A stretch of 51,892 nt of DNA from Bacteroidales bacterium. GTDB taxonomy: Bacteria > Bacteroidota > Bacteroidia > Bacteroidales > P3. The notes beneath the pieces were generated by a model. The model ran no database searches and had not been told where the DNA came from. It was given only the letters and a program-made list of their open reading frames with translations. Shown piece after piece: positions 1 through 51,892 of this stretch (the first letter of the stretch is position 1; every line of letters begins with the position of its first letter). Made by a program: the position numbers and the translations under genes. Where the stretch lies: positions 1 through 51,892 of the forward strand of contig JAEENM010000006.1 of NCBI GenBank assembly GCA_016283745.1. The letters are read 5' to 3'.

Positions 1-27
1 AACCCTCGCAACTGGCTGGCAAAATAA
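1..27 (+). CDS. 3' end of an upstream gene (partial)
   Basis: Frame 1 reads eight sense codons (NPRNWLAK) and a TAA that ends eight bases before the ABC-F start, as expected for an upstream gene in the same operon. Nothing more can be said about its identity. Confidence 0.4.
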   Translation, partial: NPRNWLAK

Positions 28-34
28 CACAACC

Positions 35-1921
35 ATGTACGACGCCATACTCACAGTAGAGAACCTCTCCAAATCGTACGGCGAGAAAGAGCTTTTCAGC
101 AATATCTCGTTCGGCATCAACGCCGGACAGAAAACGGCTCTCATAGCCCGCAACGGTACGGGCAAATCCACCCTGCTGAGCATACTGATGGGCGAACAGA
201 TTCCCGACGACGGCAAGATAACCTTCCGCAACGACATACGCGTGGCCTACCTGCCGCAAAACCCCACCATGAACGCCGCGCAGACCCTCGACAGCTACAT
301 CTATTCCTCCGAAAACAAATACCTGAGCACCGTAAGCACTTACGAAAAAGCGCTGAAAGACATTGAAAAAGAGCACTCCAAGGCCAACGAGGATGCCCTG
401 CAGCACGCCATCAACCAGATGGACGCCACCGACGCGTGGAGCTACGAAAACCGTATCAAAGAGATACTTTTTCGGTTGGATATCAAGGACTTCGACAAGC
501 CGCTGGGCAGTTTTTCCGGCGGCGAGCGCAAAAAAATAGCCCTTTCCAAAGTGCTTATCGACGACACCGACCTGCTTATCCTCGACGAACCTACCAACCA
601 TCTGGACATCAATATGATAGAGTGGCTCGAGGAGTTCCTATCCAAACAGAGTCTCAGCATACTGATGGTTACCCACGACCGCTATTTCCTCGACAAGGTG
701 TGCGGCGACATCCTTGAACTGGAGAACGGCGCCATGTACCACTATCGCGGCACCTACGACTATTATCTCGAAAAACGTGCCGAACGCATTGCCACCGAGA
801 AGGCCGAGGTGGAGAAGGCCAAGAACCTCTACCGCACCGAGCTGGACTGGATGCGGCGTATGCCTCAGGCACGAGGCACCAAGTCGCGCGCCCGCATCGA
901 CGCTTTCTACGAGCTGGAGGAGAAAGCCCACCGCCGTTTCGACGAACGCAAAGCCGAGCTGTCGGTGAAAACGGAGCGCATCGGGGGTAAGATTCTGGAG
1001 ATGTACAACATCACCAAAAGCATTGGCGGAAAGACACTTGTCGACGATTTCAGCTACGTGTGCAAGAAAGGGGAGAAGATAGGCATTGTGGGTGCCAACG
1101 GCATCGGCAAATCCACGCTGCTGAACATGATTACCGGCAAACTGCGTCCCGACAGCGGCCGCATCATCACCGGACAGACGATACAGTTCGGCTTCTACAC
1201 TCAAGATGGTCTTTCCGAAAAGGACGACCGCCGTGTGGTGGAGATTATCCGCGACGTGGCGGAGGTGATCAAGCTGCAGGACGGCAAAGAGCTGAGCGCC
1301 ACGCAGTTCCTGCGTCATTTCGGTTTCGACGACACCACGCAATACAACTACTACGGCAACCTCAGTGGCGGCGAGCGGCGTAGGCTATACCTGCTTAAAG
1401 TGCTGATTGCCAATCCCAATTTCCTTATCCTCGACGAACCTACCAACGACCTCGACATATACACCCTCGAAATTCTGGAGCGTTTCCTGCTCAGCTATCA
1501 GGGCTGCCTGATGGTGGTGTCGCACGACCGCAGTTTTATGGACAACATCGTGGACCATCTGTTTGTGTTCGAGGGCGACGGCAAAATCCGCGACTTCCCC
1601 GGCAACTACACGCAGTACCTGCAAAAACGCAACTGCGAACAGCGCGAGCAGATTTTGCAGAAAAAGAGCGAAAAACCGCAGTACGAACGCAAGCGTGCCA
1701 CCGTCAAACCCACCTACAAACAACAGCAGGAGTATAAGACGCTCACCGAAGAGTTGCAACGCCTTGAGGCCGAGAAGAAAGAGTTGGAAGCGAACCTCGC
1801 CTCCCCAGAAGGTGCCACGGCGGAACAGCTGGCCCAGTGGTCGGAGAGGATAGGGCAGGTGCTGGCGGAAATCGACGAGAAAGAGCTCCGCTGGCTGGAA
1901 TTGGACGAAATAGTTGGTTAA
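35..1921 (+). CDS. ABC-F family ATPase, Uup-like
   Basis: A soluble twin-cassette ABC protein without membrane segments, so it belongs to the ABC-F group, which acts on ribosomes and translation rather than transport. The first cassette has Walker A at about residues 38-46 (ARNGTGKST), signature FSGGE near 160 and Walker B LILDEPTNHLD near 182-192. The second has Walker A ANGIGKST near 353, signature LSGGE near 445 and LILDEPTNDLD near 466. A charged linker around 240-300 fits the P-site tRNA interaction motif. A Lys/Glu-rich coiled coil at about 560-628 matches the C-terminal extension of Uup. Both ATPase sites look intact. The start is the ATG eight bases after the upstream stop. Whether it is the Uup branch or another housekeeping ABC-F is less sure. 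Confidence 0.93.
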   Translation: MYDAILTVENLSKSYGEKELFSNISFGINAGQKTALIARNGTGKSTLLSILMGEQIPDDGKITFRNDIRVAYLPQNPTMNAAQTLDSYIYSSENKYLSTVSTYEKALKDIEKEHSKANEDALQHAINQMDATDAWSYENRIKEILFRLDIKDFDKPLGSFSGGERKKIALSKVLIDDTDLLILDEPTNHLDINMIEWLEEFLSKQSLSILMVTHDRYFLDKVCGDILELENGAMYHYRGTYDYYLEKRAERIATEKAEVEKAKNLYRTELDWMRRMPQARGTKSRARIDAFYELEEKAHRRFDERKAELSVKTERIGGKILEMYNITKSIGGKTLVDDFSYVCKKGEKIGIVGANGIGKSTLLNMITGKLRPDSGRIITGQTIQFGFYTQDGLSEKDDRRVVEIIRDVAEVIKLQDGKELSATQFLRHFGFDDTTQYNYYGNLSGGERRRLYLLKVLIANPNFLILDEPTNDLDIYTLEILERFLLSYQGCLMVVSHDRSFMDNIVDHLFVFEGDGKIRDFPGNYTQYLQKRNCEQREQILQKKSEKPQYERKRATVKPTYKQQQEYKTLTEELQRLEAEKKELEANLASPEGATAEQLAQWSERIGQVLAEIDEKELRWLELDEIVG

Positions 1922-2047
1922 TTCGGATTTCGGAACCTTTAGCTCGGCGTAGCCAATTCGGAATTAGGAATTGGTTGGTCGAAGGTTGAAGGACAAATGT
2001 CAAAAGTCAAAAGTCGAAGGTCAAAGGACAATGAATAATTGAAAATT

Positions 2048-2133
2048 GCTGTTTCCCCGTGGGGGTTCTCTTTTAATAGATTAATGGTCAATGAACAATT
2101 ATTGTTTCCCCGTAGGGGATTCCTTTTAATAGA
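2048..2133 (+). repeat. Imperfect direct repeat pair in intergenic spacer
   Basis: The 1922-2278 spacer holds no gene. It contains two copies, about 54 bases apart, of a unit reading roughly TGTTTCCCCGTRGGGG followed by TTTTAATAGA. The CCCCGTRGGGG core can form a small hairpin. The rest of the spacer is low-complexity sequence of the type 'GTCAAAAGTC' and 'GAATTAGGAATT'. Confidence 0.6.
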
Positions 2134-2183
2134 ATGATTAGGAGTTTTGATAGTCAAAAGACCAGCGACCAATGACCAAAGAC

Positions 2184-2217
2184 CTTTGACCAATTACAAA
2201 AAAAAATCGTATATTTG
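2184..2217 (+). promoter_or_regulatory. Bacteroidota-type promoter for the CxxC lipoprotein
   Basis: TTTG at 2184-2187 and TATATTTG at 2210-2217 match the -33/-7 pair of the Bacteroidota primary sigma factor. The start codon follows about 60 bases downstream. Confidence 0.7.
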
Positions 2218-2278
2218 CACTAAAATGCAAAATTGTTCGTTTTTTGTATTTGTGTGAACATTAGAAATATACCCGATT

Positions 2279-2914
2279 ATGAGTAAAAATAGCGGCAAAA
2301 AAATGGCTGTGTTGGGACTTGCGGCGCTCACCGGCGCCTGTGGCTCGACCAACCAGCAGGCCACAACCTCCAACGACGGCGACACTCAACAGCCTAAAGT
2401 CCAGCACCCTGCCGACAGCGTCACGCTGGTGAAACGTCTGCAGAAACTGAAAGAGGTGCGCTACGACACCACCGAGCTGCCCATTGCCATGTGCTACTCC
2501 ATGGCCGCCCCCATAGTGGAAAACTACGTGTGTCCCGTGTGCGGCAAGGAGACACCCTCCACCTCGTACCAGCTCGGCAACATGCGCAGCATACGCCAGG
2601 TGGTGGAGAATATGAAAAACCTCGGCTACGACGTGCAACTCGACGAACGCGAGTTCTGCCAGTACTGCAACGGCAAGAAATCCGACTACCCCTCGCTGCT
2701 TTTCAAGATAAGCTTGAACAGAAACGGCTATTATCACAAGGCTTACTCCAACCTCTACGACGACTACGCCAACTTGATGACCTTCCTTGTGTGCGAGAAA
2801 AAGAAAGATTTTGTAAATTCGGTGTCTAACAACCAAAGCGAGGCCGAAAAGGCTTTCCGTTCGATAGAAAAAATGACAGGTCTTACGATTGAAACAAACA
2901 AAAAAAGAAAATAA
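2279..2914 (+). CDS. Predicted lipoprotein with two CxxC pairs
   Basis: A 211-residue protein with a short N-terminal hydrophobic stretch and lipobox LTGAC (lipidated Cys21), so probably anchored to the envelope. A low-complexity Asn/Thr/Asp linker follows. The mature part has two cysteine pairs, C85-P-V-C88 and C127-Q-Y-C130, separated by about 40 residues, which suggests one zinc- or other metal-binding knuckle. No family is recognised. It lies upstream of the S41 protease on the same strand with its own promoter. The signal sequence is short and Gly/Ala-rich, so lipoprotein status is likely but not certain. Confidence 0.75.
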   Translation: MSKNSGKKMAVLGLAALTGACGSTNQQATTSNDGDTQQPKVQHPADSVTLVKRLQKLKEVRYDTTELPIAMCYSMAAPIVENYVCPVCGKETPSTSYQLGNMRSIRQVVENMKNLGYDVQLDEREFCQYCNGKKSDYPSLLFKISLNRNGYYHKAYSNLYDDYANLMTFLVCEKKKDFVNSVSNNQSEAEKAFRSIEKMTGLTIETNKKRK

Positions 2915-3006
2915 ATATAGAACTTCAACATCGAAATACACTAAAAAAACAAAAACTTTCGTTTTTTTTCTGGTCTTTAGATGTTCCACATATTGACAAA
3001 ACGCAA

Positions 3007-4776
3007 ATGAAACGTACTGTACTAACACTCACTTTGTTACTTGCTTTCTCCGTTGCGGCTTTTGCCCAGAAGGACAAAAACTCCAACGAGTTTATGAAAA
3101 TGGGGCAGACGATGAACCGCATCGCCGACTATTATGTTGATGAGCCCGACATGCAGCGTATCAACGAGAAAGCTATCTCCACCATGCTTTCCGAGCTCGA
3201 CCCGCACTCGGTGTTCATCACCGCCAAGGAGGTGCAGCGCACCAACGAAGGACTGGAGGGCAAGTTCTACGGCATCGGCGTTATGTTCCAGATTCTTAAG
3301 GACTCCGTGCATGTGGTGGAAGTGGTTCGTGGCGGTCCCGCAGAAAAGGTGGGCATGCTTGCCGGCGATGTGTTTGTGAAAGTCAACGGCAAAATGTTTG
3401 TCGGCGACAGCGTTACCAACAGCTTGGTAATGAAACGTTTCCGTGGCGACAAAGGTACAAAGGTCAGCTTCGACGTAAAACGTCGTGGACACAAGGACCT
3501 GCTGCATTTCGATGTGGTGCGCGACGTGATTCCCATCAACAGCATCGACACATATTTCATGATTGACAAAAACACCGGCTATATACGTCTCGACCGTTTT
3601 GCCCGCACCACGATGAGCGAGTTCCGCAAGGCTGTGCATGAGCTGAAAGAGCAGGGGATGACCCAGCTTATCTTCGACCTGCGCGGCAACGGCGGCGGTT
3701 TTCTCGATGTGGCCGTGGCTCTGGCCGACGAGTTCCTGCCCCGCGACAAGACCATCGTTTACACCAAAGGTCGCGACTCGACCAACGTTCATTACCACAA
3801 GTCCACCGACCGTGGCGAGTTCGAGACCGGCCGTCTGGTGGTGCTTATCGACGAATATTCCGCCTCGGCGAGCGAGATTGTCACCGGGGCCATTCAGGAC
3901 TGGGACCGTGGCATAGTGATAGGCCGTCGCAGTTTCGGCAAAGGCTTGGTACAGAGGATTTTCGAGCTTAACGACCGTTCGCAGATACGTCTCACCATAG
4001 CCCGCTACTACACCCCCTCGGGACGTTGCATACAAAAGCCTTACAAAGACGGTCTGGAGGCCTACTACCGCGACATATCCAACCGCTACAGTCACAAGGA
4101 GATGATAACCACCGACTCCATCTCGTTGCCAGACTCGGTGAAATACTACACCTCGGCCCGACGTGTGGTCTATGGCGGCGGAGGCATCATCCCCGACATC
4201 TTCATCCCTGTGGACACCACCCGCATGTCCGACTACTGGATAAGTCTCAACAGCAAAGGTTTGATAAACCGTTTCGCCCTCGAGTGGACCGAACGCAACC
4301 GCGCCAACGTTTTGGCAAAATACCCCAAGTACAGCGACTTTGTGGCCGCTTATCCCACCATGGGAGTGGAAAAGGAATTCGACAAATTTGTGAAAGACAA
4401 TGGCGTGGAGAAAACCACCGTGCGTGGCGAATGGGCCGCCGCTTGGGTTAACGACTATCTGAAAAAGAAAGTCAACGACACCGTCAATCCGTTGAAAGAC
4501 AGCGAGTACGCCAGCTATATGAAGAAACTCATCGACGACCCGAAGTTCCGCAGCGAGATGATGAAAAAGGCCAAGGACGAGGACCAGAAAGCCAAGGCCA
4601 TCGTCGCAAAATCCGACAAATACATCAATACTTTAGTGAAATCATTGATAGTCAGAAATCTATACGGAGTGCGCTACTACTACGAAACTTACAAGGAAAA
4701 CGACGAAGCCTACGGAACGGCTGTCCGTGTGATAAACGACAACAAAATGTTTCAGAAATTCAAGATAAACAATTGA
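3007..4776 (+). CDS. S41 family C-terminal processing protease
   Basis: A periplasmic serine protease of the CtpA/Prc group, which cleaves envelope proteins at their C-terminal region. Residues 1-20 are a signal peptide ending AFA-Q. A PDZ domain covers about 75-160 (KFYGIGV...GGPAEKVGMLAGD). The S41 core has SASASE with nucleophile Ser287 and GKG with general base Lys312, the 25-residue spacing seen in CtpA/CtpB. About 150 residues after the core form a helical, lysine-rich C-terminal extension of unknown role. The ATG follows a signal-peptide-like start and no earlier in-frame start is needed. No clear -7 box was found in the short gap from the lipoprotein gene, so the two may be co-transcribed. 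Confidence 0.93.
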   Translation: MKRTVLTLTLLLAFSVAAFAQKDKNSNEFMKMGQTMNRIADYYVDEPDMQRINEKAISTMLSELDPHSVFITAKEVQRTNEGLEGKFYGIGVMFQILKDSVHVVEVVRGGPAEKVGMLAGDVFVKVNGKMFVGDSVTNSLVMKRFRGDKGTKVSFDVKRRGHKDLLHFDVVRDVIPINSIDTYFMIDKNTGYIRLDRFARTTMSEFRKAVHELKEQGMTQLIFDLRGNGGGFLDVAVALADEFLPRDKTIVYTKGRDSTNVHYHKSTDRGEFETGRLVVLIDEYSASASEIVTGAIQDWDRGIVIGRRSFGKGLVQRIFELNDRSQIRLTIARYYTPSGRCIQKPYKDGLEAYYRDISNRYSHKEMITTDSISLPDSVKYYTSARRVVYGGGGIIPDIFIPVDTTRMSDYWISLNSKGLINRFALEWTERNRANVLAKYPKYSDFVAAYPTMGVEKEFDKFVKDNGVEKTTVRGEWAAAWVNDYLKKKVNDTVNPLKDSEYASYMKKLIDDPKFRSEMMKKAKDEDQKAKAIVAKSDKYINTLVKSLIVRNLYGVRYYYETYKENDEAYGTAVRVINDNKMFQKFKINN

Positions 4777-4829
4777 CAATTAATAATTAAAAATTAAACA
4801 TTAATACCAAAAAGTCCTGAAAGGACGGC

Positions 4830-4943
4830 GGAATACAAACGGGGGTGCAACCCCTGGTCGGGTGGGGGCACAACCCCTGCACGATGGAATACAAACGGGG
4901 GTGCAACCCCCGGCTGGGGCAAGCCACGGATGCACCCCCATAT
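4830..4943. repeat. GC-rich intergenic repeat with 25-bp direct copies
   Basis: GGAATACAAACGGGGGTGCAACCCC occurs at 4830-4854 and 4886-4910, with further GGGGGCACAACCCC and GGATGCACCCCC variants between and after. Each core can form a G/C hairpin. The preceding GTCCTGAAAGGAC is a separate palindrome. The track ORF start at 4862 lies inside this repeat. Confidence 0.75.
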
Positions 4944-4975
4944 ATATCGAAAGTAAAACAAAAACCAATAACGTT

Positions 4976-6214
4976 TTGGAAACAAAGGTAAACATAACAT
5001 CAGAAATCGGAAAACTGAACGCGGTGATACTGCACCGTCCGGGTGTGGAGATAGAACGTATGACTCCCGAGAACATCCACACCGCACTATATAGCGACCT
5101 GCTCAACAAACGCATCGTCGATGGCGAATACGCCAATTTCAGCGGCGTTTTCGAGAAATGCGCTACCACCTACTATGTGGAGGACCTTCTGCGTCAGCTG
5201 GTGGAGAACGAGAAATACCGTCAGGAGATAGTGACCAAGTCGTGCAAGTTCGACGGTTGCGAGTACCTCATCGACGAGCTGATGGGCCATCCCGCCGAAC
5301 AGCTCGCCTCCGAGCTTATCACGGGCTTCGCCTACCGCAAAGGCAAGGACCCCGACATCTACGAGACAGAGCGTTACATACTGAAACCGCTGTATAACCT
5401 ATTCTTCACCCGCGACGCCTCGTCGGCCATCTACAACCAAGTGCTGATACACCCCATGTCGTATCAGGTGCGCAAACGCGAGACCTTGATTTTCGACTCC
5501 ATTTTCCGTTACCTGTTCCAGTGCGAGACCATACACCCGCAGCGTCTTATCTCCAACGCCGGCACCGAAGGCGGCGACACCCTCATAGCACGTTACGACA
5601 CCCTGTGCATCGGCACTGGCTCGCGAACCAACAAAAATGGCATCAATTTTCTTGTGGAGAAATTCAGCAAAGAGCGTCCGCATTTCAACATACTGGTGCA
5701 GGAACTGCCGCAGACGCCGGAGTCGTTCATCCACCTCGACATGGTGTTCACCTTCCTCGACAAACATTGCTGCATGACCTACAAGCCCATCATAGAACAG
5801 AACAAAGGCGGACTGCACACTTTCCATATCAAGATTGACAACGGCAAGGCCGAATATGTGGAGAAACCCAATTTCCTGCAAGGACTGGAGGACCTCGGTT
5901 TCGACATGCGGCCTGTGTCGTGCGGTGGCGACGACCCGTGGAACCAGCAGCGCGAGCAGTGGCACAGCGGAGCCAACTTCTTCGCTCTGGGCGAAGGCAA
6001 GGTCATCGGCTACCAGCGCAACTGGAACACCATCGAAGCTATGAACAAAGCCGGTTTCGACGTGGTGGACGCCGCCGATGTGGTGGCAGGCAAGGACCAT
6101 CCCGACAAACACCGTCGCTGCGTGGTTACCTTCGCCGCCTGTGAGCTGCCAAGAGGCTGCGGCGGAGCACGCTGTATGACTATGCCCGTAAACCGCGACG
6201 AAGTGGAGTGGTAG
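4976..6214 (+). CDS. arcA: Arginine deiminase
   Basis: Hydrolyses arginine to citrulline and ammonia in the cytoplasm, the first step of the arginine dihydrolase route. Family marks are the N-terminal AVILHRPG, FTRDASS, the EGGD acidic motif, HLD in the FIHLDMVF segment and the catalytic cysteine in GGARCMTMP (Cys400 of 412). The track start at 4862 adds 38 residues encoded by an intergenic repeat. Homologous proteins begin close to xVTSEIGxLxxVxLHRPG, so the TTG at 4976, giving ETKVNITSEIGKL, is the best start and yields the usual length near 410. No arcB, arcC or antiporter gene is adjacent, so the enzyme may serve acid tolerance or nitrogen supply rather than a full ATP-yielding pathway. 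Confidence 0.93.
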   Translation: METKVNITSEIGKLNAVILHRPGVEIERMTPENIHTALYSDLLNKRIVDGEYANFSGVFEKCATTYYVEDLLRQLVENEKYRQEIVTKSCKFDGCEYLIDELMGHPAEQLASELITGFAYRKGKDPDIYETERYILKPLYNLFFTRDASSAIYNQVLIHPMSYQVRKRETLIFDSIFRYLFQCETIHPQRLISNAGTEGGDTLIARYDTLCIGTGSRTNKNGINFLVEKFSKERPHFNILVQELPQTPESFIHLDMVFTFLDKHCCMTYKPIIEQNKGGLHTFHIKIDNGKAEYVEKPNFLQGLEDLGFDMRPVSCGGDDPWNQQREQWHSGANFFALGEGKVIGYQRNWNTIEAMNKAGFDVVDAADVVAGKDHPDKHRRCVVTFAACELPRGCGGARCMTMPVNRDEVEW

Positions 6215-6218
6215 TTGC

Positions 6219-6260
6219 TAATTAGTAATTAGTAATTAGTAATTAGTAATTAGTAATTTG
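6219..6260. repeat. 7-bp tandem repeat (TAATTAG)x6
   Basis: Five perfect TAATTAG units and a final TAATTTG follow the arginine deiminase stop. This is a simple AT-rich spacer with no coding signal. Confidence 0.9.
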
Positions 6261-6316
6261 TAATGTACAATTGACAATTGTCGGACGAACCAAATTAAAT
6301 AATACCAGGGAAAATC

Positions 6317-6697
6317 ATGCCAAATATGAAAGACATTCTGTTGTTTGTTGTGCTCGCTGTTTTTTGCGGATGTGTTTCCTTCAACAAAGAAAACACGAAT
6401 GATGCTTTGCCTGATACTGCGTTTTGTACAGCAAACTCAAAAACGGCATTCAATGATTCTATTTTTGGTTGTTGGGGCAATCACCCAGAAACAGGTAATA
6501 GTATATTATGTATAACATCCCGAGATTCTCTTTTCTGGGTGGATCCATCTTTATGGTGTACATATCGCATAAATAATGATACAATAACAATGACTGTGGA
6601 TACATTTGTTTATTTTCGAGGTCGTATAGAATTCCATAACGATTCATTGCTTTTGAAATCGGATGATTTCACATGGGAATATGGTAGATTTAAATAA
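6317..6697 (+). CDS. Small predicted lipoprotein
   Basis: A 126-residue protein with signal sequence MPNMKDILLFVVLAVFCGC and a lipobox-like VFCGC (Cys19). The mature part contains FGCWGNHPETGNSILCITSRDSLFWV and alternating hydrophobic/polar strands, compatible with a small beta-rich envelope protein. No family is recognised. Its coding sequence is clearly more AT-rich than the arginine deiminase and protease upstream, which suggests later acquisition. ATG at 6317 or 6326 are both possible starts. A palindromic repeat element follows directly. Confidence 0.65.
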   Translation: MPNMKDILLFVVLAVFCGCVSFNKENTNDALPDTAFCTANSKTAFNDSIFGCWGNHPETGNSILCITSRDSLFWVDPSLWCTYRINNDTITMTVDTFVYFRGRIEFHNDSLLLKSDDFTWEYGRFK

Positions 6698-6730
6698 TTC
6701 CAAAGGTGTATATGTGGCAGTGAAAATATA

Positions 6731-6860
6731 TGCTCTCGGAGAGAGCAACTCTCAATAACCCCACACGGAAGTGTGGGGACAGAACGGACAGAAATAAAAA
6801 AGCGTGCCGGAGGCACGCGCTCTTTACCTAAGATGATATACTGCTCTCTCGGAGAGAGCG
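6731..6860. repeat. Palindromic element, copy A
   Basis: Four hairpins in order: TGCTCTC-GGA-GAGAGCA (6731-6747), CCCCACAC-GGAA-GTGTGGGG (6759-6778) preceded by CAATAA, GCGTGCC-GGA-GGCACGC (6802-6818) followed by GCTCTTTACC, and GCTCTCT-CGG-AGAGAGC (6843-6859). The arrangement recurs at 31.35 and 31.84 kb with different arm sequences but the same GGA loops. It sits between convergent genes. Confidence 0.8.
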
Positions 6861-6866
6861 ACTCTG

Positions 6867-7529
6867 TCAGAAATGATACTCGTAGCCTGCGACGATCATT
6901 GTACTAAAAAATCTCCCATGGAATTTGGGACCTCCCAACGGGGCGCCATCGCTCCAATTTTGTTTGACTCTTTCTCTCCCGTAGAGGAATTGCCAACCGA
7001 TACGCAAACAGCTGTTGTCGGTAAGTCTTATCTTGCCTCCCGGCTGGATGAAACCGCCTAACTCGCAAACTTCGTAGGTGTTGGCCGCAATCCAAGGTTC
7101 GAAAGCGATGTCCACCTTGCCGCCGACTTTCAGGAAAAACCATTTGTGGCTGTATTCCAAACCGAAAAGTATGTTGCCGTAATGGCAGTCTACAAGGTGT
7201 TTCCCATTGTCGCTACTCGCGCTTTTGCATTCGGCGTTGTCACTCACGTAAACAAATCGGTATTGGTATCCCGCACCCAGAAACAATGACCAGTGCGGAC
7301 GGAAATTGAAATAGCCGTCGGCAAAAACATCCACGGTATGATAACTGCTTACGTCTCCACAAAGTCCGGGAAAAGCCAAATGTCCAGCGCCAACGTGTAT
7401 GTCGGCTGAAAAAGGCCTCTCGGGAATTTGAGCTAATGATATATTTGAAGATAGCAGAAATGTTGCCACTATGCAGAAAGATGTAAAAAATCGTCTGCTT
7501 GATTTTTGTTGTAAGTGATTGATATTCAT
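6867..7529 (-). CDS. Predicted outer-membrane beta-barrel protein
   Basis: A 220-residue protein with an N-terminal signal peptide (FFTSFCIVATFLLSSNISLAQ). Alternating amphipathic strands follow (SLFLGAGYQYRFVYV, LFGLEYSHKWFFLKVGGKVDIAF), and the C-terminus is aromatic, GYEYHF, the usual terminal strand signal for insertion by the Bam complex. It resembles the small 8-strand barrel family common in Bacteroidota. No enzymatic motif is visible. It is preceded by its own promoter and a run of about 20 T on the plus strand near 7530-7548, which is a potential slippage tract in the 5' untranslated region. The specific role is unknown. Confidence 0.78.
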   Translation of the reverse strand: MNINHLQQKSSRRFFTSFCIVATFLLSSNISLAQIPERPFSADIHVGAGHLAFPGLCGDVSSYHTVDVFADGYFNFRPHWSLFLGAGYQYRFVYVSDNAECKSASSDNGKHLVDCHYGNILFGLEYSHKWFFLKVGGKVDIAFEPWIAANTYEVCELGGFIQPGGKIRLTDNSCLRIGWQFLYGRERVKQNWSDGAPLGGPKFHGRFFSTMIVAGYEYHF

Positions 7530-7570
7530 AGTTTTTTTTTTTTTTTTGTTTTGTACGGGGGTTGATTTTG

Positions 7571-7600
7571 CAAATATACAACTTTTTTCTAATTTGCAAA
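7571..7600 (-). promoter_or_regulatory. Promoter for the beta-barrel gene
   Basis: On the minus strand TTTG near 7600-7597 and TATATTTG at 7578-7571 form a -33/-7 pair. The start codon is about 40 bases downstream, past an A-rich tract. Confidence 0.65.
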
Positions 7601-7645
7601 AATTAGTTCAAAAAAAAGTGGATGAAAAAATACAGCAACTCGTAG

Positions 7646-7719
7646 TAACCCACACGACAGAGTGGGGGAGAGGCAAGGGCATAGCAAAAAAGTGCTGGAG
7701 TTACGCACACTTTGCCTAA
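7646..7719. repeat. Degenerate copy D of the palindromic element
   Basis: ACCCACAC...AGTGGGGG is followed by AGTGC-TGGA-GTTACGCAC and CTTTGCCTAAAATG. The order and spacing resemble copy A (CCCCACAC...GTGTGGGG, GCGTGCCGGAGGCACGC, CTTTACCTAAGATG), but the stems are decayed. Confidence 0.45.
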
Positions 7720-7776
7720 AATGTCCAATGGCAATTTGAGTTAGAAAGTCTTATTTGTGACGACTGACACGTCTAA

Positions 7777-9072
7777 TCACTTAAGTCTAATAATATCATT
7801 CCACCTTGTAGTGGGGTTTTTGCTGCGGTAGTCGTGCTTGATGGCGTTGGCGAACACATCGGCTTTGCCGTTGCCGTCGCGGGTGGCGTACTGCTGCGAG
7901 CCGAGAATCACCGACTCAGTGCCGTGCAGGCGGTTGATGCGGTCCACCACGGCGTCGAGTTTTTTCAGTCGTTGGAACTGCTCCGCGTTGATGTCGAACA
8001 AGTTAAGCTGTATCGGCGAGGCCGCGCCTATTCCCATCACTATCACCCCAGCCTTTTTGTAATGGTAGCCGGGTTTGTAGATACTTTCCAGCAGGTCGCC
8101 GGCGGCTTTTACTATGGTGATGGCCGAGCTGGTGGGCGTGGGCAATGTGAGCTCCGCAAACTGCTGGTACTGAGGCAGGTCGTCGCGGAAAAAGTTGGTG
8201 TTGACAAACACCCCCACCACCGACGCCACGGTGTTCTGCGCACGCAGTTTCTCGGCGCAGCGCGCGGCGTAGTTGCTCACGTGGGTGCGAAGGGTGTCGA
8301 GGTCGGTAATCATGCCGTTGAAACTGCGGCTGGTGCAGATGCTTTTCTTCGCGGCCATGGCCTCATCGGCGATGCAGTCGATGCCGTTGAGCTCCGCCCA
8401 CGTGCGTTCCACCACGATATTGCCGAAAGCCGCCCGCACCCACTCCTTGGGCTTCGAAACGAAGTCGTAGGCGGTGTTCACGCCGTAACGTTTCAGCTTT
8501 GCGGTGTAACGGCCGCCTATCCCCCACACATCTTCTATCGGAAAGAGTTTCAACGCCTTGCGACGTTTTTCATCGTTGTCGATATAGCAGCAATGACGGT
8601 ACCCCGAATGCCTTTTGGCAAAATGACTTGCCACCTTGGCAAGAGTCTTGGTCGGCGCAATGCCGATGCTTACGGGCATCCCCACCGAGTGGCGTATGCG
8701 TTTGTGAAGTGCCTCGCCCCATTGTTTCAGGTCGGTGTCGCCCATCGCGTCGAGACGCACAAAACACTCGTCGATGGAGTAGCGGAAATACTGCGGAGCC
8801 TCCTGACGGACAATTTCCACCACACGGGCGGTGAGTTCGCCGTAAAGCTCGTAGTTGCTCGAAAAGACGGCGATTTTCTGGTCGGGGAACGCCTGAGCAA
8901 GTTGGAAAAACGGCATCCCCGCCTTGATTCCCAGCTTTTTGGCCTCGTTGCTGCGCGCCACAATGCAGCCGTCGTTGTTGGAAAGCACCACCACGGGCTT
9001 GCCTTCAAGGTCTGGACGGAACACCCGTTCACACGACACATAGCAGTTGTCGCAGTCGATGATGCCGTACAT
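7777..9072 (-). CDS. umuC: Y-family DNA polymerase, UmuC-like
   Basis: Error-prone lesion-bypass polymerase subunit that works with processed UmuD. The N-terminal MYGIIDCDNCYVSCERVF carries the first catalytic Asp, SNNDGCIVARSNEAK lies in the fingers, SIDECFVRLD holds the palm Asp-Glu pair, and a helix-hairpin-helix segment (EDVWGIGGRYTAKLKRYG) follows. The DUF4113-like tail common in UmuC is present near the end. The track start at 9117 adds 15 residues; the ATG at 9072 starts exactly at MYGIIDCDN and leaves two bases after the UmuD stop, so it is preferred. Length is 431 residues. It is co-transcribed with umuD and apparently with the upstream glycosyltransferase. Confidence 0.95.
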   Translation of the reverse strand: MYGIIDCDNCYVSCERVFRPDLEGKPVVVLSNNDGCIVARSNEAKKLGIKAGMPFFQLAQAFPDQKIAVFSSNYELYGELTARVVEIVRQEAPQYFRYSIDECFVRLDAMGDTDLKQWGEALHKRIRHSVGMPVSIGIAPTKTLAKVASHFAKRHSGYRHCCYIDNDEKRRKALKLFPIEDVWGIGGRYTAKLKRYGVNTAYDFVSKPKEWVRAAFGNIVVERTWAELNGIDCIADEAMAAKKSICTSRSFNGMITDLDTLRTHVSNYAARCAEKLRAQNTVASVVGVFVNTNFFRDDLPQYQQFAELTLPTPTSSAITIVKAAGDLLESIYKPGYHYKKAGVIVMGIGAASPIQLNLFDINAEQFQRLKKLDAVVDRINRLHGTESVILGSQQYATRDGNGKADVFANAIKHDYRSKNPTTRWNDIIRLK

Positions 9073-9074
9073 AA

Positions 9075-9524
9075 CTATTTCTTCCAGTTGTGAATGGTCC
9101 ACACCACCACGCCCCACACCTCGAAATTGTCGGTGTCGTGGATGCGGATGGGCTTGTAGTTGGCGTTGGCGGGACGCAGTTCGATATATCCGTCGGCTTT
9201 GTGCGAAAGGTCCAAATATTTGATTGTGAATTCGTTGTTGACAAACGCCACAATCACGTCGCCGTCCTCGGGTTCCACGGATCGGTCGATAATGGCGATG
9301 TCGCCGTCGTTGATGCCCGCCTCCACCATGCTGTCGCCGTCCACACGGCCGTAGAAAGTGGCTTCGGGGTGTTTTATCAAATCGCGGTTGAAATCCAGGC
9401 TGTCGTGACGGTAGTCCTCGGCAGGCGACGGAAATCCCGCCTTGATGGAATTGGCCAGCTGCAACTCCAACGACTTCTCAAACTCCCCTTTTATGATATG
9501 AATTTTCGACATCTCACGAATCAT
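9075..9524 (-). CDS. umuD: UmuD-like S24 autoprotease
   Basis: SOS mutagenesis partner of UmuC; in the family RecA-stimulated self-cleavage gives the active form. The cleavage site is Ala29-Gly30 in KAGFPSPAED, where E. coli UmuD has Cys-Gly. The catalytic pair is Ser65 (GDSMVEAG) and Lys102 (FTIKYL). Spacing from cleavage Gly to Ser (35) and Ser to Lys (37) equals that of E. coli UmuD. Alternative start Met5 would remove four residues. The first ATG overlaps the TGA of the upstream glycosyltransferase gene (ATGA), implying translational coupling. No LexA-type operator was identified because no promoter lies directly upstream. Confidence 0.95.
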   Translation of the reverse strand: MIREMSKIHIIKGEFEKSLELQLANSIKAGFPSPAEDYRHDSLDFNRDLIKHPEATFYGRVDGDSMVEAGINDGDIAIIDRSVEPEDGDVIVAFVNNEFTIKYLDLSHKADGYIELRPANANYKPIRIHDTDNFEVWGVVVWTIHNWKK

Positions 9525-11458
9525 ACCTTTCGCAGATTACGCAGCAGCACCAGCAAGTCGGTGGTTACGCGATAGTTACGCACGTACATATTGTTGAAAT
9601 GACGGCAGTCGGCAATGCGCTGACTTTCGTCGATGCCGCAAACGGGTATCACACAGGGTTTTATCTGTGGCAAAACCTGTTTTTCGATGGTCTTGCCGTA
9701 GCCAACCCATGTTTTTTTGCCCACAAGCACCGAAAACACTTTGCCGAAGAAGCCTTTCTTGTTACGCTGGAACAGCCAAAGCACGGGCGAGAAAAGCAGC
9801 ACCACAAAGGCCGACACAAAGTCGAATACACGTTTCTGGGTACGCTTGCGAGGAAGTGCCAACGTCTTGATTCTTATCGCATAAGCGTCCTCTGCAGAGT
9901 AGATGTCGCCGCTGCCTATCACAAACTGACTCTCCTGCGGCACAATCTTGTAATCGAGGTTGCTGTCCTGCAACGAGGTCATCAGCGTTATAATCTCCTG
10001 AGGTTGAAGGTTTTTGGCACAGAACACCACTTCGTTTATCTTGTAAAAACGCACCAAGTCGGAAATTTGCGACACATCGCCCACGAAACGGCTGTCGTCA
10101 GTCTTTTCCAGACTCACCTTGCCCATAAACGAAGGTGCTATGCCCAACGTGCCGAACAGTTCGCTAACACGCTGTGTTTCATCGCCATCGCCAACGATAA
10201 GGTATGCCTTGCTCTTGTCCGCCGAAAGGATGTAACCCTTTATGCGAAGCAGATGCAGTATCCCCCTCAGCGAAAGCGTAGAAACCGCCGCCCACACCGC
10301 GCCGAGCAGTATCAGCGCACGGGAGTAGCGTTGCGTCTCATCGAGTAACGAATAGAAAATCAGCAAAGTAGCCGTTCCAACGGCCAAGCCTTTCACAATT
10401 TTCAGCAGATTCACCGGCTTGCGGTAACCGCCGTACAAAAACACGCACAGCAGCCACAGAAGCACGTAGGCGGGCATTATCAGATAGGTGTATTCGGGCG
10501 GATAATAGCTGATGTCGTTGGCTTTGAAGGTGGCCCACAGGTTTTTTATCAAAAAGAAACCGAGGTAGATGCAGATAAAATCGAGCAACGGCACTATTAT
10601 ACTGCTAACCAAGCGTTTACAGAACGACAGCGACGCCCTTGCCCAGATCGCCATTTTTATTCCGAGGGTGAAAATCTTGGCGTCGGATTGGGAGAAATGT
10701 TTCTGCGTGAAAATGGCCATCGCGTTGTAGAAAGTGTAAACGTAGTTGAGGCTTCCTTTTTTGGTGCTTTCGCCCTTGTAGTGGATGATTCGCGTGGCGG
10801 GCAGGTAGTAGTTTTTGTAGCCGCCTTGCAGTATGCGGTACGAAAAATCGATGTCCTCGCCGTACATGAAAAATGTCTCGTCGAGCAGGCCAATTTTGTC
10901 GAGCACCTCTTTGCGTGTCATCAGAAAAGCACCCGAAAGTATCTCTATTTCAGCGGTTTGGTCGGGACTCAGATGGCCGAGGTAGTAATGTGCGAATTTC
11001 GGCGAGCGCGGAAACAGCTTTATCAGTCCCGAAATCTTGTAAAAAGCCACCTTCGGCGTAGGGAAACCGCGTTTGCTTTCAGGCAGATACTCCCCTTCGC
11101 CGTTTATCATCTTCACGCCAAGTCCGCCACAGTCGGGATGAGCGTCCATAAACTCCACGCATTTCGCGAAAGTGTCGTTCTCCACAAGGGTGTCGGGATT
11201 TAGCAGAAGCACGTAATCGCCCGTTACCTGCCTGAGTGCCTGATTGTTAGCTTTGGCAAAACCATAATTTTCCGTGTTGGCGATAAGCCGCACCTGCGGA
11301 AATTTCTCTTTCAGCATCGCCACCGAGCCGTCCACGGAGTTGTTGTCGACCACCCACACTTCGGCATCCATCCCTTTGGCGGCCTCGAACACCGAATTGA
11401 GGCACTGTTCCAAAAAGAACTTCACGTTGTAGTTTACTATGACAACACTCAAACGCAT
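9521..11458 (-). CDS. GT2 glycosyltransferase fused to a membrane module resembling polyprenyl-phosphate sugar transferases
   Basis: A 645-residue membrane protein. Residues 1-270 are a GT-A domain of family 2: LSVVIVNYNV, VDNNSVDGS, LLNPDTL and SGAFLMTRKEVLDKIGLLDETFFMYGEDIDFSYR, as in rhamnosyltransferase-like enzymes. Several hydrophobic segments follow between about 280 and 400. A soluble Rossmann-like part (AYLIVGDGDETQRVSELFGTLG) then resembles the CoA-binding-like middle domain of WbaP/EpsE-type phosphoglycosyltransferases. The C-terminus (KKTWVGYG...LPQIKPCVIPV) recalls the end of a bacterial sugar transferase, but the full catalytic segment is not evident. It probably adds sugars to a lipid-linked glycan. 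Its stop overlaps the umuD start. Confidence 0.85.
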   Translation of the reverse strand: MRLSVVIVNYNVKFFLEQCLNSVFEAAKGMDAEVWVVDNNSVDGSVAMLKEKFPQVRLIANTENYGFAKANNQALRQVTGDYVLLLNPDTLVENDTFAKCVEFMDAHPDCGGLGVKMINGEGEYLPESKRGFPTPKVAFYKISGLIKLFPRSPKFAHYYLGHLSPDQTAEIEILSGAFLMTRKEVLDKIGLLDETFFMYGEDIDFSYRILQGGYKNYYLPATRIIHYKGESTKKGSLNYVYTFYNAMAIFTQKHFSQSDAKIFTLGIKMAIWARASLSFCKRLVSSIIVPLLDFICIYLGFFLIKNLWATFKANDISYYPPEYTYLIMPAYVLLWLLCVFLYGGYRKPVNLLKIVKGLAVGTATLLIFYSLLDETQRYSRALILLGAVWAAVSTLSLRGILHLLRIKGYILSADKSKAYLIVGDGDETQRVSELFGTLGIAPSFMGKVSLEKTDDSRFVGDVSQISDLVRFYKINEVVFCAKNLQPQEIITLMTSLQDSNLDYKIVPQESQFVIGSGDIYSAEDAYAIRIKTLALPRKRTQKRVFDFVSAFVVLLFSPVLWLFQRNKKGFFGKVFSVLVGKKTWVGYGKTIEKQVLPQIKPCVIPVCGIDESQRIADCRHFNNMYVRNYRVTTDLLVLLRNLRKV

Positions 11459-11474
11459 GGCAGTCAGCTATTTA

Positions 11475-12227
11475 TCAATGACAATCGGGTATCAGGTACG
11501 CCAAAACGAAGGCCAGGACAATAAGGAAAAACTTGAGTTTCGACTTTTTACCGACATCGTGGTTGAACAAAATGCTGATGGAGACGTGCAGCAGGATACC
11601 CACCACAAGTCCCATCACGGGCTGTTCGAAATTGCCTGCTGGTGCAATCATGAAATGGTTGAACAACGAGCCGAGCGGCGTCATCACTGCAAAAACGAGC
11701 AGCAGCAGATAGGATTTTGCCACGCTGTAGCCGTTGTTAAGAAACAGTGTTACAAGCACTAAGGCGATGGGGATATTGTGTAGCACTATACCCGTAAGCA
11801 AGCCAGCCTGCAACTGTCCGGAAGCTGTCACCAACGGCATACCTTCCATAAAGGAATGCAGCGAAAGTCCTATCAATAAGCCGGTTATGGGGTGCACATG
11901 ATGGTGATGATGCTCTTCGGACTCCGCACAGCACTGTGCGTGGTTGTGGCCGTGCTCAACACCTCGGGTAAGTATTTCGAGCAACAGCTGGATAAGGAAA
12001 CCCGCCAGCACCCAGATACCGGGACGCAGAGCGAAAAAGAGGCTTTCGTGCTCGTTTTCAAACACATGCGGTACCAAATGCAGAAAACAAACGGCAAACA
12101 AGAACGCCGCCCCGAAAGTGGATACCAAGTCCACCACCTTGGGCGGAATGCTCTTTTTGGCGAAAAGCGGTGTACCACAGAGCAGTACTCCAAAAATTAT
12201 AAGCAGATATGCAAAAATCATCGACAT
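11475..12227 (-). CDS. ZIP family metal transporter
   Basis: A 250-residue polytopic inner-membrane protein of the ZIP family, which carries Zn2+ or related divalent metals toward the cytoplasm. Metal-site motifs in transmembrane helices 4 and 5 are HSFMEGMP and HNIPIALVL. A cytoplasmic-loop-type metal-binding stretch between them and helix 3 is His-rich (HGHNHAQCCAESEEHHHHHVHP). About eight hydrophobic segments are visible. The canonical HNxPEG has lost its acidic residue (HNIPIA), which may alter the binuclear site or specificity. It lies 16 bases before the GT2 gene in the same minus-strand operon. No metal-responsive operator was seen. Confidence 0.9.
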   Translation of the reverse strand: MSMIFAYLLIIFGVLLCGTPLFAKKSIPPKVVDLVSTFGAAFLFAVCFLHLVPHVFENEHESLFFALRPGIWVLAGFLIQLLLEILTRGVEHGHNHAQCCAESEEHHHHHVHPITGLLIGLSLHSFMEGMPLVTASGQLQAGLLTGIVLHNIPIALVLVTLFLNNGYSVAKSYLLLLVFAVMTPLGSLFNHFMIAPAGNFEQPVMGLVVGILLHVSISILFNHDVGKKSKLKFFLIVLAFVLAYLIPDCH

Positions 12228-12247
12228 CGGCAGGTTGTGTTAAGTAG

Positions 12248-13255
12248 TTAGCAGTAAAGACGTTGTATCTCGTCGAACAGACGCTGGCGGTCGATAGGCA
12301 CCACACCCACCGTCTCGCACACAATGCCGCCGGCAAGGTTGGAATAGTTGAGCAAAGTTTCTATCGGCAAACCCATTGACAGACAGAGCGTTGCCACGCT
12401 TATCACCGTATCGCCCGCACCCGACACGTCGGAAATTTTGCGCAGATGAGCAGGAACCAAAACCGTCTCGGCCTTGCCACCTCTGAAATCGGCTATAAAA
12501 GCGCCTCTCTCCGAAAGGGTAATAAACACAATGTCAATTCCTTGCGCTTCGTGCAGACGCTCGGCTGCGGAGCGGAGCGTGTCGATGTCGGCATTTTTCG
12601 CATCCACGCCAAGACCTTCGGAGAGCTCTTTCAAGTTGGGTTTAAAGAGTGTTACATCCTTGAAATTCAAAAAGTTGCGATGTTTCGGATCCACGGTGGT
12701 GGGTATGTTGCGCGACTTGGCCATGGCGGTGATTTCGGCAATCACGCGCGGTGTTATGCAACCTTTGTCGTAGTCCTGAAAAACGATGGCGTTTATTGTC
12801 TTGGTTTCGAGTAAGTTGGCGACTTTTTCGATAAGTCGTTGCTCATCTTCCGCCGACAGCGGGTCGGTTATCTCTTTGTCCACACGCAGCAACTGGGTAT
12901 TGTTGCCGATGATGCGGTATTTTACTGTAGTTATGCGTGTTGCGGAGGTCAAGATTCCTTCGGAGGACATATCAGCTTTGTCCATCATAGCCTCGAAGTC
13001 GTGACTTTTGGCATCGTCGCCCAAAACGGTGCAGAGGATGGGGTTGGCACCCAAGGCGCGGATGTTGAGGGCCACGTTGGCAGCGCCGCCCAGACGGTTC
13101 TCGCGACGTGTCTCGGCCACCACAGGCACGGGAGCCTCGGGCGAGATACGGTCCACGCCGCCCCAGAGGTAAGCGTCGATCATCACATCGCCCACGATAA
13201 GCACATTCTGCGTGCCGAGCTGCGACTTAAACTTTTCAAAATCGTTCATACTCAT
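12248..13255 (-). CDS. rfaE1: PfkB-type kinase, RfaE1/HldA-like heptose-7-phosphate kinase
   Basis: A sugar kinase of the PfkB family. GDVMIDAYLWGGVDRISPEAPVPVV and RLGGAANVALNIRALGA are typical of the RfaE domain I group, which phosphorylates D-glycero-D-manno-heptose 7-phosphate for LPS core or glycan precursor synthesis. The ATP-site motif DVSGAGDTVISV carries the catalytic Asp of GAGD. At 335 residues it is only the kinase; the nucleotidyltransferase half of HldE is absent and must be encoded elsewhere. The ATG overlaps the asparaginase TGA by four bases (ATGA), suggesting coupling. An ADP-heptose role is inferred from motifs; a related sugar kinase remains possible. Confidence 0.88.
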   Translation of the reverse strand: MSMNDFEKFKSQLGTQNVLIVGDVMIDAYLWGGVDRISPEAPVPVVAETRRENRLGGAANVALNIRALGANPILCTVLGDDAKSHDFEAMMDKADMSSEGILTSATRITTVKYRIIGNNTQLLRVDKEITDPLSAEDEQRLIEKVANLLETKTINAIVFQDYDKGCITPRVIAEITAMAKSRNIPTTVDPKHRNFLNFKDVTLFKPNLKELSEGLGVDAKNADIDTLRSAAERLHEAQGIDIVFITLSERGAFIADFRGGKAETVLVPAHLRKISDVSGAGDTVISVATLCLSMGLPIETLLNYSNLAGGIVCETVGVVPIDRQRLFDEIQRLYC

Positions 13256-14262
13256 ACAGTTATCTCCCCTCTTAGTGATTGTGTCAGCATCTTGCGGATG
13301 GTATCCCTATCTTTGTAGTTTCCAAGCAGATACATAAGTTTTGTAATGGCGGCTTCAAGGGTGATGTCGTAGCCGCTCACCACGCCGATACGTCCTAGGT
13401 CGAGGCTGGTGGCGTAGAGTCCGATACGCACAGTGCCTGATTTACACTGGGTTACGTCGTAAATCACGATTCCCCTGTCGGCGGCACGTTGCAAAGCTTC
13501 TATAAACCAGTCCTCGGTGGGAGCGTTGCCCGAGCCGTACGACGAAAGCACAACGCCCTCCAAGTCAGGCGTTTCCAGAACGGAATTGACGAATTTAGGG
13601 GTAATTCCGGGGAACAGGGTGAGTATGGCAACGTTGGTGTTGAGGTTTTTATTTACCTTAAAATCAGTGCTTTCGGGATAGAACACCAGATGTTTGTTGT
13701 AGCTGATGTCGATGCCGGCCATAGCCATCGGCGGGTAGTTGAACGAGGAGAAAGCGTCGAAATTCTGCGCGCTGATTTTGGTGCTTCGGTTGCCGCGGAA
13801 GAGCTTGTCCTCAAAGAAAATCGACACTTCTGGAACATTCAGTTTCTGGGCGGAAGCTATCTCCAAGGCCCCCACGATATTGCCACGGCCGTCGCTGCGG
13901 AGCATGCCCAGAGGCAGCTGCGAGCCAGTAAGCACCACGGGTTTGCCGAGGTTTTCGAGCATGAAACTCAATGCCGAGGCGGTGTAGGCCATGGTGTCGG
14001 TGCCGTGGAGGATTACAAATCCGTCGTACTTATCGTATTCTCTTTCAATAATTTGCACTATATCCACCCACACTTCCGCACACATGTTCGACGAGTCGAT
14101 AATGGGTTTCAACTGGCAAGAGTCGATGCGGTAGGAGACTTTCTTGAGCAGAGGCACGGCATCGCTAATGCGGTCAAGCTCAAAGGGTTGCAGCACCCCT
14201 TGCTCGTTCTGCACCATGCCGATAGTGCCTCCCGTATATATCATCAAAACGGCGTTATTCAT
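13252..14262 (-). CDS. ansA: Type I (cytoplasmic) L-asparaginase
   Basis: Hydrolyses asparagine to aspartate and ammonia. Family motifs are IYTGGTIGM near the N-terminus with nucleophile Thr13, and GFVILHGTDTMAYTASALSFML carrying the second catalytic Thr-Asp pair. LTGSQLPLGMLRSDGRGN supplies the Lys/Asp region of type I enzymes. No signal peptide is present, so it is cytosolic. Length of 336 residues fits AnsA. It is the first gene of the minus-strand operon ansA-rfaE1-ZIP-GT2-umuDC, with a recognisable promoter upstream and an ATGA overlap with the kinase gene. Confidence 0.93.
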   Translation of the reverse strand: MNNAVLMIYTGGTIGMVQNEQGVLQPFELDRISDAVPLLKKVSYRIDSCQLKPIIDSSNMCAEVWVDIVQIIEREYDKYDGFVILHGTDTMAYTASALSFMLENLGKPVVLTGSQLPLGMLRSDGRGNIVGALEIASAQKLNVPEVSIFFEDKLFRGNRSTKISAQNFDAFSSFNYPPMAMAGIDISYNKHLVFYPESTDFKVNKNLNTNVAILTLFPGITPKFVNSVLETPDLEGVVLSSYGSGNAPTEDWFIEALQRAADRGIVIYDVTQCKSGTVRIGLYATSLDLGRIGVVSGYDITLEAAITKLMYLLGNYKDRDTIRKMLTQSLRGEITV

Positions 14263-14317
14263 ATATCTATCTGACTTTTACGCTTTTAACATCAATTACC
14301 GCGTATTAAACGCTTTG

Positions 14318-14350
14318 CAAATGTACTATTTTTTTCGGAGATTTGCAAGT
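14318..14350 (-). promoter_or_regulatory. ansA: Promoter for the ansA-led operon
   Basis: On the minus strand TACATTTG (14325-14318) is preceded about 20 bases upstream by CTTGCAAA. The rest of 14263-14632 holds no gene; it also contains the divergent promoter for the WYL regulator. Confidence 0.65.
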
Positions 14351-14497
14351 CGGACTGTCGTGAAAAAATATCGTTTATGGTAGGGGATGTAGTTATATGT
14401 CATTTTATGGCAAATTATTCGCATTGATTTTTGGTAGTAATTGTGTTCATCAACCATTCGGGTGTTTTGATAAATTGAGTTTCTTTTTTTGATGCCA

Positions 14498-14528
14498 TTG
14501 CCCAAGTCGTGAAATTTTCGTATCTTTG
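14498..14528 (+). promoter_or_regulatory. Promoter for the WYL regulator gene
   Basis: TTG at 14498-14500 and TATCTTTG at 14521-14528 form a near-consensus -33/-7 pair. It faces away from the ansA promoter about 170 bases upstream. Confidence 0.75.
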
Positions 14529-14632
14529 CAAACTGAAAATTATTGAAAAAGAATATTAATCCATTGACACTATGAACAAACAAGCTAAAACAATCTCTTA
14601 AATCTGAATTCCGAAATCCTAAATAAAATATC

Positions 14633-15700
14633 ATGCCCTCGAACAAAAACGCTGTAACACGCTATCAGATAATCGACAGACTTCTGGCCAACAGGTACAA
14701 GGACTACTCCATTGGCGACATCACCAAGCTGGTGAACGAGGAATTGGAAGAAATGGGTATAAAACCTGTTACCAAACGGACTATCGAAATGGATATCAAT
14801 TATTTGGAAGATAAAGGCCCATTCTATGTGGATATTGATCGTTATGAGATTGAGGAAATCAGTCAGAAAGACCTGAAACCCCACAAGAAAACCTGTCTGC
14901 GATATGTGGACCGCACTTTCTCCATATTTAAAAAGAAATTTACAGAGGATGAGCAATTTCTTCTCTCCGAGGCGTTGTCGCTGCTGGGACAGTTCGACGG
15001 ACTGCCAGATTTCGAGGGACTGGAGTCGTTGCGCGGCAAGGTGGAGATAAAGGACAGACCTCGGATTGTGGCGTTCGACAAAAATCCGTTGGAAGGCACC
15101 ACGGTGTTTGGCGAGCTGTTCACCGCCATATCGCAAAAAACGGTGGTGGAACTGCATCTGCACGTCTTTCAAGCACCCGACACCGATATTGTCTTTAAAG
15201 TCCATCCATACCTGCTCAAGGAGTACAACCGCCGGTGGTACCTGTTTGGCGCCGAATTCCAAACGGAGAATATTATGAACTTCGCCCTCGACCGCATCGA
15301 CAGCGTGGAGCCGTTGCCCAACCACAAATTTGTGCCCTGCGACTGCGACCTAGACGAGCGTTTTGAGGATATAATAGGCGTTACTTACGATCCCGACAAG
15401 CATGTGCAGGAGATAGTCTTCTGGGTGAGCGACCGCTCGAAGGATTACGTGGCCACCAAACCCTTGCACGACTCGCAATGCAATTTCCGAAGCGAGCGTG
15501 AAAAAGATCTCCGGCAGGCCTATCCGCAACTCCCGGCAGGTGCCTTTTTCAGTATCAAATGTCGCGAGAACTACGAGCTGCTGCGCGAGCTATCCTCCTT
15601 CGGCAAGGAACTGATAGTACTTTCGCCAAAAGAGATACAAAAGGCCATTTTTGACAAAATTGGCGAGATGTGCGAAAGGTACAAAGATGTAATTGGTTGA
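14633..15700 (+). CDS. WYL-domain transcriptional regulator
   Basis: A 355-residue DNA-binding protein. The N-terminal 80 residues form a helix-turn-helix (IIDRLLANRYKDYSIGDITKLVNEEL...TKRTIEMDINYLE), as in the DeoR/YafY-like regulators of this group. The WYL domain spans about 155-250 and shows HPYLLKEYNRRWYLFGAE, where the family binds ligands such as nucleic acids or nucleotides. A WCX-like C-terminal segment follows (YDPDKHVQEIVFWVSDR). WYL regulators often control defence or DNA-damage genes. Here it precedes a Fic gene and the AT-rich block, so it could regulate them, but its own base composition is like the core genome. Confidence 0.88.
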   Translation: MPSNKNAVTRYQIIDRLLANRYKDYSIGDITKLVNEELEEMGIKPVTKRTIEMDINYLEDKGPFYVDIDRYEIEEISQKDLKPHKKTCLRYVDRTFSIFKKKFTEDEQFLLSEALSLLGQFDGLPDFEGLESLRGKVEIKDRPRIVAFDKNPLEGTTVFGELFTAISQKTVVELHLHVFQAPDTDIVFKVHPYLLKEYNRRWYLFGAEFQTENIMNFALDRIDSVEPLPNHKFVPCDCDLDERFEDIIGVTYDPDKHVQEIVFWVSDRSKDYVATKPLHDSQCNFRSEREKDLRQAYPQLPAGAFFSIKCRENYELLRELSSFGKELIVLSPKEIQKAIFDKIGEMCERYKDVIG

Positions 15701-15744
15701 AAATGCGTAAGATGTGTTTGTTTAAACCGCTGTTTAATTACAAA

Positions 15745-15776
15745 GGGAAAAATATCGCAATAAAAACGTATCTTTG
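15745..15776 (+). promoter_or_regulatory. Promoter for the Fic gene
   Basis: TATCTTTG at 15769-15776 is a consensus -7 element; the -33 part is weak. The TTG of this element is what the ORF track took as the start codon of the Fic ORF. Confidence 0.65.
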
Positions 15777-15797
15777 CAAAACGAAAACGAAGACAGT

Positions 15798-16988
15798 ATG
15801 ACCGACAAACAGTTGTATATCAATTTCGACGAGTACATACGTCAGGGCGAACCTGCCAAGCGCGAGGCGGCCTATGCTTGGAGTACGGCCATAGGCCTGC
15901 AGGCTGTGGACGGACTTAAAACATCTGATTATCTTAACCAACTGGCACAGCGCAATATCGAAGGCGAAATATCTATCGACGAGGTTGACCGCCTGCTGAA
16001 CAGCTACTACGAAAGCAAGGTTAGACGCGACACCAACGACAACGATAAAGAGGAAGCCGACAAAGCATCTAAAAACATTAAGCGGATACTCTCGTCCAAG
16101 ACATTCGATTTCTCTACAAAAGGCTATATTTCAGTACATCGTCGTATTTTCGAAGGAGTGCTTAAGCATGCAGGCGAATTGCGTAAATACGACATCGTAA
16201 AACGCGAGTGGGTACTGGAAGGCGACACGGTGAGCTATCTCAACTGGGAGGATTTGCACCGTGCCATCGACCACGACATTGAGCAGGAACGTAACTTCAG
16301 TTACAAGGGTATCGGCAATGATGAGCTGGTGGCTCATGTAGCCAAGTTTGTCTCTGGCATGTGGCAGATTCATGCCTTCGGTGAAGGAAATACACGTGCC
16401 ACGGCCGTATTTGCCATACAGTATTTGCGGTCGATGGGTTTTGATGTTGAGAACGACCTTTTTGCCAAACACTCGTGGTATTTCCGCAATGCCCTTGTAA
16501 GAGCCAACTATAAAAATGTCAAAAAGGGTATCGACTACAGTCCGGTTTATCTTGAACGTTTCTTCCGCAATTTGCTTTTGGGCGAACAATGGGATCTGCG
16601 CAACCGCTATCTGCATATCAACCCACCGGCAGAATGGAAAGAGCAGCCCAATCTAGCCACAAGCACCCCACAAGCACCCCACAAGCACCCCACAAGCACC
16701 CCACAAGTACAGGACAAGTTACACAATGAGAATCCAAATATTAAAAAATTGATTCTAGCGGTTGGTAAAAAGGAATTGTCCGTAAAAGAAATAATGGACG
16801 TTCTTGGACTTAAAGATAGAAAAAATGTTTTGAACCTCTATCTTAATCCTGCTATAACGGATGGCTATTTGCGCCTGCTGTACCCCCAAACCCCCCGCCA
16901 TCCGCGCCAGAAATATCTGCTTACCACCGAGGGACAAACGCTTTATAAAGCAATAATTTCCCCCGAAAACTCCTCAAAAACTCAATGA
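15798..16988 (+). CDS. Fic family protein with C-terminal winged-helix segment
   Basis: Fic enzymes transfer AMP or another phosphate-containing group to target proteins. The N-terminus (KREAAYAWSTAIGLQAVDGLKTSDYL, then RNIEGEISIDEV) resembles the VbhA-type inhibitory antitoxin helix fused in cis, although the S/TxxxE/DG element is altered. The catalytic Fic motif is HAFGEGNTRAT, with His192 and the GNTR variant of HPFxxGNxR common in Bacteroidota. Residues near 280-310 are encoded by an 11-bp tandem repeat, giving Thr/Pro/His-rich sequence. The last 75 residues (SVKEIMDVLGLKDRKNVLNLYL) look like a winged helix. The ATG at 15798 is chosen; the track start at 15774 is a TTG inside the promoter. 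Confidence 0.9.
   Translation: MTDKQLYINFDEYIRQGEPAKREAAYAWSTAIGLQAVDGLKTSDYLNQLAQRNIEGEISIDEVDRLLNSYYESKVRRDTNDNDKEEADKASKNIKRILSSKTFDFSTKGYISVHRRIFEGVLKHAGELRKYDIVKREWVLEGDTVSYLNWEDLHRAIDHDIEQERNFSYKGIGNDELVAHVAKFVSGMWQIHAFGEGNTRATAVFAIQYLRSMGFDVENDLFAKHSWYFRNALVRANYKNVKKGIDYSPVYLERFFRNLLLGEQWDLRNRYLHINPPAEWKEQPNLATSTPQAPHKHPTSTPQVQDKLHNENPNIKKLILAVGKKELSVKEIMDVLGLKDRKNVLNLYLNPAITDGYLRLLYPQTPRHPRQKYLLTTEGQTLYKAIISPENSSKTQ
16657..16711 (+). repeat. 11-bp tandem repeat inside the Fic gene
   Basis: Four perfect CCACAAGCACC units occupy 16657-16700 and a fifth, CCACAAGTACA, is degenerate. Because 11 is not a multiple of three, successive copies are read in different frames, and gain or loss of one unit would shift the reading frame before the winged-helix segment. 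Confidence 0.95.
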
Positions 16989-17079
16989 AAATAACCGAAA
17001 AACGTCCTTTTTGCCGAGTGTACGGCACTAAAACACAATGTTTTGCGATGGTGCGAAAATAGGTTTCGTGGTGTTTTCG

Positions 17080-17087
17080 TATCTTTG
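17080..17087 (+). promoter_or_regulatory. -7 element for the retropepsin-like gene
   Basis: TATCTTTG precedes the chosen start by about 28 bases. The -33 element is not clear. Confidence 0.5.
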
Positions 17088-17114
17088 CAGCGTAAAACGG
17101 AAGTGAAACCAAAA

Positions 17115-17537
17115 ATGAGAACAATGAAAAAGATTAAAGAGTATTTCCAAGAAAGATTCGAACAGGTGAGAGTGCCAGTAATATCGTTTGAACACAACGA
17201 CATGACGCTGAACTTTCTTATAGACACCGGCTCCGACTGCTCGTTTATACGAAGCGAGATTGTTAGCAAACTCGATGTAATAAAACGCATTGATAGTGAC
17301 AATGTAATACAGACCGCAAATGGAGAAGCAAAAGGCGGCGGCAAAGTTTTTATTGAGATGAGGCGCGGCAGATGCAAGGTGCAACAGCTGTTCATTATAC
17401 ACGATGGCGTTAGAATATGGGACAACGACACGTTGGAGAACGGAGAGTTTATGCTTCACGGTATCTTGGGATGTAATTTCCTGAGAAAGCACAATTTCAA
17501 AATCAACTTTAAGACAATGAAAATGTGTGGGGCGTAA
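17115..17537 (+). CDS. Retropepsin-like aspartic protease domain protein
   Basis: A 140-residue single-domain protein. The active-site motif FLIDTGSDCSFI (Asp37-Thr-Gly-Ser) and the downstream HGILGCNFLRKH, which matches the hydrophobic-hydrophobic-Gly flap-end motif, place it in clan AA retropepsin-like proteins, which act as homodimers. No signal peptide or second domain is seen, so it would be cytoplasmic. The track start at 17043 is a TTG upstream of the -7 promoter element; ATG at 17115 or 17124 is more likely. It is the first gene of the AT-rich block. Catalytic activity and substrates are unknown. Confidence 0.8.
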   Translation: MRTMKKIKEYFQERFEQVRVPVISFEHNDMTLNFLIDTGSDCSFIRSEIVSKLDVIKRIDSDNVIQTANGEAKGGGKVFIEMRRGRCKVQQLFIIHDGVRIWDNDTLENGEFMLHGILGCNFLRKHNFKINFKTMKMCGA

Positions 17538-17587
17538 AATGTGAGGTAGTATAGATTAAAACTATCAATTATTTCGAAAAAAAAACG

Positions 17588-17595
17588 TATATTTA
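17588..17595 (+). promoter_or_regulatory. -7-like element before the WG-repeat-like gene
   Basis: TATATTTA lies 43 bases before the start codon and resembles the -7 consensus with its final G changed to A. The -33 part is not evident. Confidence 0.4.
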
Positions 17596-17637
17596 CAAAA
17601 CGAGAAAACAAGTATAAACAGAAAACTTAATTGAACG

Positions 17638-18195
17638 ATGAAAATAATATCTGAAAAACAGTACGGTAACGTAAAGGTGGTTAAAAACTCTGATTGGAAG
17701 TGGGCGGTGACAGATCTTGAAGGCAATGAAATTGTGCCTTTTGGAAAATATGATTGGATTTATGGTTTTGACCATGGCTTGGCGAGAGTTAGGATTGGAA
17801 AACGCAAGTCAGAACCTGTGATAATTAATGGTCATATTGATATTTTCAGTTTGGGTAAGGTTTATGGAAAGGGTGCGCCAATTAGTAAGGACACAGGGGA
17901 AAAGTATGGTATAATAAATGAAAAAGGAGTTGAGGTTGTACCTGTGGAATACGACGATATTTGGAATTTTATTGGGAAAGAATGGAAATGGGTTACTGCC
18001 GACAAAGATGGGGAGAGAACTAGTATTGATTTTTGTTTGCTTGATGGCTGGCACGACATTGGAGATAACAATAATGAGTGCGATTATAATGAGCGTGATT
18101 ACGACTATGATTATCAGGATAGAATGAGAGACATTGTTGATTCGTATGACGATGCTTTTGATGGAGATCCTGAAGCATATTGGAATATTGACTAA
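17638..18195 (+). CDS. WG-repeat-like protein
   Basis: A 185-residue soluble protein. Two or three segments follow the WG-repeat pattern of hydrophobic-xD-xx-Gly-xEhVPxxYDxhxxF: WAVTDLEGNEIVPFGKYDWIYGF and YGIINEKGVEVVPVEYDDIWNF. These repeats form beta-rich modules of unknown binding role. The C-terminal 50 residues are strongly acidic and Asp/Tyr-rich (CDYNERDYDYDYQDRMRD). No signal peptide is visible. It is AT-rich like its neighbours and lies 70 bases before the methyltransferase-kinase gene, which has its own -7 box. Its link to that gene is only positional. Confidence 0.7.
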   Translation: MKIISEKQYGNVKVVKNSDWKWAVTDLEGNEIVPFGKYDWIYGFDHGLARVRIGKRKSEPVIINGHIDIFSLGKVYGKGAPISKDTGEKYGIINEKGVEVVPVEYDDIWNFIGKEWKWVTADKDGERTSIDFCLLDGWHDIGDNNNECDYNERDYDYDYQDRMRDIVDSYDDAFDGDPEAYWNID

Positions 18196-18201
18196 AACCC
18201 A

Positions 18202-18231
18202 ACGTTAATAACGAAAAAAATCGTATATTTG
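18202..18231 (+). promoter_or_regulatory. Promoter for the methyltransferase-kinase/receiver operon
   Basis: TATATTTG at 18224-18231 is a consensus -7 element with a weak GTTAA near -33. The TTG of this box at 18229 was used as start codon by the ORF track. Confidence 0.65.
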
Positions 18232-18264
18232 CAAAACAGAAATAGAGAAATAAAATTTGAGACT

Positions 18265-20823
18265 ATGGAAAACAACAACAATATGTCGGCATGGAATTTT
18301 AATGATAATTATAGAGATTTGATGGGCTTAATACCATCGTCTTTTCATGGTAGATTAATTAAGAATGATAAAGAAGTTGCTTTGCTTATTGCTACTCTTT
18401 ATTATTTGAGGCAAGAGGGCGCTTTAAAAATTGTCAAGAATTCAGAGGTTGATAAAAATAATGAATTTGTAGTTGTGTGTTATGACCAAAATGACGACTT
18501 GTGGTGTGTATGTTGCGATAAAGAAGCGTTATTTGAAATACCTGATGAGTGTTTGACGAAATTGGTTTTGGATTCATTGAAATCATTTCAAGAAGAAGCA
18601 CAAGAACCTCAATACGTTTTGTCTTTCGTTGACGCATTGATTGAGCAGAAGTTTGAACCAGGCGAACTGCTTTCTTTGTTGGATAGGTATATTGACGAAA
18701 TGATTTCTTTTAGAAGGGGAGAGTTTAGTCAGCCACACGAAATTTCATTGTTGCTCTCACATTTGATTGAAAAGGATGTTCATACTGTTTTTGATCCATT
18801 TGGTGGTTTTATGGATTTCGCCACAACTATGCCGGATAAACATTTCGTGTCTTATGAAACAAGTGAATTTGTAAGGAATATAGCAGTCTTTCGCTTGGCC
18901 CTGGCTGGCATTATAAGCCAGACTAGATTGAGTAACGAAAGTGCAGAGAATTGGACAAAAGAAAAATATGATGCTATTGTTACAATGCCTCCATTCAGAG
19001 CCCAGCTGACAATGAGAGATGAATGGTTTCTGACTCAAGACTATAGCAATGCGGAAGAAGTTGTTTTGTCCCGTTTTGAAAACACTACAAATGAGAATGG
19101 ACAACTAGTTATGGTTGTGCCTCTCTCAGCTTTGAACCAATATACGACCCGACGTTACCGAGAAAACTTAACTAAGAATAATTGGCTAGATAAGGTAATC
19201 TTGCTGCCTAGAGACATTTATACTTATACAAGAGTGTCAACAGCAATTATAGTTTTAAAGAAAAACAGACAGAAAGATGCCCCGATTCGGTTTGTTGACG
19301 CTTCTTCTTGTGTTAAAGAATCTGATAGGAGAAATCATTGTGGACAACTTGATTTGAGTGCGGTTTTAAATTATTTGTCTGAGCCTGAGGATGGTAGTCG
19401 TTCGTTAGACGTTTGTCGTTCGGAGATATTATCTCATGATGCATCATGGCTTGTTGGCTGGTATTTATATCTGCGAAATGAGAGTGGTAGCTATAGAGAA
19501 GGTGCTGTACCGGTTCCTTTTAGTGATGTTTTGGAGAGGGCACGTGGAACAAGATTTGACGAAACGACTGGACGAGTGATAACAGTGAGTGATCTTTCTA
19601 AAGCAGACATTTCGAATTATAATTGTTTGTTGGATGAAATTTCGATGTCAAATAATTTGGAACACACCAAAAAACTGACAGAACCAGTGTTGTTAATATC
19701 TTCTAATAACGTCTCTTTCCCTGTTTTTTGCAAAGCGTCACAAGAAATGCCGATATATGTAAAGCCTAATGTTTCAGCATATATCATAAAAGATGCGACT
19801 GTTAATATTGGATATCTTTGTGTGGAACTGTATGATAGGCTAAATTTTTTAAATAAATACGTTTCGTTTAATTCTTTAAATAGGCTTTATGAAAAAATCA
19901 ATATTTCAATACCTTCACTGTCAGAGCAAAAGAATTTGTTTGAAGAGGCTAAAAATATAGCAGTAGAAGGGATTGTAAAAGCACATGGTCTTCAAAATAT
20001 TATACGTGAATTAGTTGCAGATAATAAAAAGCAGTTTAGGGCTAGAAAACATTCATTGATGCAAAACTCTGTGTCGTTGGCTGCCGACTGGCAAGATTTG
20101 AAAGAGTACTTGTTGGGTAATGATGGAAAATTTGATGTAGATGATACTATCGGGATACTGAATCCGCTAAAAATCAGCGAAATTATTGATTCTATTTCCG
20201 AAAATATCGAGATTATGGAGAAAAAGATTAATAAACTGACTGATGAGGATATAGATTGGGGGCAGGCAGAGGAAATAGATTTGCGGGATTTTATCAATAA
20301 ATATATCAAAGGCCACCAGACAACTAGATATAGGTTTGAGTTTGAGCCAGAACGAAATGAAATTTTGAAGACGAAAGTCCTTATGAATTCCGAAGAAAGC
20401 AAAGTCGCTGTTGTGCTTATTTCTAAGAAGGCTTTGCTTCAAGTGTTCGACAACATCGTGTCGAATGCGAGAGACCATGGCTTTGTTTTTGATGACAATC
20501 GGATCGTCGATTATGCTGTCAAGTTTGACATTACTTATAATTTTGACTGCATCGTGTTGGAGATATCAAATAATGGAAAGGCACTTAGTGATGGCGTTGA
20601 TAGCGATTACATCAAAACTAATGGCAGTAGTACCAAATTGAATGTAATGGGAGAAAATATTAAAGCGGCGCATTCTGGTTTTGGAGGGTATGAAACTGAC
20701 ACCATATTGAAAAAGTATAACGCAACTATGGAGGTGATTTCAAACCCTGATGCCATGTATACTGTGACTTATCGGATTGTCTTCAAAGACACCAACGTTA
20801 GTGGTGATGTGTCGGATTATTAA
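18265..20823 (+). CDS. HsdM-like methyltransferase, HsdS-like TRD and histidine-kinase-like ATPase fusion
   Basis: An 852-residue soluble protein of unusual architecture. Residues about 120-400 follow the N6-adenine methyltransferase of type I systems: a helical lead with SQPHEISLLLSHL, motif I FDPFGGFMDFA (176-186, shortened from DPxCGSGGFL) and motif IV TMPPF (240-244) where NPPF is expected. Residues about 413-565 look like one HsdS target-recognition half (VPFSDVLERARG...ITVSDLS...ISIPSLSEQ). A helical part with KHSLMQNSVSLAADWQDL (His596) resembles a dimerisation/phosphoacceptor helix. The GHKL domain has an N box QVFDNIVSNARDHG (726-739), a weakened G1 box SNNGKA and G2-like GFGGY (805-809). 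The start is ATG 18265, after the promoter. It probably senses DNA or methylation state and signals to the next gene product. Confidence 0.8.
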   Translation: MENNNNMSAWNFNDNYRDLMGLIPSSFHGRLIKNDKEVALLIATLYYLRQEGALKIVKNSEVDKNNEFVVVCYDQNDDLWCVCCDKEALFEIPDECLTKLVLDSLKSFQEEAQEPQYVLSFVDALIEQKFEPGELLSLLDRYIDEMISFRRGEFSQPHEISLLLSHLIEKDVHTVFDPFGGFMDFATTMPDKHFVSYETSEFVRNIAVFRLALAGIISQTRLSNESAENWTKEKYDAIVTMPPFRAQLTMRDEWFLTQDYSNAEEVVLSRFENTTNENGQLVMVVPLSALNQYTTRRYRENLTKNNWLDKVILLPRDIYTYTRVSTAIIVLKKNRQKDAPIRFVDASSCVKESDRRNHCGQLDLSAVLNYLSEPEDGSRSLDVCRSEILSHDASWLVGWYLYLRNESGSYREGAVPVPFSDVLERARGTRFDETTGRVITVSDLSKADISNYNCLLDEISMSNNLEHTKKLTEPVLLISSNNVSFPVFCKASQEMPIYVKPNVSAYIIKDATVNIGYLCVELYDRLNFLNKYVSFNSLNRLYEKINISIPSLSEQKNLFEEAKNIAVEGIVKAHGLQNIIRELVADNKKQFRARKHSLMQNSVSLAADWQDLKEYLLGNDGKFDVDDTIGILNPLKISEIIDSISENIEIMEKKINKLTDEDIDWGQAEEIDLRDFINKYIKGHQTTRYRFEFEPERNEILKTKVLMNSEESKVAVVLISKKALLQVFDNIVSNARDHGFVFDDNRIVDYAVKFDITYNFDCIVLEISNNGKALSDGVDSDYIKTNGSSTKLNVMGENIKAAHSGFGGYETDTILKKYNATMEVISNPDAMYTVTYRIVFKDTNVSGDVSDY

Positions 20824-20861
20824 GATGGTAAAATTTTAAATACACGAAAAGTAATATAGAT

Positions 20862-21911
20862 ATGAGCGAGAACAAAGATTTCTATAAGGTTTTGTGGGTT
20901 GAAGACGACCCCAAGGTAACTAGGTCTATTCCTAGAAGAGCAGAAAAACATTTTCTTGCACTAAGACCGTTTCCGTGTTGGGATGATGCCCAGATGGAAT
21001 TGGAGAAAGATTTTGATTCATGGGATGCCATTATTTTGGACGCTAAATGCAGACATCATAGAGGTAGCAAAGATGAAGCAAAAGAGTTTCTTCGAGAAGC
21101 ATTGTCTGAGATTAAGGCTATATGTCGGGAAAAAGGACGACAATTGAGTTGGTATGTTCTTACAGGAGAAGGAGGTGCTGATGCGGAATCAATCAACGAG
21201 CTTATTACCGATGAACGCATGAAATGGGATGCGGATTGGACAATTCAGACGGGAAAGAAATTTTATAGTAAAACTATAGAAGATATGGAAATCCTGTTTA
21301 TGCGAGTTAAGCACCATGTTAACCAATCGGAGAGGACACAGATAAAAACGAAGCTTTATTGCGAAGTTTTTGATGCGATGAGCTATTGCAAAATTGCCAC
21401 TTCGGAGATTGATTTAATGGTGGATTTGTTGCTTAATGTTCACAACAATGCGGATGGTATAAAGGCTAATTCTATCATGTGGGAAGCGAGGACGGTGCTT
21501 GAAGGCATTTTTAGAACCATGATTGAGGAGTGGGGAATGCTGCCAGTAGAGTTTATCAAGAACAGCAAGAAAGACCAAATCAATCTTACTTGGTCTTATC
21601 TGCTTCTTTCGGGCGTCACCGTGAATGCCGATACTAAGTTGTTTACATATAACCAGCGTGTAATAACAGATGTAATGAAGTACCAGATTCAAAACATCAT
21701 TGAATATACTGGAGAGTTTATTCATACTAGCAGTTCCAAAAAGCAGAACAACAAGACGGATGTAAAAGACTATCAGAATGCTGTGAAGAATTCGGCTTAT
21801 TTGGTGTATGTTATGACAATGAGCCTTTGCAATGTGATTCTTTGGTTTAAGAATTACGTTATGGCTCATCCCAACTATGAGGACAATAAAAAAGATTGGA
21901 AAATAATCTAA
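20862..21911 (+). CDS. Receiver-domain protein with novel helical C-terminal domain
   Basis: A 349-residue protein. The N-terminal 145 residues follow a response-regulator receiver: VLWVEDDPKV supplies the acidic pair (Glu14, Asp15, Asp16), DAIILDAKC places the phosphoacceptor at Asp60, LTGEGG gives the conserved Thr and TGKKFYSK the late Lys. The Asp60 loop is extended (CRHHRGSKDEA). The C-terminal 190 residues are helical (YCEVFDAMSYCKIATSEIDLMVDLLLNV...WEARTVLEGIFRTMIEEWG...AYLVYVMTMSLCNVILWF) and match no output domain I recognise; no HTH is visible. The gene is 38 bases downstream of the kinase-like fusion with no -7 box between, so the two are an operon and likely partners. Confidence 0.8.
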   Translation: MSENKDFYKVLWVEDDPKVTRSIPRRAEKHFLALRPFPCWDDAQMELEKDFDSWDAIILDAKCRHHRGSKDEAKEFLREALSEIKAICREKGRQLSWYVLTGEGGADAESINELITDERMKWDADWTIQTGKKFYSKTIEDMEILFMRVKHHVNQSERTQIKTKLYCEVFDAMSYCKIATSEIDLMVDLLLNVHNNADGIKANSIMWEARTVLEGIFRTMIEEWGMLPVEFIKNSKKDQINLTWSYLLLSGVTVNADTKLFTYNQRVITDVMKYQIQNIIEYTGEFIHTSSSKKQNNKTDVKDYQNAVKNSAYLVYVMTMSLCNVILWFKNYVMAHPNYEDNKKDWKII

Positions 21912-22072
21912 TAATTAAGTGTGTATGTAACAAACTAAAACTTCTTATTCGCTTTTTGCACATCCACATCCCTTATTTTCTTACTCAACCTTCTTCCGCC
22001 ACTTTTATTTACCATCCCCGCTTCTATTCACAAACAAAAAAAACGACAACCACAACCCTCATTCACCTAAAA

Positions 22073-22108
22073 AACCAAACGAGCGACTGCAAGGTCGCTC
22101 GTTTGGTT
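22073..22108. terminator. Strong hairpin, probable bidirectional terminator
   Basis: AACCAAACGAGCGAC (22073-22087) pairs perfectly over 15 bp with GTCGCTCGTTTGGTT (22094-22108), with a six-base loop. It lies between the receiver gene and the convergent ilvE gene. The remainder of 21912-22220 is pyrimidine-rich low-complexity sequence with no gene. Confidence 0.75.
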
Positions 22109-22220
22109 CATTTATCAACTGTAAACTATATCAGTGATCTGTGAACAGTGAACTGTGATGAGGAACGGGGAGAATGATTGTTTAACTCCAAATTACTAAT
22201 TCCTCATTACTAATTCCGAA

Positions 22221-23237
22221 TTACTCAACAATCGTGTTCCAGTTGTGTTTGTCTTCGGCTTCGCCGAGCTGTATGGCGCGCAGTGCGTTGTACAGTTTTG
22301 TGCTCCACGGGCCGGGTTCTTTGCCGAACACGTAGCTCTTGCCGGTTTCGGGGTCGTCGAGACGCTCGATGGGGCTGATAACGGCTGCAGTACCGCAGGC
22401 GCCGGCTTCTTGGAAGGTGGAGAGCTCTTCAACGTCGATGGGACGGCGTTCCACTTTCATGCCCATATCTTCGGCCAGCTGCATCAGGCTCTTGTTGGTG
22501 ATGGAGGGCAGAATGGAGGTCGATTTCGGAGTGATGTAAGCTCCGTCCTTGATACCGAAGAAGTTGGCGGCACCGGCTTCGTCGACATATTTCTTTTCTT
22601 TTGCGTCGAGGTAGAACTCGCAAGCGTATTCACCGCCGTGGCAGGCTTCCACGTGAGCGCGCAGCGAAGCGGCGTAGTTACCGCCCACTTTATAAACGCC
22701 GGTTCCTAGGGGAGCGCTACGGTCGTATTTGCGGGTGATGACATAGGGGTTGGCTTTGAAACCGCCCTTGAAATAAGGTCCCACGGGGGTTACGAATATC
22801 AGGAACAGGTATTCGTCGGCGGGTTTCACACCCACGGTGATTCCGGTGCCTATCAGCAGGGGACGCAGGTACAGGCTGGCGCCGGTGCCGTAGGGAGGAA
22901 TGAAACGTTCGTTCAGTTTGATGACTTTTTTGCACATCTCCACGAATTTCTCTGTGCTCAGCTCGGGCATCATAATGCCGCGGCAGGTGCTCTGCAGACG
23001 TTCGGCGTTGGCCTCGGGACGGAACATGCGGATTTTGCCGTCTTTGCAGCGGTAGGCTTTCAGACCTTCGAAAGCTTCCTGACCGTAGTGCAGGCTCGAA
23101 GCAGCCATGTGGATGTTTACGTTTTCGTCGGACGAAACTTCAATCTCGCCCCATTCTCCGTTGCGGAAGTAGCAGCGGACGTTGTAATCGGTTTTTACGT
23201 AGCCGAAAGGTAGGCTACCCCAATCTATATTGTTCAT
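22221..23237 (-). CDS. ilvE: Branched-chain amino-acid aminotransferase
   Basis: PLP-dependent class IV aminotransferase that interconverts valine, leucine and isoleucine with their 2-oxo acids. The 338-residue length and motifs are those of the longer bacterial/eukaryotic-type BCAT group: SSLHYGQEAFEGLKAY, RMFRPEANAERLQ, SLYLRPLLIGT, GVYKVGGNYAAS with the PLP lysine Lys183, YVDEAGAANFFGI, and QEAGACGTAAVISPI. It is cytoplasmic. It is monocistronic with its own promoter and the shared terminator at 22073-22108. The start MNNIDWGSLPFGY matches the family N-terminus. Confidence 0.96.
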   Translation of the reverse strand: MNNIDWGSLPFGYVKTDYNVRCYFRNGEWGEIEVSSDENVNIHMAASSLHYGQEAFEGLKAYRCKDGKIRMFRPEANAERLQSTCRGIMMPELSTEKFVEMCKKVIKLNERFIPPYGTGASLYLRPLLIGTGITVGVKPADEYLFLIFVTPVGPYFKGGFKANPYVITRKYDRSAPLGTGVYKVGGNYAASLRAHVEACHGGEYACEFYLDAKEKKYVDEAGAANFFGIKDGAYITPKSTSILPSITNKSLMQLAEDMGMKVERRPIDVEELSTFQEAGACGTAAVISPIERLDDPETGKSYVFGKEPGPWSTKLYNALRAIQLGEAEDKHNWNTIVE

Positions 23238-23280
23238 ATTTAATGTTTTATGTTAGTTAATACGTTTATTTGCGTTTTAC

Positions 23281-23310
23281 GAAGATACACATTATTTTTA
23301 TATTTTCAAA
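23281..23310 (-). promoter_or_regulatory. ilvE: Promoter for ilvE
   Basis: On the minus strand TTTG near 23310-23307 and TATCTTCG at 23288-23281 give a -33/-7 pair with one mismatch, 44 bases before the start codon. Confidence 0.55.
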
Positions 23311-23418
23311 AAATACTTTTGTCAAAGCGTTTTTTTTGTAAAGTGATTAGTGATTCGTCTCTTGACCTTTGACCAACAATTAAACAACTAAACAATTAAA
23401 CATTTCAACTTTCAACTT

Positions 23419-24540
23419 TCAACTTTCAATTATTTTAATTGCTCTGTCTCGATTCCGGAAATTGGAATACAAATTGCTCAGTATCATATTGCGTCGTTCT
23501 ATCTCGAACTTGTCGAATTTGGCGGTGGCCAGTTGTCGTATCTCCTTCTGGAAATCCTCGGCGGTGTCGGCTATGTTACAGAGCTGTCCGAGTTCCGAGC
23601 CGGCAACCATGGTGCTGTTCACCAAGCAGAAACGTCCCGAAAAGAGCGAGTGCAACAGTTTGAGTTTCAGTCCGGTGGGCTGAAGGGTGTACATCACCGT
23701 GATATGTGCGTTGCGTATCAGCTCCAGCATGCGCTCTTCCGGTGGATTCTCCTCCAGCTCGATGTTCTTGTATTTGGCAATCAGCTTTTTAAGATGTTTC
23801 GGGGGATTCAGCCCCGCAATCTTCACAGGCAGGTCGGTGTGTCGGAACACATTGGTTATCAGCCACTCGGCGGCGGTCTGGTTTTCGGGCACCGAAAGGT
23901 TGGCGTGGTATAGAATGTGTCCGCCTTTGCCTTCGAGCGAACAGATCTCGTCGAACTCGTGGAAGGCGGGAATCAGCGTGGCGTTGCCGTAAAGGCCGTT
24001 TAGGTAGTCGTTCTCCTTTTGGTTGAGGGTTATCAGATGTTTCGCTTTGGCGAGTATTTTCTCGAAATTCCGCAGCTTGCGCGCCTCGGATTTCAGGTAG
24101 AGCCGTCGCAGCGGATTACGCTCTTGCTCGGCCAGAAGGCTGTAGTATTCGTGTTCGATGTTGTGGATGCGCACGATGGTGTTGCGGTCGGCGAAACGGC
24201 TGTCGTTCAGCAGGTCGCAGCAGTGCAGCCCTTCCATAAGGATGGGGTAGTTGTCTTGTAAAAGTCTATCAATCAATTTATTGGAATGTCGTGAGCAGAC
24301 TATGTAAGGGGTGCGCCGGAAAAGGTTGCGCACCGAAGTGTCTCGTTTGTAGTAGTTTACCTCGAGGCACAGACTCTCCAGCTCGCGCGAGTGGCTGCGG
24401 CCGTATTCGAAGCAGTGCAGATGAATCTTAACGCCTGCGCCCTTCAGCATCCGTATGCGGTGGTACACGTCGATAACGCCGCCGTAGTTGGCAGGGTAGG
24501 GGATGTCGAAACTTATTATATGTAGATGCAAGTCATTCAT
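23419..24540 (-). CDS. GT-B type glycosyltransferase
   Basis: A 373-residue cytosolic or membrane-associated glycosyltransferase of the GT4/GT1-like fold. The N-terminus LHIISFDIPYPANYGGVIDVYHRIRML shows the Gly-Gly acceptor-site loop of GT4 enzymes, and IVRIHNIEHEYYSLLAEQERN is typical of this Bacteroidota family. The C-terminal half has HANLSVPENQTAAEWLI, VKIAGLNPPKHLKKL and GLKLKLLHSLFSGRFCLV, the nucleotide-sugar binding part. The track start at 24591 overlaps the upstream MBL gene; ATG 24540 gives MNDLHLHIISFD and a 10-base gap, so it is preferred. The sugar and acceptor are unknown. Confidence 0.87.
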   Translation of the reverse strand: MNDLHLHIISFDIPYPANYGGVIDVYHRIRMLKGAGVKIHLHCFEYGRSHSRELESLCLEVNYYKRDTSVRNLFRRTPYIVCSRHSNKLIDRLLQDNYPILMEGLHCCDLLNDSRFADRNTIVRIHNIEHEYYSLLAEQERNPLRRLYLKSEARKLRNFEKILAKAKHLITLNQKENDYLNGLYGNATLIPAFHEFDEICSLEGKGGHILYHANLSVPENQTAAEWLITNVFRHTDLPVKIAGLNPPKHLKKLIAKYKNIELEENPPEERMLELIRNAHITVMYTLQPTGLKLKLLHSLFSGRFCLVNSTMVAGSELGQLCNIADTAEDFQKEIRQLATAKFDKFEIERRNMILSNLYSNFRNRDRAIKIIES

Positions 24541-24550
24541 CTGGAGTGAG

Positions 24551-25318
24551 TTATATTTCAATTGTGAGTCCGTCGTAAGCCAGCAGCACATTGTCGGGGA
24601 GCTCCTTCGATACTTCGGCGTGCAGTCCCATCGAGTGGCTGATATGGGTGATGAACGCCTTTTCGGGATTCACCTGCCGTATTACCTCAAGGGCTTCGGG
24701 CAGACAGTAGTGCGAAAAGTGTTTTTCTTTGCGTAAGGCGTTAATTACCAGTGCTTTTGTGCCATGAAGTTTTTTCATCTCCTCGTAGGAAATAAAGTTG
24801 GCGTCGGTGATGTAGCTGAAGTCGCCTATGCGGTAGCCGAAAATTGGCAAGTCCTTGTGCATCACTGCAATAGGCGTTACTTCTATGCCGCCGGCCACCA
24901 CGAAAGGATGCTCTTTGCTCACGGCGAAGAGGTTGGCTTCGGGCAGACCGCTAAACTGGTGTTTTTCAAATATATAGTGGTAGTCGCGTTGCAGCACGTC
25001 GAGGGTGATGGGGCCGGAGTAGATGTCCATCGGCTTTCGCTGCACGTAGTTGAAGGAGCGTATGTCGTCGATGCCGGCCACGTGGTCGCGGTGGTGGTGG
25101 GTTATGAGAATGGCGTCGAGGTGCATGGTGCGGGTGCGCAGCATCTGTTCGCGGAAGTCGGGACCCATGTCAATAAGTATGTTCTTGCCGCCGATTTCCA
25201 CCAGTGCCGAGGTGCGCAGACGTTTGTCGCGGCTGTCGCCCGATGTGCAGACTCTGCATCCGCAGGCGATAACCGGCACACCCTGCGATGTCCCTGTGCC
25301 CAAAAAAGTTACTTTCAT
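24551..25318 (-). CDS. PhnP-like MBL-fold metallo-hydrolase
   Basis: A 255-residue metallo-beta-lactamase-fold hydrolase. The N-terminal MKVTFLGTGTSQGVPVIACGCRVCTSGD has the Cys cluster that binds a structural Zn in PhnP. The metal motif THHHRDHVAGIDD supplies the HxHxDH ligands, and SYITDANFIS and FITHISHSMG provide further Asp and His ligands. PhnP is a cyclic phosphodiesterase; members outside phosphonate operons have unknown substrates, and no phn genes are nearby. It is cytoplasmic and first in a two-gene minus-strand unit with the glycosyltransferase. Confidence 0.9.
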   Translation of the reverse strand: MKVTFLGTGTSQGVPVIACGCRVCTSGDSRDKRLRTSALVEIGGKNILIDMGPDFREQMLRTRTMHLDAILITHHHRDHVAGIDDIRSFNYVQRKPMDIYSGPITLDVLQRDYHYIFEKHQFSGLPEANLFAVSKEHPFVVAGGIEVTPIAVMHKDLPIFGYRIGDFSYITDANFISYEEMKKLHGTKALVINALRKEKHFSHYCLPEALEVIRQVNPEKAFITHISHSMGLHAEVSKELPDNVLLAYDGLTIEI

Positions 25319-25390
25319 CAGTTTTTATTATTGTGTCGCCATAAAAACCGAATTTCGTCCGAAAAATTGTGTGGAGAGGAAAATTTAATT

Positions 25391-25440
25391 CGGATTTCGG
25401 ATTTCGGATTTCGGAATTAGGATTTAGGAATTAGGAATTA
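25391..25440. repeat. Low-complexity GGATTTC/GGAATTA tandem tract
   Basis: Repeats of 7 bp (GGATTTC x3) run into GGAATTA and GGATTTA variants. This is intergenic spacer inside 25319-25813 with no coding signal; similar words follow the ABC-F gene. Confidence 0.75.
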
Positions 25441-25477
25441 TATTCATTCTACAAACGTTGGCACCAATTTTGAACAA

Positions 25478-25504
25478 TGGTAGTTGAGCTTGTCAAAACT
25501 ACCG
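25478..25504. repeat. Small palindrome GGTAGTT...AACTACC
   Basis: GGTAGTT-GAGCTTGTCAA-AACTACC forms a 7-bp stem. The loop word GAGCTTGTC resembles the arms of the larger palindrome at 41283-41348. Confidence 0.55.
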
Positions 25505-25516
25505 CTAAAAAAAATT

Positions 25517-25546
25517 TTGCCAATCCAAATAATTATCGTATTTTTG
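25517..25546 (+). promoter_or_regulatory. Promoter for the structured RNA / FISUMP-like lipoprotein
   Basis: TTG at 25517-25519 and TATTTTTG at 25539-25546 form a -33/-7 pair. The expected transcription start near 25553 coincides with the beginning of the folded region. Confidence 0.7.
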
Positions 25547-25552
25547 CACACA

Positions 25553-25740
25553 GATTTCATAGAAGAAATCACGAAGCGTTATGCTCGTTCTTGTTTGTAG
25601 AAACTTGAGAACCTTCTATAATGGGCAAGAGAGTGTAATTGTTCACGCTTATAGCGTGGACTTTATGTCATTCTTTCCCAAAAGGCGTTCTCAAGGCCTC
25701 TACAAGAAGAAATGGTATATAGCGCCACGCTTCTTTTATT
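25553..25740 (+). ncRNA. Candidate structured leader or small RNA
   Basis: Nested complementary segments can be read by eye: GAAGCGT (25573-25579) with ACGCTTC (25727-25733); TTGTAGA (25595-25601) with TCTACAA (25699-25705); CTTGAGAAC (25604-25612) with GTTCTCAAG (25687-25695), nine perfect pairs; GGG plus AAGA (25623-25630) with TCTT plus CCC (25672-25679); and apical hairpin CACGCT-TAT-AGCGTG (25644-25658). Together they give a long rod of about 160 nt, starting just after a promoter and ending about 80 bases before the lipoprotein gene. It may be a cis-acting leader or an independent RNA (6S-like rods have a comparable shape). A further hairpin GGCGC...GCGCC lies near 25760-25792. No known Rfam family is claimed. 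Confidence 0.55.
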
Positions 25741-25813
25741 GTGTTTTTTGATGCTTTGTTGGCGCTGCATTGCAAACTAAAAGTTGCGCCCGACACGTAT
25801 TAAGGGATGAAAA

Positions 25814-26356
25814 ATGAAAAAGTTACTCTTTTTAAGCATAATCTGCCTGACGGTATTGGCAATTGCAAGTTGCGACAAAGACAGTACAGAAACAAGCAGC
25901 ACAGATGGGACGGACATAATACAAGAAGGATATGTTGATCTCGGTTTGCCCAGTGGAACGAAGTGGAAAGCTACCAATGAGACAAATCCCAATGATGAAA
26001 ACAATTTATATAGATATAATGAGGCAAAGGAAAAATATGGTTCTGGACTTCCAACAAAACAACAACTTGAAGAACTGAAAGACAATTGCCAATGGATATG
26101 GAATGATACAAGAAAAGGTTGTAAAGTGGTTGGACCTAATGGCAAATCAATTTTTTTGCCATTAGCGAAATACGACTATCACTATTGCGATGGCAACACA
26201 GATATTTCCTGGGAGGGCTTCACATGGTTATGGTCGTCCACACCTGTCGATTCAGACTCGGTCTATATTTGGTACCTATACTTCAATTCGGATAGAGTGA
26301 ATATAGCCTACTGGGATGCTTTATCTTTGTTAGCCGTGCGCCTTGTCCAAAATTGA
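25814..26356 (+). CDS. FISUMP-like predicted lipoprotein
   Basis: A 180-residue secreted lipoprotein: signal sequence MKKLLFLSIICLTVLAIASC with lipobox Cys20, then an acidic Ser/Thr/Asp linker. GYVDLGLPSGTKWKATNE and the later LPTKQQLEELKDNCQWIW and WEGFTWLWSST...AVRLVQN are typical of the Fibrobacter-succinogenes-major-paralogue (FISUMP)/DUF1566-like family of Bacteroidota surface proteins, whose function is unknown. Its promoter is about 260 bases upstream, separated by the folded RNA, and two hairpin terminators follow. The coding sequence is AT-rich compared with flanking operons, suggesting an accessory gene. Confidence 0.82.
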   Translation: MKKLLFLSIICLTVLAIASCDKDSTETSSTDGTDIIQEGYVDLGLPSGTKWKATNETNPNDENNLYRYNEAKEKYGSGLPTKQQLEELKDNCQWIWNDTRKGCKVVGPNGKSIFLPLAKYDYHYCDGNTDISWEGFTWLWSSTPVDSDSVYIWYLYFNSDRVNIAYWDALSLLAVRLVQN

Positions 26357-26368
26357 GGGGAGGGTAAT

Positions 26369-26433
26369 GGCTTTTAGAAAAAAGCCTTTTACGAAACAAA
26401 ACAGAGGTGCGGTTCGCCGAGCCTCTGTTTTTT
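26369..26433 (+). terminator. Tandem hairpin terminators
   Basis: GGCTTTT-AGAA-AAAAGCC followed by TTTT (26369-26390), then ACAGAGG...CCTCTGT followed by TTTTTT (26401-26433). Both end the lipoprotein transcription unit. Confidence 0.8.
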
Positions 26434-26520
26434 AGTTGAAGGTTGAAAGTTGAAATTTAATTTACAATGAACAATGAACAATGTACAATGTACAATTCAC
26501 CCGATCATTACCTTTGTCCT

Positions 26521-26561
26521 CAGACTTTAGACCTCAGACCTTAGACCTCAGACCTTAGACC
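26521..26561. repeat. 14-bp tandem tract CTCAGACCTTAGAC
   Basis: About three copies of CTCAGACCTTAGAC lie in the 26357-26727 spacer, next to ACAATGAACAATGTACAATG words. Apart from the terminators and the gldF promoter this spacer holds nothing else recognisable. Confidence 0.8.
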
Positions 26562-26637
26562 AAACCAAATTCTCCCAATCCACAAAACGCTGTTCACTTT
26601 TCACGAATCACCGGACGCAATTCACAAAAAAAAATCG

Positions 26638-26645
26638 TATCTTTG
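26638..26645 (+). promoter_or_regulatory. -7 element for the gldF operon
   Basis: TATCTTTG is a consensus -7 element 82 bases before gldF; the -33 element is weak. Confidence 0.6.
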
Positions 26646-26727
26646 CACTTTGTTTCAACGCGTGGCCGATGCCCGTGCGGTTGTTGCTATGTGGTTGTAA
26701 ATAAGGTTTAAACGAAACAATATATAT

Positions 26728-27471
26728 ATGTACGCATTGTATAAAAAAGAGTTGGGCAGCTTTTTCTCGTCGCTGATTGGCTACCTCACTATCTTTGTCT
26801 TTCTGTTGCTCAACGGCTTGATGCTGTGGGTGATACCCTCCGATTTCAACATTCTCGACTACGGTTTCGCCGATATGAGTCCCTTTTTCCTCGTGTCGCC
26901 GATGCTGTTCCTGTTCCTCATCCCGGCCATAACGATGCGCATGTTCGCCGAGGAGAAACGCAGCGGCACCATGGAATTGCTGCTTACCAAACCACTGTCC
27001 GAAACCACCATCGTCACGGCCAAATTCCTTGCGGGACTTACCCTCGCGTTTTTGGCCATTCTGCCCACAATTGTTTATTACATAACGGTTTACCGCATTG
27101 CCCAGCCTGTCGGCAACGTGGATAGTGGCGGGGTGTTCGGCTCGTACATCGGACTTCTGATGCTGGCAGCGGTGTTCGTAGCCATCGGACTGTTCTCGTC
27201 GGCAATCACCAAAAACCAGATTGTGTCGTTTATCGTGGCCATAGTGCTGTGCTTTTTCTGCTACTTCGGCTTCGAGCTGCTGTATCAGATGCAACTGGGT
27301 GTTCTCAAGCCCATCAGTCTCACAGTCAAGTCGTTGGGGATTTACCACCACTACGAGAGCGTGAGCCGCGGCGTTATCGACACCCGCGACGTGCTTTATT
27401 TCCTCAGCGTCATTTTCCTGTTCCTCACCTTCACCTATCTGGTGTTGCAGTCGCGCAAATGGAAAAAATAA
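26728..27471 (+). CDS. gldF: ABC-2 type permease, GldF-like
   Basis: A 247-residue inner-membrane protein with six hydrophobic segments. The EEKRSGTMELLLTKPLSETTIVTAKFLAGL stretch is the conserved cytoplasmic coupling region of ABC-2 permeases, and MYALYKKELGSFFSSLIGYL is the usual GldF start. In gliding Bacteroidota GldF works with GldG and the ATPase GldA; many non-gliding Bacteroidales also keep gldFG with an unknown envelope role. The following gene is gldG, 31 bases away. The ATPase partner is not in this window. Confidence 0.92.
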   Translation: MYALYKKELGSFFSSLIGYLTIFVFLLLNGLMLWVIPSDFNILDYGFADMSPFFLVSPMLFLFLIPAITMRMFAEEKRSGTMELLLTKPLSETTIVTAKFLAGLTLAFLAILPTIVYYITVYRIAQPVGNVDSGGVFGSYIGLLMLAAVFVAIGLFSSAITKNQIVSFIVAIVLCFFCYFGFELLYQMQLGVLKPISLTVKSLGIYHHYESVSRGVIDTRDVLYFLSVIFLFLTFTYLVLQSRKWKK

Positions 27472-27502
27472 ATGTGTTTGACCTTTTTCTTTCGATAAAT
27501 AT

Positions 27503-29308
27503 ATGGAAACCAAAAAGATAGATAAAAACGACGTACGTTCTTCGCAGAAACGCAGCATCAAACGCAGCAGCCTGCTGTTCCTCGGTGCGGCGATACTTAT
27601 CGTTGTTTTCGTAAACCTCATCGGCAGATACGTTTACACCCGTTTCGACCTCACTTCGGAGAAACGTTACACCCTTTCCGATTCCACCAAGAAGCTGCTC
27701 CGCGGCATCGACGAGACCATTCTTTTCCGAGTTTACCTCGAAGGCGATTTCCCTGGCGATTTCAAGCGTTTGCAGAACGAGACCAAGGACATGCTCAACC
27801 AGTTCCGTTCCTACAACGACTATGTGGAGTACGAGTTTTTCGACCCCAACTGCTTCGACGACAAGGAGAAACAGCAGGAATTTTATAGAACACTTGCCCA
27901 AAAAGATATAGTACCCACCATTATCGAGGACAAGGGCGAAGGCTCGGTGAAACGCCAGATTATCATCCCCGCTGTGGAGGTTACCTACAAAGGCCGCACC
28001 ACCATTGTCAACCTTCTGCCCGGACAGAAATGGGTGCCGCAGGCCGAGGAGCTCAACAATGCCGTGCAGGCTCTCGAATACAACCTCACCGATGCCATCC
28101 GAAAACTGTCGAAAATCGAACGTACCCGCATCGGTTTCCTGCAGGGACACGGCGAGCTGGAGCGCGAAAACATCTTCGACATACAGATGGCGCTCGTCGA
28201 TTACTACACCCTCGAAAATGTCACCATCGACGGCAACGTGAACTCGCTCACCGAGCGTTCTATAAATCCCAAGGACTCGTCGCAGTACATCTTCAAAAAC
28301 CGTTTCGACCTGTTGATAATCCCCAAGCCAACTCAGCCTTTCAGCGATCAGGACCTTTACATCATCGACCAGTTTGTGATGTACGGCGGACGCATTTTGT
28401 GGCTCTACGACCCCGTGGCAATGGACATCGACAGCCTGCAGAACAAGGACGTGGCCATCGGCGTGCGTTTCCCGCTCGAAAACCTCGACGAGATGCTTTT
28501 CTGCTACGGTGTGCGCGTCAATCCCAACCTGCTGCTCGACATCCGCTGTATGCCGATACCGATGCAGGACGGCACCATGGGCGGCAAACCCACCATCAAT
28601 TTCCATCCGTGGTACTATTTCCCCGAGTTTGTGCCCACCTCCGACCATCCTATCGTGAAGAACCTCGACCTGATAAAGGGCGAGTTTGTTAGCTCCATCG
28701 ACTTGATTGATAACGATATACAGAAGACAGTGTTGCTCACCACTTCGGAATATGTGCATGTGAGCAACGTACCTGTGCGTGTGGATCTCAACGTGGCGCG
28801 CGTGGAACCCGACCAGCGTCTGTTCAACCACAAGAACCTGCCGGTGGCCGTGCTGCTCGAAGGTCAGTTCCGTTCCGCTTGGCGCAACCGTCTGTCGCCC
28901 TATTTCACCGAAATCCCCGAAATGGGCTACCGCGACGTGAGCGACTCCACCAAGATGATTGTCATCTCCGACGGAGACATGATCCGCAACCGTTTCAACT
29001 ATAGGGACAACTATCCATTCCCGCTCGGCTACGACAACTACACCCGCACCATGTACGCCAACAAGAATTTCATCCTCAACGCTGTGAACTACCTCTGCGG
29101 CGACGAGGACATTCTCACCCTCCGCTCGCGCGAGATTAAGCTCCGCAAACTCGACCCGATGTCCGTCAAGGAGCATCGTCTTAAATATCAGCTGATTAAC
29201 ATCATCGTACCCGTTGTAGTACTTATCGTTGCAGGATTGGTGATTCTGCTGATAAGACGCGGAAGGAACGTGAAAAAATCGAACAAAAACACACTGACAA
29301 AGAAATGA
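27503..29308 (+). CDS. gldG: GldG-like ABC transporter auxiliary protein
   Basis: A 601-residue protein anchored by an N-terminal hydrophobic segment (about 21-43, LLFLGAAILIVVFVNLIGRYV) and a C-terminal one (about 565-590, IIVPVVVLIVAGLVILLIRRG), with a large periplasmic part between. FDLTSEKRYTLSDSTKKLLRGID, DPNCFDDKEKQQEFYRTLAQKDIVPTII and GFLQGHGELERENIFD are characteristic of the GldG/ABC-type uncharacterised auxiliary family. It pairs with GldF in the ABC-2 complex. The stop overlaps the next start (ATGA at 29305), so the DUF4340 protein is translationally coupled. Confidence 0.92.
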   Translation: METKKIDKNDVRSSQKRSIKRSSLLFLGAAILIVVFVNLIGRYVYTRFDLTSEKRYTLSDSTKKLLRGIDETILFRVYLEGDFPGDFKRLQNETKDMLNQFRSYNDYVEYEFFDPNCFDDKEKQQEFYRTLAQKDIVPTIIEDKGEGSVKRQIIIPAVEVTYKGRTTIVNLLPGQKWVPQAEELNNAVQALEYNLTDAIRKLSKIERTRIGFLQGHGELERENIFDIQMALVDYYTLENVTIDGNVNSLTERSINPKDSSQYIFKNRFDLLIIPKPTQPFSDQDLYIIDQFVMYGGRILWLYDPVAMDIDSLQNKDVAIGVRFPLENLDEMLFCYGVRVNPNLLLDIRCMPIPMQDGTMGGKPTINFHPWYYFPEFVPTSDHPIVKNLDLIKGEFVSSIDLIDNDIQKTVLLTTSEYVHVSNVPVRVDLNVARVEPDQRLFNHKNLPVAVLLEGQFRSAWRNRLSPYFTEIPEMGYRDVSDSTKMIVISDGDMIRNRFNYRDNYPFPLGYDNYTRTMYANKNFILNAVNYLCGDEDILTLRSREIKLRKLDPMSVKEHRLKYQLINIIVPVVVLIVAGLVILLIRRGRNVKKSNKNTLTKK

Positions 29309-30375
29309 AAAAACGTAACAAGATAATAATTGCCATAGTGCTTGTGCTGGCAGTTAGCGCCTTTTTCGTGGTGCGTCACGGCGCCCGCAAGTCCACTTCC
29401 GACGTGGTTTATCATATCGAGGATATCAACTCGGTTACCAAAATTTTTATGGCCGACAAGCTCGACAACAAAGTCCTGCTCGAACGCACCTCCGACAGCA
29501 CATGGACTGTGGATGGCAAATATCCCGCCAGCGAGGGCATGATGGATATGCTGCTCGAAACCCTCAACCAGATGCGTATCCGCCAACGGGTGAACAAGGC
29601 CGCAAAAAAGAATATCGTCGATAATATCTCGGTAAGTCATACCAAAGTGGAAGTGTATCAGATAGTTCCGTTTATCAACTGGTTCGGCGGCAAGCTGCAA
29701 CTGTTTAAGAGCGAGAAACTTGTGGCCACCTACTACATAGGTCACGAAACGCAGGACAATATGGGTTCCTACGTTTTCCGCGAAGGCGACGACGAGCCGT
29801 ATATCGTCCATATCCCCGGATTCCGTGGCTATCTCGGCCCGCGATTCGAGCCTGTTCCTGAGCTCTGGCGTAGCCATCGCATTGTGGACCTGCCTGTTAC
29901 GGAAATCCAGTCGGTGAAAGTGGAAATCCCCAACCAGCCGCAGGAGTCGTTCGAGGTGTTGCGCAACGGCGAGGCTTTCGACTTTTACTGTCAAGGCCAA
30001 AAGATGCCCGTATTCGACACCATGCGCGTGGGACAGCTGCTGTCGTCGTTTGTGAACCTCAATTTCGACCAGTTTGCAGGCGTTGTGCCTAAGGTGGAGC
30101 TCGACACCACTTTCTCGCGTCAGCCGGGATTCATACTCACAGTTACCGACACGGCAGGAAACGCCCGCAGTCTCAAGACCTATATCAAATTCACCGACCC
30201 CGACGCCCTCGCCACCATGCAGGGCAACCAGACGATGGCCGATTTCTTCGACCTCAACCGCCTTTATGCCATCCTCGACACCAAGGACACCGTGCTGATC
30301 CAGTATTTCGTTTTCGACAACATACTGCAACCCGCAAGTTTTTTCTTGGGCAAAGATAAAGTGATTACTAAATAA
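29305..30375 (+). CDS. DUF4340-like membrane-anchored protein
   Basis: A 356-residue protein with an N-terminal membrane anchor (KIIIAIVLVLAVSAFFVV) and a periplasmic region. DINSVTKIFMADKLDNKVLLERTSDSTWTVDGKYPA resembles the DUF4340 repeat that is commonly found directly downstream of GldG-like proteins. The second half (VPELWRSHRIVDLPVTEIQSVKVEI) repeats the pattern. Function is unknown; genomic pairing suggests a periplasmic accessory of the GldFG transporter. It is coupled to gldG by ATGA and followed 15 bases later by surE. Confidence 0.8.
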   Translation: MKKRNKIIIAIVLVLAVSAFFVVRHGARKSTSDVVYHIEDINSVTKIFMADKLDNKVLLERTSDSTWTVDGKYPASEGMMDMLLETLNQMRIRQRVNKAAKKNIVDNISVSHTKVEVYQIVPFINWFGGKLQLFKSEKLVATYYIGHETQDNMGSYVFREGDDEPYIVHIPGFRGYLGPRFEPVPELWRSHRIVDLPVTEIQSVKVEIPNQPQESFEVLRNGEAFDFYCQGQKMPVFDTMRVGQLLSSFVNLNFDQFAGVVPKVELDTTFSRQPGFILTVTDTAGNARSLKTYIKFTDPDALATMQGNQTMADFFDLNRLYAILDTKDTVLIQYFVFDNILQPASFFLGKDKVITK

Positions 30376-30390
30376 CTGAACCACAACGCT

Positions 30391-31155
30391 ATGCGACCGC
30401 TGATACTACTTACCAACGACGACACCGTCCACGCCAAGGGACTGCGTGTGCTTATCGACGCCGTGCGCGATTTCGGCGATATTGTGGTGATGTCGAGCGA
30501 TGTGAACGGCTCAGGCATGTCGCACGCCCTCACCTCCGCTGTACCGCTGCGTACGCGCGTGGTGAGCGAGGAGGAGGGACTCTGCATCTACTCCTGCAAC
30601 GGCACCCCCGTGGACTGCTTCGACCTCGGCGCGGGATACTACTCCCCCCGCCGTCCCGACCTCGTGCTTTCGGGTATCAACAACGGCAGCAACGCCTCCA
30701 TCAACGTGGTCTATTCCGGTACTATGGGCGCCGTTATCGAGGCTTCGATGAAAGGCTATGACGCCATAGGGTTCTCGCTGCTCAACCACGACCTCGACGC
30801 CGATTTCTCGGCCTGCGTGCCGATAGTGCGCAAGATTGTGGCCGATGTGCTGAAAAACGGTCTGCCAAAAGGAACTTCGCTCAATGTGAACATCCCCGAC
30901 CTGCCTTACGAGCAGATAAAAGGGATGCGCGTGTGCCGTCAGTCCGAGGCTTTCTGGGCCGACAGCCACGAAAAACGTATCGACCCCATCGGAAAACCTT
31001 ACTGGTGGCTTACCGGCGAGTTTATATGCGACGACCGCGAGCCAGGCTCCGACATCCACGCCCTCGACAACGGCTACGTTTCCATCGTCCCCACACATTT
31101 CGACTACACCGATTACAAAAATATAGAAAGTCTGCAACAACGGTATGAACTTTGA
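30391..31155 (+). CDS. surE: 5'/3'-nucleotidase SurE
   Basis: A 254-residue metal-dependent phosphatase that removes phosphate from nucleoside monophosphates. LILLTND-D at the N-terminus provides the acidic metal ligands, NGSGMSHALT the phosphate-site Ser, GTPVDCFDLG the middle core and PDLVLSGINNGSN the Asn metal ligand region; YSGTMGAVIEA is also conserved. The usual NDDG is NDDT here, and the following VHAKG replaces the common xxAPG. The gene closes the gldF operon in sequence order. Its last bases are duplicated 358 bp downstream as a 21-bp direct repeat. Confidence 0.93.
   Translation: MRPLILLTNDDTVHAKGLRVLIDAVRDFGDIVVMSSDVNGSGMSHALTSAVPLRTRVVSEEEGLCIYSCNGTPVDCFDLGAGYYSPRRPDLVLSGINNGSNASINVVYSGTMGAVIEASMKGYDAIGFSLLNHDLDADFSACVPIVRKIVADVLKNGLPKGTSLNVNIPDLPYEQIKGMRVCRQSEAFWADSHEKRIDPIGKPYWWLTGEFICDDREPGSDIHALDNGYVSIVPTHFDYTDYKNIESLQQRYEL
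31133..31153 (+). repeat. 21-bp direct repeat, left copy (surE end)
   Basis: TGCAACAACGGTATGAACTTT occurs here and identically at 31491-31511. The left copy encodes the last residues of SurE; in the right copy the same frame would also reach a stop (TAA instead of TGA). Confidence 0.95.
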
Positions 31156-31167
31156 CATATAAGTTTC

Positions 31168-31314
31168 ATGGAAATGAAAAAAAATAGCATAAAGGTTGTA
31201 GAAGGTAAAGTGTTGCAATTACAGCACAAGGAATTTGTGCCAATTGGATTGTCACAAATTTCATCTGTTTTGTTTTCAATAGGTTGGAGTTCTGTAAGTT
31301 ATTATAAACAGTGA
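31168..31314 (+). CDS. Possible 48-residue small ORF
   Basis: An ATG-initiated ORF below the track cutoff, starting MEMKKNSIKVVEGKVLQLQ and ending SVSYYKQ, lies inside the segment bounded by the 21-bp direct repeats. It has no recognised domain or promoter of its own. It could be a small gene, a relic, or chance. The 31156-31519 region otherwise holds only the palindromic element. Confidence 0.25.
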   Translation: MEMKKNSIKVVEGKVLQLQHKEFVPIGLSQISSVLFSIGWSSVSYYKQ

Positions 31315-31347
31315 AAAGAAATATGATTACTATATTTTTTACCAAAA

Positions 31348-31450
31348 ATGTGTCGGAGACACATGATTTCAATAACCCCACACAAGGAACGCAGTGTGGG
31401 GGTGATAATACACTCCTCGAAACCCAGCGTCTCGGAGAGACGCGATCTTT
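31348..31450. repeat. Palindromic element, copy B
   Basis: ATGTGTC-GGA-GACACAT (31348-31364), CAATAA then CCCCACAC...GTGTGGGG (31376-31401), and GCGTCTC-GGA-GAGACGC (31427-31443) followed by GATCTTTAC. The order matches copies A and C. Confidence 0.85.
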
Positions 31451-31490
31451 ACTCAGGTAAAAAGAAGTAGTCAAAACAAGATAAACATAT

Positions 31491-31511
31491 TGCAACAACG
31501 GTATGAACTTT
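31491..31511 (+). repeat. 21-bp direct repeat, right copy
   Basis: Identical to 31133-31153. It sits 9 bases before the next start codon, where the original surE end would have been if the intervening segment were an insertion. Confidence 0.95.
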
Positions 31512-31519
31512 AATAAGTT

Positions 31520-31801
31520 ATGAAAAAAGACAGTTTCCTTTTCGGCGTTTTAGTTTCCGTGGCTTCCATAGCTCTTACGGCCGCCATTGTAATAGCGGTT
31601 TTCTTCGCCTTTGGCATACCTCCGGCCAACAATCTCAAATATTTCCTTGTGGCTTTTGTGCCGGCAATAGTGCTGTTGCGCTATTATACTAAAAATCTGC
31701 AGTTTATGAAAACCGCCAAGGCTATCGCCGTTGTCCTTTTCGTAACTCTTACGGCCTATATAGTGTTTTTGGTGCGTAGTTTTGAAGTGATGCTTAAATA
31801 G
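31520..31801 (+). CDS. Small membrane protein
   Basis: A 93-residue protein with three hydrophobic segments (about 8-32, 40-53 and 66-87) and no soluble domain; residues such as FGIPPANNLKYFLVAFVPAIVLLRYYTKN join the first two. It lies between surE and lpxB on the same strand and probably belonged to one operon with them before repeat elements expanded the gaps. No family function is recognised. Confidence 0.75.
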   Translation: MKKDSFLFGVLVSVASIALTAAIVIAVFFAFGIPPANNLKYFLVAFVPAIVLLRYYTKNLQFMKTAKAIAVVLFVTLTAYIVFLVRSFEVMLK

Positions 31802-31815
31802 TTTTGAATCAATGA
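31801..31815 (+). repeat. Imperfect 15-bp direct repeat, left copy
   Basis: GTTTTGAATCAATGA here and GTTCTGAGTCAATGA at 31956-31970 match at 13 of 15 positions and bracket palindromic element C. The right copy contains the lpxB start codon. Confidence 0.7.
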
Positions 31816-31838
31816 TTTGTAAATACTATATTCAAAAT

Positions 31839-31940
31839 GCCTCGGAGAGGCTTACTCTCAATAACCCCAGACGAACGCAGTGCAGTCTGGGGAAATGCAA
31901 AACTGCCGATAATCAGCGTCTCGGAGAGACGCGCTCTTTA
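31839..31940. repeat. Palindromic element, copy C
   Basis: GCCTC-GGA-GAGGC (31839-31851), CTCAATAA then CCCCAGAC...GTCTGGGG (31865-31892), and GCGTCTC-GGA-GAGACGC (31916-31932) followed by GCTCTTTAC. The middle stem differs from copies A and B in a compensated way (CACAC/GTGTG versus CAGAC/GTCTG). Confidence 0.85.
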
Positions 31941-31955
31941 CTTATGTAAAAAAAT

Positions 31956-31970
31956 GTTCTGAGTCAATGA
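31956..31970 (+). repeat. Imperfect 15-bp direct repeat, right copy
   Basis: GTTCTGAGTCAATGA, partner of 31801-31815, overlaps the ATG of lpxB. Confidence 0.7.
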
Positions 31971-33103
31971 AATACTACATCATAGCAGGCGAGGCTTCGG
32001 GCGATTTGCACGGCTCCAATCTTATGAAAGCCATTTTGCGCAACGACCCTCAGGCGGAAATCCGTTTCTGGGGCGGCGACCTGATGCAGTCGGTGGGCGG
32101 GACGCTGGTGAAACACATCCGCGACCTTGCTTTTATGGGTTTTGTGGAAGTGGTGGCAAACCTGCGTACGGTGTTTAAAAACATCGCTTTGTGCAAAAAG
32201 GACATTGTGGAGTTCCACCCCGACGCCGTCATTTTTATCGATTACCCGGGTTTTAACCTCAAGATAGCCAAATTTACTCACGCTCAAGGTTTTAAAAACT
32301 TCTACTACATATCCCCGCAGGTGTGGGCGTGGAAGAAAGGTCGCATCAAGACAATGCGCAAGGTGCTGGATATGATGTACGTCATTCTGCCGTTCGAAAA
32401 GTCTTTCTACGACCGCAACAACGTGCAGAATGTGGAGTTTGTGGGACATCCCTTGCTGGACGCCATCGCCGAGTTCGACAAAAACGCCCAGCTTGCCGAC
32501 GATTTCCGCTCCCGCAACGGCTTCGACGAGCGTCCCATCATAGCACTAATGCCCGGCAGCCGCAAGATGGAGCTCCGCAAGATGATGCCCGACATGTGTC
32601 ATCTGGCTGCACAACATCCTGAATATCAGTTTGTTATTGCGGGAATGAAACTACTTGGAAGCTCGATGTACATTCCCTATATCCATTCCGACAACGTATC
32701 CATCGTTTACGACCAGACTTATCCCTTGCTGAAAACTGCTTTCGCGGGCGTAATAACCTCAGGCACAGCCACACTCGAGGCCGCACTGTTCGACCTGCCG
32801 CTGGTGGTGTGCTACAAGGCCAACGCCCTTTCGGTGTTCATCGCAAAACGCTTTGCCAAAGTGAATTACATCTCGCTGGTCAATCTCATTGCCGACAAGC
32901 CCGTTGTCAAAGAGTTGATACAGAATGATTTGAACGCCAACGACCTTGAGGCCGAGTTCAGAAAAATAACCGTTGACGAATCCTATCGCCAAAATCTGCA
33001 ACACGAATACGACCTTCTGAAAGAGCAGCTCGGCGGTGTGGGTGCTTCGCAACGTACTGTAAATTCGATACTTAATTACTTAAAACCCTCTGCCGATGCT
33101 TAA
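31967..33103 (+). CDS. lpxB: Lipid-A-disaccharide synthase
   Basis: GT19 peripheral membrane enzyme that joins UDP-2,3-diacylglucosamine and lipid X to give the lipid A disaccharide. MKYYIIAGEASGDLHGSNLM is the diagnostic N-terminus, followed by RFWGGDLMQSVGG, DLAFMGFVEV, FIDYPGFNLKIA, YYISPQVWAWKKGRI and FVGHPLLD. ALMPGSRKMEL and SGTATLEAALFDLPLVVCYK form the nucleotide-sugar half. Length of 378 residues is normal. It overlaps the SpoIID-domain gene by eight bases. This shows an LPS-producing Gram-negative envelope. Confidence 0.96.
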   Translation: MKYYIIAGEASGDLHGSNLMKAILRNDPQAEIRFWGGDLMQSVGGTLVKHIRDLAFMGFVEVVANLRTVFKNIALCKKDIVEFHPDAVIFIDYPGFNLKIAKFTHAQGFKNFYYISPQVWAWKKGRIKTMRKVLDMMYVILPFEKSFYDRNNVQNVEFVGHPLLDAIAEFDKNAQLADDFRSRNGFDERPIIALMPGSRKMELRKMMPDMCHLAAQHPEYQFVIAGMKLLGSSMYIPYIHSDNVSIVYDQTYPLLKTAFAGVITSGTATLEAALFDLPLVVCYKANALSVFIAKRFAKVNYISLVNLIADKPVVKELIQNDLNANDLEAEFRKITVDESYRQNLQHEYDLLKEQLGGVGASQRTVNSILNYLKPSADA

Positions 33104-34421
33104 ACGTGTCATACTGCTTATAATTGCTGTTTCCGTTCCTTTGTTGCTTTCCGCCGAAAAGGTAAAGGTGCGTATCTACTCCGCCACCAAAATCACGCAG
33201 GCAGTAATCTCCTTCGACGTAGGTCGTTACGTGGTACGCGACGCCAGCGGCAACATCATCTCCGACACCCTCGACCTCAACCGCAGCGTGGAGGTAAGGG
33301 CCCAGGGCGGAAAGGTGTGGGTGGCCGCAAATGCTTACGAGTTAGGCACTTTCGACAAGATTTCCATCACCGCTGTGGATTCGGCAAACCTGTTCTGCAT
33401 CAATCCCACAGGCAAGAAACAACGCACTTACGAGGGAGATGTCTATATCAAAGTATTGAAAAACAATTCTTTGGAGTTTGTTTCGTTAGTTGATTTCGAG
33501 ACATATATTGCCGGTGTGGTGCAGTCGGAGATTTACGGTAAGCCCGACCAGACCGACATTTTCCGTGTGCAGGCCATCATCTCGCGCACATGGGCTCTGC
33601 GCAACAAGAACAAACACAAAGCCGACGGCTACAACTTCTGCGACGATGTGCACTGCCAGGCTTACTACAACCGCTGCATCCGTCCCGAGATAGTGTACGG
33701 CACCCTGCAGAGCGTTGGCGAGATACTTGTTGACAAGGACGGCAAGCCCATCGACACGCCCTTCCACTCCAATTCCGGCGGACAGACCGCCAACTCCGAG
33801 GACGTGTGGTCGGCAAAGATTCCCTACCTCCGTTCCGTGCCCGACACCTTCTCGTACCGCATGAAACAGTCCGTATGGAAAAAGGAACTCACTCGCAACG
33901 AGTGGCTTAACTATTTCTCCAAAAAGCACAAACTCGACATCTCCGACTCCGCCCTTTGCGACGAGCTGCTCAATTTCCGTCAGGACGAGCGCAAAGCCCG
34001 TATCCATAACATATCGCTCACTAAAATCCGCACCGATTTCAAACTGAAATCCACCTTTTTCTCGGTCTCCGCCAATGGCAACAAAGTTACCCTCAACGGC
34101 CGCGGCTACGGTCACGGCGTAGGACTCAGCCAGGAGGGCGCGATACGTATGGTGACCCTCGGCTACAAGTATCAGGAGATACTGATGCACTACTACAAAG
34201 GCGCCATTATCTACCGCGATATGAGCATCGTGGACCCGAAATATCAGGGCGTTGCCAACGATCTGAAAAAGATTATCGAAGAGGACAAGAAAGACAATGT
34301 GAAAGCCTCAGCCAATAAAGGTCTGGAAAAACTCTACAGCAAAAAGGAGCGCGAGGAACGCGAGGAGGTGTATGTGGAGGAGGAGCAGGACAACGACGCC
34401 GACTGGGACTACGACTGGTAA
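33096..34421 (+). CDS. SpoIID/LytB domain protein
   Basis: A 441-residue exported protein with an N-terminal signal peptide (MLKRVILLIIAVSVPLLLSA). The SpoIID domain begins near 125: ETYIAGVVQSEIYGK, RVQAIISRTWALRNKNKH, HCQAYYNRC, and FHSNSGGQTANSEDVW, closing with GYGHGVGLSQEGAIRMVTLGYKYQEIL near 345. In Bacillus SpoIID is a lytic transglycosylase acting on glycan strands, with an essential Glu equivalent to the one in VVQSEI. Bacteroidota homologues are presumed peptidoglycan enzymes. The C-terminal 60 residues are a Lys/Glu/Asp-rich tail. The gene overlaps lpxB and is probably co-translated with it. Confidence 0.9.
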   Translation: MLKRVILLIIAVSVPLLLSAEKVKVRIYSATKITQAVISFDVGRYVVRDASGNIISDTLDLNRSVEVRAQGGKVWVAANAYELGTFDKISITAVDSANLFCINPTGKKQRTYEGDVYIKVLKNNSLEFVSLVDFETYIAGVVQSEIYGKPDQTDIFRVQAIISRTWALRNKNKHKADGYNFCDDVHCQAYYNRCIRPEIVYGTLQSVGEILVDKDGKPIDTPFHSNSGGQTANSEDVWSAKIPYLRSVPDTFSYRMKQSVWKKELTRNEWLNYFSKKHKLDISDSALCDELLNFRQDERKARIHNISLTKIRTDFKLKSTFFSVSANGNKVTLNGRGYGHGVGLSQEGAIRMVTLGYKYQEILMHYYKGAIIYRDMSIVDPKYQGVANDLKKIIEEDKKDNVKASANKGLEKLYSKKEREEREEVYVEEEQDNDADWDYDW

Positions 34422-34486
34422 AAAACACTGTGCCACAACACTTTTTCGTGCTTTGTTGAAAAAAAGTTGTAAAAGTTTTGTGCGGA

Positions 34487-34518
34487 TTTTGATAATTGAA
34501 AGAAAAAACGTATTTTTG
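34487..34518 (+). promoter_or_regulatory. gcvH: Promoter for gcvH
   Basis: TTTTG at 34487-34491 and TATTTTTG at 34511-34518 form a -33/-7 pair; the untranslated leader is about 105 bases. Confidence 0.6.
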
Positions 34519-34630
34519 AAAAACATTTGGCACACCCAAAAAGGTTTTGGAAATTGGTGTAAAATGTTGAAATATAACGATTAAAGAAAAATAATAGTAA
34601 ACGAAACATAATTAAAAACAAACTCAAAAA

Positions 34631-35011
34631 ATGAAAGTACCCGAAAATTTGAAGTACACCGAAGACCACGAATGGTTGCGTGTAGAAGGCGAATTTGCTT
34701 TTGTAGGAATTACTGATTACGCACAGCACGAACTGGGCGACATCGTATTTGTTGACATCACCACCGAAGGTGAGACCCTTGGAAAAGGCGAAGTTTTCGG
34801 CTCCATCGAAGCTGTGAAAACCGTTTCCGACATCATGCTGCCCGTTGGCGGTGAGATAGTTGAGGTGAACGCTGCTCTCGAAAGCGACGCCGCTATCGTC
34901 AACAGCGATCCTTACGGCGAAGGCTGGTTGGTGAAAATCAAAGTTACCGACGCCGCCGAAGCTGACACACTGCTCGACGCTGCCGCTTACCACAACCTCA
35001 TCGGTGCGTAA
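34631..35011 (+). CDS. gcvH: Glycine cleavage system H protein
   Basis: The lipoyl carrier of the glycine cleavage complex, shuttling the aminomethyl group between P and T proteins. At 126 residues it has the full family pattern: [27 protein letters not shown], and [25 protein letters not shown] with lipoylated Lys63, then [13 protein letters not shown]. It is monocistronic, with promoter and terminator, and the P, T and L genes are not in the window. Confidence 0.97.
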
Positions 35012-35034
35012 AACGCTTATCATGTGAAATCATA

Positions 35035-35069
35035 GGGAGAAAGTTCTTTCAAGGCTTTCTCCTTTTTTT
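35035..35069 (+). terminator. gcvH: gcvH terminator
   Basis: GGAGAAAG...CTTTCTCC followed by seven T, immediately after gcvH. Confidence 0.85.
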
Positions 35070-35169
35070 GATTTTATCGTTAGTGAACATGAATTGCCAT
35101 ATAATTAACCATTAATTTATGATGCATTTGCGGCAATTATATGTTAAATGAAAAAACAGTCGTAATTAT

Positions 35170-36456
35170 ATGAAAAGAATCATCCTGTTTTCGTGTCTCT
35201 GCATAGCCCTTGCCACCGTTAGCGCGCAGGACAGCACATTGGCACGTGTCTTTATCAAAAACCTCGCTTCCAAGGAGTTCCACGGAAGGGGAGGGGCTTT
35301 CAACGGCGACAGCATCGCGGCAAGCTACATAGCCGAGAAACTCTCGCTGTTCGGCGCCAAGCCTCTGGCCGACGACTACCTGCAGCATTACAGTTTCAGG
35401 ACTTTCAAGATGGAAGGCGACTTCTCCATATCGCTTGCCGGCAAAGTCCTCGAGCCGGGCGTCGATTTCAGCGTCCACGCAATGTCGAAGGATTTCCATG
35501 GAAAAGTGGACATACTCTATTTCGATGCCGAGAAGATAACCGACCCCGACGCCGTTCAGCAGTTCTGCGACAAAAACCGCAAAAAACTGTCAAAGAGTTT
35601 CCTGTGTATCGACAAAGGCAACGAAAAAGACCTCAGCAAGAAGGCTTTGCGCACCATAAACCAGCTCAAGCGCGAGAATATCTTCGGTGTGGCCGGCTAT
35701 CTGATAGGCGTGGAGTCCATCTCCGCCATGTCGATTCCGGCCAACGCCCAACAGCTCGACCACTCGCTGTTTTTCGTGCGTTCCGAAATGTTGGCCAAAC
35801 AACCGAAAACAGCCGAGATAAAATATGATAGCAAACTTGTGATACACCGTACCCAGAACGTGGTGGCTTACGTGCCCGGCACCGAGCGCCCCGACAGCAT
35901 GATAGTGTTTATGGCCCACTACGACCATGTGGGACAGGTGGGGACAGTGGTCTATCCGGGAGCCCACGACAACGCCAGCGGCACAGCGGCGGTGATGGAC
36001 ATGGCACGACATTTCGCACACCATCCGGCCAAATACACCACGGTGTTCCTCTTTTTCAGCGGCGAGGAGTCGGGACTGATGGGTTCCAAGTATTTCTCCG
36101 AGCACCCGTTGATAGACCTATACAACGTTAAGATGATGGTGAATATCGACCTTTTCTGCGGTGGCGACGACGGAATCATCGTGTTCAACGCCGAGGCCGA
36201 CGACACCAAGGCGTTATTCGAAAAAATGAAACAGGTGAACGAAAAACACGGCTATGTGAAGGACATAGAGCCGCGCAAAAACTCCGCCAACAGCGACCAT
36301 TATTATTTTGTGGAGAGAGGTTGCCCCGCCATTTTCATCCTCACCAAAGGCGGTGCCTACGGCGGCTACCATTCGCCCACCGACACCTGCGAGGGCTGCG
36401 CTATCAATAAATACAACGATGTGTGGAACCTCATCATGGAAACGCTGGGACTGTGA
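35170..36456 (+). CDS. M28 family zinc aminopeptidase-like protein
   Basis: A 428-residue exported metallopeptidase. The signal peptide is MKRIILFSCLCIALATVSAQ. The catalytic domain follows a protease-associated-like middle region and has the two-zinc ligand set of family M28: His250 in AHYDHVG, Asp267 in AHDNASG, Glu299-Glu300 in SGEESG, Asp327 in VNIDLF and His377 in NSDHYYF. FLTKGG-type loops also fit. Members trim N-terminal residues of peptides in the periplasm or outside. It is flanked by the gcvH terminator and a bidirectional terminator, so it appears monocistronic. Confidence 0.93.
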   Translation: MKRIILFSCLCIALATVSAQDSTLARVFIKNLASKEFHGRGGAFNGDSIAASYIAEKLSLFGAKPLADDYLQHYSFRTFKMEGDFSISLAGKVLEPGVDFSVHAMSKDFHGKVDILYFDAEKITDPDAVQQFCDKNRKKLSKSFLCIDKGNEKDLSKKALRTINQLKRENIFGVAGYLIGVESISAMSIPANAQQLDHSLFFVRSEMLAKQPKTAEIKYDSKLVIHRTQNVVAYVPGTERPDSMIVFMAHYDHVGQVGTVVYPGAHDNASGTAAVMDMARHFAHHPAKYTTVFLFFSGEESGLMGSKYFSEHPLIDLYNVKMMVNIDLFCGGDDGIIVFNAEADDTKALFEKMKQVNEKHGYVKDIEPRKNSANSDHYYFVERGCPAIFILTKGGAYGGYHSPTDTCEGCAINKYNDVWNLIMETLGL

Positions 36457-36474
36457 ATTTGCTGTTAGACAAAT

Positions 36475-36508
36475 AAAAAACGGGTGAACGTTCGTCCACC
36501 CGTTTTTT
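36475..36508. terminator. Bidirectional terminator
   Basis: AAAAAACGGGTG (36475-36486) pairs with CACCCGTTTTTT (36497-36508). It separates the converging peptidase and lipoprotein genes and has A/T tracts suitable for both directions. Confidence 0.9.
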
Positions 36509-36526
36509 TATGAGATGTGCGATTGT

Positions 36527-37081
36527 TTAGAATCTTACATCGGCTTTGTTTATGTAACCGCCAATCCAAGAATTTTCGGCACCGCCGCGTTCGCTTTCGG
36601 CTTCCCAGTAAAATTTGATTTTTTTACCGTCTTGGGTTAAGGTTACGGTGTTGTCGTAATCATCTTCGTTTGTTCCGAGATATAATCTTTGAGTCTGGGG
36701 ATTGTAGTAGTTGATATCCATTCTGGCTACAACCAACGAGCCATTACCAGTTTGGGTGTTAGGAACTGTGAAATCCAATATCCAATTTCTGTAATTGTTG
36801 GATTCATCTGCTTCGTCACCGCCGTAGAATGATATTTCTAGATTGCCTGCGTCAATACCATCTTGTATTTTTCCCATAACTGTTTCGGAAAAATCAGGAC
36901 AATTGAAATCATCTACATAAATATCCCACTGGTGTGCTAGGTTGAAACCATCGAGGTTGAAATCGGGATATTGCTGCTGATTGTTTTGATTGTTGTTGTT
37001 ATTTTCTTCTTTGTCGCACGATACTAAGATCATGCACGATGCCACGAGGGCAATGCCTAAAAAACTGAAAATCTGTTTCAT
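36527..37081 (-). CDS. Predicted lipoprotein of unknown function
   Basis: A 184-residue lipoprotein with signal sequence MKQIFSFLGIALVASCMILVSC (lipobox LVSC, Cys22) and an Asn/Gln-rich linker (EENNNNNQNNQQQ). The mature domain contains many aromatic and acidic residues in alternating pattern (DIYVDDFNCPDF, LEISFYGGDEADESNNYRNWILDFTV, IKFYWEAESERGG), suggesting a beta-sandwich. No family is recognised. It has its own promoter and the shared terminator, so it is monocistronic. Confidence 0.78.
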   Translation of the reverse strand: MKQIFSFLGIALVASCMILVSCDKEENNNNNQNNQQQYPDFNLDGFNLAHQWDIYVDDFNCPDFSETVMGKIQDGIDAGNLEISFYGGDEADESNNYRNWILDFTVPNTQTGNGSLVVARMDINYYNPQTQRLYLGTNEDDYDNTVTLTQDGKKIKFYWEAESERGGAENSWIGGYINKADVRF

Positions 37082-37123
37082 GACTTTAAAATTTTAATGA
37101 TGATACTTTGTTTGTTTGTTTTG

Positions 37124-37153
37124 CAAATATAGGTGTTATTTTTGAAAGTGCAA
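37124..37153 (-). promoter_or_regulatory. Promoter for the lipoprotein gene
   Basis: On the minus strand CTTG near 37154-37151 and TATATTTG at 37131-37124 give a -33/-7 pair, about 42 bases before the start codon. Confidence 0.65.
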
Positions 37154-37185
37154 GCAAAAAAGTGTTTTTTAACATTTTTTGTCGT

Positions 37186-38442
37186 TCAATAGCCGTATTT
37201 TTTGCCCCATCTTTCGGCAAGCAGTTTTCGTGTTTCGCGTTCGCGCGGGTTGTCGCCGGGGTCGTAGAAACGGGTGCCTTGCAGCTGGTCGGGAAGGAAC
37301 TCCTGCTCCACGAAGTTGCCGGTGTAGTCGTGGGCGTATTTGTAACCTTTGTGGTAGCCGAGATCTTTCATCAGTTTGGTGGGGGCGTTGCGTATGTGCA
37401 GCGGCACGGCAAGGTCGCCGGTCTGCTTTACGGTGGCCAGGGCGTTGTCGATGGCCATGTAGGTGCTGTTGCTTTTTACCGAAGATGCCAGATACACAGC
37501 GGTTTGCGACAGTATGATGCGACATTCGGGATAGCCTATCTTGTTCACAGCATCGAAACAGGCGTTGGCCAGGAGCAGGGCGTTGGGGTTGGAGTTGCCT
37601 ATGTCTTCGGAGGCGAAGATAAGCATCCGTCGAGCGATGAACAGTGGGTCCTCGCCGCCCTCTATCATTCGCGCAAGCCAGTACACGGCCGCATTGGGGT
37701 CGCTGCCGCGCATCGATTTGATGAATGCCGAAATGATGTCGTAGTGCATCTCGCCTTTTTTGTCGTAGATGGCGAGGTTTTTCTGTATCACGTTCAAAAC
37801 GTGGGCGTTGTCGATAACAATGGTCGGTTCGCCGGTGCTGTTTATTATCAGTTCAAGGGCGTTGAGCAGTTTGCGGGCGTCGCCTCCCGAAAGACGGAAC
37901 AGAGCTTCGGTCTCTTTCACCTCCAGAGTGCGGTTCTGCGACTTTTTGATGAAATCAACGGCAGTGTTGAGCAGTTGCGTAAGTTCCTCAACGCCAAACT
38001 CTTTCAGTATGTACACCTGACATCGCGACAGCAGTGCCGAAATCACCTCGAACGACGGGTTTTCGGTGGTGGCGCCGATAAGGGTGATGATGCCTTTCTC
38101 CACGGCTCCGAGCAGCGAGTCCTGCTGACTTTTGTTGAAACGGTGTATCTCGTCGATAAAAAGGATGGCGTTCTCCTCGTTTTCGGCGGCGTCGATCACG
38201 GCACGCACGTCCTTAACGCCTGAGCTTATGGCGCTTAGCACGTGGAAAGGGCGGTTCAGCGTTTTGGAGATGATGCTGGCAAGGGTGGTCTTGCCTATGC
38301 CCGGAGGTCCCCACAGTATCATCGACGGTATTTTGCCCGACTCGATGGCGTTGCGCAGTATGGCGCCTTTGCCCACAAGGTGGGTCTGCCCGATGTAGTT
38401 GTCGAGCGATGTGGGACGCAGCTGTTCGGCTAAGGGTGTCAT
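37186..38442 (-). CDS. rarA: Replication-associated recombination ATPase RarA/MgsA
   Basis: An AAA+ ATPase related to clamp loaders and Werner-helicase-interacting protein, acting at stalled forks. Walker A is GPPGIGKTT (45-53), Walker B FIDEIH (95-100), sensor 1 IGATTENPSFEVISALLSRC, and sensor 2 lies near LSGGDARKLLNALELII. The C-terminal part (SAFIKSMRGSDPNAAVYWLARMIEGGEDP) is the tetramerisation region typical of RarA. Start MTPLAEQLRPTSLDNYIGQ fits the family. It is three bases downstream of a glycosyltransferase gene, so the two and the deacetylase-like gene form one minus-strand operon. Confidence 0.96.
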   Translation of the reverse strand: MTPLAEQLRPTSLDNYIGQTHLVGKGAILRNAIESGKIPSMILWGPPGIGKTTLASIISKTLNRPFHVLSAISSGVKDVRAVIDAAENEENAILFIDEIHRFNKSQQDSLLGAVEKGIITLIGATTENPSFEVISALLSRCQVYILKEFGVEELTQLLNTAVDFIKKSQNRTLEVKETEALFRLSGGDARKLLNALELIINSTGEPTIVIDNAHVLNVIQKNLAIYDKKGEMHYDIISAFIKSMRGSDPNAAVYWLARMIEGGEDPLFIARRMLIFASEDIGNSNPNALLLANACFDAVNKIGYPECRIILSQTAVYLASSVKSNSTYMAIDNALATVKQTGDLAVPLHIRNAPTKLMKDLGYHKGYKYAHDYTGNFVEQEFLPDQLQGTRFYDPGDNPRERETRKLLAERWGKKYGY

Positions 38443-38445
38443 AGC

Positions 38446-39681
38446 TTATTTTTTGGTTATCTGGTTCAGGATATTGACGAATTGCATTGCTTCGCGTTCG
38501 CGTGAAAAGTTTTCAACAAAGGTGCGATTGGTGTGCGGCTCCACGAAGTGATTTTTTTGCCACTCGTTGTATTTGAATTTGATGTAGCTGATGAGTTCCG
38601 GCTGGAAATCAATGCAACATCCGGCATTGGCGTCCGAGAGTATGGTCTCGATCTCTCCTCCGCTGTTGGGGATGCACAGTATTTCGCGGTTGGATGCCAT
38701 ATATTCGAACAGCTTGGTGGTGAGGATGCCGTGGGTGTTGCTTTCCGATTGCAGTAAAAGCAGTACGTTGCTTTCCGCAAGTATCTGCGGGATTTCGGTA
38801 GCGGCAACCCAGTCGTTTTGTTGAACCAAAAATTGAAGGTCGTATTTTGATGCAAGCTGGGCCACTAACGATTGAGACTCTTTGTCGCTGAAGAAACGTA
38901 TTATGAGGGAGTTTTGGTTTAGGATGCCTTGCTCCAGCAGTTCGGCAATGACTTGGAAGAGCATCTCGGGACTTTGTGTGTGCTCTCCGTTGGCACCGGG
39001 CTCACGTATGCTGCCTGTGTAGGTTATGGTGAATTTGTCGGTTTCTACGGGTTGGGGAAAAGTGAATAAATCTTTGTCGAAACCGTTGAAAATCAGAGTT
39101 GTGTTAGGGTTGAACTGCGAAAGATGTTCCTTGTGCCACGTAGATACGGTGGTAACGGCATTGGCTTTAGACAAGATGATGTTGCGTTTAGCAATCTGAC
39201 GTTTGTGAAGATGTTTTGATAAAATGCTGTGTGCTAACAATTTATCTTCTTGTTCGTATATATCGCGTAAATCGATCAAAATGGGTAGGTTGCATTCTTC
39301 AGCGATGCGTGATGCACAATGTAAGGGGAAGAAACTTGCTGTGGAACAGAGTATTGCGTCGAACTTGTGAGTTTGCATCAGTTCCATTGCCTTTTTGTAC
39401 ATCTTCTCATCGGCGTGCGACCAATATGGACGACGTTTGATGATGCCGTATGATTCATTGTAAATGCGTTTTATGAGATTGCTTTCGGTGTAATTTGCCT
39501 CTTTTAGTACATACGATTCGGCAAAATTTTCCAGAAACTCAAATCCTGTTTCGCGATTGGGGTGAGGCGTTGAAAGTGCCACGGCATCCCAGCCCATGTC
39601 GTTAAGGTATTTGCACAGGTATCCCATACGCGGTGCGAAAGCCGGCGGGAAGTGGTCCAATATCATTAGAAGATGTTTCAT
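38446..39681 (-). CDS. GT-B type glycosyltransferase
   Basis: A 411-residue glycosyltransferase of the GT4-like fold. The N-terminus LLMILDHFPPAFAPRMGYLCKYLNDMGWDAVALSTPHPNR is a typical acceptor-domain start. The donor domain has ITYTGSIREPGANGEHTQSPEMLFQVI and, near the end, LAESNVLLLLQSESNTHGILTTKLFEYMASNREILCIPNSGGE, with the Glu of the family KxxEYMA motif. No membrane segment is obvious. It lies between rarA and the deacetylase-like gene, and the two sugar genes suggest a glycan assembly role. Confidence 0.88.
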   Translation of the reverse strand: MKHLLMILDHFPPAFAPRMGYLCKYLNDMGWDAVALSTPHPNRETGFEFLENFAESYVLKEANYTESNLIKRIYNESYGIIKRRPYWSHADEKMYKKAMELMQTHKFDAILCSTASFFPLHCASRIAEECNLPILIDLRDIYEQEDKLLAHSILSKHLHKRQIAKRNIILSKANAVTTVSTWHKEHLSQFNPNTTLIFNGFDKDLFTFPQPVETDKFTITYTGSIREPGANGEHTQSPEMLFQVIAELLEQGILNQNSLIIRFFSDKESQSLVAQLASKYDLQFLVQQNDWVAATEIPQILAESNVLLLLQSESNTHGILTTKLFEYMASNREILCIPNSGGEIETILSDANAGCCIDFQPELISYIKFKYNEWQKNHFVEPHTNRTFVENFSREREAMQFVNILNQITKK

Positions 39682-39693
39682 TTGTGGAATGAT

Positions 39694-41106
39694 TTAATCG
39701 TTTATTATTAATGATTGGTCGATGATTTTGTCATAAAGTTTTTTCCAGCCTTTCCAAGTGTAGTTGTCGAAACTGGAGTTGTGGAAAAGGATGCTGACTG
39801 GTGTATAGTTGGGTATGTAATTCTCAAAAAGTTCTTCGGCTTGGGCTGTGGAAAGATGTTTTGTGTGGTTCAGAGTGCTGTCCATGATTATCAGCGGCAC
39901 TTCGCGCACGTTCAGAGTTTTGCGGGCAAGGAAGTCGAACACTTGGTAGCTGTTGCCCGTGCCGCAGCGGAACCCTTCGCTGTCGCTGTAGCCGAGACTG
40001 AAATCGTGGGTTATGCCGTTGGCTTCCAATATGTTGAAAGTGTTTGGCATGTCGAATTTCAGAAAATGCTGGCGCGAGAAGGTTATGTCCACCCCTGTGT
40101 GCTGTCGCAGCAGTTGCAGTTCCTCGGCGTAGCGCTCGGGATTGTCGGCGGTGCCGTGTCCGGCGTGGAAGCCAATGAGGTGTCCGCGTTTTTTAATTTT
40201 ATCTATGGTCTGGGCAAACTTCTTGGTGTTCAGGTAGTTGTCGGAGTACCCCTCGCGGTGGTCGGCGGCCATGAAAAAGAAAATGGACTTTGTCCAAATA
40301 TGTTCCGATTTGTCCATCAGATAGTCGTAACAGTCCAGCGGGTCGCGGAAGGTGAAAAGACGGTGAAACGCCATTTTCAGGTCGTGGCGTTTGAGTATGT
40401 CGCCGCCAATGGACTTCCATTTAGGGTTGCTTTGCAGAATGTCGATGTCGTGGGTGGGAATAAGCGTTTTTTCAAGAATGTCGTTTCCAGCGTTGCAGTT
40501 CTCGTCGTCTTCCGGGTAATAATCGATGTAACGCAACATTTTATTCAACAGTTCGGCGTAGAGATTTACGACTGGAAGATGTAAAAAGTTGTGTTTCAGT
40601 GCCGTGCTTGCGCTTGCTGGGAAACGTCCATGCTCGTCGCGGGTGGGATTCACATACTCCTCCCAGCGTGTCAGCATAAAGAAAGCTGATGCCCAAATGT
40701 CTATGCCACAGGTGATTGTGTTTGTTAGGACATCGTGTTTTATTTTGCACTCGTCATTACCGTAGAGGACGGGGATTTCGTATTCTTCGTTGCCTAAAAC
40801 AAAGGGTATTTCTATGTTGTAATAAATGATAGGATTATCTTCTGCCTCGTGATACGTTTTTGACTTGAAGAAAGTTGGTTTGGGCAGGTTGCGGATGTCG
40901 AGGTAGGAGAGAGGTTCAGGGTGGGTGTTCCAGAAATGGTCGCGGAAAACGATTTTATTGTCTTCGTATAAAAGCGTGGTGCAGTCGGTGTCGGCCACCT
41001 CTATCTGCGGCGGCTCGGTGTGCAGAAAATCCCGGAACAGAACGGAGATGATGTATTTCCGTTCCTCCACGTTGTTGTTGGGTATTCGAGCCGTAAGTTC
41101 CGACAT
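39694..41106 (-). CDS. Polysaccharide-deacetylase-like protein
   Basis: A 470-residue protein. The N-terminal 200 residues (IISVLFRDFLHTEPPQIEV...IDIWASAFFMLTRWEEYVNPTRDEHGRFP) match the domain (DUF7033-like) that precedes carbohydrate-esterase-4 domains in Bacteroidota proteins. The C-terminal NodB-like part has IPTHDIDILQS, where a His-Asp-x-Asp replaces the usual TFDDG, and GFHAGHGTADN, resembling the HxxxH zinc motif. The metal site is probably present, but the catalytic acid layout differs from classical deacetylases. No signal peptide is seen, so a cytoplasmic role in glycan precursor handling is plausible. It is first in the operon with the glycosyltransferase and rarA. Confidence 0.83.
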   Translation of the reverse strand: MSELTARIPNNNVEERKYIISVLFRDFLHTEPPQIEVADTDCTTLLYEDNKIVFRDHFWNTHPEPLSYLDIRNLPKPTFFKSKTYHEAEDNPIIYYNIEIPFVLGNEEYEIPVLYGNDECKIKHDVLTNTITCGIDIWASAFFMLTRWEEYVNPTRDEHGRFPASASTALKHNFLHLPVVNLYAELLNKMLRYIDYYPEDDENCNAGNDILEKTLIPTHDIDILQSNPKWKSIGGDILKRHDLKMAFHRLFTFRDPLDCYDYLMDKSEHIWTKSIFFFMAADHREGYSDNYLNTKKFAQTIDKIKKRGHLIGFHAGHGTADNPERYAEELQLLRQHTGVDITFSRQHFLKFDMPNTFNILEANGITHDFSLGYSDSEGFRCGTGNSYQVFDFLARKTLNVREVPLIIMDSTLNHTKHLSTAQAEELFENYIPNYTPVSILFHNSSFDNYTWKGWKKLYDKIIDQSLIIND

Positions 41107-41167
41107 TTTGTTGTAATGATTTGATTGATAGTCGACTGCCGTTCATTTACCGTTGGCTGTAAAAATG

Positions 41168-41175
41168 CAAATATA
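41168..41175 (-). promoter_or_regulatory. -7 element for the deacetylase-GT-rarA operon
   Basis: TATATTTG on the minus strand, about 62 bases before the start codon. No convincing -33 TTTG is seen. Confidence 0.45.
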
Positions 41176-41282
41176 CTAAAAAAAGTTGAATTTTTTGTTA
41201 GGACAATGAACAATTGACAATTAACAAAGAACAATTGACAATGATTTTTAGTTTGTAGTTTGCAGTGGTGAGTTTGCAGTTA

Positions 41283-41348
41283 GTGGCGGCACTTCGACAA
41301 GCTCAGTGACCGCAAAGCCTAATCGGTGGCTGAGCCTGTCGAAGCCAC
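41283..41348. repeat. Long palindromic repeat
   Basis: CTTCGACAAGCTCAG (41292-41306) is complementary, with one bulge, to CTGAGCCTGTCGAAG (41330-41344), and flanking GTGGC/GCCAC extends the stem. This word is a widespread intergenic palindrome in Bacteroidota. The rest of 41107-41498 is low-complexity sequence (ACAATTGACAATT) plus two promoters. Confidence 0.8.
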
Positions 41349-41467
41349 GGTTTTACATCTTAACATATTAACAACTTAACCTAATTCAACCCCGTTATTC
41401 ATCACTGTTCACTGTCTAATCACTATTCACCAATCACTAATCACTTGCATATATTAAAAAAAAATCG

Positions 41468-41475
41468 TATCTTTG
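41468..41475 (+). promoter_or_regulatory. -7 element for the glsA-like operon
   Basis: TATCTTTG preceded by an A-run, 24 bases before the start codon. Confidence 0.6.
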
Positions 41476-41498
41476 CAGATTGTTTTAAACTGTAAAAA

Positions 41499-42362
41499 AT
41501 GTCAGACAATACCGAAAATATAGAGATTGGCGAGCGTTTCATCGATTTGGACAAGGTGATAAAATCCAAGAGCGAGCGTCTGCACCGCTGGCTGCCCAAG
41601 TTCGTGGTACGATGGGTGGGACGTCTGCTCCACGTCGATGAAATCAACTACCTTATTTACAAATATCGCGACAAGTTCGGTCCCGATTTCGCACAGGCCA
41701 TCCTTACGGAGCTTAACGTGGAGATGGAGATAGTGAATCCCGAAAACATCCCTTCTTCCGCCATCAACCCGATGATTGTGGGCAACCACCCGCTCGGCGG
41801 CGTGGACGGCATGGCGCTTATCGCCGAAGTGGGCCGCATCCGTCCCGACATACTGTTCCCCGTAAACGACATACTGCTCTACCTGCCGGGACTGCGCAAG
41901 AGTTTCGTGCCCATCAACAAATTCGGCAAGAACACCGAAAACGTGAAGGTGCTCGAGGAGGCTTTCGCCGGACAGAATACCCTGCTCTATTTCCCCGCCG
42001 GACTCTGTTCCCGCAAGAAAAAAGGCGTTATCCGCGACTTGGAGTGGAAACGCACTTTCGTGAAAAAATCGGAGCGCTACGGCCGCGACATCACCCCTGT
42101 TTACGTCGATGCTCACAACTCCAAGCGTTTCTACCGCTGGGCCAACATCCGCAAGGCATTGCACATAAAATTCAATTTCGAGCAGCTACTGCTGCCGAGC
42201 GAGATGTTCCGCATGCGCAACGGTAAGATACGTCTCGTTTTCGGTCCTACCATACCTCACACCACTTTCGATAAAACCCTGAAACCCGAACAATGGGCCG
42301 CCAAGGTGCGCGAATATGTGTACCAGCTGGCCGAAAACCCCAACCTTCATTTTGAAAAATAA
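41499..42362 (+). CDS. glsA: PlsC-family acyltransferase, GlsA/OlsA-like
   Basis: A 287-residue 1-acyl-glycerol-phosphate-type acyltransferase. The catalytic NHxxxxD motif is NHPLGGVDGM, and LYFPAGLCSRKKKG corresponds to the substrate-binding FPEG/FPAG block. The arrangement immediately upstream of a GNAT hemolysin-like gene reproduces the Bacteroides glsA/glsB pair, in which GlsB makes N-acyl-glycine and GlsA adds the second acyl chain to form glycine lipids. The next gene starts six bases after this stop. Assignment to glycine rather than ornithine lipids is by taxonomic inference. Confidence 0.85.
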   Translation: MSDNTENIEIGERFIDLDKVIKSKSERLHRWLPKFVVRWVGRLLHVDEINYLIYKYRDKFGPDFAQAILTELNVEMEIVNPENIPSSAINPMIVGNHPLGGVDGMALIAEVGRIRPDILFPVNDILLYLPGLRKSFVPINKFGKNTENVKVLEEAFAGQNTLLYFPAGLCSRKKKGVIRDLEWKRTFVKKSERYGRDITPVYVDAHNSKRFYRWANIRKALHIKFNFEQLLLPSEMFRMRNGKIRLVFGPTIPHTTFDKTLKPEQWAAKVREYVYQLAENPNLHFEK

Positions 42363-42368
42363 ACTGCA

Positions 42369-43430
42369 ATGATAGACCTCAGCTATATTATACCACCCGT
42401 TGACAAAGCGTTGATAAAGAAAGAGTTGAAACGCGACATCTTTCTCCGTCGCTCCAATTTCGGCAACAACGAGATTTATGTCACAACCGCCGAACACTCG
42501 CCCAACATAATGCGCGAGATTGGGCGTTTGCGCGAAATAAGTTTCGCCACCGAAGGCGGAGGCACAGGCAAGGAGGTGGACATCGACGAGTTCGACACAG
42601 CTCCCGAGCCTTACTGCTTCAAACAGCTGTTCGTGTGGAATCCCGAATTCGAGGAAATCGTTGGCGGATACCGTTTTATACACGGTTCCAATATGTTACG
42701 CAAAGTGGACGGCACCTATTTCAGTCCCACCGCCGAGCTTTTCAATTTCACCGAAAAGTTTGCTGAAAACTACCTGCCCTACACCGTGGAGCTGGGACGT
42801 TCCTTTGTTCAGCCCGATTTCCAGCCATCCAACAATCTCCGCAAGGGCATGTATTCGCTCGACAACCTTTGGGACGGCCTCGGCACCATTGCCGTGGAGA
42901 TGCCCAACACCAAATATTTCTTCGGCAAGGTTACCATGTATCCCGACATGAACCGCATTGCCAAGGAGTACATACTTTATTTCTATCAGAAACATTTCCC
43001 CGACCGCGACGGACTTGTGTGGCCTTTCGACGCCATGGAGATAACGCAGGACTACAACGAGCTGGTGAAGAAATTCAACGGCCGCAACTACAAGGAAGAC
43101 TATCAGATACTTGTGCGCAGCGTGCGTGAGCTCGGAAGTGCCGTGCCGCCGCTGATTAACGCCTATATGAACCTCTCTTCGACAATGCGCACCTTCGGCA
43201 CCGCCATCAACCATCCTTTCGGCGATGTGGACGAGACCGGAATCCTTGTCACCGTGGAGGATATCTATCCCGAAAAGAAAGACCGTCACCTGCTGTCGTA
43301 CAACAAGCGCAACCGCTATTTCAAACGTCCTCTGTTCTTCCAGATCGATTGGAACAAACTGAAAATCACCGAGATAGGCAAGCGCACCCGTGCCCGTAGG
43401 GCCAAACGAAACGAAAAAAACGAAGAATAG
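42369..43430 (+). CDS. glsB: GNAT/hemolysin-like N-acyltransferase, GlsB/OlsB-like
   Basis: A 353-residue protein of the OlsB-like acyl-ACP-dependent N-acyltransferase family. REISFATEGGGTGKEVDIDEFD is the signature acidic segment, followed by FVWNPEFEEIVGGYRFIHG, and ELGRSFVQPDFQP. The C-terminus is a basic tail (KRTRARRAKRNEKNEE), perhaps for membrane or ACP contact. In Bacteroides thetaiotaomicron the homologue is needed for glycine-lipid synthesis and stress tolerance. It is tightly linked to the upstream PlsC gene and followed after 15 bases by engB. Confidence 0.87.
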   Translation: MIDLSYIIPPVDKALIKKELKRDIFLRRSNFGNNEIYVTTAEHSPNIMREIGRLREISFATEGGGTGKEVDIDEFDTAPEPYCFKQLFVWNPEFEEIVGGYRFIHGSNMLRKVDGTYFSPTAELFNFTEKFAENYLPYTVELGRSFVQPDFQPSNNLRKGMYSLDNLWDGLGTIAVEMPNTKYFFGKVTMYPDMNRIAKEYILYFYQKHFPDRDGLVWPFDAMEITQDYNELVKKFNGRNYKEDYQILVRSVRELGSAVPPLINAYMNLSSTMRTFGTAINHPFGDVDETGILVTVEDIYPEKKDRHLLSYNKRNRYFKRPLFFQIDWNKLKITEIGKRTRARRAKRNEKNEE

Positions 43431-43445
43431 AATAACCGTTTAGCG

Positions 43446-44063
43446 ATGAAGATAAAAAACGCCACTTTTGTTGTTAGCAACACCGACTACCGCAAATGTC
43501 CCCCGCCCGTGAGGCCGGAGTACGCCTTTGTGGGACGCAGCAACGTGGGCAAATCGTCGCTGATAAATATGCTCACGGGCAACGGCAAACTGGCCAAAAC
43601 CAGCGTGCAGCCCGGCAAGACGCAGCTTATCAACCATTTCGACATAAACGGCGACTGGTACCTTGTGGACCTGCCCGGCTACGGCTACGCCCGCATCTCC
43701 AAAACACAGCGCGAGAAATGGGAGAAGATGATGAAAGGCTACCTGCTCAACCGCACCAACCTGATGTGCGTCTTTGTGCTTGTGGATTCGCGTATACCGC
43801 CGCAGAAGATTGATATAGAGTTTATTAACTTTCTCGGCGAAAACGGAGTGCCCCTCAGCATCATCTTCACCAAAACCGACAAGCTGTCCAACGGCAAGCT
43901 TGCGCAGAATGTTGCCGATTTCAAAAACCGTATGCTGCAGGACTGGGAGGAGCTGCCGCCGATGTTCAATTCGTCATCGGTTACGGGATACGGACGCGAC
44001 ATCATCCTTGATAATATCGACAATATGAACCAAACATTTAACAACGATGACCAAAATATTTAA
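43446..44063 (+). CDS. engB: Ribosome biogenesis GTPase EngB/YsxC
   Basis: A 205-residue TrmE-Era-EngA-EngB-Septin GTPase for large-subunit assembly. G1 is GRSNVGKSS (30-38), G3 is DLPGYGYA (75-82) and G4 is TKTD; switch region KTSVQPGKTQLINHF is typical. It is essential in many bacteria. Its last 17 bases overlap the start of the D-alanyl-D-alanine carboxypeptidase gene in another frame, implying coupled expression. Confidence 0.96.
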   Translation: MKIKNATFVVSNTDYRKCPPPVRPEYAFVGRSNVGKSSLINMLTGNGKLAKTSVQPGKTQLINHFDINGDWYLVDLPGYGYARISKTQREKWEKMMKGYLLNRTNLMCVFVLVDSRIPPQKIDIEFINFLGENGVPLSIIFTKTDKLSNGKLAQNVADFKNRMLQDWEELPPMFNSSSVTGYGRDIILDNIDNMNQTFNNDDQNI

Positions 44064-45516
44064 CCGTAATACTTTAATATTAACTTTTGTCGCTCTTGCG
44101 ATAAGCTTCGGCAACGTCTCGGCCCAGAACAAGAAACTCGCCGACGAGGTGAAGAAAGCGACTTCCGACGCCAATCTGAAACACGCATCCGTTTCGGTGT
44201 GCGTTTACAACATCACCCAAGGCAAGGAGGAATATGCCTACGATGCCGACCGACTGATGTCGCCCGCCTCGCTGATGAAGATTTTCACCACCGCCGCAGG
44301 ATTCGAAAAACTGGGCAAGAACTTCCGTTTCAAGACCTCGCTTGGCTACACTGGCAGCATCAATTCCAGCGGAGTGCTCAACGGCGATTTGGTCATTGTG
44401 GGCGGCGGCGACCCGCTGCTTGGCTCGTACCGATACAAACAGACGGTGATGGACACCCTTTTCCGTCTGTGGTACAACGCTTTACGTAAAGAAAGCATTA
44501 TCAGCGTAAGCGGAAGGGTGGTGGCCGATGGTACCATCTTCGACGGTCCGCAGCTGCACGACACTTGGCCTTGGGGCGACATCGGCAACTACTATGGATG
44601 TGGTGCCACGGGACTTAACTTCCATGAAAACATGTACTTCGTGTATTTCAATCCCGACCGCCGTGTGGGATTCCCCGCCTCCATCGACCACGTGCAGCCC
44701 AAGGGCATCGACGTGAGGGCACAGAACCACGTGACAACAGGACCGGCCAACTCCGGCGACCAAGTGGTGATCTACGGTGCTCCCACCGCCTCGATGCGCT
44801 ACTACGAAGGCACCGTGCCTATGGGACAGAAAAATTTCAAGGTGCGTGGCGCGCTGCCCAACCCCGGCAAGACCTGCGCCGAGCTGTTCTCCGTCTATCT
44901 TCGCAACAAAAACTTCAACGTTATGTCTCACGCCTCCGACGAGGTGAACTCTTCCGACAAAGTGAATGTGATTTTCGACTATTACTCAGTGCCTTACAGC
45001 GTTATAGCACAATACACCAATATGACGAGCAACAACCTCTACGCCGAGAGCATCTTCAAATATCTCGGCTATGAGGCATCGGGCAAAGGCAATTTCAAGA
45101 GCGGCGCTGACGCCGTTAACAAATTCCTGAAAGACAAAGGAATGGATATGACGGCAGTGAACATCGTGGATGGCTCGGGACTCTCGAAAAGCGGCATGGC
45201 TACGGCACGGTTCTTCACCGATTTCCTTGCCAAAGTGGCTAAAACCAATTACTATAACGACTTCCGCAAAACCCTGCCCAAAATTGGCGAAAGCGGCACC
45301 GCACGCAATATGCTTGCCGGACAGATGCCCGCAAATACCGATATGAGCGTGAAAACCGGCACTATGAGCGGCGTCTGCTCGTATGCAGGCTACGCCACCC
45401 GCGCCAACGGGGAGAAAATTTGTTTTGCCGTCCTGTTGAACAACCAAAAGGTCTCCGCCTCCACAGTGCGTCCGCTGGTGGCAAAACTGCTTTTGGCGAT
45501 ACTCAACGGCAATTGA
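44047..45516 (+). CDS. dacB: D-alanyl-D-alanine carboxypeptidase/endopeptidase (PBP4 type)
   Basis: A 489-residue periplasmic penicillin-binding protein of family S13 that trims peptidoglycan stem peptides and cross-links. The signal peptide ends GNVSAQ. The three active-site motifs are SLMK (Ser75 to Lys78), SNN (328-330) and KTG (436-438), and MSPASLMKIFTTAAGFEKLG is typical of DacB. The large insertion between motifs 1 and 2 (about 90-300) is as in PBP4. It overlaps engB by 17 bases. Confidence 0.95.
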   Translation: MTKIFNRNTLILTFVALAISFGNVSAQNKKLADEVKKATSDANLKHASVSVCVYNITQGKEEYAYDADRLMSPASLMKIFTTAAGFEKLGKNFRFKTSLGYTGSINSSGVLNGDLVIVGGGDPLLGSYRYKQTVMDTLFRLWYNALRKESIISVSGRVVADGTIFDGPQLHDTWPWGDIGNYYGCGATGLNFHENMYFVYFNPDRRVGFPASIDHVQPKGIDVRAQNHVTTGPANSGDQVVIYGAPTASMRYYEGTVPMGQKNFKVRGALPNPGKTCAELFSVYLRNKNFNVMSHASDEVNSSDKVNVIFDYYSVPYSVIAQYTNMTSNNLYAESIFKYLGYEASGKGNFKSGADAVNKFLKDKGMDMTAVNIVDGSGLSKSGMATARFFTDFLAKVAKTNYYNDFRKTLPKIGESGTARNMLAGQMPANTDMSVKTGTMSGVCSYAGYATRANGEKICFAVLLNNQKVSASTVRPLVAKLLLAILNGN

Positions 45517-45583
45517 TGCGATTACAACAAATCGATGTTGAAAAGTAATGTTAGGACAGTGATTCTGTTAAGTCAAAAAACTA

Positions 45584-45591
45584 TATTTTTG
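45584..45591 (+). promoter_or_regulatory. -7 element for the coiled-coil protein gene
   Basis: TATTTTTG 24 bases before the start codon; the -33 part is not clear. Confidence 0.5.
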
Positions 45592-45614
45592 CAACGCTAA
45601 ATTTATAGACAATA

Positions 45615-46964
45615 ATGGCAAAAAAACTATATGAGCACAGATTGACGGGTGTTTTCAACGCGTTGAAATTCATAGCGTTGGTGCTTGTTGTTGTACTGTC
45701 GGCAAACGTTGCCAATGCACAGGACGACAATGCTTTGAACGACGCCCGCAGGCAACAGCAGCAGGCGGCGCGCGAAGCCCAGGAGGCACGACGCAACTAC
45801 GCCGAAGACTCCGCAGCTATGGCAAAACGCATAAAAACACTGCAGACGATGCTTGCCAACGCACAGGCACAATTGGCCGAGACCAAGTCGAGCAGCGACT
45901 CCATAGCCAAGATGAAACAGATTATCATCAAACAGCAGCAAACTGTTGAAAGTCTGCGCAAGAGCCTGCGTTCCAACATGCGTTTGAAAGACTCGTTGCT
46001 CAGCGCCAACTCGGAGCTGGTGCGCCAACTCGACGAAAAGAACAACCAACTTATCGAAAAAGTGCGTCTGTTGCAGGATATGGAACTGCGTGTGGCCCGC
46101 AGCGAGAGCACCTACCGCGATTCGATGGGCAACACCCGCGTGGAAACCACCCGATTGGAAGGCCTGATAAAAGCCCAGGAGGTGAACATCGAGGCCAAGC
46201 AGCGCGAGGTGGAATACCTGCGCCGCGAGCTGAGCATGCGCGATACCGAGATTTTTAACCAGAGAGCCAACTACCGCCGTGTGCGCAACGACCGCGACCA
46301 TTACCTCAATCTCTCCGATTCGTTGCGTAACGAGCTTATGGCTACGCAAAAGATTGTAATTCAGAAAGAAGAAGAACTGAAATATACAAAAAAACGTGCC
46401 GAAGAAGCCGAAGCAAAGATAAACAATGCCACCAACAAGAAAAAGAAAGTGCGTGTAATTCAAGGTATTGCAATGCGTTTCTACCGCACCCCCGACTGGT
46501 ATATACGACCGTCGAAAACTTCCGAAGGAACCGTGGAGTATTTGATTACAAACAAAAACTCCGGCACTGTGGAATTTGACTTTATCACAGGCGCTTCCGT
46601 AATGCTTTGGGATTTAACACCTTATTTCCACAAGGGCAAAAGAGACACTACTCCCAGTCAGGGAGTCAATTTCAAACGCTTCGACCAAGATTTTACTTAC
46701 GATTTAGGTATCTATGTCGGATTCGGTGGTTCAAACCTTTTCAAGAACTTCTACGTTGGGCCTAGTTTCAAGTTTATGGATTTCTTCCATTTCACTGTGG
46801 GTGCCAATATTGCTGAATATAAGGTGCTTGCAGGCGATTACAAAGAGGGCGATCCACTTCCGAGCGGATTTTCAATAAAAGACCAGATTGTTGACCAATG
46901 GAAAGTGACATTATTCTTCGCTCTCTCGCTGGATTTGGACTTCTTGTCGTACATAAAGAAATAA
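45615..46964 (+). CDS. Exported coiled-coil protein with C-terminal beta-rich domain
   Basis: A 449-residue protein with a signal peptide or anchor (LKFIALVLVVVLSANVANAQ). Residues about 40-280 form a long coiled coil rich in Gln, Ala, Arg and Glu (NDARRQQQQAAREAQEARRNYAEDSAAMAKRIK). The C-terminal 165 residues (VIQGIAMRFYRTPDWYIRPS...NLFKNFYVGPSFKFMDFFHFTVGANIAEYKV...KVTLFFALSLDLDFL) alternate as in an outer-membrane barrel or sandwich. It could span from periplasm to outer membrane. No named family is recognised. It is seven to ten bases before the NusG-like gene. Confidence 0.75.
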   Translation: MAKKLYEHRLTGVFNALKFIALVLVVVLSANVANAQDDNALNDARRQQQQAAREAQEARRNYAEDSAAMAKRIKTLQTMLANAQAQLAETKSSSDSIAKMKQIIIKQQQTVESLRKSLRSNMRLKDSLLSANSELVRQLDEKNNQLIEKVRLLQDMELRVARSESTYRDSMGNTRVETTRLEGLIKAQEVNIEAKQREVEYLRRELSMRDTEIFNQRANYRRVRNDRDHYLNLSDSLRNELMATQKIVIQKEEELKYTKKRAEEAEAKINNATNKKKKVRVIQGIAMRFYRTPDWYIRPSKTSEGTVEYLITNKNSGTVEFDFITGASVMLWDLTPYFHKGKRDTTPSQGVNFKRFDQDFTYDLGIYVGFGGSNLFKNFYVGPSFKFMDFFHFTVGANIAEYKVLAGDYKEGDPLPSGFSIKDQIVDQWKVTLFFALSLDLDFLSYIKK

Positions 46965-46973
46965 ACAGCTGTG

Positions 46974-47489
46974 ATGCAGAAAGATACGGAAAAACACTGG
47001 GTAACCTTCTACACCAAGCCGCGGTCCGAGAAAAAGGCCTTCGCGCAGCTCGAGCGTAGCGGTTTCGAGCCGTATCTGCCCCTGCAACGTCGCTTGCACA
47101 AATGGCACGACCGCAAGAAATGGGTGGAGATGCCGTTGTTCAGCTCGTATATCTTTGTGAATATATACTACAAACAGCTGTATCAGGTGCTGGAGCAGCC
47201 CTGCATCACGCGCTATGTGCGTTTCGGCGACGAGGTCGCGGTGCTTTCCGAGACCGAAATCGACGCCCTGCGCCGCATGATAGCCTCCGAACGGGAACTC
47301 TTTGTACAGAACATGTCGCAGATGAAAAAAGGCTCGCGGGTGCGGCTTATCTCCGGCGGCGTTTTCGACGGGCTGGAGGGTGAGCTGATCTCCGACTGCA
47401 AGGACGGCAACTTCGCGGTGCGTATCCAGTGCGTGTCGAGCGTGGTAGTGATGAATGTGGACCGACAACTGATGGAATTTATCGAATAA
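46974..47489 (+). CDS. NusG-like transcription factor (UpxY-type)
   Basis: A 171-residue NusG paralogue with an NGN domain (HWVTFYTKPRSEKKAFAQLERSGFEPYLPLQ...PLFSSYIFVNI) and a C-terminal KOW domain (KGSRVRLISGGVFDGLEGELI). The NGN start matches UpxY antiterminators, which let RNA polymerase read through long capsule operons in Bacteroides. Here there is no capsule locus directly downstream; the neighbours are FtsE-like and OmpA-family genes. The ATG at 46974 is preferred over the GTG at 46971 used by the track. Confidence 0.9.
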   Translation: MQKDTEKHWVTFYTKPRSEKKAFAQLERSGFEPYLPLQRRLHKWHDRKKWVEMPLFSSYIFVNIYYKQLYQVLEQPCITRYVRFGDEVAVLSETEIDALRRMIASERELFVQNMSQMKKGSRVRLISGGVFDGLEGELISDCKDGNFAVRIQCVSSVVVMNVDRQLMEFIE

Positions 47490-47557
47490 AACAATCATTA
47501 ACGTAATAAAAAAGCAATAAAACCGACAAAAATACGTATAGTAACCAAACAGAAACG

Positions 47558-48265
47558 ATGGAAACACAACCGATTATATTATTGCAGCACGCCACCATCA
47601 AGAACGACGACTACCCGATATTGCAGAACGTCAGCCTTAGCGTGAACAAAGGCGAGTTCGTTTACCTTATCGGGAAAAGCGGAGCGGGCAAGACCACACT
47701 CTTCCGTGCCCTCTACGCCGACACCTGCGTCTCCGAAGGCGAGGCATTCGTGTGCGGCTTCGATGTGGCCAAGATAAAGAAATCCAAAATACCGATGCTG
47801 CGCCGCAAACTGGGCATAGTGTTCCAGAATTTCAACCTGCTCAAGGACCGCAACGTGTACGACAACCTGTCGTTTGTGATGCGCGCCACCGGCTGGAAAA
47901 ACAAAAACGACATCGACACCCGCATACAGCAGGTGATGGAGTCGGTGGGACTGCCCGACAAACTGCTCTGTCCCATACACCGTCTCTCCGAAGGCGAACA
48001 GCAGCGCGTGGGCATAGCAAGGGCGTTGCTCAACAACCCCGAACTTATCCTCGCCGACGAACCAACCGGCAACCTCGACCCGCAGACTTCCGAAGAGATT
48101 ATGAACCTCTTTGTGAGCATCAACCGCGAATATAACACCACAATACTCATCTCCACCCACGACTACATTATGATAGACAAATTCAAGGCACGTCTGCTCT
48201 ATTGCGAAAACCATTCCGTTTACGAACCAAACAACATCAACAATACCAACAATACCAACGAATAA
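47558..48265 (+). CDS. ftsE: FtsE-like ABC ATPase
   Basis: A 235-residue ATP-binding cassette. Walker A is GKSGAGKTT (39-47), the Q-loop is GIVFQNFNLLKDRNVYDNLSF, the signature is LSEGEQQRVGIARAL (LSEGE instead of LSGGE), and Walker B is LILADEPTGNLD. The FQNFNLL and DRNVYDN words are those of FtsE, which with FtsX controls peptidoglycan hydrolysis at division. FtsX is not adjacent; in Bacteroidota the genes are often apart. The C-terminal tail is Asn/Thr-rich (NNINNTNNTNE) from a short AATACCAAC repeat. It is followed 13 bases later by the OmpA gene. Confidence 0.87.
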   Translation: METQPIILLQHATIKNDDYPILQNVSLSVNKGEFVYLIGKSGAGKTTLFRALYADTCVSEGEAFVCGFDVAKIKKSKIPMLRRKLGIVFQNFNLLKDRNVYDNLSFVMRATGWKNKNDIDTRIQQVMESVGLPDKLLCPIHRLSEGEQQRVGIARALLNNPELILADEPTGNLDPQTSEEIMNLFVSINREYNTTILISTHDYIMIDKFKARLLYCENHSVYEPNNINNTNNTNE

Positions 48266-48278
48266 AACCATTACAGCG

Positions 48279-49220
48279 ATGAAACGTATATTGATAATAT
48301 TAGCAGCCCTGTTGCTTGTGGCACCGTCGGTTACGATGGCACAGAAAAAAGGCAAAAAGGAAGTGAACCCCATTCTGGAGGGCAAAAAGAAAGTCCGCAA
48401 GACCGACTTCGACTCCGTTTGGCGTTTTACCACTTTCAACACCAAAAAGAAATACTATTGTAATTTCAATTACCTGACGTTCAACTCGATAAACGACCCC
48501 GAAAAGCCTATTAAGGACTCCAAGCAGGAGATTTGGGGCGAGTTCAAACCGATTATGAACTATCTGGAGATGAACTCCCGTGTCCCGGTGAAGATTTGCG
48601 CCATCTACGCCATCAATCCCGAAATCACCGACAAGGTTAAACGCATGCGTCTCGAGCAGGAGGCCGGCGAGGCCGCCAAGGAGGCTCTCGAAAACTTCTC
48701 CGGATGGATGAAACTGCGCGAATACCGCAACAAAATCACCATTCAGGTGGCACAAATCGACTACCGCTACTGGTTCGGCTCCGATTATGTGAACATGGAG
48801 AAACCTACCGACGACATCATCATCGTGGGCGAGGTGCTGTTCTTCGCCACCAAGAAGATAGATTTCTTCCCCAACGCCGCCGAGGGCGCTCAGACCTTCC
48901 GCACCATCAAGTTCCTGCCCAACAGCACCGAGCTGTACGACAGTTTCGACAAGGAACTCGACGAGCTGGCCGAATACCTGGAGCAGAACGAGCGTCTGGA
49001 GGTGCTTCTGAAGAGCTACACCGACGACAACGGCACCGAGACCTACAACATCGCCATTTCGAAAAAACGTGCCGAAATCATCAAAAAAGCACTTGTGAAA
49101 CGCAATATTGCGCCTCACCGCATCGAAATTGAGGCTCTCGGCTCGGAGAACCCCATCGGCGACAACCTCACCTACGAGGGCAAGGTGGCCAACAACCGTG
49201 TGGATGTTGTAATACAATAG
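48279..49220 (+). CDS. OmpA-family envelope protein
   Basis: A 313-residue exported protein. The signal peptide is MKRILIILAALLLVAPSVTMAQ. A region of about 190 residues of unknown fold follows, then a C-terminal OmpA domain (about 205-313) that binds peptidoglycan: IKFLPNSTELYDSFDKELDELAEYLEQ, YTDDNGTETYNIAISKKRAEIIKKALVKRNI and ENPIGDNLTYEGKVANNRVDVVI with the conserved Asp/Arg. It probably ties an outer-membrane or periplasmic assembly to the cell wall. A terminator follows directly. Confidence 0.9.
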   Translation: MKRILIILAALLLVAPSVTMAQKKGKKEVNPILEGKKKVRKTDFDSVWRFTTFNTKKKYYCNFNYLTFNSINDPEKPIKDSKQEIWGEFKPIMNYLEMNSRVPVKICAIYAINPEITDKVKRMRLEQEAGEAAKEALENFSGWMKLREYRNKITIQVAQIDYRYWFGSDYVNMEKPTDDIIIVGEVLFFATKKIDFFPNAAEGAQTFRTIKFLPNSTELYDSFDKELDELAEYLEQNERLEVLLKSYTDDNGTETYNIAISKKRAEIIKKALVKRNIAPHRIEIEALGSENPIGDNLTYEGKVANNRVDVVIQ

Positions 49221-49236
49221 TTTGAAAATGAACAAG

Positions 49237-49275
49237 ATAAAAGCAACGGACAACGCTCTGTTGCTTTTCTTTTTT
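49237..49275 (+). terminator. Terminator after the OmpA gene
   Basis: AAAAGCAAC (49239-49247) pairs with GTTGCTTTT (49260-49268), followed by CTTTTTTAT. It ends only five bases before the next start codon, so expression of the FemAB-like gene must depend on readthrough or a weak internal start. Confidence 0.75.
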
Positions 49276-49279
49276 ATAA

Positions 49280-50245
49280 ATGACTGACAAGGAGCAATAT
49301 AGGCAGATTTGCGAATCGCATCCCGAAATACCTCTGTTTATGCAACATTGGTGGATGGAGGCGGTGTGCGCAGGCAAACAGTGGGACGTGCTGCTTTACA
49401 GCAACGGCGAGGGCGAAGTGCAGGCCGTGATGCCGTTCCTTATCGGCAAAAAGCTGTGGATGCGCTATGTGCTGATGCCGCTACTGACGCAGTACAACGG
49501 CGTATGGTACCTGAAAAGCGATTTCAAGAGCGAAAACGAGCGTCTCAGTTTCGAAAAAAAAGTCTGTAATGAGTTTGTGGGACGTCTCAAAGACTTAAGA
49601 TTGAAGTATTTTTCGCAAAATTTCGCGCCACAGTTCACCAACTGGCTTCCGTTTTATTGGAACGGCTTCCGCCAAACAACCCGTTACACTTACCAGATTC
49701 AGGACTTGGACGACCTCGATGCTGTTTTCGCCAATATGGATAAAAAGCGGCAGCAGAGCAAGATACAGGCGTTGGAGGAGAGCTACCAAGTGCGTTTCGA
49801 CCTCCAGCCAGAGGATTTTTACAATTTCCACGCCAGCTACTGGCAGAGCAGGGGAGGAGAGGAGTCGCTGCCGCGCGACTTTGTGGTAAGGCTGTGCACC
49901 GAGGCGCTAAATCGCAACCAAGGTCTCATTGCAGGACTTTACGATGCCGAAAACTGCCTTGTGGCAGCCTATTTCATTGCCTACGACAGCACTACCGCCT
50001 ACGCCTTGATGTCGGCTTTCGACAAACAGAAGAATGTGAACGGCATGACCGCCTTGCTTGTGTGGAATATCATCAAACAGCTGTCGGGAAAGGTGAAAGT
50101 GTTTGATTTTGAGGGAAGTATGGATGAGAACGTGGAATATTCGTTCCGCTACTACGGCACCAAGCAAGTGCCTTATTTCCAAATTGTTAAAAGTAACAGT
50201 CTGCTGTTCAGCGCTTTGGTTTCGTTAAAAAAACGTCTTGGATGA
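49280..50245 (+). CDS. FemAB/GNAT-like acyltransferase
   Basis: A 321-residue cytoplasmic protein of the duplicated-GNAT (FemAB-like) type. Segments IPLFMQHWWMEAVCAGKQWDVLL, KRQQSKIQALEESYQV, FYNFHASYWQSRGGEESLPRDF and LMSAFDKQKNVNGMTALLVWNIIKQL...VFDFEGSMDENVEYSFRYYGTKQVPYF follow the pattern of GNAT proteins near glycan or lipid genes in Bacteroidota; the last resembles the FDFxG...FKxxFG end of FemX-like enzymes. Substrate unknown. Its stop overlaps the next gene start (ATGA at 50242). Confidence 0.8.
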   Translation: MTDKEQYRQICESHPEIPLFMQHWWMEAVCAGKQWDVLLYSNGEGEVQAVMPFLIGKKLWMRYVLMPLLTQYNGVWYLKSDFKSENERLSFEKKVCNEFVGRLKDLRLKYFSQNFAPQFTNWLPFYWNGFRQTTRYTYQIQDLDDLDAVFANMDKKRQQSKIQALEESYQVRFDLQPEDFYNFHASYWQSRGGEESLPRDFVVRLCTEALNRNQGLIAGLYDAENCLVAAYFIAYDSTTAYALMSAFDKQKNVNGMTALLVWNIIKQLSGKVKVFDFEGSMDENVEYSFRYYGTKQVPYFQIVKSNSLLFSALVSLKKRLG

Positions 50246-51228
50246 AAAATAACGCTTCGAAAGAAATGGAAACGCTGTTTGCTGACCTCTGCAAACAGAT
50301 TGCTGGCACCGACTTCGGCAGCATTTCGGTTTCGGAGCAGTATATCGAGAAAGTGAGACGCAATGTAGACACGCTTCCTTATTATTCGAAAATTTATTCC
50401 TGCTGTTTAAGCGGTCTTACCGACGTTGCCAACACTGTCCTTGTGGATTACGGCGGCGGATGCGCTTTTCTTTCGCAGTTTGCCAAACGTCTTGGCGTGG
50501 CAAAGGTGATTTATGTCGATATAAATACAGAGTCTGCACAGACCGCTGCAGAACTGAAACGTGTGCTCGGCATTGGTCCGGATGTGATTATCCATGGCGA
50601 CTCCCGCGATTTTAAGGACTGGTGCGCCGAAAATAATTTGGTCCCCGATTGCCTTGTCTCCGTTGACGTTATCGAGCATATCTACGACCTCGACGCCTTT
50701 TTCGGCGACCTGCTTTCCGTCAACCCTTCGATGAAGATGGTGTTCACTACGGCTTCCAATCCTTGCAATAGGTTGAAAGTACGTAAGTTGCGCAAGGTGA
50801 TGCTTTCCGACGAGCAGGGAAGGTGGGATGAAAAAGGTTTCTACGCCCAACGGCTTGATTTTATCCGTCAGCGTTTCCCGCAACTTACTGAAAATGAGTT
50901 GGAATATTGGGCACGGAATACGAGAGGACTTGTGTTTGACGACATTGAAAAGGCCGTTGCCGAAAAGCGTCCCAACACCGCCATCGACCGCTACAACACT
51001 TGCGACCCCGCCACTGGCAGTTGGACGGAGCGGGTGCTGCCGTTGTCCGACTATAAACGTCTGTTTTCCAAGTATAAACGCATACTTTGTGTGGAAAACG
51101 GTTTCTACGACACCAATCGCACCCAGCCGCAAAAGGCTTTCCGGGCCTTGCTCAACGGCATAATTCGGCTGTTTCCCCATCTGGGACGTTGTGTTGCACC
51201 ATTTATAATTCTGAAAACCAAGTATTAA
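50242..51228 (+). CDS. Class I SAM-dependent methyltransferase
   Basis: A 328-residue enzyme. SAM-binding motif I is LVDYGGGCAFLSQFAKRLGVAKVIYVDIN, with the acidic end of beta-2 in VDIN; motif IV-like CLVSVDVIEHIYDLDAFFGDLL matches the post-II region of small-molecule/lipid methyltransferases (VIEH). An N-terminal helical part of about 65 residues precedes it. The acceptor is unknown. Translational coupling to the FemAB-like gene suggests the two modify one molecule, and rlmH follows three bases later. Confidence 0.85.
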   Translation: MKNNASKEMETLFADLCKQIAGTDFGSISVSEQYIEKVRRNVDTLPYYSKIYSCCLSGLTDVANTVLVDYGGGCAFLSQFAKRLGVAKVIYVDINTESAQTAAELKRVLGIGPDVIIHGDSRDFKDWCAENNLVPDCLVSVDVIEHIYDLDAFFGDLLSVNPSMKMVFTTASNPCNRLKVRKLRKVMLSDEQGRWDEKGFYAQRLDFIRQRFPQLTENELEYWARNTRGLVFDDIEKAVAEKRPNTAIDRYNTCDPATGSWTERVLPLSDYKRLFSKYKRILCVENGFYDTNRTQPQKAFRALLNGIIRLFPHLGRCVAPFIILKTKY

Positions 51229-51231
51229 GCT

Positions 51232-51705
51232 ATGAATATACGACTTGTGGTGGTGGCCAAGACCGACGAGAAATATCTGCAGGAAGGCATCGACATTTAT
51301 GTCCGCCGGCTGGCACATTACGTCAATTTCGAGATGGTGGTGATTCCCGCCCTGCGCGACACCAAGAACCTTTCGCCCGCCGATATGAAAGAGCGCGAGG
51401 GAGTGTTGATTCTCAAAGCGGTGGAGAAATCCGACTACGTGGTTCTGCTCGACGAGCACGGAAAGGAATACACTTCGGTGGAGTTCTCGCAGTTTCTGCA
51501 AAAGCAGATGAACAGCGGCATACGCACACTAAGTTTTGTGGTGGGCGGTGCTTATGGCTTTTCGCCCGACGTGTATGCCCGTGCCAACGGCAAAATTGCA
51601 CTCTCGCAGATGACATTCTCGCACCAGATGATACGGCTTTTCTTTGTGGAACAGCTGTACCGCGCCTTCACCATTCTTAAAAACGAACCTTATCATAACG
51701 AATAA
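51232..51705 (+). CDS. rlmH: 23S rRNA pseudouridine-1915 N3-methyltransferase RlmH
   Basis: A 157-residue SPOUT-class homodimeric methyltransferase that modifies pseudouridine 1915 of 23S rRNA in helix 69. The knot region motifs are YVVLLDEHGKEYTSVEFSQFL, LSFVVGGAYGFSPDVYARANGKIALSQMTFSHQMIRLFFVEQLYRAFTI and the terminal YHNE, matching RlmH over its full length. Confidence 0.97.
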   Translation: MNIRLVVVAKTDEKYLQEGIDIYVRRLAHYVNFEMVVIPALRDTKNLSPADMKEREGVLILKAVEKSDYVVLLDEHGKEYTSVEFSQFLQKQMNSGIRTLSFVVGGAYGFSPDVYARANGKIALSQMTFSHQMIRLFFVEQLYRAFTILKNEPYHNE

Positions 51706-51717
51706 TAGATCAATACG

Positions 51718-51892
51718 ATGGAAAAATCCTTTCTTTACCTTCACGGTTACAACTCGAACGGCAATGCCTTCAAGGCACAGCAGTTGCACGCCATGTTCCC
51801 CGAATACGGCTTTATCAGTCCCGATTTCCATTACAAGACCACCGCGCCACGCGATGTGCTGCGGCAGATTGTGGATATTGTGAAATCCAACG
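51718..51892 (+). CDS. YqiA-like alpha/beta hydrolase (5' part only)
   Basis: The first 58 codons of a gene cut by the window edge. FLYLHGYNSNGNAFKAQQL has the HGxNS oxyanion-loop pattern of the YqiA/UPF0227 esterase family, and SPDFHYKTTAPRDV fits its second strand. The catalytic Ser and His lie beyond the edge. It starts 12 bases after rlmH. Confidence 0.75.
   Translation, partial: MEKSFLYLHGYNSNGNAFKAQQLHAMFPEYGFISPDFHYKTTAPRDVLRQIVDIVKSN

Follow-up and report, generated by a model that had tools for sequence, protein, structure and literature searches.

A covarying rod-and-pseudoknot RNA in gene leaders of Bacteroidia

The window, meaning the whole stretch of 51,892 nucleotides analysed here, carries a long RNA rod that belongs to a covarying RNA family absent from Rfam 15. 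Most genomes of one Bacteroidales family contain it, as do many others across the class Bacteroidia, a major bacterial group in gut and soil. Members of the RNA family stand consistently upstream of same-strand open reading frames (ORFs), and nearly all of them can be joined by a pseudoknot to a hairpin further downstream. The genes behind these RNAs would together form a regulon whose products are lipoproteins, secreted proteins and SusC-like receptors, for the most part without a known function. The family also gives a concrete hypothesis for why the guide of a sigma factor–dCas12f system points upstream of such genes. The parts of the unit in the window are as follows, with the basis for each in brackets; R1 is the covariance model introduced below.

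25516–25546, + strand: promoter, −33 TTTG and −7 TAnnTTTG, the latter being TATTTTTG at 25539–25546 (sequence reading)
25553–25570, + strand: 5′ hairpin GATTTC-loop-GAAATC, where the transcript is predicted to start (fold)
25570–25736, + strand: rod RNA, with P1 GAAGCGU/ACGCUUC, a conserved internal loop AA/ACC and helices P2–P5 (fold, z = −7.4; R1, 145.7 bits; covariation)
25720–25726, + strand: 3′ linker of the rod, UAGCGCC, one half of the pseudoknot (complementary to the hairpin 2 loop; covaries in 93 rods)
25727–25750, + strand: 3′ strand of P1, then an imperfect U-run, ACGCUUCUUUUAUUGUGUUUUUUG (sequence)
25754–25777, + strand: hairpin 2, with loop GGCGCUG at 25761–25767, the other half of the pseudoknot (pseudoknot covariation analysis)
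25783–25806, + strand: 24-nt box GTTGCGCCCGACACGTATTAAGGG, a small CCC..GGG hairpin with a conserved loop, just 5′ of the start codon (46 GTDB stretches; stem covariation; box-to-ATG spacing)
25814–26356, + strand: putatively regulated ORF, a 180-residue lipoprotein, weakly FISUMP/Lcl_C-like (ORF; Pfam, NCBIfam)

Architecture of the unit in the window

The segment 25553–25740 folds into one long rod spanning 25570–25736, with a minimum free energy of −69.6 kcal/mol compared with −39.9 ± 4.0 kcal/mol for its dinucleotide shuffles (z = −7.4), none of 200 shuffles being equally stable. A long rod had been claimed at 25573–25733 in the first-pass annotation, and the nine-base-pair helix CTTGAGAAC/GTTCTCAAG and the apical hairpin GTTCACGC..GCGTGGAC described there are both found in the computed fold. 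The apex is a conserved hairpin containing AGCGUGGRCU. The small 5′ hairpin that precedes the rod also occurs in relatives, with altered stem length and sequence. Just 5′ of this hairpin and of the rod base lie TTTG, at about 25516–25519, and TATTTTTG, which together we take to be a Bacteroidetes-type promoter, matching the earlier placement of a promoter at the rod base; read in this way, the sequence predicts a transcript start near 25550.

The ATG of the lipoprotein gene, at 25814, lies 78 nt past the end of the model match at 25736, in agreement with the spacing of about 80 bases given before. Its description as a FISUMP-type lipoprotein fares less well in the FISUMP part, for which Pfam returns Lcl_C at E = 0.0046, below the cut-off; NCBIfam recognizes a lipoprotein N terminus only, also below the cut-off. 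Two parts of the unit, hairpin 2 (about 25754–25777) and the conserved box (25783–25806), had been missed. Short degenerate repeats (GGATTTCGGATTTCGG.., AACAATGAACAATGTACAATG.., TTAGACCTCAGACC..) occur at 25390–25440 and 26440–26560, on both sides of the rod and ORF.

Covariation and spread of the RNA family

Diverged copies of the rod, at 73% and 70% identity, are present elsewhere in the host genome. Several early 40-nt matches proved to be general promoter sequence only. The first alignment, made with plain MAFFT, comprised 23 homologues, for which RNAalifold predicts 50 pairs, 29 of them with compensatory double changes. This alignment holds 149 double-change cells, compared with 44.2 ± 6.6 when shuffled and 29–55 when slid. 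The rod thus has a conserved secondary structure backed by covariation, and the absence of compensatory changes in homologues, named in the earlier note among the outcomes that would speak against the fold, was not what we found.

Covariance model R1, built from the 23 homologues, scores the rod in the window at 145.7 bits. It matches in 128 of the 149 genomes of the host's family, with 1–18 copies each, in 90 of 295 genomes of the order (62 of 184 genera) and, outside the order, in some further Bacteroidia genomes. The E-values are rough, having been obtained with a short calibration, and most scores are far above the limits used. Double changes number 847 against 219 in the control for 85 distinct Bacteroidales-level rods, and 165 against 52 for rods of other orders, both counts leaning towards the model because their alignments were fitted to R1. 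Among the helices of the rod, the apical stem varies least. The family is known so far only from Bacteroidia, the group searched.

A pseudoknot with a downstream hairpin

In nearly all rods, the 7–8 nt that precede the 3′ strand of P1 can pair with a hairpin loop 15–40 nt downstream. In the window, UAGCGCC (25720–25726) pairs with GGCGCUG (25761–25767), and elsewhere linkers such as CAGUGCC, CAGUUCC and CAGCACC are accompanied by the loops GGCACUG, GGAACUG and GGUGCUG, respectively. Across 93 rods, the mean linker–loop pairing score is 14.7, compared with 11.7 ± 0.27 when linkers are exchanged between rods, the highest of 200 exchanges reaching 12.4. The partner of the linker lies beyond the U-run, and the structure therefore belongs to a read-through transcript. 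The box was considered as an alternative partner in place of hairpin 2 and rejected, as GGCAC loops are incompatible with the GCGCC of the box.

Leader position and downstream genes

Position was assessed on 95 distinct rods, the better-scoring ones, by taking as the ORF the longest from an ATG 15–180 nt downstream. A same-strand ORF of at least 50 amino acids follows 90 of the 95, with its ATG 21–177 nt downstream; the distance is 21–95 nt in 89 of these and 177 nt in one. TAnnTTTG occurs no more than 75 nt upstream of 78 of the 95. In other orders, the rod may stand 226–376 nt from the ORF, and stronger U-runs (GCTTTTTT) follow it. Among the readings offered before, that of a regulatory leader is thus supported, both by covarying homologues and by the same-strand position before ORFs.

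The downstream ORFs usually encode a lipoprotein, secreted protein or membrane protein, and by a crude measure a hydrophobic N-terminal segment is present in 74 of 88 of them as opposed to 32 of 84 neighbouring ORFs (Fisher P = 4 × 10−10). They are otherwise largely unrelated, with 50 Pfam families among 82 proteins and none in more than three. A further proposal, that of a leader shared by paralogous genes, is therefore right about the sharing, with several copies per genome, and too narrow about the paralogy. As the genes after rods share no known pathway, they suggest no ligand.

A hairpin box before the start codon

The box stands before ORFs both with and without a rod. Among GTDB genomes, its exact 20-nt core turned up in 46 stretches; almost all carry the label Bacteroidales or other Bacteroidia, and one belongs to a metagenome-assembled genome (MAG) labelled Lachnospiraceae. 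No copy was found in viral contigs. A model of the box matches 15 of 198 genomes of the order. The CCC/GGG stem changes to CTC/GAG, CAC/GTG or TCC/GGA, giving six double-change cells where 0.3 are expected, a count reached in none of 500 shuffles. Of the 62 boxes followed by an ORF, 38 have their TTG exactly 30 nt from the ATG. A coding sequence is ruled out by stops in frame and by changes of frame, and the natural reading is that a protein or RNA would bind the box at the start codon. Because rods and boxes each occur without the other, they may be separate devices. A SAM-II riboswitch lies near one box-bearing gene (L040:1533–1591, − strand).

Comparison with known RNAs

An Rfam scan of the window gives no match at the gathering threshold, and relaxing the limit to E = 10 for region 25400–25900 yields matches at chance level only, with no 6S RNA among them. 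Scanned against Rfam, 32 homologous loci contain nothing but an unrelated SAM-II riboswitch. The structured RNA motifs Bacteroidales-1 (RF01693), Bacteroid-trp (RF01692) and Flavo-1 (RF01705), known from Bacteroidetes (PMC2864571), have no match in the window or in the homologues tested.

The rod resembles 6S RNA (RF00013; 6S-Flavo, RF01685) in being a long rod of approximately 170–180 nt that has an internal loop at its centre and a promoter to itself. It differs in being multicopy (1–18 per genome), in lying nearly always near an ORF, in forming a pseudoknot with a downstream hairpin and in matching no 6S model. It is not a discrete gene in single or few copies, and by the features tested it is not 6S RNA; the earlier suggestion of an independent, 6S-like RNA is not supported, given its copy number, leader position and lack of an Rfam 6S match. 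A 6S-Flavo search of relatives has no bearing here, since it matched in no genome. Orphan riboswitches and other cis-regulatory leaders are similar in having a conserved fold and a pseudoknot in mRNA leaders, with several copies per genome before unrelated targets; they differ in that their aptamers are compact and multi-helical, whereas this RNA is a long rod with no known ligand and no Rfam match. We rate the rod as a structured leader that stands apart from Rfam families and joins a rod to a pseudoknot, an unusual design. An unnamed computational candidate corresponding to it may already exist, as the comparison with candidate-RNA lists outside Rfam was partial.

A sigma factor–dCas12f guide matching the rod

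In two genomes from other families of Bacteroidia (G542 and G534), the rod heads an operon encoding a sigma-70-type factor and a Cas12f-like protein, which in G542 matches the ‘Nuclease-deactivated Cas12f’ of PDB 9n9c with E = 1 × 10−194. A conserved guide-RNA scaffold ending in TATACAAC directly follows dCas12f, and in G542 the segment in guide position after it is GCGTGGGCTCTCTTATTTTG. Both rods of this genome contain GCGTGGGCTCACTTATTGTT, a 17/20 match to the segment. The match is weaker in G534, at 14/20, with 10–11 of the first 12 bases. In both loci, the 16-mers that best match the rod in the 400 nt behind dCas12f fall right after TATACAAC (scaffold and guide-position segment at L252:3127–3260, and in L251 downstream of 1750 on the minus strand). 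Searching with the guide-like pattern finds further rods, all of them R1 matches, namely one before a SusC-like ORF in G542 and three in G534. The guide RNA thus appears, as judged from sequence, to be aimed at the apical segment of the rod in these two genomes, and the combination of a rod at the head of the operon with a guide that matches the rod apex suggests autoregulation.

Likeness to the sigma–dCas12f group of PDB 9n9c consists in the operon headed by a rod and in the match between the guide-position segment and rods, of which one precedes a SusC-like gene. The difference is that the rod is an apparent target and not a guide RNA, a role ruled out by the separate scaffold after dCas12f, and that most rod-bearing genomes tested are without Cas12f. 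A third dCas12f genome (G519) carries the sigma–dCas12f pair with a different downstream sequence; its operon has no rod, and no guide match to the rod of this genome was found. Searches for Cas12f found none in the host genome or in 25 of the 26 rod-bearing Bacteroidales genomes tested, so Bacteroidales rods must work without it.

Sigma–dCas12f complexes initiate at a set distance from their target, a few tens of bases downstream of it. Measured from the rod sites, such a start would fall near the U-run, beyond the rod. We put forward tentatively, and with clearly less confidence than the leader function itself, that an ancient Bacteroidia leader gates surface-protein genes by default and that sigma–dCas12f guides evolved against its most conserved segment, with one guide switching on every rod-controlled gene by starts beyond the rod.

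Proposed mechanism and alternatives

The RNA family, the covariation of its pseudoknot, the leader position, the box hairpin and the guide–rod match together provide the direct basis for a model. We consider it probable that the rod is a cis-acting structured 5′ leader, in which rod and pseudoknot decide the expression of the following ORF, with an attenuator-like gate as the likeliest form. Transcription would start at the rod base and the rod would fold, its 3′ linker forming the pseudoknot with hairpin 2, and the two together would determine the expression of the next ORF, whose product is usually exported or located in a membrane. With P1 closed on the rod and the U-run following, polymerase may stop there and leave a short rod RNA; alternatively, if a sensed signal changes the state of the rod or pseudoknot, it may read on into the ORF. 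In box-bearing genes, the small hairpin before the ATG would add a translational operator, and in the two genomes with a matching guide, sigma–dCas12f starts a few tens of bases downstream would bypass the rod. Such a gated leader fits the promoter position, the U-run, the downstream pseudoknot partner and the leader position. Against P1 as a terminator, the U-run of Bacteroidales rods is imperfect, and a simple terminator scan calls the apical hairpin only. Both the leader gate and the guide–rod pairing are directly testable.

The same promoter and U-run, together with a central internal loop inside a long rod, would also suit a small RNA of its own, whether 6S-like or not, which would terminate at the U-run and work in trans, with the ORF no more than a neighbour. 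Rods of other orders fit this reading in having strong U-runs and, in some cases, more than 200 nt between rod and ORF. We think it unlikely: of 95 Bacteroidales rods, 90 have an ORF behind them, almost always no more than 95 nt away; a genome may hold up to 18 copies; no Rfam 6S model matches; and hairpin 2, with which the linker pairs, is located past the U-run. The guide-position segments of G542 and G534, the rods that their pattern finds elsewhere in these genomes and the low variability of the apical stem could instead point to a device acting mainly as DNA, on which regulators, RNA-guided or other, would land by recognizing apical AGCGTGGRCT, the RNA fold being secondary. This is improbable, as covariation in all helices and in the pseudoknot needs a role at the RNA level and Cas12f is missing from the host and from nearly all rod-bearing Bacteroidales genomes tested.

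The unit has been gained, lost or exchanged, as shown by three comparisons. A sibling genome (G003) that is about 90% identical on both sides is without window positions 25374–26626; another (G002) shares the right flank but has a different lipoprotein-type ORF at the site, with no R1 match in that region; and two host contigs (L101, 5366–5839; L102, 3566–4039) have a flank of 474 bp in common at 93.7% identity and differ in their rods and ORFs. The shared flank may represent either a locus that was duplicated or alleles of different strains in the MAG. Presence, absence and allele replacement at the same site, read from sequence, suggest at most that the unit may be mobile at present. A mobile cassette, in which recombination moves promoter–rod–box units between genes and the fold serves mobility by attC-like single-strand recognition, would account for the empty site in the sibling, the different ORF in the other and the contrasting contigs. 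We nevertheless hold it to be very unlikely: no integrase, repeat ends or target duplication was noticed, searches of phage and plasmid records gave no rod, and the promoter is conserved at the rod base. The possibility, raised in the first-pass annotation, that the rod would match only decayed insertion-sequence ends did not materialize, and an insertion-sequence reading is not supported.

Recurring neighbours of the rod

A protein family with a signal peptide followed by DVTKFLGIPVDG recurs after rods in several genera (L122, L152, L160, L162, L163 and L168), the two members checked having no NCBIfam match. In L247, L248 and L249, the stretch between the rod and a SusC-like ORF holds a second conserved block (ATGGCCCTC..GAGCAGAGGACC), about 180 nt past the rod. 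Approximately 250–300 nt upstream of the rod, a divergent small gene recurs at SusC and sigma–dCas12f loci (L252:523–852, L257:3381–3740 and upstream of the rods in L231, L233 and L249), and one of its products resembles a Cro/C1-type helix-turn-helix protein, below the Pfam cut-off.
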